This document shows, one piece after another, positions 1 through 45,984 of a stretch of 45,984 bases of DNA. The position numbers and the translations under genes were made by a program. The stretch is from assembly GCA_024280015.1 (NCBI GenBank), contig JAJRQY010000134.1, forward strand, positions 1 through 45,984, given 5' to 3'. Each line of letters starts with the position of its first letter. Position 1 is the stretch's first letter. The DNA comes from Actinomycetes bacterium. GTDB taxonomy: Bacteria; Actinomycetota; Acidimicrobiia; Acidimicrobiales; SZUA-35. Under the pieces are notes generated by a model. It did not search any database, was not told the DNA's origin, and saw only the letters and a list, made by a program, of their open reading frames with translations.

Positions 1-1
1 A

Positions 2-283
2 CTTGGTGCTCTTGGAGCGACGGTTTGGCCCTCCGGAGCTAACTTCATCTTGTTCAGACCGCCGGGAACCAATGCCGACGCGGTTTGGGATGGACTGGTT
101 CAGGAGTCAGTGCTGGTGCGCAACACCGCCAGCTGGCAGCATCTGGATGGCTGCCTACGAGTCACCATTGGAACACCGGGCGACAATGACCGTTTCCTGG
201 CGGCGTTGGCCAAGGTACTGGCCGAGGTCCCGTCACCAAAAGTAGCTACAGAATCTTCAACGATCAGGAAGAGTTCGTCATGA
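2..283 (+). CDS. hisC: Histidinol-phosphate aminotransferase, C-terminal end (partial)
   Basis: This is the last ~93 codons of a PLP-dependent class I/II aminotransferase; the 5' part lies outside the window. The visible tail contains a stretch ending LVRNTASW, then LRVTIGTPGDNDRFLAAL, which matches the C-terminal substrate-binding arginine region (RVTIGTPxxNxxFL) of HisC. HisC converts imidazole-acetol phosphate and glutamate to histidinol phosphate in the cytoplasm. The stop codon overlaps the hisB start (ATGA at 280-283), so the two are translationally coupled and the his genes form one operon. The tail after VLAEVPSPK is longer and less conserved. Assignment rests on this short conserved end plus position directly before hisB; confidence is good but only a fragment is seen. 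Confidence 0.85.
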   Translation, partial: LGALGATVWPSGANFILFRPPGTNADAVWDGLVQESVLVRNTASWQHLDGCLRVTIGTPGDNDRFLAALAKVLAEVPSPKVATESSTIRKSSS

Positions 284-873
284 CCAGGTCAGCAACTGTT
301 AGTCGCAAGACCAAGGAAGCCTCAATTGAGGTTTCCCTCGATCTGGATGGAACGGGCACAACCAACATTTCCACCGGCTTGCCGTTCTATGACCACATGC
401 TGGATCAGCTTGGGCGCCATGCAGGATTCGACCTTTCGGTGAAGGCCGATGGTGACGTCCACGTCGATGCCCATCACACGGTGGAGGACACCGCCATCGT
501 CATCGGCGAGGCCTTGGCCCAAGCCCTTGGCGACAAGTCCGGTGTTCGTCGATTCGCCAGTGGCCTCTATCCCCTAGATGAGGCACTGATCGAAGTCGCC
601 CTCGACTTGTCTGGGCGACCCTATTTTGTTTGGGATGTTGTCATGCCCGAAGCCATCCCGCTAGGAACCCCACCCTTTGATCCGTCCTTGGCCGAACACG
701 CTTTGCAGAGTCTGGCCACCAGTGCGGGCATCACCCTGCATGTCACCTTGAAGCACGGAACGAACGTGCACCACATCATCGAGGCTTGCTTCAAGGGTGT
801 CGCACGCTGCCTGCGTGACGCCGTACGTATCGAAGACCCTGGTGTGTTGCCTTCGACCAAGGGCCAGCTGTGA
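280..873 (+). CDS. hisB: Imidazoleglycerol-phosphate dehydratase
   Basis: Monofunctional HisB of 197 residues, the usual length. It dehydrates imidazole glycerol phosphate to imidazole acetol phosphate, a manganese-dependent step of histidine synthesis. Family signatures are present: the N-terminal RKTKEASIEVSLDLDGTG, FYDHMLDQLGRHAGFDL, the metal-binding DAHHTVEDTAIVIGEAL, and near the C-terminus HGTNVHHIIEACFKG with RCLRDAV. The duplicated His-rich motifs (HHTVED and HHIIE) supply the metal ligands. The ATG overlaps the hisC stop by ATGA. It is followed after a 37-nt gap by hisH. Confidence 0.97.
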   Translation: MTRSATVSRKTKEASIEVSLDLDGTGTTNISTGLPFYDHMLDQLGRHAGFDLSVKADGDVHVDAHHTVEDTAIVIGEALAQALGDKSGVRRFASGLYPLDEALIEVALDLSGRPYFVWDVVMPEAIPLGTPPFDPSLAEHALQSLATSAGITLHVTLKHGTNVHHIIEACFKGVARCLRDAVRIEDPGVLPSTKGQL

Positions 874-910
874 ATGCCCGCAATAGTGCTGGCGACAAGA
901 CGGGCACTCC

Positions 911-1573
911 ATGAGACTCTCGGACCTGACCGAGCCAGGTGACGGCTTGACCATTGCCGTGCTTGACTACGGCATTGGCAATCTCCGATCGGCCCAAAAA
1001 GCCCTTCAACGCTTGGGGGCGACAGCCCTGCTGACAGCTGACCCGGCAAGCATTGAAGCAGCTGATGGTGTCGTGCTCCCGGGAGTAGGGGCCTTCGGCG
1101 CTTGTATGGACGCCATGGACGCAACCGGTCTCACCGAGCAGTCACAACTTGTTGCTGCCTCTGGCCGCCCCTTTCTTGGTATTTGTGTCGGCATGCAACT
1201 CATGTTCGATGGATCCGACGAAACTCCTGGTCGTTCCGGTCTTGGCCTGTTCTCCGGAACAGTCCGCCGCCTGACCGGAGAGGTCCGAATACCTCAGATG
1301 CAATGGAACAAACTCGAGGTGACGGCGCCCGAGCATCCACTGATGAGCGAGCTGGACGGTTCGTGGATGTATTTCGTTCACAGCTATGGAGCCGAAGAAA
1401 CCGATGACACGATTGCCGTCACTGAATACGGAGGCAGGGTGGTGGCTGCGGTGGCCAGAGACAATGTGTGGGCGACCCAGTTTCATCCCGAGAAGTCCGC
1501 CGATGATGGAAAGCGACTGCTAGCCAACTGGTTGGAGTTTGTTGCCGCTAGCAGATTGGTTGCTCAAGCATGA
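911..1573 (+). CDS. hisH: Imidazole glycerol phosphate synthase, glutamine amidotransferase subunit
   Basis: Class I glutamine amidotransferase that supplies ammonia to HisF. The nucleophile elbow GICVGMQLMF places the catalytic Cys at about residue 92, and FHPEKS near the C-terminus gives the His and Glu of the triad. The N-terminal core begins at IAVLDYGIGNL, so the ATG at 911 gives about 14 extra residues; a GTG at 939 or TTG at 947 could be the true start. The ATG at 911 is retained as the first ATG after hisB. The stop overlaps the hisA ATG (ATGA at 1570-1573), implying coupling. The partner hisF is two genes downstream in the same operon. Confidence 0.95.
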   Translation: MRLSDLTEPGDGLTIAVLDYGIGNLRSAQKALQRLGATALLTADPASIEAADGVVLPGVGAFGACMDAMDATGLTEQSQLVAASGRPFLGICVGMQLMFDGSDETPGRSGLGLFSGTVRRLTGEVRIPQMQWNKLEVTAPEHPLMSELDGSWMYFVHSYGAEETDDTIAVTEYGGRVVAAVARDNVWATQFHPEKSADDGKRLLANWLEFVAASRLVAQA

Positions 1574-2316
1574 TCCTTTATCCAGCTATTGATCTGCGAG
1601 GTGGCAACTGTGTCCGGCTTCTCCGGGGTGACTATGACCAAGAAACCATCTACTCCGATAGTCCAGTCCAACAAGCGCTGAAGTTTGTTGAGGCTGGTGT
1701 TGAGTGGATCCACATGGTTGATCTTGATGCTGCCCTGACCGGCGAGCCGACAAACCGCGACGCCATTCGCGCCGTTTGCGCCGCGGTTGGTGTTCCTGTC
1801 CAGGTTGGCGGCGGCGTGCGAACCGAAGACGCAGCCAAGGCCCTGTTCGATTGTGGGGTAGCCCGAGTGGTTATCGGTACCGCGGCTCTGGAGAACCCCA
1901 ACCTTGTCCGTGCCGTAGCTGCGGATAACCCAGTTGCTGTTGGGTTGGACGCCCGAGGGGGTGAGGTCGCAACCCATGGCTGGACCGAACGCAGCGGCAG
2001 GTCAGTCGGCGAGCTCGCCGCTGAATTCGCTGATGCAGGAGTAGCAGCGCTGGTGGTGACCGAGATCAGTCGAGACGGCACGCTGGAAGGCCCCGATGTT
2101 TCTGGCCTGAGCGAGCTCTTGACTCAGACAACGATCCCCGTCATAGCGTCGGGAGGTGTTGGCACCTTGCAACACCTGGTTGATCTGGCCAAGGTCGAGG
2201 TCGATGGCCGTTGCTTCGAAGGAGCAATTGTCGGCAAGGCCATTTATGAGGGGACCGTCGACATCGTCGATGCCATTGCGGTGCTGGCTCAAGATCCCAA
2301 GAAAGCCGAGGGATAA
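1570..2316 (+). CDS. hisA: ProFAR isomerase (monofunctional HisA type)
   Basis: A (beta/alpha)8-barrel of 248 residues that isomerises ProFAR to PRFAR. It opens [10 protein letters not shown] with the first catalytic Asp, and the second catalytic Asp lies in [12 protein letters not shown]. Phosphate-binding motifs [14 protein letters not shown] and ASGGVGT are present. The loop reads VGGGVRTED, the classical HisA form, rather than the SGGIRDD form of actinobacterial PriA, which acts in both histidine and tryptophan synthesis. A dedicated trpF occurs at 14932, consistent with a HisA-only role here. Start overlaps the hisH stop; hisF starts 2 nt after the stop. Confidence 0.95.
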
Positions 2317-2318
2317 CA

Positions 2319-3140
2319 ATGGAAGTCATCCGAGTCATTCCTTGCCTGGATGTTGACAACGGTCGGGTGGTCAAGGGGGTCAACTTCGTCGATATCCGAG
2401 ACGCCGGCGATCCGGTGGAGTTGGCGGCCCGATATGACCGTGAGGGAGCCGATGAGCTGATCTTCCTGGACATCACCGCCTCATCCGATGATCGAGAAAC
2501 CACTGTCGCAATGGCCGAAGCGGTGGCCGAGAAGGTCTTCATCCCCTTCACCATTGGGGGCGGGATCCGCAGCGTAGAAGACGCTAGACGGATGTTGCGG
2601 GCCGGAGCCGACAAGGTCTCGGTGAACTCCGCCGCGGTTAAGCGTCCGGAGTTGGTGGCCGAAATTGCTGAGGAGTTCGGTTCGCAATGTTGCGTAGTTG
2701 CCATCGACGTCCGGGCAATCGATGAACATCAAGCCGATGACGAAGGATCCAAAGCTGCGGACCAGGACGGATCACCCGTCATCAAGTCGGGCTTTGAGGT
2801 CTATGTCCGGGGTGGCCGGGACGCCACCGGGATTGATGCCGTCGAGTTCGCCAAGAAAGTGGTTGCCCTTGGTGCGGGGGAGATTCTTCTGACCTCTATG
2901 AACCGTGACGGAACCCGAGTGGGGTTCGACCTGCCGCTGACTCGAGCCATCAGTGACGCGGTCAATGTGCCAGTCATTGCCTCGGGCGGGGTTGGTTCCG
3001 TCGACGATCTGGCGCCGGGGGTGCTGGAGGGTGGGGCCTCGGCCGTCTTGGCGGCGAGCATCTTCCACTTTGGAGAGTCCACCATTGCTGATGCCAAAGA
3101 TGCGCTCCAAAAAGCCGGGCTTACCGTTCGTCCCGCTTGA
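2319..3140 (+). CDS. hisF: Imidazole glycerol phosphate synthase, cyclase subunit
   Basis: HisF barrel, 273 residues, which uses HisH-derived ammonia to form imidazole glycerol phosphate and AICAR. Signatures: [18 protein letters not shown] with the catalytic Asp, [35 protein letters not shown] with the second catalytic Asp, and [11 protein letters not shown]. The protein is about 15-20 residues longer than usual because of an acidic, low-complexity insertion at about residues 130-150 ([18 protein letters not shown]) between the strand carrying VAIDVRA and the [13 protein letters not shown] motif. The insertion lies in a surface loop of the barrel and is unlikely to remove activity. It ends the his operon; the next gene is on the other strand. 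Confidence 0.97.
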
Positions 3141-3171
3141 ACTTCCGGTTTTGCTAGCCGCTTGCTCCTGA

Positions 3172-3882
3172 TCAAGTCCTCCGAGGGCCAGTTAGTGCGC
3201 GTAAAGCGAACTGGTTGATGACGCTGAGCTTGCCGTTCAAGAAGTGATCGGCTCCGGGCACCGTCGTGATGGTGGTGTTTTGCCAGGTGCTGGTTCGGTT
3301 GGCGGCCGTCTCTGGGTCACAGAATTGGTCATGTTCGGGGATGACAAGGTGGATGGGGCGAGGATCGTTGCCTGCGGCCATCTGTGCCGGGTCAAGGACG
3401 CCCAGCGGAGGAGCAACACAGAACCATTGGGAGATGGCCGAATCGATCACGGTGAGCGAAACGTCTGCTCCAAAGGACCAGCCAAGAAGGCTGAGTGTCA
3501 AGTCGGGATGCAAGCCAGCCAGATGAGCGACCGCTCCAGACACATCGGCCTTCTCGCCCTCGCCGTACTCATGGCAACCATCGGATCCAGTCACACCCCG
3601 AAAGTTGAAGCGCAGGCAGGCGAACCCTTCTTCTCCAAGCGAATGGAACAGACTGTTGATGTCTGACGAGAACATATTGCCTCCGTGCAGCGGATGGGGA
3701 TGGCAGAGCACGACGCAGCCAACCGGATCCGGAGGAGTTAACAATTCGGCCCGGAGGATCAGCCCGTCGGGGGTTCTCAGGGCAAACCGTTCGGGTTCGA
3801 GCGAATCCGTTGGCGTGGCTGGTGATTTGGGCTGAATTGGGTCTTGACCGGCTGGCTCCGGGTTCGTTGCGTCTGATGGCAT
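3172..3882 (-). CDS. Alpha/beta hydrolase (dienelactone hydrolase-like)
   Basis: A 236-residue cytoplasmic alpha/beta-hydrolase fold protein of unknown substrate. The early motif VVLCHPHPLHGGNM is the oxyanion-hole region of the short KANL3/Tex30 or dienelactone-hydrolase-like group, FNFRGVTGSDG follows, and the nucleophile elbow is GWSFGAD (Ser about 136). A late EHDQFCDPE and PGADHFLNGKL supply the likely Asp and His of the triad. The first ~25 residues are Pro/Ser/Thr rich and probably unstructured. It is divergent from the GroES-like gene; the ATG lies 7 nt after a TAGCGT hexamer (3895-3890 on this strand), so a leaderless mRNA is likely. The 3' end converges on hisF. Confidence 0.85.
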   Translation of the reverse strand: MPSDATNPEPAGQDPIQPKSPATPTDSLEPERFALRTPDGLILRAELLTPPDPVGCVVLCHPHPLHGGNMFSSDINSLFHSLGEEGFACLRFNFRGVTGSDGCHEYGEGEKADVSGAVAHLAGLHPDLTLSLLGWSFGADVSLTVIDSAISQWFCVAPPLGVLDPAQMAAGNDPRPIHLVIPEHDQFCDPETAANRTSTWQNTTITTVPGADHFLNGKLSVINQFALRALTGPRRT

Positions 3883-3889
3883 CTCTCAG

Positions 3890-3899
3890 ACGCTAGCGT
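3890..3899. promoter_or_regulatory. Palindromic bidirectional -10 element
   Basis: ACGCTAGCGT is a perfect 10-bp palindrome in the 24-nt gap between two divergent genes. Read forward it contains TAGCGT (3894-3899) exactly 7 nt before the GTG at 3907; read in reverse it contains TAGCGT (3895-3890) exactly 7 nt before the ATG at 3882. TAnnnT at that spacing is the expected arrangement for a leaderless transcript starting at the first base of the codon. The two -10 hexamers overlap, so the two promoters should be mutually exclusive. No convincing -35 was found on either side. Confidence 0.7.
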
Positions 3900-3906
3900 T
3901 TCGGCG

Positions 3907-4251
3907 GTGACAGACCGAGACAATGGCGCCACATCAGACAAACTCCCCATCAAGATGCTCAATGACCGCATCCTGGTGAAGATCGAGGGCCCTGATGGCG
4001 AACGAAAGTCCAATGGAGGAATCCTCATCCCAGCAACCGCCCAGGTCGGCAAACGCCTGACTTGGGCCACCGTGGTTGCTATTGGTTCCAACGTGCGATC
4101 CATGGAGCTCAAAGACCGGGTCCTCTACAATCCTGAGGACCGATACGAGGTCGAGGTTGGAGGAGCCGACTACATCATCTTGCGTGAGCGTGACATCCAC
4201 GCCGTCGCCGCTCAGCGTCTGGACGACTCCCATACGGGCCTGTATCTCTGA
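3907..4251 (+). CDS. GroES-like co-chaperonin (orphan, divergent)
   Basis: Cpn10/GroES family protein of 114 residues; ordinary GroES has about 95-100. The core LPIKMLNDRILVKIEGPDGERKSNGGILIPATA resembles the GroES opening, with the mobile loop region (SNGGILIP), followed by GxVVAIGSNV-like WATVVAIGSNVRSMELKDRVLYNPEDRYEVEVGGADYIILRERDIHAV, matching the GroES C-terminal half. An extra tail follows the last strand, AAQRLDDSHTGLYL. No groEL is adjacent, so it is likely a second, specialised copy. The GTG start is chosen because it lies 7 nt after the TAGCGT hexamer and gives a leaderless message. Confidence 0.85.
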   Translation: MTDRDNGATSDKLPIKMLNDRILVKIEGPDGERKSNGGILIPATAQVGKRLTWATVVAIGSNVRSMELKDRVLYNPEDRYEVEVGGADYIILRERDIHAVAAQRLDDSHTGLYL

Positions 4252-4261
4252 AAGGCGTCTG

Positions 4262-5722
4262 CTAGGTCGGATCACCGTCGAGGAGGGGGTCGCCTGCCGA
4301 GTGAGTTGCGGCGTCGTGTGGCAAGTTGCTTCGTCCGGCACGCAGATAGCCATAGGGCGTGACGAAGCCGAAGTTCGATACCCGCGAGGTGTACACATCG
4401 GCGTAGCGCTCGACTTGGCGAGCAAACAGGCTCTTGTCGATTCCGGCTCGCATCAGGGGCCCCCAAGTAGTGTTCCCGAGCTTGCCTGCCGCTCCAGCAA
4501 TTGGCCCGATCTTGTCATCAAGGGCAACGACCTGGCGGCGCACCTCGGTGATTGACTGGTCAATGGTCTTGTCGCCACTGCGTTGGCGAGCCATGCGTAG
4601 CTGGGAGAGCTCGTCCTCTTTCTTGCCCTTGCTAACCATGAGCGATGACAAGGCTTCTTCTTGTTCGGCGAACAGGGCCGACTCTCGAATCTCGTCTTCG
4701 AGTTCTCGAATGATCAGCGCGGTACGCCAACGCAAGGTCGACTTGGAGACATGAACGTCGCCGAACAGATGATCACCGACATAGAGGATGTCTCCACCGG
4801 ACAAGTTGAAGCTCTGTTCAACCGCCGCCGCATTGCCGCCAAAGTAGACAGCACCTTCTTTCAGCTGACCGAAATGGGGTTGCAGCAGCCCGGCCTTCTC
4901 ATCGACAACCCGGTAGAAGGGGTTCTGATCCTCGAAAAAGGATGGCTTGTTGGCCGAAACAATGACCAGGTCAAACAAGTCACGCCACGACTCGCCCTGG
5001 GCTAGGTCCGGGGCCATGGCGTAGGTCATCATCTCGGAGGTGTAGACCCAGTCTGAGTTGGTGATGAGGAAGGTCTTTCGTCCAGCGGCTCGTTGATCCC
5101 GCAGGGTTTGGGCCACCAGCGGATCACGTTCAACGAAGCGGCCGGGATCGCGCTGGATTTCGGCCTTGAGATCACCCTGCCAATGGGATTGGCCAAGGAC
5201 CTCATCCACCAGACGGTAGAGGCCGTCATAGCCCATGATCGTTGGCCGGTCCTCAACCTCTAAGGATCCCTCGTCCAGTCGATCAACTAGCTGAGCCAGC
5301 AGACTTTCTTGGGAGAGAGAAAACATGGTGTTGGTGAAGCGCCAGCGTTCTTCGGACAGGTTGATGAAGGTTCCGGAGTAGGCCTGACGGACCTCCCCGT
5401 AGCTGAGGGTGCGGGTGCCGTGGTGGGCACGAATGATGTAGCCAAAGCGGGTGGCCTTGACCAGATTGCCAAGCTCCATGTCAAAGACGAGGCCTTGGAT
5501 GCGGTTGGCTGGGTCAAATTCCAAACCGTCGACCGGGAAACCTCGCCCGCTCAAGAGCTCCCGGGTCCGGTCAAATGCGGCTTTCTCCCACTCCTTGATG
5601 TCGTAGTGGACCAGGGTGTAGTCCATGTCATAGCCAATGGCCCTCAGCGAGCGGAGATTGAGGGTGCGATTGGCGAAGACTCGGCGCTCGGGGGTGGCAG
5701 CCGGAAAAGGGGAGGGTTCCAT
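4262..5722 (-). CDS. HAD superfamily 5'-nucleotidase (cN-II-like)
   Basis: 486-residue HAD-IG family 5'-nucleotidase (the bacterial group related to eukaryotic cytosolic purine nucleotidase cN-II). HAD motif I is GYDMDYTLVHYD (nucleophile Asp about residue 32, acid/base Asp34); motif II is FLITNSDWVYT; the late motif GGDILYVGDHLFGDV contains the acidic metal ligands. A charged, probably helical segment near residues 350-410 is typical of this group. It likely removes phosphate from nucleoside monophosphates in the cytoplasm; substrate is not predictable. It ends 10 nt from the convergent GroES-like gene, and no partner gene is evident. Confidence 0.88.
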   Translation of the reverse strand: MEPSPFPAATPERRVFANRTLNLRSLRAIGYDMDYTLVHYDIKEWEKAAFDRTRELLSGRGFPVDGLEFDPANRIQGLVFDMELGNLVKATRFGYIIRAHHGTRTLSYGEVRQAYSGTFINLSEERWRFTNTMFSLSQESLLAQLVDRLDEGSLEVEDRPTIMGYDGLYRLVDEVLGQSHWQGDLKAEIQRDPGRFVERDPLVAQTLRDQRAAGRKTFLITNSDWVYTSEMMTYAMAPDLAQGESWRDLFDLVIVSANKPSFFEDQNPFYRVVDEKAGLLQPHFGQLKEGAVYFGGNAAAVEQSFNLSGGDILYVGDHLFGDVHVSKSTLRWRTALIIRELEDEIRESALFAEQEEALSSLMVSKGKKEDELSQLRMARQRSGDKTIDQSITEVRRQVVALDDKIGPIAGAAGKLGNTTWGPLMRAGIDKSLFARQVERYADVYTSRVSNFGFVTPYGYLRAGRSNLPHDAATHSAGDPLLDGDPT

Positions 5723-5835
5723 CGCCTCACTGTAATGGAACCCAAGCGGCTGGCCTCAGGAGTAAGCCCGTGAGGCCAGACAAAAAGACCAGCGAGGCCC
5801 AGACAAAAGGAACTGAACGAATGAAGAGCGAGCGG

Positions 5836-5841
5836 TAGGCT
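5836..5841 (+). promoter_or_regulatory. -10 hexamer of leaderless hisI promoter
   Basis: TAGGCT followed by a 6-nt spacer and the ATG at 5848. It matches the TANNNT pattern and spacing seen before several other genes in the window. TGAACG about 17 nt upstream is a weak -35 candidate. There is no Shine-Dalgarno sequence between the hexamer and the start codon. Confidence 0.6.
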
Positions 5842-5847
5842 CATGTC

Positions 5848-6240
5848 ATGTCATTTCGGGATGCGTCATCTGGACCAACGTCACCTTTGGGAACGTCATC
5901 TGAGGCTCTTGCTTTTCCCAAGCTGCTTGGTGAGATCAGCTTCGACCTCGATGGCCTAGTCCCCGCCATTATCCAGGATGACACGACCAATGCAGTCCTG
6001 ATGCTCGGCTACATGTCGGCGGAAACCTTGTCCATGACGTTGGAACAAGGCAGGACCGTGTTTTGGAGCCGCTCTCGCCAAGAAATCTGGCGCAAGGGAG
6101 ATACCTCGGGCAATGAGCAGCGAGTCCGGTCCGTCCACTATGACTGTGATGGCGACACCTTGTTGATCCGGGTCGAACAGGTCGGTGACGGGGCCTGTCA
6201 TACCGGTGAGTACTCGTGCTTTTACCGAAAGCTCGGCTGA
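5848..6240 (+). CDS. hisI: Phosphoribosyl-AMP cyclohydrolase
   Basis: HisI of 130 residues; opens the adenine ring of PR-AMP in the third step of histidine synthesis. Clear signatures: [42 protein letters not shown], and the metal-binding [16 protein letters not shown] followed by [12 protein letters not shown] with the conserved cysteines. The N-terminus carries about 25 extra residues before the domain. No fused HisE domain is present. It is separated from the main his operon by 2.7 kb and instead overlaps trpE (TGATG at 6238-6242), so histidine and tryptophan genes share a transcript. The start is supported by the -10 hexamer 6 nt upstream. Confidence 0.95.
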
Positions 6241-7832
6241 TGGACAAGACGGCCAATTCGCCAGAAGTACCAACCGGGACGACCACGCTGGAAGAGTTTC
6301 GTCGGATGGCCGCTGAGTATCGGGCGATTCCCGTCACTCGCGAGCTGCTGGCCGACCTCACCACACCCATGGCGGCCTTTCTGCGGGTCGTTGGTGATGA
6401 CCCGGGCTTCTTGTTGGAATCGGTCGAGAACGGCGAGCGATGGAGTCGCTTCAGCTTCGTTGGCCGTCGTCCCCACGCCACCCTCATTGCGCGCAACGGA
6501 GTTGTGGAAGTCCGTGGCTCGCTGCCTGATGAGGACCTGCCTTTGAAGGACGGCATCCTGGCCACTCTCGAAGCTCTGCTCGATCGGTACAAGGGTCCCG
6601 TTCTTGCTGACCTGCCTCCGCTTACTTCGGGTCTGGTCGGCTATCTGGGGTATGACACCATCCGCGAGATCGAGACTCTGCCTGCCATTGCCAGCGACGA
6701 CCTTGGTTACCCCGACGCCATGTTGGATGTGATTGGTGACATGGCAGTCTTTGATCACTTCCGCCAACGGGTCACCCTCGTCGCCGTCGCCCTGCTCAGC
6801 TCTGATGCAACCGGTGAGGACATCGACAATGCCTATGACGATGCTTGTGCCAGGCTCGACCAGCTGGCGGCCGATGGTGCTCGACCGATCTCCGAACCCA
6901 TGCTGGTTCCCCCCGATGCCCAGGGTCCTCTACCGAAGACGACATCGCCAACTCCACCCGGTCAGTATGAGCAATCGGTGGAGGTTGCCAAGGAATACAT
7001 CCGTGCTGGGGACCTCTTCCAAGTGGTTTTGTCCCAGCGGTTTGACGTTGAGCTTGAGGCCGATCCCGCTGACGTGTACCGAGTACTTCGACAGATCAAT
7101 CCCAGCCCCTACATGTACCTGCTCCGCCAAGAAGAACTTACCCTTGTTGGCTGCTCACCCGAACCGTTGGTGCAGGTTCGTGATGGTCGAGTGATCTCCC
7201 GACCAATTGCCGGGACTCGACGCCGAGGGCGAACCGACGAGGAAGACCGTCGTATGGCTGCTGAGTTGGTTGAGGACCCCAAGGAGCAGGCCGAGCATGT
7301 GATGCTGGTCGACCTAGCTCGTAATGATGTTGGCCGGGTGGCTCAGTACGGCTCAATGGAAGTTGTCGAGATGATGACGCTGGAACGGTTCAGCCATGTC
7401 ATGCATCTGACCAGCCAGGTTGAGGCCGATCTACGTCCGGAGTTCTCGGTGATTGATGTACTGCGTGCAACCTTGCCTGCTGGCACTGTTTCTGGTGCCC
7501 CCAAGGTTCGGGCAATGGAGATTATCGACGAGCTAGAACCGGTCAAGCGCGGCCCATACGCCGGGGTGGTTGGCTACTTCGACTTCTCCGGGAACCTCGA
7601 CACTGCCATCACCATTCGAACCATGGTTTGCGGGCCGACCCCGACAGATGAGCCAACCAAAGACCGAGCCCCTGGGTCCCACAACCCGCGTCGAGCGAGC
7701 ATCCAGGCCGGAGCAGGCATCGTTGCTGACAGTCAGCCTGAGCTGGAGAACCTGGAGTGCGCCAATAAGGCCCGGGCCCTACTGGCTGCCCTAGAACCAG
7801 CACGTCGGATGACCGAGCAACGACGAGGCTAG
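6240..7832 (+). CDS. trpE: Anthranilate synthase component I
   Basis: 530-residue chorismate-utilising enzyme that, with a TrpG amidotransferase encoded elsewhere, makes anthranilate. The N-terminal FLLESVENGERWSRFSFVG carries the LLES motif that binds tryptophan for feedback inhibition. The catalytic C-terminal domain shows GDLFQVVLSQRF, NPSPYMYLL, GCSPEPLV, RPIAGTRRRG, HVMLVDLARNDVGRV, LPAGTVSGAPKVRAMEII, GPYAGVVGYF and QAGAGIVADSQPE. The ATG at 6240 overlaps the hisI stop as TGATG and is preferred to a start 24 nt upstream inside hisI. A Pro/Thr-rich loop near residues 225-245 separates the two regions. Confidence 0.96.
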   Translation: MDKTANSPEVPTGTTTLEEFRRMAAEYRAIPVTRELLADLTTPMAAFLRVVGDDPGFLLESVENGERWSRFSFVGRRPHATLIARNGVVEVRGSLPDEDLPLKDGILATLEALLDRYKGPVLADLPPLTSGLVGYLGYDTIREIETLPAIASDDLGYPDAMLDVIGDMAVFDHFRQRVTLVAVALLSSDATGEDIDNAYDDACARLDQLAADGARPISEPMLVPPDAQGPLPKTTSPTPPGQYEQSVEVAKEYIRAGDLFQVVLSQRFDVELEADPADVYRVLRQINPSPYMYLLRQEELTLVGCSPEPLVQVRDGRVISRPIAGTRRRGRTDEEDRRMAAELVEDPKEQAEHVMLVDLARNDVGRVAQYGSMEVVEMMTLERFSHVMHLTSQVEADLRPEFSVIDVLRATLPAGTVSGAPKVRAMEIIDELEPVKRGPYAGVVGYFDFSGNLDTAITIRTMVCGPTPTDEPTKDRAPGSHNPRRASIQAGAGIVADSQPELENLECANKARALLAALEPARRMTEQRRG

Positions 7833-7842
7833 TGCAACCCCA

Positions 7843-9084
7843 CTACGGGGCCGCTATTGCCCAGTCAGAGCGAATCAGATCCCAAACGATGGTGGAAATC
7901 CACTGACTGGCTTGGGCAGTCACGTGCACACCGTCACCCTCACGAGCCTTGTGGGGTTCGCCATCGGGGCCAACGATGTATTGCTGATAACCACCGTCGG
8001 GTCCGAGCAGGAGAGGAACAATGTCGACGAAGGTGACCCAGTCTCGTAGGGCAGCTTCCTCGGCCAAGATGGCGTTGACATTGCGGGCAACTGCCTGCCG
8101 GCGATCATCCTGCATTGGCGGCAATCCAACCCAATAGAAGCGGATTCCCGGGTAGGCGGTGATGTCCATCATGAGTGCTACTCGTGTTCGATATTCCTGT
8201 AGCCACTCGGTTGAGTTGGTGGCCAGCTTGCCGTCCGGACCGAGCATTGGTTGATCGTCATTGCCACCGACCATGTAGACAATGGCTTCAGGTCGGGTGG
8301 ACAGGTCGTCGTTGGCCAGCATGACATTGCTCAGGTTTGCGGGCCAGTCAAAATAGTCGGGTCGGGCGATGCCCGTTGAGATGTGATAGTCCAAGGTGAA
8401 GGTGCTCAGATCGTGGTCAGCAACCTTGTATTGGAGTCGCGAGCCAACGTATTCACCCAGCGAGTCGCCCCCAGCCCAGATTCGGATTGGATCAGCGGGC
8501 GAGACTTGTCGCAATGGCGGCAGAGTTGGTGGGACTGTTGTTGGTGGAACGGTTGTTGGTGCCGCGATTGTCGGTGGAACTGTCGGGGTGGCAGGGAGGG
8601 TTGTTGGTGTATCGGCCACGGAATCTCCCGATACTGGTCTGGATCCGGCATTCTTGATCAAGGTCGAGCCTGTGCTCTTGTCGATTGGGCCTTGTTCGTC
8701 TGCCAGTTCCCCGACAACCACCTCGGTTGCCCGATCGTTGTGCAAGAGGTTCTCGATGGTTCTGGCCGGTCGATCAAGCTTGAGTCTGGTCGCACTTTCG
8801 TGGAGGGTGTTGGCTGCCTCAAGCCAGTTCTCTCTGGTCGAACCGAACTCTTGTCGTTCGGCCATGGTGACTAGCCTCGCGGTGCTGAGCATGCCAGCGA
8901 CTGCCAGACAGACGACGAGGCTGATGAGCACTTGTCCTGGCGTTGCTGTTCTGCCTGGGGATGCCGCAGAACCCTCGGGTTGAAGCCTTGCGTTAGGGCG
9001 GCGAAAGACAGGGCGGCGAAAGACAGGGCGGCTAAAGACAGGGCGGCGAAAGACAGGGCGGCGGAAGACAGGGCGGCGACGCAT
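7843..9084 (-). CDS. Membrane-anchored SGNH/GDSL hydrolase (DUF459-like)
   Basis: 413-residue protein. The N-terminal cytoplasmic tail has the pentapeptide RRPVF repeated about five times, then one transmembrane segment (VLISLVVCLAVAGML, about residues 55-75), a Thr/Pro-rich extracellular linker around residues 165-195, and an SGNH hydrolase domain: GGDSLGEYVG (catalytic Ser), VYMVGGNDDQP (Gly/Asn block), and DGVHVTAQASQW (Asp-x-x-His). The start at 9084 overlaps the upstream MBOAT stop as TGATG, so the two are coupled. MBOAT plus SGNH pairs (PatA/PatB, AlgI/AlgX types) transfer acyl groups to cell-surface glycans; this is the likely role, but the acceptor is unknown. Confidence 0.85.
   Translation of the reverse strand: MRRRPVFRRPVFRRPVFSRPVFRRPVFRRPNARLQPEGSAASPGRTATPGQVLISLVVCLAVAGMLSTARLVTMAERQEFGSTRENWLEAANTLHESATRLKLDRPARTIENLLHNDRATEVVVGELADEQGPIDKSTGSTLIKNAGSRPVSGDSVADTPTTLPATPTVPPTIAAPTTVPPTTVPPTLPPLRQVSPADPIRIWAGGDSLGEYVGSRLQYKVADHDLSTFTLDYHISTGIARPDYFDWPANLSNVMLANDDLSTRPEAIVYMVGGNDDQPMLGPDGKLATNSTEWLQEYRTRVALMMDITAYPGIRFYWVGLPPMQDDRRQAVARNVNAILAEEAALRDWVTFVDIVPLLLGPDGGYQQYIVGPDGEPHKAREGDGVHVTAQASQWISTIVWDLIRSDWAIAAP
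8996..9079 (-). repeat. 15-bp tandem repeat in the SGNH gene 5' end
   Basis: Five full copies of a 15-bp unit (top strand gggcggcgaaagaca, with single-base variants in copies 3 and 5) plus a partial sixth copy. Because 15 is a multiple of 3, copies code for repeats of the pentapeptide RRPVF and copy-number change would lengthen or shorten the basic cytoplasmic tail without a frameshift. Confidence 0.95.
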
Positions 9085-10523
9085 CAGAATTGGAAGTAGA
9101 TGAAGGGCGAGACGCCTTGCGGACCGAGGGCAACAACCAGGGCGAACCATGCGCCAAGGGCAGCTCCTTGGCTGACTGGGTGTTGCCGAGACAGGCTGGA
9201 ACGAATGCGCTCTCCAAAATTAGGAGGGGCAAGTTGGAAGATCAGGGCGCCAACGATTATGAGGATCAGGAGCAGGATCTGAGAAGGCTGGATCGATGAT
9301 CCCGTTGGTGGCGCCTGGATGAGACCCGTAAGGAAGTCCAGTGCTTGATTGAGTGAGCCCGCCCGAAAAAAGATCCAGGCCAGGCAAACAATGTGGAAGG
9401 TGACGAACCATCGAAGCGGTTGGAATGCTGGTGATTGCGCCAACTCGGTCCGGCCCCGACGCGGACGCTCGGTTGACAATCGCTCGATGGCCAGGACGAT
9501 GCCGTGAATGGCACCCCAACTAACGAAGGTCCAAGCTGCGCCATGCCATAGACCACCAAGGACCATGGTGAGCATCAGGTTCCGATAGGTGAGGATTTTG
9601 CCCTTGCGGCTTCCTCCGAGGGGTATATAGAGGTAGTCGCGGAGCCAGCGAGAAAGCGTCTGGTGCCAGCGACGCCAGAAGTCTCGAATCGATGTCGCCC
9701 GGTACGGATTGTCAAAGTTCTGGGGGAACCGAAAACCAAGCAGGAGGGCTAGGCCAATGGCGATGTCGGTGTAGCCACTGAAGTCGGCATAGATCTGGAT
9801 GGCGTAGCTGTACATGGCCAGCCACAGGTCGGCCCGGCTGGCCACAGAAGTACTGGCGAACACGGGATCGACGATGGTCTGAGCCAGGTAGCTGGAAATG
9901 ACAACCTTCTTGAACAGGCCACGCCCAATCAGCCAGGCAGCCTCATGGCTCATGATGGGGTCTGAACGGCTTTGGCTTGATAGCTGGGGTAGGAACTCAC
10001 TGGCCCGCACGATCGGCCCGGCAACCAGCTGAGGAAAGAACGACAAGAAGACAGCGACATCCAACAGATTGACTGGTTCTAGCTTCCCCCGGGAAACATC
10101 GACCACATAGCTGAGGGCCTGGAAGGTAAAGAACGAGATGCCGACTGGTAACACGATGTTCAGCAGGGGCAGGGGTGGGGCCGTTGGTTCTGCTGCCAAT
10201 GCATCAAGAACGGCTAGCGAGAAGAAGCCGTAGTACTTGAAGAAGCCAAGCAAGGCCAGGTTCAGGGTGACCGCAAGTGCGCTCAGTAGACGGCGGAGCA
10301 ATTCTCGTTGGCGGTCCAAGCGATACAAAAGGGCGGCGAGTGCCCAATTTCCCAAGATAGATCCGGCGAGCAGCCCAAGAAAGCGCCAATCCCACCAGCC
10401 GTAGAACACCGCCGAAGCGGCAACCATGAAAAGCTTCCACGAGGTTCCCCGACCGCGCAGCATGACGTGGGCGGCGTAGACAACAAGAAAGAAGATGGCG
10501 AAGGTGAAGGTTGGAAAGAGCAT
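9084..10523 (-). CDS. MBOAT family O-acyltransferase (AlgI-like)
   Basis: 479-residue polytopic membrane protein. The start MLFPTFTFAIFFLVVYAAH is typical of the AlgI/PatA group, so the ATG at 10523 is used in place of a longer reading frame beginning at 10700. Family motifs: KYYGFF, LPVGISFFTFQALSYVVDV, FPQLVAGPIVR, ADFSGYTDIAIGLALLLGF, NFDNPYRATSIRDFWRRWHQTLSRWLRDYLYIPLGG, and GGLWHGAAWTFVSWGAIHG with the catalytic His of the WHG motif. It carries acyl groups across the membrane for attachment to an exported glycan, together with the SGNH partner encoded next. It is divergent from ygfZ across a 113-nt gap. Confidence 0.94.
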   Translation of the reverse strand: MLFPTFTFAIFFLVVYAAHVMLRGRGTSWKLFMVAASAVFYGWWDWRFLGLLAGSILGNWALAALLYRLDRQRELLRRLLSALAVTLNLALLGFFKYYGFFSLAVLDALAAEPTAPPLPLLNIVLPVGISFFTFQALSYVVDVSRGKLEPVNLLDVAVFLSFFPQLVAGPIVRASEFLPQLSSQSRSDPIMSHEAAWLIGRGLFKKVVISSYLAQTIVDPVFASTSVASRADLWLAMYSYAIQIYADFSGYTDIAIGLALLLGFRFPQNFDNPYRATSIRDFWRRWHQTLSRWLRDYLYIPLGGSRKGKILTYRNLMLTMVLGGLWHGAAWTFVSWGAIHGIVLAIERLSTERPRRGRTELAQSPAFQPLRWFVTFHIVCLAWIFFRAGSLNQALDFLTGLIQAPPTGSSIQPSQILLLILIIVGALIFQLAPPNFGERIRSSLSRQHPVSQGAALGAWFALVVALGPQGVSPFIYFQF

Positions 10524-10623
10524 GTTTGGTTCTTGCGGTGCTGCTTCAAGGATCAATGTGAGCGATCCGCAAGGAATGCTGAAGCCTCGACCAGTGAAAC
10601 CAGGAACAATGACCTGGACCTGC

Positions 10624-10629
10624 GATACT
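10624..10629 (+). promoter_or_regulatory. Possible extended -10 before ygfZ
   Basis: GATACT preceded by TGC (an extended -10 TGn) and followed by a 7-nt spacer to the ATG at 10637. It fits the position of the other leaderless promoters here, although the first base deviates from T. Confidence 0.4.
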
Positions 10630-10636
10630 GCCAACA

Positions 10637-11533
10637 ATGTTGACCCGCCAAGAAACCGAGAATCAATTCCTTGATGGTGCAGTAGTGCTGTCCATGCCAC
10701 GTGATCTGGTGATCACCACAGGAGATGATGCCGCCTCCTTCCTCAATGGGCAACTCAGCCAACAGATCGAAACCATGACAATTGGTGAATCCCGGCGTTC
10801 GCTGCTCCTGGATCCAAAAGGTAAGGTCACCGCCTGGCTACGCGTAAGCCGGGTGGAAGACAATCGATTCTGGCTCGATGCTGATGTTGGAACCGGTGAA
10901 GCAATGCTTGAGCGGCTCAAGCGTTTCACCCTTCGGACCAAGGTCGAATTCGAATTGGTGCAAGTCGAGTGTTTCGCTGTTCGCGGTACACAACTCCCTC
11001 CTCGTCCTGGGGCAAGTGACGGTCAGATTGCTGTTGACGTCGGCTGGTCAGGAGCTGACGGATATGACATTGTCGGACCTGATGTCGCCCGTCCAGACGG
11101 GCCGATCGGCGATCCTGAATTCTTGGACGCACTACGAATTCGGGTTGGGGCGCCGGCCATGGGCAAGGAGTTTCAGCGAGCAACCATCCCCGCGGAGACC
11201 GGCGTCGTTGACATTTCCGCTGACTTCACCAAGGGTTGCTACACCGGCCAAGAGCTGGTCGCCCGGGTGAACAGCCGAGGCAACAACACCCCCCGAAAGA
11301 TCCACAGGTGGACGGCTTCGTCATCCAAAGCGGCCTCGATTGAGAATGGTGCCACCATTTCCGCTGACGGCATCGAGATTGGCACCGTGACCAGCACCGC
11401 AACCTACGATGGCGGACTCATTGGCCTGGCTTCCATCAAGCGGGGGAGCGATCTTTCCCAACCAGCCATGATCGAGGCAGACGCTGGTCCGGTGTCGGCG
11501 GTTCTCCAGGAACATCAAGTTCTGAGCACCTGA
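10637..11533 (+). CDS. ygfZ: YgfZ/GcvT-like folate-binding protein
   Basis: 298-residue member of the YgfZ (CAF17/IBA57) family, which uses tetrahydrofolate in repair or maturation of iron-sulfur enzymes. The hallmark KGCYTGQELVARVNSRG, with the conserved Cys, is at about residues 200-217. Other family features are the N-terminal ITTGDDAASFLNGQLSQQIE, LLDPKGKVTAWLRVSR, and the C-terminal beta-barrel region containing GTVTSTATYDGGLIGLASIKR. It stands alone, divergent from the MBOAT gene and convergent with a histidine kinase. There is no Shine-Dalgarno; the start follows a possible -10 by 7 nt. Confidence 0.92.
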   Translation: MLTRQETENQFLDGAVVLSMPRDLVITTGDDAASFLNGQLSQQIETMTIGESRRSLLLDPKGKVTAWLRVSRVEDNRFWLDADVGTGEAMLERLKRFTLRTKVEFELVQVECFAVRGTQLPPRPGASDGQIAVDVGWSGADGYDIVGPDVARPDGPIGDPEFLDALRIRVGAPAMGKEFQRATIPAETGVVDISADFTKGCYTGQELVARVNSRGNNTPRKIHRWTASSSKAASIENGATISADGIEIGTVTSTATYDGGLIGLASIKRGSDLSQPAMIEADAGPVSAVLQEHQVLST

Positions 11534-11557
11534 TCAGGACAGCTGCTCTGGGACTGT

Positions 11558-13009
11558 CTATTGATGATTGTTTGGCGTTTCCTTGTCCAACTCTACCTGA
11601 GCGGTTGGGAACCGAACCGTCATCCTTGTTCCGCCAACGCCCGAGGCCGCAGCCTCAACCGTCCCACCCATAGCGTGGGTTAGATCACGGACGATGGCAA
11701 GGCCAAGGCCGCTGGAATTCTCCTCACGTTGTGGCTGGTGGGCGGTCACATAGAGCCGATCGAAAATGTGAGGAATGTCCTGTTCGGCTATGCCGGGACC
11801 GTCATCGCTTACGGTGATTTCAATAGAGCTGGTGGCCTGAGCATCGGCCCGGCTGGAGATCACTTCGACAGTAATTGTATGTTCGGCGTACTTGGTGGCG
11901 TTCTCGACGAGGTTGCTCATCACCTGAGCAAGACGGTCTGGGTCGACATTGATGATCAGGCCTGGGTTTCCGGTGGTGCTGAGTGCTAGTCCGTGGCTCT
12001 GTGCTGTCGGTATGAGTCCGTCGACCGTGCGAGTGACGACCTCTAGTCCGTCCACCGATTGCGTCTCGACCCGAAACTGCCTGGCGTCCAGCTTGGCCAG
12101 ATCCAACAGGTCACTGACCAGTCGGTTGAGGCGGCCAGCATGGTTCTGGATGATCGTCCCCGCTTGAACCGAATCGGTCATTGCCCCGTCAATTAGGGCT
12201 TCGGCGTAGCCCTTGATCGATGTCAGCGGGGTTCGCAAGTCATGGGAGACAGAGAGAAGGAATTGTTGGTCAAGCTGACGAGAGCGTTCGAGGTCTTCTG
12301 CCATCCGGTTGACCGAGCGACCAAGATCCGCAACCTCATCGGAGCCGTCTACATCGACTCGTACCGTCAGGTCACCAGCGGCGATTCTGGTAGTTGCCCC
12401 CTCAATCCGTCGGATCGGGGCAACAAAACGGCGAGCCAACTGGTTGGCGACAAGGACGCTGGTAAGTAGAACGAGCCCGGCTGAGAGAAGGAACCAGCGT
12501 TGAGCCTGGCCGGGAATGGTTGCGATGTCGTGGCTGATGAGGACCCCAACTTGGCGGTCTGTTTTGCTGCCAGGGGGCAACTCGACGTCCAGGAGCTGGA
12601 TGCCGGTCACGGAGCCTCGTCCGCTTCTGGTCCGGTCAAGGAGCAGTGGTCCAGAAGCTTGGAAGGTTGCCAGTTCTTCCTGGCTGAAGGCAAAGTCGAC
12701 AACGGGCTGTTCGGGGTTGGACCGTCCGAGATCGCGCCGGCTCGCGGTTATCTGGCCCGATGAGTCGACCGAGACAATGTTGAGGTCGCCAATGTCAAAA
12801 GCCTGACCGAATCGGCGAATGATGGGACCGAGTCGATCCAGGCTGGGAATGGTGCTACTCAGATCGACGAAGACGTCCAGTTCTTGGATCACCTGGTCTT
12901 CGGTTTCTTGCCTGGCTCCGATTTGGGCGAAAGCTAGGACTCCGGCGCCGACAAGGACAACAGCGAACAGGGTGAGGCTGACCAAGGCCAGGGTGAGTCG
13001 ACGCTGCAT
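11558..13009 (-). CDS. Sensor histidine kinase (HAMP-HisKA-HATPase)
   Basis: 483-residue membrane sensor kinase. One transmembrane helix near residues 7-30 and another near 172-190 enclose an extracytoplasmic sensor region of about 140 residues with no recognised ligand motif. HAMP follows at about 190-243, then the phosphoacceptor box FLLSVSHDLRTPLTSIKGYAEAL (His about 256), then HATPase_c with NLVENATKYA, VSDDGPGIAEQDIPHIFDR and SSGLGLAIVRDL. Its ATG overlaps the response-regulator stop, so the pair is co-transcribed. Stimulus unknown. Confidence 0.95.
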   Translation of the reverse strand: MQRRLTLALVSLTLFAVVLVGAGVLAFAQIGARQETEDQVIQELDVFVDLSSTIPSLDRLGPIIRRFGQAFDIGDLNIVSVDSSGQITASRRDLGRSNPEQPVVDFAFSQEELATFQASGPLLLDRTRSGRGSVTGIQLLDVELPPGSKTDRQVGVLISHDIATIPGQAQRWFLLSAGLVLLTSVLVANQLARRFVAPIRRIEGATTRIAAGDLTVRVDVDGSDEVADLGRSVNRMAEDLERSRQLDQQFLLSVSHDLRTPLTSIKGYAEALIDGAMTDSVQAGTIIQNHAGRLNRLVSDLLDLAKLDARQFRVETQSVDGLEVVTRTVDGLIPTAQSHGLALSTTGNPGLIINVDPDRLAQVMSNLVENATKYAEHTITVEVISSRADAQATSSIEITVSDDGPGIAEQDIPHIFDRLYVTAHQPQREENSSGLGLAIVRDLTHAMGGTVEAAASGVGGTRMTVRFPTAQVELDKETPNNHQ

Positions 13010-13674
13010 CAGCCGAGACGGTACCCGGTGCCGCGGACCGTGGCCAGAGGAAGGTCGTCACCGAGCTTCTTTCTCAGCTGGCGAATATGCACATCAACGG
13101 TCCGCTGATCGCCATACCAGTCCTCGCCCCAGGCTCCGGTCAGGATCTGGTCCCGAGTCAAAGCCTGGCCCCGGTTCTGAACAAGGTAGCGAAGTAGAGC
13201 TAGCTCCTGGGTGGCCAGGGGGACTGCCTTGTTGGCAACCTTGGCCTCCTGGCGGACAAGGTCGACCTCAACTGATCCAAAGACAACCAGTGATTGTGGT
13301 TCGGTTGAACGATTGCCGCGTCGTTGGATCGCCTTCACCCTGGCCACGATTTCTCGCGGTGAGAATGGCTTGATCACATAATCGTCGGCTCCAAGTTCGA
13401 GGCCAACGATCCGATCAATCTCATCGTCTCGGGCGGTCAAGAACAACACAGGAACATCGCTGGTAGAACGAAGCTCTCGACATACGTCAAGCCCGTCAAG
13501 TTCACCGGGCAGACCAATGTCCAGCACGACGAAGTCTGGTTGCCTGGCGCGGATTGTTGTCAGCGCAGACTCTCCGTCGGCACACAAATGGACAGTCCAT
13601 TCTTCGCGTCGAAAGTACAAGGCCAGAAGGTCAGCAATATCTGGCTCATCCTCGACAACAACGATTGAGAACAC
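13009..13674 (-). CDS. OmpR/PhoB-family response regulator
   Basis: 221 residues: receiver domain (acidic pocket VVEDEPDI, phospho-acceptor in VVLDIGLPGELDG at Asp52, conserved Lys in YVIKPFSPREI) followed by a winged-helix trans_reg_C domain (EVDLVRQEAKVANKAVPLATQELALLRYL, and a C-terminal RTVDVHIRQLRKKLGDD ... VRGTGYRLG). It controls target promoters when phosphorylated by the kinase encoded immediately downstream. Start is a GTG preceded by GGAAGG at a 6-nt spacing. It is first in the two-gene operon; the promoter must lie in the 112 nt before the divergent ABM gene. Confidence 0.96.
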   Translation of the reverse strand: MFSIVVVEDEPDIADLLALYFRREEWTVHLCADGESALTTIRARQPDFVVLDIGLPGELDGLDVCRELRSTSDVPVLFLTARDDEIDRIVGLELGADDYVIKPFSPREIVARVKAIQRRGNRSTEPQSLVVFGSVEVDLVRQEAKVANKAVPLATQELALLRYLVQNRGQALTRDQILTGAWGEDWYGDQRTVDVHIRQLRKKLGDDLPLATVRGTGYRLG

Positions 13675-13773
13675 CTGAAGCCTTCCAGACTGGTCATGAG
13701 TGTTTCACTGAGTAGTGACTCTAGTTCGGTCGTGTTAGGGCTGGATGATGAGGAGCCTCATGTCAACATCGGG

Positions 13774-13779
13774 TAGCGT
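13774..13779 (+). promoter_or_regulatory. -10 hexamer of leaderless ABM gene promoter
   Basis: TAGCGT followed by a 7-nt spacer and ATG at 13787, the same hexamer and spacing as in both directions at 3890-3899. Confidence 0.6.
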
Positions 13780-13786
13780 CAGAGCC

Positions 13787-14098
13787 ATGTCAAAACTTAC
13801 GGTTCTCGCCAAACTCACCGCAGCGGAAGGAAAGTCCGAAGAGCTCGAAGCTGCGTTGGCTGTCCTGATCGAAGCGGCTGAAGAAGAGCCCGAGCTGGAG
13901 ATCTATAGTGTGCACAAGGACCCCGAGAATGAGGGTGTCTATCACTTCTTCGAGCTCTACACCACCAAGGAAGCCTTCGCGGTTCATGGCAAAGGTGAGA
14001 AGATGCAGGCGGCCATGGGTGCACTTGGAGCGCTGCTCGGTGCTGCCCCAGAGGTAGTCCTTCTTGATCCGGTTGCGGCTAAGGGAATGTCTCTCTGA
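13787..14098 (+). CDS. Antibiotic biosynthesis monooxygenase (ABM) domain protein
   Basis: 103-residue single-domain protein with the dimeric alpha/beta-barrel ABM fold: SKLTVLAKLTAAEGKSEELEAALAVLIEAAEEEP, then EIYSVHKDPENEGVYHFFELYTTKEAFAVHGK. Members are small oxygenases or binding proteins acting on quinone-like or heme-like compounds; substrate cannot be predicted. Two starts are possible. The ATG at 13787 begins exactly at the domain and lies 7 nt after TAGCGT. An ATG at 13760 has AGGAG only 4 nt upstream. The former is preferred. trpC follows after 8 nt, so this gene probably leads the trpC transcript. Confidence 0.8.
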   Translation: MSKLTVLAKLTAAEGKSEELEAALAVLIEAAEEEPELEIYSVHKDPENEGVYHFFELYTTKEAFAVHGKGEKMQAAMGALGALLGAAPEVVLLDPVAAKGMSL

Positions 14099-14106
14099 CC
14101 ACGTAC

Positions 14107-14910
14107 TTGGACAAGATCCTGGCCGCCCATCGAGAGCAAGCTCGTCAGGATCCTCGGTCGTTGGGGACTGAGCTGGCGAAGCTTGAGACTGAGCTGGCGA
14201 AGCTTGAGACTGAGCTGGCACCGGGTGCGGCATGCCGTGGCTTCCGTCAGGCCATTGTCGAGGCCGAGGGTTTGGCCGTGATCAGCGAGGTCAAGAGACG
14301 TTCACCATCGAAGGGTCTGTTGAAAGAAGGCCTTGATCCGACGTCACTGGCCAAGCAATATGAGGCAGGCGGGGCAACATGTCTTTCGGTTCTCACTGAT
14401 CACGAGTTCTTCGGTGGATCGGCCCAAGACCTGGCTGCGGCTCGTAGCGCCACTTCGTTGCCCGTCATACGGAAGGACTTCACAGTATGTGCACTTGACA
14501 TTGTCGACGCCCGCCGCATGGGAGCTGACGCGATCTTGCTGATCGTTGCCGCCTTGGATGACCACGAACTCGCTGACTTCCATCGGCTTGCCTGTGAACT
14601 TGGTCTTGATGTGTTGGTTGAGACCCATGACGAAGCTGAGGTCGAACGCGCACTTGCCGTTGGTGCCACCCTCATTGGCGTGAACCAGCGCGACCTGGTC
14701 ACCTTCGAGGTTGAAACTGATCGGGCTGTCCGGGTTGGAGCTTCGTTGCCCACTGGTGTTATTCGGGTGACCGAGTCTGGCGTCGGTGGCCCCCAAGACG
14801 CTAAACGACTGTTCGATGCGGGCTATGACGCAGTGCTGGTAGGCGAATCGCTGGTCAAATCAGGCGACCCAACCCAGGCGGTCCGAGAAATGCGTTCGGT
14901 GAGTTCCTAG
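14107..14910 (+). CDS. trpC: Indole-3-glycerol phosphate synthase
   Basis: 267-residue TIM-barrel enzyme that closes the indole ring in tryptophan synthesis. Signatures: the N-terminal DKILAAHREQAR, VISEVKRRSPSKG (catalytic Lys and Glu region), YEAGGATCLSVLTDHEFFGGS, LPVIRKDFTV, DAILLIVAAL, LGLDVLVETHDEAEVERAL, IGVNQRDLVTFEVE, and VTESGVGG. The start is a TTG at 14107. A heptad, TELAKLE, is repeated in the N-terminal extension (about residues 20-37), encoded by a 21-bp DNA repeat; it replaces the normally variable loop and may form an added helix. It follows the ABM gene and precedes trpF. Confidence 0.95.
   Translation: MDKILAAHREQARQDPRSLGTELAKLETELAKLETELAPGAACRGFRQAIVEAEGLAVISEVKRRSPSKGLLKEGLDPTSLAKQYEAGGATCLSVLTDHEFFGGSAQDLAAARSATSLPVIRKDFTVCALDIVDARRMGADAILLIVAALDDHELADFHRLACELGLDVLVETHDEAEVERALAVGATLIGVNQRDLVTFEVETDRAVRVGASLPTGVIRVTESGVGGPQDAKRLFDAGYDAVLVGESLVKSGDPTQAVREMRSVSS
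14167..14219 (+). repeat. 21-bp in-frame tandem repeat in trpC
   Basis: Two full copies of a 21-bp unit (14167-14187 and 14188-14208, identical) and an 11-bp partial third copy. Each encodes the heptad TELAKLE, so expansion adds helix turns without changing the frame. Perfect identity suggests a recent duplication. Confidence 0.95.
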
Positions 14911-14918
14911 GTATCCAG

Positions 14919-14924
14919 TACTCT
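14919..14924 (+). promoter_or_regulatory. -10 hexamer of leaderless trpF promoter
   Basis: TACTCT with a 7-nt spacer to the GTG at 14932; no Shine-Dalgarno lies between trpC and trpF. It suggests trpF has its own promoter in the 21-nt gap, in addition to read-through from trpC. Confidence 0.5.
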
Positions 14925-14931
14925 GACCTGT

Positions 14932-15567
14932 GTGTTCGTGAAGATTTGTGGAATCACATCCGTCGACGATGGGCTGCTGGCCGCAGCACTTGGCGCGGAC
15001 GCCGTCGGTCTCGTCTTTGCTGCCTCGTCTCGACGAATCACCTCGGGGCGGGCCCGTGACATAGTCCGCCGATTGCCACCCGCGGTTCTTTCGGTCGGGG
15101 TCTTTCGCAATGAGCGGAAGGAGCGGGTGGTTGAGACTGCCAACACCATTGGCTTGCGGACCGTGCAACTCCATGGTCATGAAACGCCGGAGGAAACTCG
15201 GTGGATCGCTGATCGAGTTCCGGCAGTGATTCGAGCGTTCTCGGCCGGTGACCCAGCATTGGCTCGAGTTGCGGACTACGGCGACGTGCAGATCCTGATT
15301 GATTCGGCCGAGCCGGGAAGCGGTAAGGCATTCAATTGGTCGACCTTGGACACCGCCTCGGTCGGCCGTCCGATCATCTTGGCCGGTGGTTTGAACCCAG
15401 ACAATGTTGCCGACGCCATTGCCACCGTTCGGCCGTGGGGAGTGGATGTGAGTTCGGGAGTCGAGGCCAGACCAGGAGTGAAGGATCCAGTCAAGGTGCA
15501 GCGTTTCCTAGCCATCGCCAAGGACCTTGGTGTCAAAAGCTCGACCGGCAACACCTCTTCGGAATGA
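14932..15567 (+). CDS. trpF: Phosphoribosylanthranilate isomerase
   Basis: 211-residue (beta/alpha)8 TrpF that carries out the Amadori rearrangement of PRA to CdRP. It opens FVKICGITSVDDG with the catalytic Cys in KICG, then GADAVGLVFAASSRRI, VGVFRNERKE, VQLHGHETPE, LIDSAEPGSGKAFNW with the catalytic Asp, ILAGGLNPDNV and GVDVSSGVEARPGVKD. The GTG start lies 7 nt after TACTCT. Its presence means HisA need not serve tryptophan synthesis. It is the last gene of the ABM-trpC-trpF run; trpB and trpA are not in the window. Confidence 0.96.
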   Translation: MFVKICGITSVDDGLLAAALGADAVGLVFAASSRRITSGRARDIVRRLPPAVLSVGVFRNERKERVVETANTIGLRTVQLHGHETPEETRWIADRVPAVIRAFSAGDPALARVADYGDVQILIDSAEPGSGKAFNWSTLDTASVGRPIILAGGLNPDNVADAIATVRPWGVDVSSGVEARPGVKDPVKVQRFLAIAKDLGVKSSTGNTSSE

Positions 15568-15695
15568 TTCGCGCTACCCGACGGTTCATCGAATCGCAAG
15601 AATGCGGCAAACTCTCCACATGATTGACCTGATCGGCGTGTGACTTACACCGAGTCTGGCAGGAACAGGTCTAGAAGAAACTGGTAGGTAGCGTT

Positions 15696-17132
15696 TTGAC
15701 TGATGTGATCGTTATTGGGGCCGGGGCCGCTGGGTTGGCGGCGGTCCGTGAAGCGAAACGACGGGACGCGTCAGCTGTCCTGATTGCGGCCGAGGCCCCT
15801 GGTGGTGACTGCACGTTTACTGGCTGTGTGCCGTCCAAGACCTTGATTGAGTCAGCGGCCGTCGGAGCGTCTTATGAGGAGGCTTTTTCTCGTGCGAACC
15901 TCGTGGTGTCCGACATTGCCGCCACCGAGACCGCCGACACCATTCGACACGAAGGTATCGAGGTGATTGAAGGTTTCGGAACCCTCGTTGGCCCAGGACG
16001 GGTTGAGGTTGATGGACGTGTTCTTGAGGCAAAGGGCGTCGTGCTTGCCCTTGGTTCCCAACCAGCGGTGCCTCCCATTGATGGCCTTGAAGCGTTTCGA
16101 AGCAGCGTCAAGAGTGACACTCCCGGGGCCAGGCCGGAAGAAGATCCCCAGGTACTGACCAGTGACACCCTGTGGAGCCTCACGACAAAACCCAAGTCCA
16201 TGGCCATCATCGGTGCCGGCGCCATTGGTTGTGAGCTGGGTCTAGCCCTGTCTCGGTTGGGAGTTGAGGTCATCCTGATCGAAGGAGCCGACCGAGTCTT
16301 GCCGCTGGAAGAGCCAGCAGCATCGGCCATTATCGACCAGTCTCTGCGGGACAGTGGCGTTCGGGTGATTGTTGACCAGTTTGTCTCCAGTATCCAGACT
16401 GGCGGACTTATGACAGACGGCGAGACACGTAGCCGGCCGGATGCCGTTATTTCCTTGGCTGACGGATCGACGGTGGTTGTCGAACGAATTCTGATGGCCG
16501 CGGGACGGCGGCCGGTGACCAGTGGAGCGGGGGCAGTTGAGCTGGACAAGCGCGGCTTCATTATCACCGAGCCCAGCCTGGCTACGTCAATGGACCGGGT
16601 CTATGCCGCCGGAGACGCCACCGGGCGTGCCCCGTTTACTCATGCCGCCGATTCCATGGGACGGCTTGCTGTCTCCAACATTCTGCGTCGATTCGGCAGC
16701 AGTAGCTTCCGCAGTGAGCTGGTGCCAAAGGTGACCTATACCCACCCCGAAGTTGCTTCCATCGGTATTTCTGAGTCGGAGGCCGCTGGACTCAAAGGGT
16801 CCAGGGTTGCCGAGCTGCCTTTGAGCGAGCATGACCGGGCCCGAACCGCTGGCATCGAAAATGGCTACATCAAGATCATCGCCGCCCCCCGCAAGTTCGG
16901 AGGAAGCCTTGGTGGCGGCCGAATTGTTGGCGCCACCATTGTCGCTCCGCGGGCTGGTGAGATGATTTCGGAAATCAGCCTCATGATGCGGACCGATGCC
17001 ATGGTTGGTCGCTTGGCCCAAACCATGCATCCCTACCCTTCTTGGTCATACGGGCTCGCCAAGGCGGCTGGCCAGTTTTTCACTGAGGTCGAAGGGCGGG
17101 TCGCTCGACCAGCCAGTGCCAGTCACGGCTAG
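15696..17132 (+). CDS. FAD-dependent pyridine nucleotide-disulfide oxidoreductase (MerA/Lpd-like)
   Basis: 478-residue class I flavoprotein disulfide reductase. FAD-binding DVIVIGAGAAGLAAVREA is followed by the redox-active pair in GGDCTFTGCVPSKT (Cys39 and Cys44, CX4C), a second Rossmann motif AIIGAGAIGCELGLALSRLGVEV for NAD(P)H, VYAAGDAT for FAD, and a dimerisation domain from about residue 350. The C-terminal active-site motif reads MHPYPSWSYG, in place of the HxHPTxSE of true dihydrolipoamide dehydrogenase, so the protein belongs with the MerA-like group of unknown substrate. The start is uncertain: TTG at 15696 or GTG at 15705, both just after TAGGTA/TAGCGT hexamers. No pyruvate-dehydrogenase gene is nearby. 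Confidence 0.85.
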   Translation: MTDVIVIGAGAAGLAAVREAKRRDASAVLIAAEAPGGDCTFTGCVPSKTLIESAAVGASYEEAFSRANLVVSDIAATETADTIRHEGIEVIEGFGTLVGPGRVEVDGRVLEAKGVVLALGSQPAVPPIDGLEAFRSSVKSDTPGARPEEDPQVLTSDTLWSLTTKPKSMAIIGAGAIGCELGLALSRLGVEVILIEGADRVLPLEEPAASAIIDQSLRDSGVRVIVDQFVSSIQTGGLMTDGETRSRPDAVISLADGSTVVVERILMAAGRRPVTSGAGAVELDKRGFIITEPSLATSMDRVYAAGDATGRAPFTHAADSMGRLAVSNILRRFGSSSFRSELVPKVTYTHPEVASIGISESEAAGLKGSRVAELPLSEHDRARTAGIENGYIKIIAAPRKFGGSLGGGRIVGATIVAPRAGEMISEISLMMRTDAMVGRLAQTMHPYPSWSYGLAKAAGQFFTEVEGRVARPASASHG

Positions 17133-17237
17133 ATAAATCGCTCACTTCAGTTCGCCAGACGGGGCGGTTCGGGTGTCGTTCATGAACTCAATCGGACTCC
17201 TGGGGAACAGAATCTATGAACCGAGGGTTTCGTTTCC

Positions 17238-18512
17238 ATGGTCCCACGAGTGCTCGCCCGATCTCTTGCCCTAGCCGCATCACTCTCCTTGCTGGCCGCC
17301 GCCTGCTCCTCCTCTGACGACGCAACATCGTCGGGGGAGGACGCGGTAGTAGCCGACGGTGATGCATCGTCATCTGGATCTGACAATGCCGGAACACCTG
17401 CCGCGGCTCGCCCCGATCCAGCCGACCCAGCATCCTTTGATGCCGAACCCGTCGGTTCAGCTCTGCGAGGCGATCGTGACAATCCTGGTTTCCCTGATCC
17501 GCTGATTGACCCGGATGACATCCAGAGTGGTGGACCACCACCCGACGGCATCCCTCCGATTGACAATCCGGTGTTCGCTTCCGTCAGCGATACCGACTAT
17601 GTAAGTGATCAGGAAGCGGTCGTGGTTGTCGAGATCAACGGCGATGCCCGGGCATACCCGGTCCAAGTCTTGATCTGGCACGAGATCGTGAACGACACCG
17701 TTGGTGATGAACCAGTGACGGTGACCTTCTGCCCGCTCTGCAACTCGGCCCTGGTCTTCAAGCGTCAGTTCGGATCAAGGCTGTTGGACTTCGGTACCTC
17801 CGGTGAGCTCTATCAGTCGGCCCTGGTGATGTATGACCGCCAGACGGAGTCTCTGTGGGCCCACTTCACCGGCGAAGGCGTTGTCGGCCACTATGCCGGA
17901 GCGCAATTGGAGCTGATCCCCGCTCAAACCTTGTCCTATGGCGACTTTGCCGAGCGGTACCCCGATGGTCAAGTCCTGACAACTGACACTGGCTTCAACC
18001 GAAGCTATGGACTCAATCCCTATGTTGGCTATGACGATGAGGCGACCGATCCCATTGGTGCTTTCATCTCCCAAGACATTGATGATCGCCTTCCGTCCAA
18101 GACTCGGATGGTTGGGGTGTTGGCCCCCTCCGGCCCGTTCTCACTAACCCTCGCCGACCTGAGTGTCGACGGTGTCTATCACCGTGAGAGCTCCGGTGAT
18201 GCTGGAGACGTTGTCGTCTTTCACCAGTCTGGGCTTAGCTCGGCCCTGGACTCCAGCGAGATCGATGAAGGCCGAGACATCGGCCAGACCGGGGCCTTCC
18301 TGGCTGAAGCCGAAGATGGTACGGCTCTAACCTTCTCCGCATCTGGGGATGGGGAGACATTCACCGATGCCGAGACTGGTTCGACCTGGACGGTTACCGG
18401 CGATGCCATTGCTGGTGATCTGGAAGGTCAACGCCTGGAGGCGGTGCCTCATCTGGACACCTTCTGGTTTGCCTGGTCCACCTATCGTCCCGAGGCTGTT
18501 CTCGTCCAGTAG
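17238..18512 (+). CDS. DUF3179 domain lipoprotein
   Basis: 424-residue predicted lipoprotein. The signal peptide SLALAASLSLLAAACSSSDD ends in a lipobox (LAAC), followed by an acidic Ser/Asp-rich linker to about residue 75. The rest matches DUF3179: GDARAYPVQVLIWHEIVND, VTFCPLCNSALVF with a CPLC pair, DFGTSGELYQSALVMYDRQTESLW, and LSYGDFAERYPDGQVL. The Cys pair in a WH..CPLC setting suggests metal or redox binding at the outer membrane face, but the function is not known. GAGGG ten bases upstream of the ATG is a plausible ribosome site. It ends in a strong hairpin and converges on leuA. Confidence 0.88.
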   Translation: MVPRVLARSLALAASLSLLAAACSSSDDATSSGEDAVVADGDASSSGSDNAGTPAAARPDPADPASFDAEPVGSALRGDRDNPGFPDPLIDPDDIQSGGPPPDGIPPIDNPVFASVSDTDYVSDQEAVVVVEINGDARAYPVQVLIWHEIVNDTVGDEPVTVTFCPLCNSALVFKRQFGSRLLDFGTSGELYQSALVMYDRQTESLWAHFTGEGVVGHYAGAQLELIPAQTLSYGDFAERYPDGQVLTTDTGFNRSYGLNPYVGYDDEATDPIGAFISQDIDDRLPSKTRMVGVLAPSGPFSLTLADLSVDGVYHRESSGDAGDVVVFHQSGLSSALDSSEIDEGRDIGQTGAFLAEAEDGTALTFSASGDGETFTDAETGSTWTVTGDAIAGDLEGQRLEAVPHLDTFWFAWSTYRPEAVLVQ

Positions 18513-18542
18513 TGGTCTGGCTGAGCAACTTGGCCAGACCAC
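18512..18542 (+). terminator. Hairpin terminator of the DUF3179 gene
   Basis: A perfect 10-bp stem, GTGGTCTGGC (18512-18521) with GCCAGACCAC (18533-18542), overlaps the TAG stop by one base. It is GC-rich with no strong T-run afterwards, so termination may be assisted. Confidence 0.6.
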
Positions 18543-18550
18543 CCTGCTTT

Positions 18551-18609
18551 GCGGTGCTGATCCCTCCCCGACCTGTTTGTGCGGTATCGGGTTGAGGCAT
18601 CAGCACCGC
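18551..18609. terminator. Large imperfect palindrome between convergent genes
   Basis: GCGGTGCTGAT (18551-18561) pairs with ATCAGCACCGC (18599-18609); after one mismatch the stem continues with CCTC/GAGG and, past a 2-nt bulge, CCCGA/TCGGG, for about 20 paired bases around a ~14-nt loop. It lies between the 3' ends of the DUF3179 gene and leuA, and is symmetrical enough to act on both transcripts. No T-run follows on either strand, so it may protect 3' ends or be a dispersed repeat instead of a classical terminator. Confidence 0.55.
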
Positions 18610-18658
18610 TCAAGAAGCGGGTTTGCCTGGCTCGTGGTGCCGAGCGAGCGGCGCTGAG

Positions 18659-20365
18659 CTAGTTGTGGGCCCGGTTGAGGGCAGAGACCATGGCCCGAAG
18701 CGATGCGGCAACGATGTCGGTGTGGATACCGGTGCCCCAAATCTCCTTGTCGCCAACCTTGAGCTCCACATAGCAGGCGGCTCGGGCATCGGCGCCAGTG
18801 CCGATTGCGTGCTCATGGTAGGAAAGCAGCCGGAAATCAATGTCCATAGCCGAACGTAAGGCGTTGGCGAATGCTTCGATTGAACCGTTGCCTTCGCCAT
18901 GGATGGTGTGCTCGGATCCATCAACCATGATGATGGCTTCCATCGTTGCTCGATCCTGGCCAGAAGCGTTCTGGCTGGAGGAGAACGAGACCAGGTCATA
19001 GGGCTTGTCCAACGTCAGGTAATGGGACTCGAATACTTCCCAAATATCGGCGGCGCTAACTTCCTTGCCCGTCGTGTCGGTGATGTGCTGCACAATCCGG
19101 GTGAATTCGATTTGCAACCGACGAGGGAGATCCAGTTCTTGCTCAGTCTTGAGCAAGAACGCCACTCCACCCTTGCCCGACTGGGAGTTCACACGAATGA
19201 TGTCTTCGTAGGTCCGGCCAACGTCTTGAGGGTCGATTGGCAGGTAGGGGACTTCCCACAGGGTCTGGCCCGTGGCCTCCATGGCGTCAAAGCCCTTCTT
19301 GATGGCGTCCTGATGCGAGCCGCTGAAGGCGGTATACACCAAGTCGCCAGCATAGGGATGACGAGGATGTACCGGCAGTTGGTTGCAGTGTTCAGCAATG
19401 CGCCGGGCTTCGTTGATGTCGGTGAGGTCCAGTCCCGGGTCAACGCCCTGGCTGTACAGGTTAAGGGCCAGGGTGACAAGGTCGACGTTGCCGGTCCGTT
19501 CGCCGTTGCCGAACAGGGTGCCTTCCACCCGGTCGGCTCCCGCCATCACACCAAGTTCGGCGGCAGCCACTCCGGTTCCTCGGTCATTGTGTGGGTGGAG
19601 TGAGATGATGGCGGCGTCACGATCCTTGATGTTCTGATCGAACCACTGGATCATGTCGGCATAAATGTTGGCGGTGCTGACCTCGACTGTTGCTGGCAGA
19701 TTCAGGATCAGGGGATTGTCCGTCGTCGCAGCAAAGACATCCATCATCTCTTCACAGATCTGCTTGGCAAAGGGAAGCTCGGTATTGGTGAAGCTCTCCG
19801 GAGAGTACTCATAGCGAATTCTGGTGTCAGGGATCTGGTCTTGGGCAGCAACGCAAAGTGCGGCGCCCTTGACCGCTATGTCAATGATGCCAGCCTCGTC
19901 CAGCCCAAAGACCACTCTTCGTTGCACGGTCGAGGTGGAGTTGTAGAGGTGAACAATGGCCTGCTTACAACCTTGCAGGCTTTCATAGGTCCGCTCGATG
20001 AGTTCAGGCCGTGCCTGGGTCAGAACCTGGATGGTCACATTGTCAGGGATGGCACCATCGGCGATGATCTGACGTACGAAGTCAAAGTCGGTGTCAGAAG
20101 CTGAGGGGAAACCAACCTCGATTTCGGAGAAGCCGATACGAACGAGTTCTTCGAACAACATTCGCTTGCGGTCATAATCCATGGGCTCGATGAGCGCTTG
20201 ATTGCCATCTCGGAGGTCAACCGAGCACCAGAGTGGGGCGCTGGTGTTGGTGGCGGCTGGCCAGGTCCGATCGATATCGACCTGGGGGAATGCTTGATAC
20301 TTCTGGATTGGCAGCTTGTTTGGCTTGTTATTTCGGGAAATCAAATTGCGTGAATTGCTGGACAT
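18659..20365 (-). CDS. leuA: 2-isopropylmalate synthase (long form)
   Basis: 568-residue LeuA, the first committed enzyme of leucine synthesis, condensing acetyl-CoA with 2-ketoisovalerate. This is the long actinobacterial form: an N-terminal arm (NKLPIQKYQAFPQVDIDRTWP), the HMGL-like barrel with WCSVDLRDGNQALIEPMD, IEVGFPSASDTDFDFVR, SLHPHNDRGTGVAAAELG and GNGERTGNVDLVTLALNLY, and a C-terminal LeuA allosteric domain (about 430-568) that binds leucine. The ATG has GGAG at a 5-6 nt spacing. A 5' leader of about 110 nt encodes a leucine-rich peptide (20431-20478), so expression is likely attenuated by leucine supply as well as by feedback. Confidence 0.97.
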   Translation of the reverse strand: MSSNSRNLISRNNKPNKLPIQKYQAFPQVDIDRTWPAATNTSAPLWCSVDLRDGNQALIEPMDYDRKRMLFEELVRIGFSEIEVGFPSASDTDFDFVRQIIADGAIPDNVTIQVLTQARPELIERTYESLQGCKQAIVHLYNSTSTVQRRVVFGLDEAGIIDIAVKGAALCVAAQDQIPDTRIRYEYSPESFTNTELPFAKQICEEMMDVFAATTDNPLILNLPATVEVSTANIYADMIQWFDQNIKDRDAAIISLHPHNDRGTGVAAAELGVMAGADRVEGTLFGNGERTGNVDLVTLALNLYSQGVDPGLDLTDINEARRIAEHCNQLPVHPRHPYAGDLVYTAFSGSHQDAIKKGFDAMEATGQTLWEVPYLPIDPQDVGRTYEDIIRVNSQSGKGGVAFLLKTEQELDLPRRLQIEFTRIVQHITDTTGKEVSAADIWEVFESHYLTLDKPYDLVSFSSSQNASGQDRATMEAIIMVDGSEHTIHGEGNGSIEAFANALRSAMDIDFRLLSYHEHAIGTGADARAACYVELKVGDKEIWGTGIHTDIVAASLRAMVSALNRAHN

Positions 20366-20380
20366 GACTCTCCAATACTC

Positions 20381-20466
20381 CTACTCGATTTTCGAACTCT
20401 GACGACTTACTGGAAGCCCGACGCGCCTGATTAGGCGGCCGGGTACATAAGTCGGAGGTCGAGTAG
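20381..20466 (-). promoter_or_regulatory. leuA leader attenuator pairing
   Basis: On the leuA strand, CTACTCGA inside the Leu-codon run (20466-20459) is perfectly complementary to TCGAGTAG (20388-20381), 15 nt before the leuA ATG. A 3-nt bulge extends the pairing to ten bases (leader TCCTA...CTCGA with TCGAGTAGGA). A small hairpin, CGCCT-loop-AGGCG (20424-20437), contains the leader stop codon in its loop. A ribosome stalled on the Leu codons would mask one arm and free the leuA translation start region. The leucine-responsive mechanism is inference from the complementarity. Confidence 0.6.
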
Positions 20467-20478
20467 TAGGAAACGCAT
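20431..20478 (-). CDS. leuL: Leucine-rich leader peptide of leuA
   Basis: Fifteen codons reading MRFLLLDLRLMYPAA then TAA. Five of fifteen residues are leucine, with a run CTA CTA CTC then CTC and CTT. It lies in the leuA 5' leader on the same strand, ends 65 nt before leuA, and the Leu-codon run is complementary to the region before the leuA start. The ATG is 8 nt after TACTCT (20492-20487), so it is probably leaderless, with transcription starting at about the first codon. Translated Leu leaders before leuA are known from other actinobacteria, which supports the call. Confidence 0.75.
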   Translation of the reverse strand: MRFLLLDLRLMYPAA

Positions 20479-20486
20479 TGCTGGAA

Positions 20487-20492
20487 AGAGTA
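20487..20492 (-). promoter_or_regulatory. -10 hexamer of the leuL-leuA promoter
   Basis: TACTCT on the minus strand, 8 nt before the leader peptide ATG at 20478; identical to the trpF hexamer. It places the 5' end of the leuA message at the leader peptide itself. Confidence 0.55.
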
Positions 20493-20624
20493 GCCGATCA
20501 ATCTGGTTGTTGTGCTGATCTGAGTTAGAGAGCCGTGAGTATTGATGCACCTAGAAGAAGTATCGGCGCCGAACTTGCACTATCCAGCTCGCGGCGTTGG
20601 TGGCGGTGAGGAGGAGGGCTGGAC

Positions 20625-20900
20625 TTAGGAGTCTGTCTCGAACTCACCCTTGGCTACTCGCTCACCGAAGGTATGCAGTCCGGCCAGTACCTCAGGATCA
20701 ACGCTGAGCTGCTTGGCCGACAGGCTGTCCTTGATACGAGAATAGAGGGTCGCTTCGGGGGCGCAAATTGCGCAGTCGCTGAGGTGGCTGGCGACTTCTC
20801 TTGCCGTCTCTTCGTCGACGACACCATCGAGGTATCCCTGAAGGACCTCCATGATTTCATCACAGTTCATGCCCTTGTTGCGTCGGAGGAACTTGATCAT
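20625..20900 (-). CDS. Zinc-binding anti-sigma factor (RsrA-like, mycothiol system)
   Basis: 91-residue cytoplasmic anti-sigma factor with the ZAS motif HLSDCAIC (H-x3-C-x2-C) preceded by MNCDEIMEVLQGYLDGVVDEE, the pattern of RsrA/RshA. In that family zinc binding holds the ECF sigma factor inactive, and disulfide stress oxidises the cysteines and releases it. The ATG overlaps the sigma-factor stop (ATGA), the usual arrangement for a cognate pair. A second start at MNCDEI, eleven residues in, is possible. Confidence 0.9.
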   Translation of the reverse strand: MIKFLRRNKGMNCDEIMEVLQGYLDGVVDEETAREVASHLSDCAICAPEATLYSRIKDSLSAKQLSVDPEVLAGLHTFGERVAKGEFETDS

Positions 20901-21538
20901 GACTGGTCCTCTGTCGAATTGGATTGCTCGGCTCGGAAGGCTCCAGATACATCGAGTCCTTTGGATCCAATGTGCTCACGGATTCGTTTTCGGCCCCGGT
21001 GGAGTCTGCTCATGACCGTTCCAACCGGAATGCCGAGAAGGTCGGCGGCCTGTTGGTATGGCAGCCCATTGATGTCGACCAATTCGACCACTGCGCGGAA
21101 CTTCTCCGGCAGGTCAGCGAATGCCTCATCAATAACGGCGTCGAACATGGGGTCGATGACCTGATCCTCTGGGCCGTCCAGGTCGGCGAAGTCCAGGGAC
21201 CGTTCGAAGGTGAGGTCCGGGTCATCCAAGAGGTCAGGCTTCTTTTTACGAGCCCGATTGAGGTTGGCGTTTCGCATGATGGTGAGAAGCCATGCTCGGG
21301 GATATCGGCCGTCGAACCGATCGATGGCTCGGAAAGCGCGGAGCATGGTGTCTTGCACCAGGTCATCGGCATCGGCCTTGTTTCGGGTCAGGGACCAGGC
21401 CGTGCGATAGAGGATGTCGACTTCAGGCATGACGTAGCGCTCGAAGGCGTCACCGCTCTGAGTCTGGGAGATCGACTTGGGCTCCATCAGGCTGACCATG
21501 CAGAACGGAACCGGCGAGAGGCCTGACTCATTCCGCAT
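20897..21538 (-). CDS. ECF RNA polymerase sigma factor (SigR/SigH-like)
   Basis: About 213 residues. Region 2 includes FERYVMPEVDILYRTAWSLTRNKADADDLVQDTMLRAFRAIDRFDG and YPRAWLLTIMRNANLNRARKKKP; region 4 includes ALADLPEKFRAVVELVDINGLPYQQAADLLGIPVGTVMSRLHRGRKRIREHI in slightly altered form. The sequence and the adjacent RsrA-like gene indicate the thiol-oxidative-stress group. The reading frame stays open 86 codons further upstream with composition unlike a protein, so the ATG at 21538 (MRNESGL) or 21487 (MEPKS) is the likely start. Divergent from the truncated globin, which may be co-regulated. Confidence 0.92.
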   Translation of the reverse strand: MRNESGLSPVPFCMVSLMEPKSISQTQSGDAFERYVMPEVDILYRTAWSLTRNKADADDLVQDTMLRAFRAIDRFDGRYPRAWLLTIMRNANLNRARKKKPDLLDDPDLTFERSLDFADLDGPEDQVIDPMFDAVIDEAFADLPEKFRAVVELVDINGLPYQQAADLLGIPVGTVMSRLHRGRKRIREHIGSKGLDVSGAFRAEQSNSTEDQS

Positions 21539-21663
21539 GAACTCGTTCTGCTGATTATCACGTCGACATCTTGTCATGCCTGGCCCCCGTCGTCTCGTCA
21601 TCGGACCAAGAACCTGTCGTCGCGAACGAGCTGAGAACTCGGTCAGGAATCGGACCGAGCACG

Positions 21664-21669
21664 TAGCCT
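21664..21669 (+). promoter_or_regulatory. -10 hexamer of leaderless globin promoter
   Basis: TAGCCT followed by a 6-nt spacer and the ATG at 21676; no Shine-Dalgarno is present. Confidence 0.6.
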
Positions 21670-21675
21670 TGGAAC

Positions 21676-22104
21676 ATGACTGATGAGGCTGAGCAGACCC
21701 AAGCTGAAGGAACAACCCTGTATGAAGCTGTAGGTGGCGACCAATACTTCGTCGCCTTGATCGATCGCTTCTTTGACGATGTGGAGGGAAATCCACTTAT
21801 TCGGGACATGTATCCAAAGAATCTGAAGGAGTCCCGATTTCGGACCTGGTCGTTTCTGGCCCAGTACTGGGGCGGCCCTCAGACCTATAGCGACAAGCGT
21901 GGCCACCCGCGGTTGCGAATGCGTCATATGCCCTTCCAGATCGGGTCAGCCGAGCGAGATGACTGGTTCGCCCTCATGAAGACGGCGGTAGCTGAAACCC
22001 CGCTACCTGCTGGGCTTCCGGCCGAAGCAGCAATCGAGATTCGTGGTATGCAGGTGGACTATTTTGATCATGCGGCGACGGCAATGGTCAACCAGGACCG
22101 ATAG
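21676..22104 (+). CDS. glbO: Group II truncated haemoglobin
   Basis: 142-residue 2/2 globin of the TrHbO type. The key block LAQYWGGPQTYSDKRGHPRLRMRHMPFQIG contains the Tyr-Trp-Gly-Gly region, conserved Pro-rich turn and proximal RHMPF with the heme-ligand His typical of group II. It probably binds oxygen or detoxifies NO or peroxides with help from a reductase encoded elsewhere. The first ~10 residues (MTDEAEQTQAEG) are acidic and disordered. The start is supported by TAGCCT 6 nt upstream. It faces the ECF sigma gene, and both relate to oxidative stress, but shared control is inference. Confidence 0.93.
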   Translation: MTDEAEQTQAEGTTLYEAVGGDQYFVALIDRFFDDVEGNPLIRDMYPKNLKESRFRTWSFLAQYWGGPQTYSDKRGHPRLRMRHMPFQIGSAERDDWFALMKTAVAETPLPAGLPAEAAIEIRGMQVDYFDHAATAMVNQDR

Positions 22105-22109
22105 CAAAC

Positions 22110-22129
22110 TTCGGTCGATCTTGACCGAA
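22110..22129 (+). terminator. Hairpin after the globin gene
   Basis: A 7-bp stem TTCGGTC / GACCGAA around loop GATCTT, five bases after the stop codon. No T-run follows. Confidence 0.5.
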
Positions 22130-22298
22130 ACTCCGGGTGGTTCTGAGGCGTTGTAGTTCTCCGGACCAGACCGAAGGCCTCTTGGCTACAGGGATTGCCG
22201 CAAAGTATTCCTGGTAAATCCTTGACTTTGTCATTCACTTTGACTCAACTTTCATCGATGTACCCGATTGGCGGGATACGAACGAAGAGGAGTTCGCC

Positions 22299-22577
22299 AT
22301 GAACAAGACTGAACTGATTGATGCGGTCGCAGCAGGCGCCGAGGTTTCCAAGAAGGACGCCGGAGCTGTTATTGATTCCATGTTTGCTGTCGTGATGCAG
22401 AGCGTTGCTCGGGGCGAGAAGGTTTCGATTCCGGGACTTATCGCTTTTGATCAGGTTGACCGCAAGGCCCGTAAGGGATTCAACCCACAGACCGGTGAGC
22501 CAATTCAGATTCCAGCATCCAAGGCCATCAAGGTCACCGCTGGTTCCAAGCTGAAGGCTGCAGCCAAGGGCAAGTAG
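22299..22577 (+). CDS. hup: HU-family DNA-binding protein
   Basis: 92-residue nucleoid protein: NKTELIDAVAAGAEVSKKDAGAVIDSMFAVVMQSVARGEKVSIPGLIAFDQVDRKARKGFNPQTGEPIQIPASKAIKVTAGSKLKAA, the full HU fold with the DNA-gripping beta arm (RKGFNPQTGEPIQIPA, including the intercalating Pro). It lacks the long Lys/Ala C-terminal tail of mycobacterial HupB. AGGAG eight bases before the ATG is a good ribosome site. The 190-nt AT-richer upstream region should hold a strong promoter. A stable hairpin follows at 22696. Confidence 0.97.
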   Translation: MNKTELIDAVAAGAEVSKKDAGAVIDSMFAVVMQSVARGEKVSIPGLIAFDQVDRKARKGFNPQTGEPIQIPASKAIKVTAGSKLKAAAKGK

Positions 22578-22695
22578 TACCGCTCTACCTGGGACGTATT
22601 GCTCGGCGAAAGTCGGGTTGCTGCGATCGTGAACTGGTGCTCGTTCGATCAATAGTTGATTCGATCAAGGTGCGTCTCAATCAAGAAATGTGAAC

Positions 22696-22725
22696 TGATG
22701 CCCCGGCCCTTGGGTCGGGGCATCA
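22696..22725 (+). terminator. Rho-independent-like terminator after hup
   Basis: TGATGCCCCG (22696-22705) pairs perfectly with CGGGGCATCA (22716-22725), and the inner CCC/GGG adds three pairs, making one of the strongest hairpins in the window. It lies 119 nt after the hup stop and 54 nt before fabZ. No long T-run follows. Confidence 0.6.
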
Positions 22726-22778
22726 GGGTTATCCAGATCAGAGTTAGCATCACTGGAGCTGACAAAAGGAAAGCGCCA

Positions 22779-23207
22779 ATGTCTGATCTGCCTCGTCCAA
22801 TCGATCTGCTGCCCCATCGCGACCCGTTTCTCTTAGTAGACGAGTTGACCGAGCTGGTGCCGGGCGAACGTGCGGTCGGAACCTGGACGATCACCGGTGA
22901 TGAGTACTTCTTCGCCGGTCACTTTCCTGGTCGGCCGACCCTGCCTGGAGTCCTGATGGTCGAGGCACTGGCTCAGGTCGGTGCGTGTGGTGCCCTGGCT
23001 GATGAGCGCTTTGCTGGCAAGTTGCCGTTGTTTGGTGGCGTGGACAAGGTCAAGTTCCGGCGCCAGGTTGTCCCTGGTGACGTCTTGACTCTCGAAGTGA
23101 CCTTCAAGCGCATGGGTAGCCGTGGCGGCCGGGGGACCGGCGTGGCCTCGGTGAACGGCGAGATCGCCTGCCAGGCCGAACTGATGCTTGTCCTCGTCGA
23201 CGTCTAG
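22779..23207 (+). CDS. fabZ: 3-hydroxyacyl-ACP dehydratase FabZ
   Basis: 142-residue hotdog-fold dehydratase of fatty-acid synthesis. Signatures: IDLLPHRDPFLLVDELTEL, AGHFPGRPTLPGVLMVEALAQVG with the catalytic His and Glu, and VKFRRQVVPGDVLTLEVT. The ATG at 22779 has AAAGGAA about 7 nt upstream and starts just before the conserved domain; a reading frame reaching back to 22656 would run through the hup terminator hairpin and is rejected. It is convergent with fabF, the end of the fabDHG-acpP-fabF operon, so the pathway genes cluster here on both strands. Confidence 0.95.
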   Translation: MSDLPRPIDLLPHRDPFLLVDELTELVPGERAVGTWTITGDEYFFAGHFPGRPTLPGVLMVEALAQVGACGALADERFAGKLPLFGGVDKVKFRRQVVPGDVLTLEVTFKRMGSRGGRGTGVASVNGEIACQAELMLVLVDV

Positions 23208-23261
23208 GGCCGGAAGGGGCAGCCTCATCCGCGCCAGGAGGCCGGGGCGAGGAAGTAGGAG

Positions 23262-24446
23262 CTAGGTGGCAGGGGCGAGGATGAGGGAGCCGTTGTGGCC
23301 GCCGAAGCCGAAGTTGTTGGAGATCGACGGGCCCGGGGTCCATTCCTGACCATCGCCAGTTGACAGGTTCAGTACCGGCAGCTCCGGATCTTGCTCTTCA
23401 AAACCAACGGTTGGAGGGATACGTCCGTGCTTCATGGCCAGAACCATGGCTGCTGCTTCCAACGCGCCGGCAGCACCAAGTGCATGGCCAGTGACACCCT
23501 TGGTCGAGGTCACAATCGGACCTGGGTCCGTCCCGAACATCTCGGCGTAGGCATGAGCCTCAGCTGCGTCGTTCAACGGCGTAGACGTGCCGTGAGCGTT
23601 CACATGCACAATGTCGCTGGCCTCAATACCAGCATCTTCCAAGGCGTAGCGCATCACCGTCATCGCCCCGGTACCTCCCGGCGCAGGAGCAGTGATGTGA
23701 TGGGCATCAGCCGAACTGGCCGAGCCCAAGACTTCAGCCAGGATGGTTGCGCCGCGTGCTACCGCTCGGTCCCACTCTTCCAGAACCAGCACGGCGGCCC
23801 CCTCGGCAATGATGAAGCCATCACGCCGAGCATCAAAGGGCATCGAAACCTGCTGGTTAGACATGGCCGTCATATTGCGGAAGCCAGCTTGGGCGGTTGG
23901 TGTCAGCGGAGCCTCGGCCCCACCAGAGACCACAACATCACAGCGACCCCAGCGGATCAGGTTGGCAGCGTTGCCCAGGGCGTGGGTGCCAGCAGCGCAG
24001 GCGGTCACGGTGGCCTCACACGGGCCCTGTAGGCCATATCGCATGGAGACCGATGCTGCAGCCGCGTTTGGCATCATCATGGGCACCAAGAACGGCGACA
24101 CCCGACGCAGACCCTTCTCATGACCTTTGAGGATCTCGTTCTCGTTGGTTTCGATTCCACCGATGCCGGTCCCAATCAGGGTCCCTACTCGGGTGGGGTC
24201 GGCATCGAGATCACCCGCCTGCTCCAACGCCTCGGCTGCTGCCGCTAAGGCAAACTGGCTGAAACGGTCGGAACGGCGGGCCTCCTTGCGGTTTCCGTCG
24301 AAGTAGGGAAGTGGATCCCAGTCCAGTAATTCCCTGCGGTCGCTCTTGTCAGGCTGCCGAAACAGACCTTCCCAGAACGCCGATGCTCCCACCCCACACG
24401 GGGCGACAACACCGAGCCCAGTAATCGCGACCCTCCGAAGCGTCAT
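23262..24446 (-). CDS. fabF: 3-oxoacyl-ACP synthase II (FabF)
   Basis: 394-residue condensing enzyme that extends acyl-ACP with malonyl-ACP. The active site is ATVTACAAGTHALG (Cys about 150), with His in VNAHGTSTPLND and in TKGVTGHALGAAGALEAA, giving the Cys-His-His triad. The gatekeeper region and C-terminal SNNFGFGGHNGSLIL are also present. Slightly shorter than E. coli FabF (~410). Its ATG overlaps the acpP stop by one base (TAATG), so it is translated from the same message. It is the last gene of the fab operon, and its end lies 54 nt from fabZ. Confidence 0.97.
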   Translation of the reverse strand: MTLRRVAITGLGVVAPCGVGASAFWEGLFRQPDKSDRRELLDWDPLPYFDGNRKEARRSDRFSQFALAAAAEALEQAGDLDADPTRVGTLIGTGIGGIETNENEILKGHEKGLRRVSPFLVPMMMPNAAAASVSMRYGLQGPCEATVTACAAGTHALGNAANLIRWGRCDVVVSGGAEAPLTPTAQAGFRNMTAMSNQQVSMPFDARRDGFIIAEGAAVLVLEEWDRAVARGATILAEVLGSASSADAHHITAPAPGGTGAMTVMRYALEDAGIEASDIVHVNAHGTSTPLNDAAEAHAYAEMFGTDPGPIVTSTKGVTGHALGAAGALEAAAMVLAMKHGRIPPTVGFEEQDPELPVLNLSTGDGQEWTPGPSISNNFGFGGHNGSLILAPAT

Positions 24447-24682
24447 TAGAGCTTGCCGACGACCAGGTCGTAGGCAGCGCCGATGGTCTCGACACCCTCA
24501 AGCTCTTCTTCTTCAACGGTCACATCGAACTCTTCTTCCAAGGCCATCACGAACTCGACCAGGTCGAGGCTGTCCGCGTCGAGGTCGTCGGCGAACTTGG
24601 CTTCCTTGGTGATTTTGTCTGCGTCGACGCCAAGAACTTCTACGGCGCACTTCTTCAAACGATCGAAGTTGTCTTCACTCAC
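24446..24682 (-). CDS. acpP: Acyl carrier protein
   Basis: 78-residue acidic carrier protein with the phosphopantetheine attachment motif DADSLDLVEF (Ser38). It holds the growing acyl chain for the Fab enzymes encoded on both sides. The start is a GTG with AAAGGG about 9 nt upstream. The 145-nt gap before it (from fabG) is AT-rich and contains two direct GTATTTCT repeats on the top strand (24698-24705 and 24710-24717) and a 6-bp hairpin TGATTC/GAATCA (24729-24745), likely an internal promoter or processing site that raises ACP expression. Confidence 0.97.
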   Translation of the reverse strand: MSEDNFDRLKKCAVEVLGVDADKITKEAKFADDLDADSLDLVEFVMALEEEFDVTVEEEELEGVETIGAAYDLVVGKL

Positions 24683-24827
24683 AGTGTTTTCCCTTTTGTA
24701 TTTCTGCTCGTATTTCTACTTGCATTGTTGATTCGCGATGAATCAGTTATTGAACTGGACATTTGCGGCTGATTTCAGCGCTTGGGCACAGTGCCCAGGA
24801 GTCTACGGGAGTCGAGCACCATTGGCG

Positions 24828-25577
24828 TCAGCCTCCCATGCCGAGACCACCATCGACGGGGATGGTTGCCCCGGTGATGTAGGAGGCCCCATCGGAAGCC
24901 AAGAACGAAACCGCGGCGGCGATGTCGGCGGGAGTGCCGACCCGACCGAGGGGAACGGCCCCAACCATTGCTTCTCGGGCCGCGTCGCTAATCTCGGCCA
25001 GCATGTCGGTTTCAATCGGGCCCGGTGCGACAAGGTTGACGGTGATATTGCGGGAGGCAAATTCTCGAGCCAGAGAGCGGCCGAGGCCTACCAGGCCGGC
25101 CTTGGAGGCTGAATAGTTGGCTTGCCCAGTTTGTCCCATGGTTCCGACGACGGAGGACATCAGGATGATTCGTCCCCAGCGTGCCTTCATCATTGGTCGA
25201 ATTGCGCGCTTGGAAACCCGGAAGTTGCCGGTCAGGTTGGCGTCGATCACCGTAGTGAAGTCGTCCTCTTTCATGCGCAGAACCAGCGTGTCCTTGGTGA
25301 TGCCAGCATTGGCCACCAGGACAGCAACCGGGCCGAGTTGTTCTTCGATCGTGCCAAAGGCCGCGTCAACCGAATCAGTGTCGGTCACGTCCAAGGGGAC
25401 CCACAACAAGCCGTCAGCCAACTCACTGGGTTCGGAGCGAGAACCGACGGCAACGGCAAACCCATCGGCCTTTAGCTGGAGGGCACAGGCAAGACCGATT
25501 CCGCGGCTGCCTCCGGTAACGAAGGCGACACGGTTGGGAGTCGCAGTTTGATCCGTTTGGGTTATTGCGTCAGACAT
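24828..25577 (-). CDS. fabG: 3-oxoacyl-ACP reductase FabG
   Basis: 249-residue short-chain dehydrogenase that reduces 3-oxoacyl-ACP with NADPH. Cofactor motif VTGGSRGIG, LVANAGIT with the conserved Asn-Ala-Gly, Ser in ILMSSVVG, and the catalytic YSASKAG (Tyr155, Lys159), followed by VAPGPIETDML and YITGATIPVDGGLGMGG. Its ATG overlaps the fabH stop (TGATG), and it sits in fabD-fabH-fabG-acpP-fabF order, which fixes the role among the many SDR enzymes. Confidence 0.96.
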   Translation of the reverse strand: MSDAITQTDQTATPNRVAFVTGGSRGIGLACALQLKADGFAVAVGSRSEPSELADGLLWVPLDVTDTDSVDAAFGTIEEQLGPVAVLVANAGITKDTLVLRMKEDDFTTVIDANLTGNFRVSKRAIRPMMKARWGRIILMSSVVGTMGQTGQANYSASKAGLVGLGRSLAREFASRNITVNLVAPGPIETDMLAEISDAAREAMVGAVPLGRVGTPADIAAAVSFLASDGASYITGATIPVDGGLGMGG

Positions 25578-26632
25578 CAGGAGTTCTCGGTTCTCACGTT
25601 GGATCCGCTCGGGTGCTGGGTCGGTTTACTGGCCTTGGTACGAGGGTCGCCGGCCCAACGAACAATGACCGTCCCCCACGTCATTCCCGCGCCAAAACCA
25701 ACGAATAGGACGGTTGCGCCTTCGTGTAGTCGGCCTTCATCCAGTGCCTTGTCCAACACAAGAGGTATGGATGCGGCCGAAGTGTTGCCCGTCTCGCGCA
25801 GCCGCATTGCCGTCTTGTCCATGGAGAAGCCAATGCGTTTCCAGGCGGCTTCAACAATGCGGATGTTTGCTTGGTGGGGGATGACCAGATCGATGTCCTC
25901 GACACCCAGGCCGGCTTGAGCTAGGGCTTTTCTGACCGAACGCTGCATGACGCTGATTGCTTGACGGAAGACTTCCTTGCCTTCCATCTGCCACACCCCG
26001 CCGTGTTCGGCGTACAGGATGGAGCGGTGCTGCCCTGCGGAGCCAAGGTCGAAGGACAGGAGCTGGCTGGCTCCCGTTAGATCTCGTTCGATGATGACCG
26101 CTGCTGCGCCGTTACCAAACAGGATGCCGGTGTCACGTTGGCTGTAGTCGGTGATGTAGTCCATCATTTCCGAACCGATCAGCATGACCCGATTCATGCC
26201 CTGCAAAAGCAAGCCGTTGGCCGCCACCAGGCCATACACCCAGCCAGAGCAAACAGCCTGAATATCCAGGGCCCCACACTCAAGTCCAAGCTGGTGGGCT
26301 ACGACAGGTGAGCTGCCAGGGGCAATGTACTCCGGCGTGGTGGTTGCCAGCAGGAGCTGGTCAATGTCGCCCGGTTCGAGGCCTGCTCGGTCAAGGGCGA
26401 TCCGGCCAGCCTTGACTGCCATCTCGGTAGTTGTCTCACCGACGTGCCGCTGGAAAATACCGGTTCGTTCGCGGATCCACTGATCCGAAGTCTCCATGTT
26501 TTTGGCGAGGTCGTCGTTGGTGACCACCTGCTTGGGCAAGTAGCCGCCAACACCGGAGAATCGAAAACCGGCGGTTGGAACCTCGACCTTGGAAAGTTCC
26601 CGGTCTGGGCTGTCGGTAGTGGCTTTAGACAC
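25577..26632 (-). CDS. fabH: 3-oxoacyl-ACP synthase III (FabH)
   Basis: 351-residue initiating condensing enzyme. The catalytic Cys is in IQAVCSGWVYGL (about residue 128), the His in PHQANIRIVEAAWKRIG and the Asn in GNTSAASIPLVLD. About 20 extra residues precede the usual FSGVGGYLPKQVVTN start and a ~20-residue Pro/Ser tail follows the last strand. It sets starter-unit choice (straight or branched) for membrane lipids. It overlaps fabD by 8 nt upstream and fabG by 1 nt downstream. Confidence 0.96.
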   Translation of the reverse strand: MSKATTDSPDRELSKVEVPTAGFRFSGVGGYLPKQVVTNDDLAKNMETSDQWIRERTGIFQRHVGETTTEMAVKAGRIALDRAGLEPGDIDQLLLATTTPEYIAPGSSPVVAHQLGLECGALDIQAVCSGWVYGLVAANGLLLQGMNRVMLIGSEMMDYITDYSQRDTGILFGNGAAAVIIERDLTGASQLLSFDLGSAGQHRSILYAEHGGVWQMEGKEVFRQAISVMQRSVRKALAQAGLGVEDIDLVIPHQANIRIVEAAWKRIGFSMDKTAMRLRETGNTSAASIPLVLDKALDEGRLHEGATVLFVGFGAGMTWGTVIVRWAGDPRTKASKPTQHPSGSNVRTENS

Positions 26633-27827
26633 GGAGCCAGGCGACCGGCTGTGAGGTGGTTACGCGCTCGCCAGAGAGGGCGAGCATGCCTTGCAATGAA
26701 CCTTCGAACGGTGATCGCACTTCGACGGAGCCGATCTGGCCAATCAGCTGACCATTGCCGACGATCTGGCCGATCTCAAACTCATCTGCTGGTTCGAAGA
26801 CACCAGTTGCTGGACTCACGATGAGCCGTTCAGAGGCGTAGAGGAATTCGCCTTCCTGAGGACCGTTGCCGGTGACCAGGGTGACAGCGGCAGACGGAGA
26901 AAGGGTCTCCAGTAGCCCATCAACATCAGCTGGTGATTGCACCGAGATGGTGGCAACACCAGTGCCCTTGAGGGTTCGCTTGGCCATCGCGGTCAAGGTC
27001 GATCCACACCCAAGTTCGATCAGGACAGTTGAGCCAGCCTCGTGCAGATTGTGGAGGGTGTGGCGCCAGCGGACCGGGCTGGTGAGCTGGGCTCCCATCA
27101 GAGCCGACCAATCATCGCCGTCGGGATGGGGGAGGCCATCAACGTTGGCGTAAACGGGACGGTTGGGGTTCCGAAGTTCAGTATCGGCGATGGCCTTACG
27201 CAAGCGATCGCGAGCTTGAGACATGAATGGGGTATGGAAGGCGCCGCCGACCGGGATGCTCATGATCCGCTTGGCCCCCAGCTCCTTTGCGTTGGCCGCC
27301 GCAGCAGTGATGGCATTTGGCTCACCGGCGATGACGAGCTGCCCGGGAGCATTGTAGTTGGCAACCCACACGTCACCGTCGGTGCGGGTGCAGGCAACCT
27401 CGACCTTGTCATCATCTAATCCGAGTACGACCGCCATCGTTCCTTCTTCGGCGTCGGCGGCTGCTTGCATGGCGTTGCCTCGCTCGGTGACAAGACGTAC
27501 CCCGTCCTCAAAGCTGATGGCGCCAGCGGCGGTCAGGGCCGAATACTCACCCAGACTGTGTCCAGCATGGAAGGCAGGCTCTACGCCGGTGCGTTCCACC
27601 GCATCAAGGACGACCATGCTCATGATGAAGGTTGCGAGCTGGGAGTTCCTAGTCTCAGTCAAGACCTCTGTATCGGCCTCGAGGAGGAGGTGCTCGACGT
27701 CTCGACCGCTTAGGTCGCTGGCTTCTTTCACCAGTTCCCAGGACGGATGGGACTTCCACACACTGCCCATTTGTGGTTTCTGCGAACCTTGCCCGGGGAA
27801 GGTGAACGCGATCATGACAGAACTCAT
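26625..27827 (-). CDS. fabD: Malonyl-CoA:ACP transacylase fused to a barrel-sandwich domain
   Basis: 400 residues, about 90 more than ordinary FabD. Residues 1-310 are FabD: FTFPGQGSQKPQMG, GHSLGEYSAL (catalytic Ser91), the TERGNAMQ arginine, and GGAFHTPFM (catalytic His about 199). Residues ~335-400 resemble a biotinyl/lipoyl barrel-sandwich hybrid: SPATGVFEP, IGQIVGNGQLIGQIG, VRSPFEGSLQGMLALSGERVTTSQPVAWL. The usual hairpin with the modified Lys (EAMK) is missing between IGQIG and VRSP, so it should not be biotinylated. The extra domain may dock on a partner such as acetyl-CoA carboxylase. Start may be the first ATG (27827) or the ATG four codons later. Confidence 0.93.
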   Translation of the reverse strand: MSSVMIAFTFPGQGSQKPQMGSVWKSHPSWELVKEASDLSGRDVEHLLLEADTEVLTETRNSQLATFIMSMVVLDAVERTGVEPAFHAGHSLGEYSALTAAGAISFEDGVRLVTERGNAMQAAADAEEGTMAVVLGLDDDKVEVACTRTDGDVWVANYNAPGQLVIAGEPNAITAAAANAKELGAKRIMSIPVGGAFHTPFMSQARDRLRKAIADTELRNPNRPVYANVDGLPHPDGDDWSALMGAQLTSPVRWRHTLHNLHEAGSTVLIELGCGSTLTAMAKRTLKGTGVATISVQSPADVDGLLETLSPSAAVTLVTGNGPQEGEFLYASERLIVSPATGVFEPADEFEIGQIVGNGQLIGQIGSVEVRSPFEGSLQGMLALSGERVTTSQPVAWLRV

Positions 27828-27871
27828 TGTGTAGTCAGACCAGCCAATGCTCGAACAGGTTTCAAGTTTCT

Positions 27872-27991
27872 CTACCGATTTCGTCGGAAGGCGGCTTCGC
27901 GGGCGACACCGATCACGATCACCACGGCTAGAAACGGCAGGACGTATTGAATGATTCGAGCCTTCCAGTCAGGAGAGGTAAGGAGTGCCAT
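27872..27991 (-). CDS. Small single-pass membrane protein
   Basis: A 39-codon gene too short for many ORF finders. It reads MALLTSPDWKARIIQYVLPF then a hydrophobic stretch LAVVIVIGVA and a basic tail REAAFRRNR: an inside-positive one-helix membrane peptide. The ATG lies 6 nt after TAGCCT on the same strand, the same leaderless layout as the globin and hisI. It lies between the divergent tRNA-Leu and fabD, on the fab strand, so it may be first in the fab transcript or have its own. No family is recognised and no function is claimed. Confidence 0.6.
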   Translation of the reverse strand: MALLTSPDWKARIIQYVLPFLAVVIVIGVAREAAFRRNR

Positions 27992-27997
27992 GCGAAC

Positions 27998-28007
27998 AGG
28001 CTACGCT
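27998..28007. promoter_or_regulatory. Overlapping divergent -10 elements (small membrane gene / tRNA-Leu)
   Basis: On the minus strand TAGCCT (28003-27998) lies 6 nt before the ATG at 27991. On the plus strand TACGCT (28002-28007) overlaps it and lies 50 nt before tRNA-Leu. The layout repeats, less symmetrically, the bidirectional element at 3890-3899. Confidence 0.45.
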
Positions 28008-28023
28008 AACCAGTCCGCAAAAC

Positions 28024-28046
28024 AAGAGTCGTCGATGACGGCTCTT
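28024..28046 (+). other. Hairpin in the tRNA-Leu leader
   Basis: AAGAGTCGTC (28024-28033) pairs with GACGGCTCTT (28037-28046), ten pairs with one G-U, followed by TT. It resembles a terminator but lies between the putative tRNA promoter and the tRNA 5' end at 28057, so it may act in 5' processing or as a boundary between divergent units. Confidence 0.4.
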
Positions 28047-28056
28047 TTGCCCACTA

Positions 28057-28139
28057 GCCCGGGTGGCGGAATGGCAGACGCGACGGATTCAAAATCCGTT
28101 GTCCGAAAGGGCGTGTGGGTTCGACTCCCACTCCGGGCA
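28057..28139 (+). tRNA. tRNA-Leu (anticodon CAA)
   Basis: 83-nt class II tRNA. The acceptor arm GCCCGGG (28057-28063) pairs with TCCGGGC (28132-28138), with one G-U. The anticodon stem ACGGA / TCCGT encloses loop TTCAAAA, with CAA at positions 34-36, reading UUG leucine codons. A long variable arm (GTCCGAAAGGGC region) and T-loop GGTTCGACTCC are present. The 3' CCA is not encoded (AC then AAG follow). Confidence 0.96.
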
Positions 28140-28215
28140 CAAGATGTTGACTTGCCAGTGACCGAAAATCGGTCGGGCTGGTGCAAGTCGACTGACGAGG
28201 TTGGAGGCGCCGCTC

Positions 28216-28509
28216 ATGTCCCGAGCATCAATTGAGCGCCGGTTGGTCGATGTTTCTGGAGAGATCAAGCGGATTGAGCAGGAGTTGCTGGTGATTGACG
28301 AGCAACTGGCCCACTTCGCCGACACCGCCGACGATGCCCGTCTACGCTCCCTGGTTTCGGAAACGCCGCTTGCGGCCAAGGAACACCGTGATGCGGAGAA
28401 GACCGTGACAGCTCTGGCCAGAGACCGGGAGTCCTGGGCCCAACGATTACGCAAGCTGGAAGAACGTCAGGACACATTGTTGGATGACCTGATGGAGGCA
28501 CAGCCTTGA
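28216..28509 (+). CDS. Coiled-coil protein of unknown function
   Basis: 97 residues, almost all predicted helix and rich in charged residues: MSRASIERRLVDVSGEIKRI, then a region with heptad-like Leu/Ile spacing (EQELLVIDEQLAHF), and a second helix EKTVTALARDRESWAQRLRKLEERQDTLLDDL. It should form a two-helix antiparallel coiled coil. No family is recognised. The ATG at 28216 has GGAGG 9 nt upstream, preferred over a TTG five codons earlier. It precedes the ANTAR regulator by 50 nt on the same strand, so they are probably co-transcribed and may interact, but this is inference. Confidence 0.75.
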   Translation: MSRASIERRLVDVSGEIKRIEQELLVIDEQLAHFADTADDARLRSLVSETPLAAKEHRDAEKTVTALARDRESWAQRLRKLEERQDTLLDDLMEAQP

Positions 28510-28559
28510 TAGGAAAGCAGTCTTGCTAGGAGTGCCGTTTTGATAGGAGGACAGAACTG

Positions 28560-29129
28560 ATGCGTCTCGTCATTGCCGAAGATGAGGCAATCATCCGCCT
28601 TGACCTGAAAGAAACCTTAGAGGCCGAAGGTTACGAGGTTGTTGGCGAAGCGGCCGACGGTGCCGAAGCAATACGCCTAGTACGCGAGCTGGAACCAGAT
28701 GCCGCCATCCTGGACATCAAGATGCCGGGAGTTGATGGCATGGAGGCAGCGCGAGAGATCATTGGTGCCAGACAGGCCGCGGTAGTGATCCTCACCGCCT
28801 TCTCCCAGCGAGACCTGATCGATCAGGCCCGTGACGTTGGAGCCTTGGCCTATGTTGTCAAGCCGTTTCATCGGAACGACCTTGTACCAGCGATCGAGCT
28901 TGCGGTTGCCCGGTTTCAAGAAATGACGAAGCTGGCAACCGAAGCAGAAGAGCTGAGTGAGCAGCTTGATTCCCGCAAGATTATTGATCGAGCCAAGGGT
29001 GTTCTGATGGACAGCCACGGCATGACCGAGCAAGAGTCGTTCCGGTTCTTGCAGACTCACGCCATGTCATCGCGGCTCAGCATGAGGCTGATCGCCACCC
29101 AACTTCTCGACGGAGAGATTCGCCCCTGA
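28560..29129 (+). CDS. pdtaR: ANTAR-domain response regulator (PdtaR-like)
   Basis: 189 residues: receiver domain (VIAEDEAIIRLDL, phospho-acceptor Asp52 in AILDIKMPGVDG, Thr in VVILTAFSQ, Lys in YVVKPFHRNDL), then a coiled-coil linker and the ANTAR RNA-binding domain (DSRKIIDRAKGVLMDSHGMTEQESFRFLQTHAMSSRLSMRLIATQLLDG). ANTAR proteins bind dual hexanucleotide loops in mRNA leaders and block terminators. In Mycobacterium the homologous pdtaR also lies just before polA. The cognate PdtaS-type kinase is not in the window. A TAGGAGGA site lies 11 nt upstream. The stop overlaps polA as TGATG. Confidence 0.93.
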   Translation: MRLVIAEDEAIIRLDLKETLEAEGYEVVGEAADGAEAIRLVRELEPDAAILDIKMPGVDGMEAAREIIGARQAAVVILTAFSQRDLIDQARDVGALAYVVKPFHRNDLVPAIELAVARFQEMTKLATEAEELSEQLDSRKIIDRAKGVLMDSHGMTEQESFRFLQTHAMSSRLSMRLIATQLLDGEIRP

Positions 29130-31831
29130 TGTCCACCCTCATGCTGATCGATGGCAATTCGCTGACCTACCGAGCTTTTCACGCACTGCCGCCAGACCTG
29201 GCAACCACGACCGGTATCAGCACCAATGCAGTGCTCGGCTTTACCTCCATGCTGATAAACCTGGCCCGTGACCATCGGCCAGACGGCATGTGTGTCACCT
29301 TCGACCTCCCGGAGCCGACCTTCCGTCACAAGATGGTTGACACCTATAAAGCCAACCGCGACAAGACCCCAGACACCCTGATTGAGCAGATGGGCTGGGT
29401 CCGCAAGGTAGTTCAGGCCCTGAGAATCCCGATTGCCGAGCTTCCTGGCTTCGAAGCCGATGACGTCATTGCCACCCTGGCTACGCGGGCGGCCGGGGAC
29501 GGCCATGATGTGCTCATTGTCACTGGTGATCGCGACAGCTATCAACTGGTGGAAGATCCCCACATCAAGGTCGTCTACAACAAGCGGGGAGTGAGCGACT
29601 ACGCCCTCTACGACGAAGCTGGGATCCTGGAGCGAACCGGTGTGCGTCCCGAGCAGTACGTGCAGTACGCCGCACTGCGTGGCGACCCGTCAGACAATCT
29701 GCCGGGAGTCCCCGGAGTTGGCGAGAAAACCGCGGCCAAGTTGATCAACAAGTACGGCGGCATTGACGGCATCTTCGCCAACGTTGAGGAACAAACCCCA
29801 AAACTCAAATCCAACCTGATTGAGAACGAAGCACTGGCTCGCCTCAATGTCGACATGATGGAACTCAAGCGTAACGCTCCAGTTGAGGTTGAGGTGGCGG
29901 CCTTACTGTCGCTTGAGGACTTTGATGTTGAGGAGTTGCGAGATCTGTTTGATCATCTGGAATTTCGGATGTTGGACCGTGTCTTGGAAGCCTTCAGTCA
30001 GCTCAACGGCCCCTCCGATGGTTCGCCTCCTGCCCCCTCGGGTACTGATCTGGCTGTGACCAAGTTGATTTCTCTTGCTGCGGACAAGGAATCGGTTGAC
30101 CGACTTGCTGTTCTGGTCGGCGCTAGCGACCCAGTAGCTATTGCCGCTGGGGGAGAGGGAGTCGATCCGATCGCTGGCCTGGCAATCGTCAGCGACAGCG
30201 AGGCCAATGAGGTTTTCTGGCTCCCACTAGCGGCGACGGAGGACGGCGAGCTTGGACAAGAGCTGACAGAGTTGCTCACAACCTTCCTCAGTGCTGAGGG
30301 GCCTGGCCTTGTTGCCCACCAAGCAAAGCCTTTGGTGAAGGCCTTGCTTGGCCAGGGCATGAGAATGCAAGGGCTCGTGCTCGATACGGCACTAGGCGCC
30401 TACTTACTTGACCCCAGTCGGCCCTCTTACGGCCTGGATGACCTGCTCATTCAACGAACCGATTACCAGTTCCCTGCCGATGACGGTCCTCCGGCCGGCC
30501 AGCTGGATTTCGGTGAGAACCCGATTTCGCCCGCCCAGCGGGCAGCAACAAACGCGCTGGCGGTAGCCAAGCTCGCATCACCTATTGCGAAGGCATTAAC
30601 CGAACAGTCGTTGGACAAGCTCAATTCTGAAATCGAGGTTCCACTTGTCGGCGTGTTGGCCCGGATGGAAGCCATCGGCATTGGTGTCAACCGAGCCGAA
30701 CTTGAGGCGCTGAGTGCGGAGATGACTGCCGAAGCCTCAATGCTGGCTGGCCAGATCCAAGAAGATGCGGGTGAAGAGTTCAACGTCAACTCGACCAAGG
30801 CGCTACAGGCAATCTTGTTCGAAAAACTGGAACTGACTCCAGGTAAGAAAACCAAGACCGGGTTCTCCACCAACCAGGCCACCCTGGAGAAGCTGCTAGG
30901 GGATCACCCCATTATCGAGCACCTGTTGCACTACCGGGAGGTCGAGAAACTTCGCTCAACGTACGGAACGTCGCTTTTGGCCGCGGTTGACCCCGATGAC
31001 CGGATTCGGGCCACGTTCAACCAGACAGTCGCCCGAACTGGCCGCTTATCCAGCGAAAACCCCAACCTCCACAACATCCCGGTTCGTACTGAGCTGGGTC
31101 GGGGGTTCCGTAAGGCTTTTGTTCCTCGGGAAGGCACCGAGTTCGTGGTTGCTGACTACAACCAGATCGAATTGCGCTGTATTGCCCATCTATCGGGAGA
31201 TCCGGGTCTGGTTGGTGCATTCCAGTCTGGTGAGGACATCCACCGATCTGTGGCGGCCGCGGTCTTTGGTGTTGCTCCCGAAGAAGTGACTTACCAACAG
31301 CGCAGTCGAGCCAAGATGGTCTCCTACGGTTTGGCCTATGGAATGGAGGCCTACGGCCTCGGCCAGCGACTCGGCATCAAAACCAGTGAGGCGGCCCAAA
31401 TCCTTGAGTCGTACTTCGCTGGCTTCCCCTCAGTAAAGGCCTATATGGAAGCCACCGTGACTGAAGCCCGCAACCGGGGCTACACCGAGACCCTGTTTGG
31501 GCGGCGCCGAGCCATTCCCGAGTTGCAAAGCGACCGGGTCCAGGTTCGCCAGGCTGGTGAGCGACAGGCAATGAACGCTGGTATCCAGGGGCTTGCGGCT
31601 GATATCTTTAAGGTGGCGCTGGTACGCCTGGAGCAGAGGCTGCTCGATGATGGTCTCCAAAGCCGGGTTGTGCTGCAGGTTCACGATGAGGTCATCCTCG
31701 AAGTCCCTCCCCAGGAGAAGGATCGAGCGGTTGCGGCAACGGTCGAGGTGCTGATGGGGGCATTTGACTTGCAGGTTCCTCTTGAAGTGAACCTTAGCTT
31801 CGGAAACTCCTGGGCCGAGGCCAAAGAGTGA
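29129..31831 (+). CDS. polA: DNA polymerase I
   Basis: 900 residues. N-terminal 5'-3' exonuclease (MLIDGNSLTYRAFHALP, VFDDEAPTFR-like VTFDLPEPTFRHK, GFEADDVIATLA, VTGDRDSYQLV, DNLPGVPGVGEKTAAKL). The 3'-5' exonuclease region (about 310-470) has lost the DxE and NxxxD metal residues (AIAAGGEGVD, VAHQAKPLVK), so it is inactive, as in mycobacterial PolA. Polymerase motifs: RTGRLSSENPNLHNIP, motif A DYNQIELRCIAHLSGD (about 673), O-helix RSRAKMVSYGLAYGM (about 727) with Tyr in place of the usual Phe, and motif C QVHDEVILEV (about 850). Start overlaps the pdtaR stop. Confidence 0.97.
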   Translation: MSTLMLIDGNSLTYRAFHALPPDLATTTGISTNAVLGFTSMLINLARDHRPDGMCVTFDLPEPTFRHKMVDTYKANRDKTPDTLIEQMGWVRKVVQALRIPIAELPGFEADDVIATLATRAAGDGHDVLIVTGDRDSYQLVEDPHIKVVYNKRGVSDYALYDEAGILERTGVRPEQYVQYAALRGDPSDNLPGVPGVGEKTAAKLINKYGGIDGIFANVEEQTPKLKSNLIENEALARLNVDMMELKRNAPVEVEVAALLSLEDFDVEELRDLFDHLEFRMLDRVLEAFSQLNGPSDGSPPAPSGTDLAVTKLISLAADKESVDRLAVLVGASDPVAIAAGGEGVDPIAGLAIVSDSEANEVFWLPLAATEDGELGQELTELLTTFLSAEGPGLVAHQAKPLVKALLGQGMRMQGLVLDTALGAYLLDPSRPSYGLDDLLIQRTDYQFPADDGPPAGQLDFGENPISPAQRAATNALAVAKLASPIAKALTEQSLDKLNSEIEVPLVGVLARMEAIGIGVNRAELEALSAEMTAEASMLAGQIQEDAGEEFNVNSTKALQAILFEKLELTPGKKTKTGFSTNQATLEKLLGDHPIIEHLLHYREVEKLRSTYGTSLLAAVDPDDRIRATFNQTVARTGRLSSENPNLHNIPVRTELGRGFRKAFVPREGTEFVVADYNQIELRCIAHLSGDPGLVGAFQSGEDIHRSVAAAVFGVAPEEVTYQQRSRAKMVSYGLAYGMEAYGLGQRLGIKTSEAAQILESYFAGFPSVKAYMEATVTEARNRGYTETLFGRRRAIPELQSDRVQVRQAGERQAMNAGIQGLAADIFKVALVRLEQRLLDDGLQSRVVLQVHDEVILEVPPQEKDRAVAATVEVLMGAFDLQVPLEVNLSFGNSWAEAKE

Positions 31832-31920
31832 GCAGGGTGCGAATATGTAGGGCAAGAGTGAGCCGTCGGAGGCAGGTGACTCGAGTGGATGGCTTTGCGC
31901 TGCCCGGTCGATCTCTCTGA

Positions 31921-31926
31921 TAGCCT
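31921..31926 (+). promoter_or_regulatory. Likely rpsA -10 and structured 5' leader
   Basis: TAGCCT would start transcription near 31933, leaving a leader of about 90 nt before the rpsA ATG at 32022. The leader begins with a hairpin (TTGGTTGGG, 31934-31942, with CCCACCAA, 31948-31955; eight pairs, one bulge) and a second stem GTGC/GCAC follows. This suggests autogenous control by S1, as known for E. coli rpsA; here it is only inferred. Confidence 0.4.
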
Positions 31927-32021
31927 GCATGGCTTGGTTGGGAAATTCCCACCAACTGCCGGCCTGGGTGCTGAATACCGCACCACTGTCGATCAGTCCA
32001 AGCAAAGGTCCCCTACTTTCC

Positions 32022-33530
32022 ATGTCCGCTACTGAAGCAACACCCGCACCCGACGCGCCGGCTACCGAAGCCGCAACCGACGAAGCCATGCCGACCGAGG
32101 CTGGCGCATACGTTCCTCGTCAAATTATCGATGACGATCTTGGTGACGCCCTGTTCGAGGCGTACGCCAACTCAATGGTTTCCATTGAAGATGGCCAGCT
32201 CGTCACTGGCTCGGTCGTCCGAGTTGACCGAGACGAAGTCCTTCTGGACATCGGCTACAAGAGCGAGGGTGTCATCCCTTCTCGTGAGCTCTCTATTCGA
32301 AACAATGTTGATCCAAGCGAAATCGTCAGCATCGGTGATTCCATCGAAGCCCTTATCCTCCAGAAGGAAGATAAGGAAGGACGCCTTGTCCTTTCCAAGA
32401 AGCGGGCACAGTATGAGCGTGCTTGGGGAACAATCGAAGAGATTGAGAAGCGTGAGGGTGTCGTTTCCGGCCCGGTCATCGAGGTTGTCAAGGGCGGCCT
32501 GATCGTGGACATTGGCCTCCGTGGCTTCCTGCCCGCATCCTTGGTCGAACTGCGCCGGGTACGCGATTTGCAGCCCTACGTCGGCCAGACCCTCGAGGCC
32601 AAGATCATCGAGTTGGACAAGAACCGCAACAATGTTGTGCTGAGCCGCCGAGCGTTCTTGGAAGAGACTCAGAAGGAACAGCGCGAAGACTTCCTGGCTA
32701 ACCTTGCCCCCGGCGAGGTACGCAGCGGTGTTGTCAGCTCTGTTGTCAACTTCGGCGCATTCGTCGATCTTGGCGGAATGGACGGACTCATCCACGTTTC
32801 GGAACTGTCCTGGAAGCACGTCGATCACCCAGGCTCTGTTGTTGCCGTTGGCGACGAGGTCACCGTTCAGGTACTCGAGGTTGATCTTGAGCGTGAGCGC
32901 ATCAGCTTGTCCCTCAAGGCCACCCAGCAAGATCCGTGGCAAGAATTCGCAACCTCTCACCGGGTTGGCGAACTGGTCTACGGTCGTGTCACCAAGCTTG
33001 TGCCCTTCGGTTCATTCGTTCAGGTTGGCGATGGCATCGAAGGATTGGTCCACATCTCGGAGATGTCGGCTCACCACGTCGACCTTCCCGAGCAAGTTGT
33101 CACCCCAGGTGAAGAACTCTGGGTCAAGATTATTGATATTGACCTGCAGCGTCGCCGGATCTCCCTCTCCATCAAGCAGGCCGCCGAAGGTGGCGTCGTT
33201 GCTCAGGAATACCAGGAGCACTTCGGTGACCACGCCTTTGATGCGGAAGGAAACTACATCGGCCCGACCGATGTGGATCCGGCCACTGAGGCAGCCTGGG
33301 CTGAGTACTACGAAGATCTTGAGCCTGGAGCCGAGGGCGCAGAAGCCGCACCGGCGGCCGATGCGGCTGGCGAAGTAGCCGAGGCTCCAGTTGAGGAAGT
33401 AGCGGCTGAAGAGGCTCCAGTTGAGGAAGTAGCGGCTGAAGAGGCTCCGGCTGAGGAAGTAGCGGCTGAAGAGGCTCCGGCTGAGGAAGTAGCGGCTGAA
33501 GAAGCTGAAGCGGAAGAAAACAACGAATAG
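32022..33530 (+). CDS. rpsA: 30S ribosomal protein S1
   Basis: 502 residues with four S1 RNA-binding repeats at about 65-135, 150-220, 235-305 and 320-392 (for instance GAFVDLGGMDGLIHVSELSW and GSFVQVGDGIEGLVHISEMS), the usual actinobacterial number. The N-terminus (MSATEATPAPDAPATEAATD) and the C-terminus are low-complexity and acidic. The C-terminal tail repeats the decapeptide EAPVEEVAAE, later EAPAEEVAAE, four times. S1 recruits mRNA to the ribosome, which matters less for leaderless mRNAs, of which this window has many. The ATG at 32022 is chosen; an in-frame ATG 31 codons earlier lies at the promoter and gives an atypical N-terminus. Confidence 0.96.
   Translation: MSATEATPAPDAPATEAATDEAMPTEAGAYVPRQIIDDDLGDALFEAYANSMVSIEDGQLVTGSVVRVDRDEVLLDIGYKSEGVIPSRELSIRNNVDPSEIVSIGDSIEALILQKEDKEGRLVLSKKRAQYERAWGTIEEIEKREGVVSGPVIEVVKGGLIVDIGLRGFLPASLVELRRVRDLQPYVGQTLEAKIIELDKNRNNVVLSRRAFLEETQKEQREDFLANLAPGEVRSGVVSSVVNFGAFVDLGGMDGLIHVSELSWKHVDHPGSVVAVGDEVTVQVLEVDLERERISLSLKATQQDPWQEFATSHRVGELVYGRVTKLVPFGSFVQVGDGIEGLVHISEMSAHHVDLPEQVVTPGEELWVKIIDIDLQRRRISLSIKQAAEGGVVAQEYQEHFGDHAFDAEGNYIGPTDVDPATEAAWAEYYEDLEPGAEGAEAAPAADAAGEVAEAPVEEVAAEEAPVEEVAAEEAPAEEVAAEEAPAEEVAAEEAEAEENNE
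33381..33500 (+). repeat. 30-bp tandem repeat in the rpsA 3' end
   Basis: Four contiguous 30-bp units starting at 33381, 33411, 33441 and 33471. Units 1 and 2 are identical (gaggctccagttgaggaagt opening), and 3 and 4 are identical to each other, differing from the first pair at two positions. Each encodes ten residues, so unit gain or loss keeps the frame. Confidence 0.95.
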
Positions 33531-33554
33531 GTTCTGACCAAATACTGGTAGAGG

Positions 33555-33597
33555 CGGTCACCAAACCCTTGGGGATTTGGTGACCGTTTCAGTTTTA
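33555..33597 (+). terminator. Rho-independent terminator of rpsA
   Basis: CGGTCACCAAA (33555-33565) pairs perfectly with TTTGGTGACCG (33576-33586), an 11-bp stem followed by a T-rich tail (tttcagtttta). It ends the pdtaR-polA-rpsA transcription region and separates it from the Tad locus. Confidence 0.9.
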
Positions 33598-33828
33598 TCC
33601 AGAGGCACCAAACAGTAATTCGGAGCCGGGAGCCGCTGCTCCAGGTGTACGCAGCCATTCCAGGGCGGCTGGCCGCGCAAAACACTGATACGAATGGCCT
33701 ACTAGTCCATGAGTACTTTTCAAAGATATTGCCCGAAGAGCTAAGTGTCGGGCCTACAACCGCCGACAAGACTTCTAAGCCAATCTGCTCGAAGGGAAAA
33801 TTCCTTCGACATGTCTTAGGAGAAGCTC
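33598..33828 (+). other. Intergenic region before the Tad locus
   Basis: 230 nt without a credible gene. It must hold the promoter for cpaB and following genes. A hairpin, TCGAAGG (33789-33795) with CCTTCGA (33803-33809), lies just before the TAGGAGA ribosome site at about 33817 and could control translation of cpaB. No known riboswitch class was recognised. Confidence 0.5.
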
Positions 33829-34752
33829 GTGAGTTCACGGCGAACAATAATTCTGATCTTTGCGCTGGTGATCAGCGCAGTGTCCGTATTCGGAATCTTC
33901 AACTACGTGCAAGGCGTAGAAGAAGCCGCAACAGCGGAACAAGAGACTGGCAGCTACTGGGTTGTTGCTGTTGAGATCCCTAAGGGGACCGACATCGAGC
34001 GAGTAGTCGCTGAGGGAATGCTTGTTGAGGTCGACGTACCTCTTGAGCTTCGTCCTGCCACCTACATCAGTGACCCAGGAACCGAGCTTGCTGGCCGTGT
34101 CGCTGTCATCACCCTTCAGCCGAACATTGCGATTGTGCAGGGCTTGTTCCTGGCACCTGACGTGCTTGCTACCGGCATCACCGAGCGCCTCGCCAAGCTT
34201 GGCCTGGTCACCGTCACGGTTAGTGTCGACCAGGTCAAGTCGGCCGCATACCAGATCGCTCCCGGCGACTATGTCAACGTGCTCTCGGTCAGGGATCTCG
34301 ATATCTTGCCGGATCCCACCCAACAGGATCTGCCTCTGGACCAGCGCACCGATATAGCCTTTGCGGACAACCGCGACGGAGTCCCGGCCTTCGCCGTCGA
34401 TGCTCGCTATGTCTATCAAAACGTTGAAGTCCTCGCTGTCGACCAAGAGTTGACCCCCCAGCTTGGCGACACGGAAGATGTTGACCCCGACGCTGTTGGT
34501 GTTGCGGAACCAGTCGTCAACCGGGGACTCATTACCTTGGCCGTGCCTCCAGAAGCCGTTCAACTGATTCTCTCAATTGGGGTCGAAGACATCTACTTCT
34601 CGCTTGTCCCACAGAACTACGAGCCTCGAGCCATCGCTCCGATTGATATTGATATGGATCGCTTGCCCGCTGAAGTTGCTGAGCAGCTCACCCCCTATGG
34701 CCCCAATGGTCGTAGCGAATCAGATCAGTCCCAGCAGTCGGTCGGCCGATAA
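33829..34752 (+). CDS. cpaB: Flp pilus assembly protein CpaB/RcpC
   Basis: 307 residues. One N-terminal membrane helix (ILIFALVISAVSVFGIFNYV, residues 8-27) is followed by a SAF-like domain (SYWVVAVEIPKGTDIERVVAEGMLVEVDVPLELRP, then LAGRVAVITLQPNIAIVQGLF) and an RcpC/CpaB region (VTVTVSVDQVKSAAYQIAPGDYVNVL, a hallmark of the family). The C-terminal 40 residues are Asp/Ser/Gln rich. It acts outside the membrane in Tad pilus assembly. Start is a GTG with TAGGAGA about 7 nt upstream. First gene of the assembly operon. Confidence 0.85.
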   Translation: MSSRRTIILIFALVISAVSVFGIFNYVQGVEEAATAEQETGSYWVVAVEIPKGTDIERVVAEGMLVEVDVPLELRPATYISDPGTELAGRVAVITLQPNIAIVQGLFLAPDVLATGITERLAKLGLVTVTVSVDQVKSAAYQIAPGDYVNVLSVRDLDILPDPTQQDLPLDQRTDIAFADNRDGVPAFAVDARYVYQNVEVLAVDQELTPQLGDTEDVDPDAVGVAEPVVNRGLITLAVPPEAVQLILSIGVEDIYFSLVPQNYEPRAIAPIDIDMDRLPAEVAEQLTPYGPNGRSESDQSQQSVGR

Positions 34753-34807
34753 CCGCTCACCGCTCTACCCATTCGTTGCCATCCACTAACGCGTTGGAGA
34801 TCGCAGG

Positions 34808-36097
34808 ATGATTGAAGAACTCAATGACTTCTCAAGCTTCGGGCTAGACGACCAGTCTTTCTCACCCGAGGTCGGAGTCCCCGAAACGTCGGCCGATCCT
34901 CGGCTCCCGAACGGGGCAGCTCTGGCTGTTGTCGACGCTGACCAGGCTGTGCGAGACTATCTCGCTAGCCAGTTCGGCGAGGGCGTTGCCGCTAGTGCCT
35001 CGATGGGTGAGCTTGAAGCTCGCTTTGGTATGGGTCCGATTGTGGTTGTGCTTGGACCGTCTTGCGCATCCCCTTCTGACCTGGCCACTGTTGAGCGCTG
35101 GAGCAGTACCAACCCCGAGGTTGGCACCATTCTGGTGACAAGCGAGTTGACAACGACGCTTCTTCAGACAGCCCTTCGGGCTGGTGTGAAGGATGTAATC
35201 TCAGCTCCAATTGATCAGATCCAGTTGATCGACACCGTTGGTCGAATTGCCTCCGGTTTGTCGGTGAGCAAGCCACAGCCTGCTGGCCCCAGTGAGCTAG
35301 ACCAGATTGAAGTTGACGGTTCTGAGGGACGGCTGATCTCTATCTTCTCGACCAAGGGTGGCTCGGGCAAATCCGTCACGGCGACAAATCTGGCCGTGAG
35401 CCTTGCCCGTCGCTCGGCCAAGCCAGTTGTGCTTGTTGATGCCCATCTCCAGTTCGGTGATGTTGCCGTGATGCTGAAGCTTCAGCCGCAGCACACCGTT
35501 GTCGACGCCATTTCCCAGCTTGATCGCCTAGACGTAGCCATGGTTCATGACCTGATGACGATTCATGAAGAGTCTGGCTTGATGGTGCTTCCCGCACCAT
35601 TGGAACCAGCCTTTGCTGATCAGATTTCTGGGGCTCAGATGGTGCAGCTGATCCGCTTGGTTCAGTCCTTTGCTGGCCACATCATCATCGACATGCCTGC
35701 ATTCTTCAACGATGTCGTTCTGAGCCTGCTTGAGGTCAGCGACGACATCATCCTTGTTGCTGGACTTGATATTCCCAACATCAAGAATGTCAAGCTTGGC
35801 CTAGCAACACTCGCTCTTCTCGACATTCCACGTGAGAAGTTGCATCTCGTTCTCAACCGAGCCGACTCCAAGGTGAAACTTGATGTCGGTGAAGTTGAAA
35901 AGACCCTTCAGATCCAGGCCGCAGCCCACGTCCCATCCGACGTGACCGTTCCGATCTCGGTCAACAAGGGTTCCCCAGTTGTTCTTTCCTCGGCGAAATC
36001 CGGGGTTGCTCGAGCCTTTGAACAGCTCGCTGGGCGTTTCCTTGACGGGGCGCCAGTAGCTGAGAAGTCGTCCACTCGTCGTAAATTCTTCGGTTGA
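34808..36097 (+). CDS. cpaE: Tad pilus localisation ATPase (TadZ/CpaE-like)
   Basis: 429 residues: an N-terminal receiver-like domain (about 35-150, AALAVVDADQAVRDYLASQFGE, without a clear phospho-acceptor set) and a ParA/MinD-type ATPase domain with deviant Walker A SIFSTKGGSGKSVTATNLAVSLAR (about 180), VVLVDAHLQFGDVAVML (the Asp-rich Walker A' strand) and HIIIDMPAFFNDVVLSLLE (Walker B). CpaE/TadZ marks the pole or site where the Tad pilus is built. GGAG lies 8 nt before the ATG. It is followed by tadA after 17 nt. Confidence 0.92.
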   Translation: MIEELNDFSSFGLDDQSFSPEVGVPETSADPRLPNGAALAVVDADQAVRDYLASQFGEGVAASASMGELEARFGMGPIVVVLGPSCASPSDLATVERWSSTNPEVGTILVTSELTTTLLQTALRAGVKDVISAPIDQIQLIDTVGRIASGLSVSKPQPAGPSELDQIEVDGSEGRLISIFSTKGGSGKSVTATNLAVSLARRSAKPVVLVDAHLQFGDVAVMLKLQPQHTVVDAISQLDRLDVAMVHDLMTIHEESGLMVLPAPLEPAFADQISGAQMVQLIRLVQSFAGHIIIDMPAFFNDVVLSLLEVSDDIILVAGLDIPNIKNVKLGLATLALLDIPREKLHLVLNRADSKVKLDVGEVEKTLQIQAAAHVPSDVTVPISVNKGSPVVLSSAKSGVARAFEQLAGRFLDGAPVAEKSSTRRKFFG

Positions 36098-36114
36098 TTT
36101 AGCAAGGATCCTTG

Positions 36115-37500
36115 ATGTCTCTTTACAAACGTCTTCATGAGGCGAATAACGATGATCTTCCGGCAAGTGCTGGATTGGAGACGGGGCGGGTAAACCCTGC
36201 ACTCGAAGAGCTTCGCCATCGCGTGCACTCTGCTCTGATTGAAGAACTTGGCCCGATCCTCTATGACCAGAGGATGGGCGAAGATGAGCTTCGTAAGAAG
36301 GTGCATGAGGCACTCCACGCCGCCATCGCCATGGAGCGCACCCCGCTCGCTGCGGCTGACAAGGCCCAACTGATCCAGGATGTCTCCGATGACATTCTCG
36401 GCTACGGCCCGATCGACAAGTTGCTCCGAGACGATGACATCTCCGAGATCATGTGCAACGGCCCAAAGAGCATCTACGTCGAGCGCGACGGCAAGCTTGA
36501 GCTCGATGAAGTGACTTTCATTGATGAGAACCACCTGCGCCGCATCATCGACAAGATCGTCGCCCAAATCGGTCGTCGGATTGATGAGTCCTCCCCCCTC
36601 TGCGATGCTCGTCTTCCTGACGGGTCTCGAGTTAACGCGGTGATCGCGCCGCTTGCTGTTGGTGGGCCATTCCTCACCATTCGTAAGTTCAAGGCTGATC
36701 CACTGCGCATCGACGACCTGATCCGATTCGGAACCCTGAGCGTGCATTCGGCTCGCTTCCTGCAGGCCTGCATTGTTGGCAAGCTCAACGTGATCGTGTC
36801 TGGCGGTACCGGTACTGGGAAGACCACGATGCTGAACGTTCTTTCCTCCTTCATCCCCTCCGATGAACGAATCATCACCGTTGAGGACGCCAAGGAGCTC
36901 CAGCTCGCTCAGGATCACGTTCTCTCGATGGAGACTCGTCCTCCGAATGTTGAAGGAAAGGGTGAGGTCACCATCCGTGACCTGGTGAAGAACACCCTTC
37001 GCATGCGCCCTGACCGCATCGTTGTTGGCGAGTGTCGCTCGGGTGAAGCCCTCGACATGCTCCAGGCCATGAACACCGGCCATGATGGCTCACTCACCAC
37101 GCTTCACGCCAACACTCCTCGCGACTCACTGAGCCGTCTTGAGACCCTGGTGTTGATGTCCGGGTTCGACCTTCCGGTTCGAGCCATCCGTGAACAGACC
37201 GCTTCAGCGGTTGACATGATTGTTCAGCTACAGCGTCTGCGTGACGGCAGTCGTCGAATCACCCATATCACCGAGGTCTCGGGCATGGAAGGTGAAGTCA
37301 TCACCTTGCAGGACGTCTTCCTCTTTGACTTCACTGCTGGCGTTGATGAATCTGGTCGCTTCAAGGGATCGTTGAAACCAACGGGTGTTCGCCCGAAGTT
37401 CGCCCAGAAACTGGCTGACCACGGCATCCGTCTTGGCCCAGAAATGTTCTCCCCAACCCAGGGAGAGCCAGTGCAAGAGCAAGGTCGGGGCCGTCGATGA
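36115..37500 (+). CDS. tadA: Tad pilus assembly ATPase
   Basis: 461-residue secretion ATPase of the CpaF/TadA group (GspE superfamily) that powers Flp pilin polymerisation at the inner face of the membrane. N-terminal all-helical part ([22 protein letters not shown]), then [35 protein letters not shown], Walker [22 protein letters not shown] (about 230), Asp box [10 protein letters not shown], Walker [39 protein letters not shown] (with His box). The ATG at 36115 follows AAGGA by 6 nt and is preferred to the TTG one codon earlier. The stop overlaps the next gene (ATGA). Confidence 0.96.
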
Positions 37501-39410
37501 AACGATACCTCGCCCTCCTCACCGCAGTCCTCGGACTGCTGGCGCTAGCGACACCGGTCGCAGCACAAGAACAAGATCAACAACCTGGGCCAACGGTCCT
37601 GGTCGTCCACGAGGTCGACGCTCGAGAGTCTTCGACTCTCGTCACGCTTCTCGCCGATGACTACCGCATTGGTCAAGACATCGAGATCAAGCAAGATGGC
37701 GACAAGATCGACCCAACTCGGGTTCGTACTGCCACCCAAGCTGGTGTCAGGCAAGAGATCGTCTTCGTCGTCGATGCCAACTCGAACCTGGCCGCCGGCA
37801 ATGTCTTTGAGACAGTAACCCAAGAGCTGAGTACCGCAATTCGGAACCTTCCTTCGGGGACGACCGTTTCGGTTGTCAGTGCTGGTGTCATCGCAACTGT
37901 TGTCGTCGAGCCAACAACCAATCTGCAAACGGCATCATCAACGGTTCTCAATATGCGCCAATCGGGCAAGAGCTCGATCTTTGGTGCATTGGACCTCGCC
38001 GGTGGGCTGCTTTCGACCGGCGATCACATCAGTACGGTGATGGTCTTCTCTGGCAACCCAGACCCGAGCCAGTCTGTTGACCCGTTGACGGCTGGACAAA
38101 TGATTGTAAGCAATCAGGCACAGGTCGTTTCGCTGCGGTTTGATGGCGGCGAAGAACGAATCAACAAGCTGGTTGACGTCGCTGGTGGTCTCAATGTTGG
38201 CACCGCTGACCCTGCTGGGGTAGCCGAAGCAGTACGTGATGCTGTGGCAGCCTCATCCAACCGGATTCTGGTCGAGTTCCCGGGGCTTACCGAGAGTGAT
38301 CAGCGCAGCAACGTTGTTCTCACCATCGGTGATGCAACCGCCGATTTCAACTATCAGGGCGGCAGGCTCACGAGGAGCATGGCGGCGCTGCAATCAGTGG
38401 CAGCCGAAACGGGGACGCTCTTTAGTGTCTTCCACAACAGCCTGGTGCTTTACGCCACTCTGGCTGTTCTGTTCGTCGGTCTAGGCTTAGCCGTATTCTC
38501 CTTCGGATCCATCTTTGCTAGCGGCGAGTCTTCATTGGAAAGCTTGATCAATCGCTACTCTGGCGAGGGTGATGGCGAGCTCAACGACGAAGAGTCGGCC
38601 ATTGTCCAGACTGCGCTAGTCCGCCGGGCAGTTGAGATGTCTGAGACCTTTGCTGAGGACCGTGGGTTCTTGGCCAAGGTTGAGAAGCTCTTGGAGCGAG
38701 CCAAGCTTCCGCTTCGCCCGGGCGAAGCAATGTCCATCTATCTTGTTGCCATCTTCTTCAGCGCCGCGATCGGCTTCATCATTCTTGGTGGTCTGGTTGG
38801 AGCGGTAATTCTTGCCAGCCTCGCTGGGTTTATCCAGATCGCGGTGGTGCAATTCTTGGCCAAGCGACGAATCAAGCAGTTCGTGAAGCAGCTGCCGGAC
38901 ACCCTGCAGCTTCTGGCCAGCACCCTGCGTGCCGGCTACTCACTGCCTCAAGGGCTTGAAGCAGTCTCGCATGAGATCGCTGACCCCATGGGATTTGAGC
39001 TTCGTCGAGCAATGACCGAGGCACGACTTGGCCGTGAGGTCGAGGAAGCTTTGGCCGGAATCGCCGAGCGGCTAGAAAGCGAAGACTTCGCTTGGGTCGT
39101 GATGGCAATTGGGATCCAGCGTGAGGTTGGCGGCAACTTGAACGAGCTGTTGATGACCGTTTCGGACACCATGATCGCCCGAGAGCGTCTGGCTGGCGAG
39201 GTTGCGGCACTTACCGCCGAAGGAAAGATGTCAGCCATCATGCTCGGTGGTATGCCGCCTGTTCTTGGCCTCGTCATGTGGGTCATGAACCGTGAATACA
39301 TGAATCAGTTGTTCATTACCGGCATAGGCAACGCCCTTCTTGTGGCCGCCGTCGTGTCGTCATTGATCGGCTTCGTTTGGATGAAGAAAGTGATTACCGT
39401 CAATGTTTGA
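37497..39410 (+). CDS. tadB: vWA-TadB fusion, Tad pilus inner-membrane platform protein
   Basis: 637 residues, roughly twice the usual TadB. Residues 1-23 are a signal peptide (YLALLTAVLGLLALATPVAAQ); residues ~32-290 resemble a von Willebrand A domain on the outside (EIVFVVDANSNLAAGNVFETV, SIFGALDLAGGLLS, STVMVFSGNPDPSQS). The metal site is degenerate: DANSN instead of DxSxS, and no Asp in the SGN position. A membrane helix (LVLYATLAVLFVGLGLAVFSF, about 314-336) follows, then classic TadB with helices at ~412-445, the T2SSF domain (FVKQLPDTLQLLASTLRAGYSLPQGLEAV, about 461-580) and two C-terminal helices. Overlaps tadA by 4 nt and tadC by 8 nt. Confidence 0.9.
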   Translation: MKRYLALLTAVLGLLALATPVAAQEQDQQPGPTVLVVHEVDARESSTLVTLLADDYRIGQDIEIKQDGDKIDPTRVRTATQAGVRQEIVFVVDANSNLAAGNVFETVTQELSTAIRNLPSGTTVSVVSAGVIATVVVEPTTNLQTASSTVLNMRQSGKSSIFGALDLAGGLLSTGDHISTVMVFSGNPDPSQSVDPLTAGQMIVSNQAQVVSLRFDGGEERINKLVDVAGGLNVGTADPAGVAEAVRDAVAASSNRILVEFPGLTESDQRSNVVLTIGDATADFNYQGGRLTRSMAALQSVAAETGTLFSVFHNSLVLYATLAVLFVGLGLAVFSFGSIFASGESSLESLINRYSGEGDGELNDEESAIVQTALVRRAVEMSETFAEDRGFLAKVEKLLERAKLPLRPGEAMSIYLVAIFFSAAIGFIILGGLVGAVILASLAGFIQIAVVQFLAKRRIKQFVKQLPDTLQLLASTLRAGYSLPQGLEAVSHEIADPMGFELRRAMTEARLGREVEEALAGIAERLESEDFAWVVMAIGIQREVGGNLNELLMTVSDTMIARERLAGEVAALTAEGKMSAIMLGGMPPVLGLVMWVMNREYMNQLFITGIGNALLVAAVVSSLIGFVWMKKVITVNV

Positions 39411-40353
39411 CTTTCTCAAAGTGTTTGATTCGTTTGGCCTGCAGGCCTTTGTTGTCCTGCTCTTTGCTGGAGTTGGTCTGGCGATCTACTCCGTCCTCGC
39501 CCAGATGGACGACAAGGCTGGCCTTCGGGATGCCCTACGTTCGTTGGATGACTATGAGGTTGAGAGTGTCCGAGATCAGGAGCTGCTTGTTCCCCTGAAG
39601 ACCCGGGTCTTTTCGCCTGTTGTTGATCTCTTCAGTCGCTTTGGTTCGAAATTCAACCCTCCGGACTTTGTTGAGGGCATCAAGAAGAAGCACGTCCGAG
39701 CTGGCATCTACTCGCCAGATCGTGTTGAGCGGTTCTTGGCTATGCGCATCCTTGGTTTCATGTTCATGCCCCTATGGGTCTTGATCATGCTGACTATCAA
39801 CCCACTCGGTGTCCACGGGAAGACCCGCTTGTTCACGATGGGTCTCGGAGTGGTGATTGGAGCAATTGGGCCAGCTAGCCAGTTGACAAAGAGGGTCGAG
39901 GCTCGTCAGAAGGCAATCCAGCGTGCCCTACCTGACGTGATGGACTTGCTGGTGATCTCGGTGGAAGCTGGGCTTGGTTTCGAACAAGCCTTGGATCGGG
40001 TCATCCAGAATGTTCCCGGTGAGTTGTCTGATGAGTTCTCTCGAGTTCTTGGTGAGTCCAGGGCCGGAGCATCTCGATCTGATGCTCTTCGAGCAATGGA
40101 TGATCGCTGTGATACTCCGGAGGTTCGCTCCTTTGTTCTGGCCATGATCCAGGCTGACACCTTTGGTGTCAGCATCGGTCGTGTCCTGCGGTCTCAGTCG
40201 GATGAGCTTCGAGTGAAGCGTCGCCAGAAGGCCCAGGAGCAAGCCCAGAAGGCGCCAGTAAAGATGCTCATTCCGATGGTCTTCTGCATCTTCCCGGCCC
40301 TGTTCATTGTGGTCATTGGGCCTGCGGGCATCAATATCTCCCAAGCGTTCTAG
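39403..40353 (+). CDS. tadC: Tad pilus inner-membrane platform protein TadC
   Basis: 316 residues with an N-terminal membrane helix (LQAFVVLLFAGVGLAIYSVLA), a pair of helices around 120-160, the T2SSF domain (ALPDVMDLLVISVEAGLGFEQALDRVIQNVPGELSDEF, about 175) and a final helix pair (MLIPMVFCIFPALFIVVIGPAGI). It forms the platform with TadB that couples TadA to pilin extraction. It begins inside the end of tadB in another frame, so it is translationally coupled. Confidence 0.94.
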   Translation: MFDFLKVFDSFGLQAFVVLLFAGVGLAIYSVLAQMDDKAGLRDALRSLDDYEVESVRDQELLVPLKTRVFSPVVDLFSRFGSKFNPPDFVEGIKKKHVRAGIYSPDRVERFLAMRILGFMFMPLWVLIMLTINPLGVHGKTRLFTMGLGVVIGAIGPASQLTKRVEARQKAIQRALPDVMDLLVISVEAGLGFEQALDRVIQNVPGELSDEFSRVLGESRAGASRSDALRAMDDRCDTPEVRSFVLAMIQADTFGVSIGRVLRSQSDELRVKRRQKAQEQAQKAPVKMLIPMVFCIFPALFIVVIGPAGINISQAF

Positions 40354-40387
40354 CGAGCGCACCCATGTTCTGCCGCCGGGGGGCGAT

Positions 40388-41893
40388 ATGACGTCGACTG
40401 TCGTGTGGGCTGAGGATATGGAGGCCGAGAACAATCAGAGTCCGGGTGGTGACACTCCCAGGCTTGGGCCGACCCTAGACCTTGCCACCGGCTGGCTGAT
40501 GGCCCTGCTTGGCATGTTCCTCGGGTCTCGCCCAATCCGGGACAATAGCTTTCTCACCCATCTGGCCACTGGTGACCTGAGCCGGACGCAGGGACGAATT
40601 CCCTTAGCGGACCCTTACTCCTACACGGGCGGTGGCGCGGACTGGACCGTGCAAAGCTGGTTCGCAAGCATGGTCTACAGCTTCCTGGCCGACATGGCCG
40701 GAGTCGTGTCGATTCAGATCTTCAATGGTGTGCTCGTTGGCTTGGTCATGCTGATGCTCTGGAAGCTGACGGACTCGGCTCGCCCCTTGCTGGCTAGGGT
40801 TCTGATTCTGGTTCCGGTCATGGTGATTGGTGATGGCCAATGGTCTCCGCGTCCGCTCCTCTTCGGGCTCTTGGGTTTTGTGGTATTGCTACAAGTCCTG
40901 CAAGAGCAGCGGTCGGTCTACTGGTTGATCCCTGTCATGTGGCTCTGGGTCAACTCCCATGGATCCTTCCCCATCGCCTTTGTGCTCATCGGAGCCTTCG
41001 GGCTTGGTCGAATGATCGACCAACGGACCAGTTTCGAGAAAAAGTGGGAGCTGCCTCAACCGGAAATGCGGGTGCTCTGGTGGACCCTGCTAGGTCTCGG
41101 CCTTTCGATGATCAATCCACTAGGCCCCAGGTTGCTAGTCTTCCCGCTCCGTCTACTAACTAATCAAGAGGCGCTGGAAGGTGTCTCCGAATGGGCTTCG
41201 CCGGACTTTGATTCTCTGGCCGAAAGGTCGTTTCTTGCCCTGATCATTGGCTTGCTTGTTATCTCTCGTTTGGGGGCCCGCTGGCGTCTGGTTGTCCCCG
41301 GTATTCTCTTCGCCGTTTCGGGTCTTTTGGCCACGCGCAACCTGAGCTTGGCCTCGATTGTGCTGCTGGTTGCCATTGCTCCCTCCCTCCAGTTCAAGGG
41401 TAGTTTGCGTGGTCACGAGCAAGGCTTTCTCCCTCGGGCCCTGCTCGGCCTGGTTGTCGCGGGGGCGGTGCTCGGATCAGTCATGGTTCGGCAGAACGAG
41501 ACGCTTTCGTTGGCCCTGTATCCGGTCGAAGAGATCGATTGGCTCCAAGAGCGCGGCCTCATCGCCGAACCCGATGTCAATATTGTTCAGCGGGACTATG
41601 TCGGCAACTACATGGACTACCGGTTTGGATCCGAGGCCCGCGTCTTCATGGACGACCGTTTCGACTTCTTCCCTCAGCAAGTCTTGGATGATCATCGGAT
41701 TCTTATTCGAGGTGGAGACTTCGCCGAGGTGCTTGAACGCTACGACGCCAACGTGATTCTCTGGCAGAACGACGACGGCTTTGCCGCCTGGCTGGCGGAA
41801 GCTGATGCTTGGGACATTGCTTATGAAGGCGAGAATTGGCTAATTGCTCTCCCTGCAACCAGTCCCGATGTGATGCAAGAGCAAGCGGGCTAG
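40388..41893 (+). CDS. Polytopic membrane protein, GT-C glycosyltransferase-like
   Basis: 501 residues with about ten hydrophobic helices and a soluble C-terminal domain of about 115 residues. The early block GRIPLADPYSYTGGGADWTVQSWFASMVYSFLAD follows the pattern of uncharacterised family-39-like (GT-C) glycosyltransferases (G-R-I-P-x-x-D-P-Y-S-Y then W...W). An RDxxFLTHLATGDL segment just before it may hold the catalytic acidic residue. The ATG at 40388 is preceded by a GGGGGCG stretch; a longer frame from 40307 overlaps tadC and is rejected. It follows tadC by 34 nt, so sugar transfer to pilin is possible but not shown. Confidence 0.7.
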   Translation: MTSTVVWAEDMEAENNQSPGGDTPRLGPTLDLATGWLMALLGMFLGSRPIRDNSFLTHLATGDLSRTQGRIPLADPYSYTGGGADWTVQSWFASMVYSFLADMAGVVSIQIFNGVLVGLVMLMLWKLTDSARPLLARVLILVPVMVIGDGQWSPRPLLFGLLGFVVLLQVLQEQRSVYWLIPVMWLWVNSHGSFPIAFVLIGAFGLGRMIDQRTSFEKKWELPQPEMRVLWWTLLGLGLSMINPLGPRLLVFPLRLLTNQEALEGVSEWASPDFDSLAERSFLALIIGLLVISRLGARWRLVVPGILFAVSGLLATRNLSLASIVLLVAIAPSLQFKGSLRGHEQGFLPRALLGLVVAGAVLGSVMVRQNETLSLALYPVEEIDWLQERGLIAEPDVNIVQRDYVGNYMDYRFGSEARVFMDDRFDFFPQQVLDDHRILIRGGDFAEVLERYDANVILWQNDDGFAAWLAEADAWDIAYEGENWLIALPATSPDVMQEQAG

Positions 41894-41910
41894 ACCATTA
41901 CAGCCTCCAA

Positions 41911-42177
41911 CTGGAGTGTCTGACGGTCGCAAGCGGCGTCCTGGCACTCCAAGTTCAGCTCAAGACAACCGATGGTATTGCAGCCGGAGGACCCGTTCTT
42001 GTCGGGACGGATGTGGATGAGGTCATCGCTGATGCCGAGCATCGAGGTTGGACTGACGTCCGGGTGCATCGGCTGGACTCGCGTGAAGATTTCTTCCAGG
42101 AGTTAAGTCTGGGTACCAGGACACGAATCGTGCTCGATGTGCGGGACGAGGTCGTCGTTCGAGCAGTAGCGGGCTAG
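41911..42177 (+). CDS. Small hypothetical protein (start uncertain)
   Basis: A reading frame of about 88 codons with believable codon use, ending ...VGTDVDEVIADAEHRGWTDV, a short linker, and TRIVLDVRDEVVVRAVAG. The last strands recall I78-type small inhibitors, but the match is weak. No ATG or GTG start is available after the upstream stop at 41893; a CTG at 41911 or a TTG at 41836 inside the previous gene are the only options. It may therefore be translated by an unusual start, or be a remnant. Confidence 0.4.
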   Translation: MECLTVASGVLALQVQLKTTDGIAAGGPVLVGTDVDEVIADAEHRGWTDVRVHRLDSREDFFQELSLGTRTRIVLDVRDEVVVRAVAG

Positions 42178-42224
42178 GGATTGTCAGTAGTCAGTCTTGG
42201 TGGCGAGTTTGCGGTGAAATGTTC

Positions 42225-42535
42225 TTGTCTGCGGTTTGAAGCGTTCCCGCCTGATGCGGGAGGTGGTAACACCCCCAAACCGTCGTTAGTGGCGGGGGCA
42301 CTGCGGCCAGTCTCCAGCACCTGAGGGAAGATGTTCCAGCATTCCCAGAGAGAGGGTTGGCTGAAGCAACCAGCACACTAGGGGGACCAGGCTGAAGACC
42401 TGACAGCTTCTAGGAAGGCACCCGGAGGTGCAATTGCGGCTTGTGGCGCGGAATTGGTGAACTTGGGTTTGGTGAACCTGAGTGGTATGAAAACGAGAAA
42501 GTGGGAGGTGCCGAGGCACCTCCCACTCTTTCACT
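42225..42535 (+). ncRNA. Candidate structured non-coding RNA of unknown class
   Basis: A 390-nt gap (42178-42568) between the small hypothetical gene and flp has no credible gene but folds well by eye. A three-way junction is closed by CGGTTTG (42232-42238) with CAAACCG (42276-42282), enclosing TCCCGC/GCGGGA (42245-42261) and GGTG-GTAA-CACC (42262-42273, a GNRA-type loop). Further hairpins: GGTTG/CAACC (42355-42371), GCACC-CGGA-GGTGC (42418-42431), and CAATT-GCG/CGC-AATTG (42431-42456). It ends with a 13-bp terminator. No match to RNase P RNA, tmRNA, SRP RNA or a known riboswitch was recognised. No promoter is clear, so the strand is inferred from the terminator and folding. Confidence 0.45.
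42500..42532. terminator. Bidirectional terminator between the RNA candidate and flp
   Basis: AGTGGGAGGTGCC (42500-42512) pairs perfectly with GGCACCTCCCACT (42515-42527), 13 pairs before loop constraints. CTTTC follows on the plus strand, and TTCTCGTTTTC follows on the minus strand, so it can end both the plus-strand RNA and the minus-strand flp message. Confidence 0.85.
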
Positions 42536-42568
42536 ATCTAGACCGTCTCCGAGATGGAGACAGGAAGA

Positions 42569-42754
42569 TTAAGCAGCGATGGAGCTGCCGACCTCTTCGA
42601 ACTTCTCGCTGGCGGCGCCACCAAGAGCAGAAACGGCAGCGATGCAGACAACTGCGATCAGGGCGACGAGAAGGGCGTACTCAACGAGTGAAGCGCCACG
42701 CTCGGTCTTGGCCTGTGCGGTGGCCCATGCCTTGATGAATTCGATGTGCAACAT
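42569..42754 (-). CDS. flp: Flp/Fap-type pilin
   Basis: 61-residue prepilin, the structural subunit of the Tad pilus. A short leader (MLHIEFIKAWATAQAKTERG) ends at the prepilin-peptidase site G|ASLVE, with Glu at +5, followed by the hydrophobic helix YALLVALIAVVCIAAVSALGG and a short tail AASEKFEEVGSSIAA. GGAG 7 nt before the ATG is a good ribosome site. It is on the opposite strand to the assembly genes and directly beside the NarL-type regulator. The prepilin peptidase and TadE/F pseudopilins are not in the window. Confidence 0.95.
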   Translation of the reverse strand: MLHIEFIKAWATAQAKTERGASLVEYALLVALIAVVCIAAVSALGGAASEKFEEVGSSIAA

Positions 42755-42898
42755 AGTATTTCTCCGTAGTTTGTTATTTCGTCCCGTATGGGCTGATGCT
42801 TAATTGATCGGCGTCTTTGCCAGATAGCTGGATAGGCCATTCGGCATATCCTTTGGCTGCTGCCCTGGGTAAGCGGCTGGCCAGTCCCGAACCGGAGT

Positions 42899-43570
42899 TC
42901 AGTCCAGCGTGACGATTCCCATACGGACCGCCCGCAGGACGGCCTGGGTGCGGTCTCGTGCGTCGAGCTTCTGGTAGATGGAGGCCAGGTGGTTCTTGAC
43001 GGTCTTCTGGCTGATGTAGAGATTCTCAGCCACCTCGGGGGTAGAGCAGCCATCAGCAATGAGCTGCAGCACTTCTTCTTCCCGCTTGGTGATGATTCGC
43101 TCTGGCTCGCTCATGCCATCTTGTCGACGAACTTCGATCAGCATCGACGCAGCCAAACGAGGGGAGAGGGCAGTTTCGCCGGCAGCAACGGTTTCAATTG
43201 CAGAAGCAATCTCGTCAGTCGAGCAATCCTTGACCAGGTAGCCATTGGCCCCCGCTCGAATCGCATCGGCCAAGACGTCTTGATCGGCGTGCATGGTGAG
43301 CATGACGATGCGGACTTCGGGTTGACGAGCCTTGATCTGGCGAGTGGCTTCCACACCGCCGAGTTCGGGCATTGATACATCCATCAAGATGACGTCAGGC
43401 CGAACGGCAGCGGCAAGATCGACGGCTTCGGCTCCGTCTCGGGCCTCACCAACGATCTCAAAGCCGTGCTCGGTCATTGAGCGTCGAAGCCCCTCGCGGA
43501 GCATCCGATGGTCGTCGGCAAGCATCAGCCTGATGACGGAGGGTTTTCCGTCTGGCCGAGTCTTTGACAT
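42899..43570 (-). CDS. NarL/FixJ-family response regulator
   Basis: 223 residues from the ATG at 43570. Receiver: LMLADDHRMLREGLRRSM, phospho-acceptor Asp64 in VILMDVSMPELGG, VMLTMHADQDV, and GYLVKDCSTDEI. A LuxR-type HTH follows: LTKREEEVLQLIADGCSTPEVAENLYISQKTVKNHLASIYQKL (starting ITKREEEVL). It is encoded right after the kinase on the same strand and 144 nt before flp, which it may control. A start at 43606 would overlap the kinase gene; the stop of that gene lies inside a palindrome GCTGAATTCAGC (43578-43589), a possible operator. Confidence 0.94.
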   Translation of the reverse strand: MSKTRPDGKPSVIRLMLADDHRMLREGLRRSMTEHGFEIVGEARDGAEAVDLAAAVRPDVILMDVSMPELGGVEATRQIKARQPEVRIVMLTMHADQDVLADAIRAGANGYLVKDCSTDEIASAIETVAAGETALSPRLAASMLIEVRRQDGMSEPERIITKREEEVLQLIADGCSTPEVAENLYISQKTVKNHLASIYQKLDARDRTQAVLRAVRMGIVTLD

Positions 43571-43584
43571 TGGTTCAGCTGAAT

Positions 43585-45333
43585 TCAGCCCTGTTCTAGG
43601 CAGCACCGTACTGTTGTCCCTTCTCCTGGGTGAGAGATCATCTCGAGAGAAGCGCCGATACTGGCCGCCCGCTCTCGCATACCGAGGACTCCGTATGAGT
43701 CAATTCGGCCCTTATGTCCGTCGGGAATGCCCCGACCGTTATCGGAAATGGTCAACGCGGCAGTAGTGCCGTCGCATGTCCAGGTGATAGTCACCTGACT
43801 CGCGTCGGCATGTCGCTCTACGTTAATGAGTGCTTCTTGCGCAATTCTCCACATTTCTCGCTCTTGGAGAATCGGAAGACGGCTGTCGCGTTCAGAGTTA
43901 AGCGTGATTTCGATCTTGCTCCGCTCGGCCACGCGACCAGCGAACTCTTCAAGCGTCGTGGTCATGTCTTTCTCGGCGGCGACGTCGCTGCGAAGGTCAT
44001 AAAGGGTGTCGCGAACCTCACCAATGACGGTCCGCAGATCACCACGGAGTCCGCCAAGGTCCTCCGTGATTGGTTGGTTTCGGCTGTCTCGGTGGGAGAT
44101 ACGGTCAACTTCGAAGGCCAGGTACGCCAATGATTGACCGATTCGGTCATGCAGATCACGGGCAATTCGAGTTCGTTCTTCGTCTGCTCCCACGGTCCGT
44201 AGACGGCGAAACAAGCGAGCGTTGTCGATTGCGAGGGCGACGGGCTCACTCATGGCTCGAAGAACCTCAAGGTCCCGCTGATCGAAGGCTTCAGGGGAGG
44301 TGTGCTCCAGAGCGAGCAGGCCAACAAGTGATCCTCGAGCCAGCAAGGGGGCGTACAGTGCCGAAGAGTTCTTCTCCCCAAATCCTCCACCGAGACGGTC
44401 CAGATCACCATGAACAGTGACCTCGCCCGCATCGACGGCCTGCCGGGCTGAGCCAGGCAGGTGTGAATTGTCAAAGGTGGTTGGAAGCTTGAGCGAGTTG
44501 CGTCGGGCCACAAGCCAGCTCTGATCAGCCTCATCAAGAAGCAGGATCGCCGAAGCTTCGAAGTCGATGAGGCTGCGCAGCCTGGTCTCGGTGGATTCCA
44601 TCGTCTCTTCCAGGTCCAACGAAGCAGGCAAGGTCCTGGCAACACGCTGGAGGCTGAAAAGCAAGGCATTGGCTTCGGTTAGATCACTAACCTGTTCGAG
44701 GGTGGCCGAATACTGCTCGTTGGCCTCAAGGGAGAGGCGCCGGCCATAACCAGTGACGATGGCACTGAGCAGGAGAAAGATCGTCCATTGCAGGGCGAGC
44801 AAGGTGTCCGGAGCAGAGTTTCCTGGACCGAACCCGGCGACAGTGATGGCGATAGCGGCTGAGCTGCTGATTTGCAGCCCGAATCCGAATCCTCGACCGA
44901 ATGAGGCAAGCGTTATTGCTACTCCGAGGGAGAAGATCAGGGGCGACTGCCAGTAACCAGTTGCGGTGATGGCCAGCAAAATTAGACCGAACTCGACCAG
45001 AAGCAGGCTGAACGATCGCTGACTTTGGAGTTCTCGGACCGGAGTTATGGTTCGCACGGCATTGATGGCAACCACGAGGGCAACCCAAGGGATCACGGTG
45101 AAGTCAGCGGAGACAAAGGCTTCAGATGCGAGGGCGATTGATGCGATTGTTGTCGCCCAGCGCACAGCCAAGATGGCAGAATCGAAGGTCTGCAGCGTTC
45201 CTTGCTCGGGTTGATCTTGGCTTGGTAGGAGACCCCGACGCTGGGCGTCAGTTCGATTTCGTGAGTGCTGCCTCGGCTGTGTCCGGGGCTTAGGCCTCAC
45301 GTCGAGGAGGGTTGTTGAGTGGTTTGAACGCAT
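43585..45333 (-). CDS. GAF-domain sensor histidine kinase (NarL-type partner)
   Basis: 582 residues: an N-terminal basic disordered tail (1-45), about five to six membrane helices (about 52-195), a coiled linker, a GAF domain (about 235-375, LLDEADQSWLVARRNS, YAPLLARGSLVGLLALEH), HisKA_3 dimerisation domain with phospho-acceptor His395 in RTRIARDLHDRIGQSLAYLAFEVD, and a HATPase domain (EALINVERHADASQV, ISDNGRGIPDG, YGVLGMRERAASIGA). It is the cognate kinase of the adjacent NarL-family regulator. Signal unknown; the multi-helix membrane module plus GAF suggests both membrane and cytoplasmic sensing. Confidence 0.95.
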   Translation of the reverse strand: MRSNHSTTLLDVRPKPRTQPRQHSRNRTDAQRRGLLPSQDQPEQGTLQTFDSAILAVRWATTIASIALASEAFVSADFTVIPWVALVVAINAVRTITPVRELQSQRSFSLLLVEFGLILLAITATGYWQSPLIFSLGVAITLASFGRGFGFGLQISSSAAIAITVAGFGPGNSAPDTLLALQWTIFLLLSAIVTGYGRRLSLEANEQYSATLEQVSDLTEANALLFSLQRVARTLPASLDLEETMESTETRLRSLIDFEASAILLLDEADQSWLVARRNSLKLPTTFDNSHLPGSARQAVDAGEVTVHGDLDRLGGGFGEKNSSALYAPLLARGSLVGLLALEHTSPEAFDQRDLEVLRAMSEPVALAIDNARLFRRLRTVGADEERTRIARDLHDRIGQSLAYLAFEVDRISHRDSRNQPITEDLGGLRGDLRTVIGEVRDTLYDLRSDVAAEKDMTTTLEEFAGRVAERSKIEITLNSERDSRLPILQEREMWRIAQEALINVERHADASQVTITWTCDGTTAALTISDNGRGIPDGHKGRIDSYGVLGMRERAASIGASLEMISHPGEGTTVRCCLEQG

Positions 45334-45481
45334 GAGTGTGCTGGGTTGTGCAGAACGCGGGGAAGAGCGTCTTCTGCCCCTAACTCTTCGGCTTGAGCGT
45401 GGGTTTTGTGAGTCAAATGGCCCAGAAGCATCGAGAGATATGCGGTGCGTTACGGAGTGGCTACTGGAGAAGACATCCTGC

Positions 45482-45487
45482 TAGCGT
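45482..45487 (+). promoter_or_regulatory. -10 hexamer of leaderless coaE promoter
   Basis: TAGCGT with a 6-nt spacer before the GTG at 45494, in the 160-nt gap after the divergent kinase gene. No Shine-Dalgarno is present. Confidence 0.6.
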
Positions 45488-45493
45488 GAATCG

Positions 45494-45984
45494 GTGCGCG
45501 TCATAGGATTGACCGGTGGAATCGGTTCGGGCAAAACATCGGTGTCCGGACTCTTGATGCATCTCGGGGCAGAGATCGTTGATGCTGATGCCATTGTCCA
45601 TGAGTTGCAGGCAGCCGGTCAACCGGTCTTCCTGAACATGATCGAGCGCTGGGGTAACCAGATTGTCGACTCGATATCGGGGTCCCTGGATCGGGCGGCC
45701 GTGGCGTCGATCGTGTTCGGTGACAAGGCTGAGCTCCGAGCTCTTGAAGCAATGGTTCACCCTGCAGTGGGTGCGGAAGTCAATCGGCGAGTCGAGGCTG
45801 CAGCGGAAACGGACCGAGTGCTCATTTTCGACAACCCGTTGCTGGTGAAGAAGGCAAGTGAGGCGGATCAGGTTGCTTCGGAACCAGATTCGCAATCAGA
45901 CAATGGTGCGAGGCTGGCTGAGGCCCCTTCGTCTGCCGACGAAGAATCAAAGGTTGGTAGCTGGCCAGCAATAGCAGCCTTGAT
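45494..45984 (+). CDS. coaE: Dephospho-CoA kinase (N-terminal part, runs off the window)
   Basis: The first ~163 codons. RVIGLTGGIGSGKTSVSGLL is the P-loop, then GAEIVDADAIVHELQ (the conserved DAD-type substrate motif), RAAVASIVFGDKAELRALEAMVHP (lid region), and LIFDNPLLVKK corresponding to the usual DIPLLxE. After this the sequence runs into a ~40-residue acidic, Ser/Ala-rich insertion (EADQVASEPDSQSDNGAR and onward) before a conserved strand should resume. CoaE phosphorylates dephospho-CoA in the last step of CoA synthesis. The GTG start lies 6 nt after TAGCGT. It usually follows rpsA directly in actinobacteria. Confidence 0.93.
   Translation, partial: MRVIGLTGGIGSGKTSVSGLLMHLGAEIVDADAIVHELQAAGQPVFLNMIERWGNQIVDSISGSLDRAAVASIVFGDKAELRALEAMVHPAVGAEVNRRVEAAAETDRVLIFDNPLLVKKASEADQVASEPDSQSDNGARLAEAPSSADEESKVGSWPAIAAL

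Follow-up and report, generated by a model that had tools for sequence, protein, structure and literature searches.

A predicted bidirectional promoter core shared by divergent hydrolase and GroES-like genes in Acidimicrobiales

The 10-mer ACGCTAGCGT, at positions 3890-3899 of the 45,984-nucleotide stretch of DNA analysed here (the window), is very probably a bidirectional promoter core of the sigma-70 type, in which two -10 boxes of the form TANNNT have a central TA in common and both mRNAs are leaderless. The geometry of the site, the spacing signal of leaderless genes in the same genome, and the way in which the second box tracks the hydrolase gene are documented by sequence and its comparison among relatives. 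The site adds a further member to an already known class of bidirectional promoters; it is not a proven switch.

The core lies between two divergent genes. On the plus strand (3907..4251), an orphan gene encodes a GroES-like (Cpn10) protein of 114 amino acids (Pfam Cpn10, 66.6 bits) with a predicted leaderless GUG start; no ATG, GTG, or TTG codon other than GTG 3907 lies between the stop codon upstream and the conserved domain. On the minus strand (3172..3882), a gene for an alpha/beta hydrolase of 236 amino acids, with weak matches to Hydrolase_4 and Peptidase_S15, has a predicted leaderless AUG start. ATG 3882 was the first start listed for this open reading frame (ORF), and a check that covered upstream starts found that no earlier one is possible, with an in-frame TGA two codons before.

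The GroES-like gene had been described beforehand as an orphan, and this is borne out: higher-scoring groES and groEL matches adjoin each other on another contig (C29), and the GroES-like protein has 32% identity with the other GroES of this genome. A further, divergent match to the GroEL family was found on contig C72 of the same genome, G000, at 40102-41622 (131 bits, compared with 261.6 bits on C29); the orphan GroES-like protein may have its partner in this GroEL-family protein. Across 61 genomes, a GroES-like match is present in 58, the window's own genome included and one match (G045) being weak, and is absent from three. Hydrolase matches are found in 39 of the 61, five of them weak.

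Read directly, positions 3880-3909 are CAT CTCTCAG ACGCTAGCGT TTCGGCG GTG. The 10-mer is identical to its own reverse complement, which confirms the exact palindrome of the preliminary description, and the same description was correct that TAGCGT stands 7 nt ahead of both ATG 3882 (minus) and GTG 3907 (plus), codons separated by the 24 nt of positions 3883-3906. The plus-strand TAGCGT (3894-3899) is the predicted -10 box of the GroES-like gene, and the minus-strand TAGCGT (3895-3890) that of the hydrolase gene; both assignments, like that of the core as two overlapping boxes of the form ANNNTANNNT, draw on the sequence and on relatives. The boxes lie on opposite strands and overlap reciprocally at the TA of positions 3894-3895, a dinucleotide read from the sequence here and shared by definition in the 40 sharing loci described below.

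By eye, there is no GGAGG-like Shine-Dalgarno sequence at the usual spacing before either start (GAGAG abuts the minus ATG). A search of 3700-4100 for a TTGACA/TATAAT promoter gave no match, a search of 3000-4600 for Rfam elements gave none either, and the two scans revealed no activator or regulator site. ACGCTAGCGT occurs once in the window, where shuffled sequences lead one to expect 0.03 copies. The full arrangement CAT-N7-ACGCTAGCGT-N7-GTG is present as a single copy in the 4.80 Mb genome, of which the window is contig C166, and its reversed control is absent.

Do the two boxes resemble the promoters of other genes in this genome? In a sample of 998,258 bases from 61 stretches, window included, TANNNT stands 6, 7, or 8 nt before a possible ATG or GTG start in 142 of 713 called genes; at internal ATG and GTG codons the rate is 0.02-0.15% per spacing. 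Candidate ATG starts carry the box at 6, 7, and 8 nt in 52, 25, and 21 of 1006 cases, and candidate GTG starts in 24, 17, and 4 of 758. The third base of the box is mostly G (64, 48, and 48% at the three spacings). The window's boxes, at 7 nt on both sides, fit the 6-8 nt peak, although they stand one nucleotide further off than the commonest spacing, 6 nt, a point that counts against the promoter reading. TAGCGT is an ordinary variant, accounting for 15 of 428 box-and-start combinations before ORFs of at least 100 codons in about 1.94 Mb. The base that completes the hydrolase box, an A at position -4, is found in only 16 of 143 leaderless-type sites of this genome (11%) and is no part of the generic leaderless motif.

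A regulon marked by TASCGT was considered and rejected, as the 21 TASCGT box-and-start combinations in about 1.94 Mb precede ORFs that appear mixed by eye. As a separate observation, of the 93 GroES-like loci that have a box, 66 have TASCGT, compared with those 21 of 428 combinations in the window's genome, and the same form of the box is found in many GroES-like loci without the hydrolase as well.

The comparison with relatives covered 105 loci, window included: 57 in a first set and 48 in a second. An element was counted as shared when it has the form ANNNTANNNT with a common central TA and a start codon at a distance of 6-9 nt on either side. A divergent hydrolase is present in 58 of the 105 loci (in one, L025, it is inferred at a contig end), and 40 of these 58 have the shared element; by these criteria, 18 loci with both genes do not. 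The first set consists of the GroES-like loci from the 61 genomes, with G045 left out for its weak Cpn10 match. Profile search placed the hydrolase divergently in 28 of them, and L025, whose contig ends just inside the hydrolase gene, brings this to 29 of 57. The element is shared in 17 of the 29 (16 by script and L012 by hand), or in 16 of 28 without L025. By group codes, the 17 sharing genomes belong to nine genera and four families. The second set, which is independent of the formation of the idea, was taken from the best 80 of 365 candidates in named genomes, mostly uncultured Acidimicrobiales or Acidimicrobiia; 48 were new and 32 repeated earlier loci. Here the hydrolase is divergent in 29 of 48 loci and 23 of these 29 share the element. 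The element is also present at L246, from Acidimicrobiia bacterium EGI L10123, which may be a cultured isolate.

The box of the GroES-like gene is widespread: 47 of the 57 first-set loci and 46 of the 48 second-set loci have TANNNT at 6-9 nt upstream of one or other in-frame start. A hydrolase box was found by script in 23 of the 29 hydrolase loci of the first set, L012 being added by hand. Across the 17 shared loci of that set, the flanking spacers drift in sequence and length and the 10-mer is near-invariant, with the core ACGSTASCGT in 16 (the exception is L045). Sharing varies among close relatives: within genus code g8, L018 and L019 do not share the element and L025, L026, and L030 do, and none of the nine hydrolase loci of genus code g10 shares it. 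In g10, GroES-like ORFs with a long and variable stretch before the Cpn10 domain were noted at L004, L010, L017, L020, L021, and L024.

The predicted second box and the hydrolase gene tend to occur together. In the first set, A at -4 is found in 19 of 23 loci with both the hydrolase and a GroES box, compared with 6 of 24 with the box only. In the second set, the figures are 24 of 27 with hydrolase and box and 1 of 19 without the hydrolase, the single case being L247, where no hydrolase was found. The Fisher p values of 1e-4 and 8e-9 overstate independence, the loci being related and some nearly identical, and are indicative only. At L018, L019, and L034, which have both genes with the two boxes apart, position -4 is C, C, and G. 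Six strong hydrolase matches away from any GroES-like gene were read (one of the genomes, G043, has no such gene); in two of them TANNNT precedes the start by 6 nt, position -4 being C in one and T in the other, and the remaining four have no leaderless box. On a tree of the GroES-like protein (100 columns), the shared state needs nine changes, and with 11 of 54 inner branches starred the tree is too weakly resolved for gains and losses to be counted. The earlier proposal of two overlapping divergent promoters of leaderless type is supported, as far as sequences can speak to it, by the spacing signal of the genome and by conservation in relatives.

Does selection act on the palindrome or on the two boxes? 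The preliminary description had treated the palindrome itself as the functional unit, and this is not supported. Perfect palindromes make up 21 of the 40 shared elements, and the other 19, though not palindromic, retain both TANNNT boxes. Of the 40, 55% have the same third base in both boxes, compared with 49% if independent (Fisher p 0.46). The rate of palindromes is about that of an independent choice of one base per box and, thus, selection, if any, would see two TANNNT boxes; a palindrome would arise whenever both happen to carry the same third base. In this comparison, palindromy appears incidental to two overlapping promoters, with no operator-like dyad. Loss of symmetry in relatives that keep both genes had been named in advance as a finding that would speak against the proposal. 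Such loss was found; it counts against the dyad and leaves the overlap of promoters unaffected.

Three other explanations of the site need to be weighed. In one, a dimeric regulator binds ACGCTAGCGT as an operator that controls both genes, and the promoters are elsewhere or coincidental. The outer arms ACG...CGT are kept in 16 of the 17 shared loci of the first set, as those of a dyad would be. However, dyad symmetry is not conserved as a unit in relatives, with 21 palindromes in 40, about the number given by independent choice, and on this ground a palindromic operator was rejected. Moreover, where the hydrolase is missing, the box of the GroES-like gene keeps TANNNT and mostly has no A at -4 (the 6 of 24 and 1 of 19 above), and the start codons lie 6-9 nt away on both sides, a spacing that also marks many unrelated starts. 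An operator is therefore highly improbable. That a random palindrome merely happens to lie between two genes is a negligible prospect: short palindromes are common, and roughly one shared element in two is a palindrome, as independent third bases predict, but the 0.03 copies of the 10-mer expected in the window and the retention of the geometry in 40 of 58 two-gene loci stand against it. A third explanation is that only one promoter direction is real, or that transcription starts upstream, within the opposite gene, and gives mRNAs with leaders. The six of 29 hydrolase loci in which the script found no GroES box, and the four of six stand-alone hydrolases without a box, would suit this explanation. 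It is nevertheless very unlikely, since four family codes retain the two boxes together, loci without the hydrolase mostly lack the base that completes its box, and neither start has a Shine-Dalgarno-like sequence nor the region 3700-4100 a consensus promoter.

The preliminary description had also presented the site as an unusually compact device. The layout recurs, and the claim is not supported. The gene caller missed the window's hydrolase and, for this reason, counts of divergent pairs at a shared TA rest on ORF length instead. In 1,688,219 bases not chosen for matches, 44 divergent ORF pairs of leaderless type fall in range; exact sharing of the TA is found in four of the 44, and every other offset in at most two. 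Excluded from this count are the window and also the stretches L166 and L173-L182, which were chosen for pattern matches on their contigs. In about 1.94 Mb there are six further pairs of long ORFs with a shared TA, two of them from stretches chosen for pattern matches, and that of the window is the seventh. The genome's positional peak at the shared TA is modest. Spacing controls also contain such pairs (two of three at 12-15 nt, one of one at 16-19 nt, and none of one at 0-3 nt), because sharing the TA costs one extra base, and the peak is therefore not taken as proof of selection. Over the 61 genomes, the pattern CAT-N6-8-ANNNTANNNT-N6-8-RTG is matched 568 times forward and 521 times in reverse, with 261 and 272 for the reversed control; these are raw pattern matches and not verified gene pairs, and ATG-to-ATG cases are counted on both strands. 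The pattern exceeds its own control in 51 of the 61 genomes, equals it in two, and falls below it in eight.

Several other intergenic sites of G000 came to light in this survey. At L075 (contig C18, 14139-14175), a divergent pair of leaderless type is 36 bp apart, and both boxes lie inside a near-perfect inverted repeat that extends over nearly all of the gap, as would be seen if an operator overlay the two promoters. Near-perfect inverted repeats that run from one possible start codon to that on the opposite strand, with ANNNTANNNT in the middle, are found at 14184-14211 of contig C142 (L181) and 9302-9331 of contig C43 (L115); both are outside the set of long-ORF pairs. At L107 (contig C15, 15230-15250), the boxes of a divergent pair of leaderless type 20 bp apart overlap at an offset of -5, and this pair resembles the 18-bp class of bidirectional promoters.

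How would the core work as a bidirectional promoter? Transcription, its start sites, the sigma factor, steric exclusion, and basal strength are what we infer. An RNA polymerase of the housekeeping type would engage the core in either orientation, each using its own TANNNT -10 box. Starts are predicted at the start codon, or about one base before it, on each side (3882 on the minus strand and 3907 on the plus strand); starts at the codons would make both mRNAs leaderless. It is likely that the two orientations exclude each other sterically, so that the site would hold one polymerase at a time. No -35 element is recognisable; basal firing is therefore probably low whichever way the core is read, and interference would become important only under strong activation of one side.

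It had further been proposed that the two directions fire exclusively, as a switch. On this reading, which is a claim added to that of a bidirectional promoter and whose odds overlap with it, polymerase competition makes the expression of the hydrolase and of the GroES-like protein mutually exclusive, and the layout is kept for this reason. In its favour, the boxes have base pairs in common, so that both are not expected to be bound at once, and 40 of the 58 loci with both genes retain the layout. In Escherichia coli, substantial activation of one side of a bidirectional promoter could repress the other, but basal activity was too low for competition in all five promoters tested (PMC12825309). 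Those low basal activities speak against a switch, as do the 18 of 58 two-gene loci that manage without sharing and the lack of any activator or regulator site in the Rfam and consensus-promoter scans. In addition, a shared box is the cheapest way to fit two promoters into 24 nt. Exclusive firing is therefore not supported, and a switch of this kind is unlikely. Unlikely, too, is a more specific form, a protein-free see-saw in which activating either gene shuts off the other through polymerase occupancy alone and the core is kept across Acidimicrobiales for that reason. If it were true, the two leaderless mRNAs would reduce the entire regulatory unit to 24 bp.

What makes the bidirectional promoter worth recording is a -10 element whose predicted second box goes with the second gene across a bacterial order. 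Because of this association, the site offers comparative evidence that such a promoter can be maintained by selection and need not be a by-product of symmetry. Through leaderless transcription, an entire divergent regulatory region could contract to 24 bp. No new regulatory principle is established by this site alone.

Among known systems, the EcoRV restriction-modification genes are alike in that their divergent core promoters overlap and polymerase cannot bind both at once; they differ in having a dedicated regulator, the C protein, of which no counterpart is known here (PMC5333194). In Mycobacterium tuberculosis, leaderless promoters have a TANNNT -10 element, no conserved -35 element, and a start at the codon, which may be GTG as well as ATG (PMC3898074). 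The window's promoters are alike in the TANNNT box, in having no recognisable -35 element, in the predicted start at the codon, and in the use of both GTG and ATG. A figure legend of the same report calls closely juxtaposed divergent promoters common in M. tuberculosis, but these are neighbouring divergent starts, some of them leaderless, and not, in the portion of the report concerned, two leaderless genes on one -10 core (PMC3898074). Among the open-licence literature matches listed, no paper was noticed that deals, in Acidimicrobiia, with a bidirectional promoter whose two mRNAs are leaderless.

The closest likeness is to the bidirectional promoters with a shared -10 element described by Warman, Grainger, and colleagues, in which -10 boxes on opposite strands have base pairs in common, as they do here, and a single short sequence can thereby initiate RNA in either direction (PMC12825309, PMC10268837). 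That class is defined by divergent starts 7-25 bp apart (PMC10268837); a start-site distance of 18 bp is the commonest, and 10 and 23 bp are also common, with small variations (PMC12825309). ANNNTANNNT with spacers of 6 nt gives 23, whereas the spacers of 7 nt in the window give a predicted distance of 25 bp if both RNAs begin at the codon, the upper limit of the 7-25 bp range (PMC10268837). The window's site also differs from that class in that its starts are predicted and its transcripts predicted to be leaderless, in that the intergenic stretch consists entirely of the core with its two spacers, and in that the evidence for it is comparative and comes from Acidimicrobiales.
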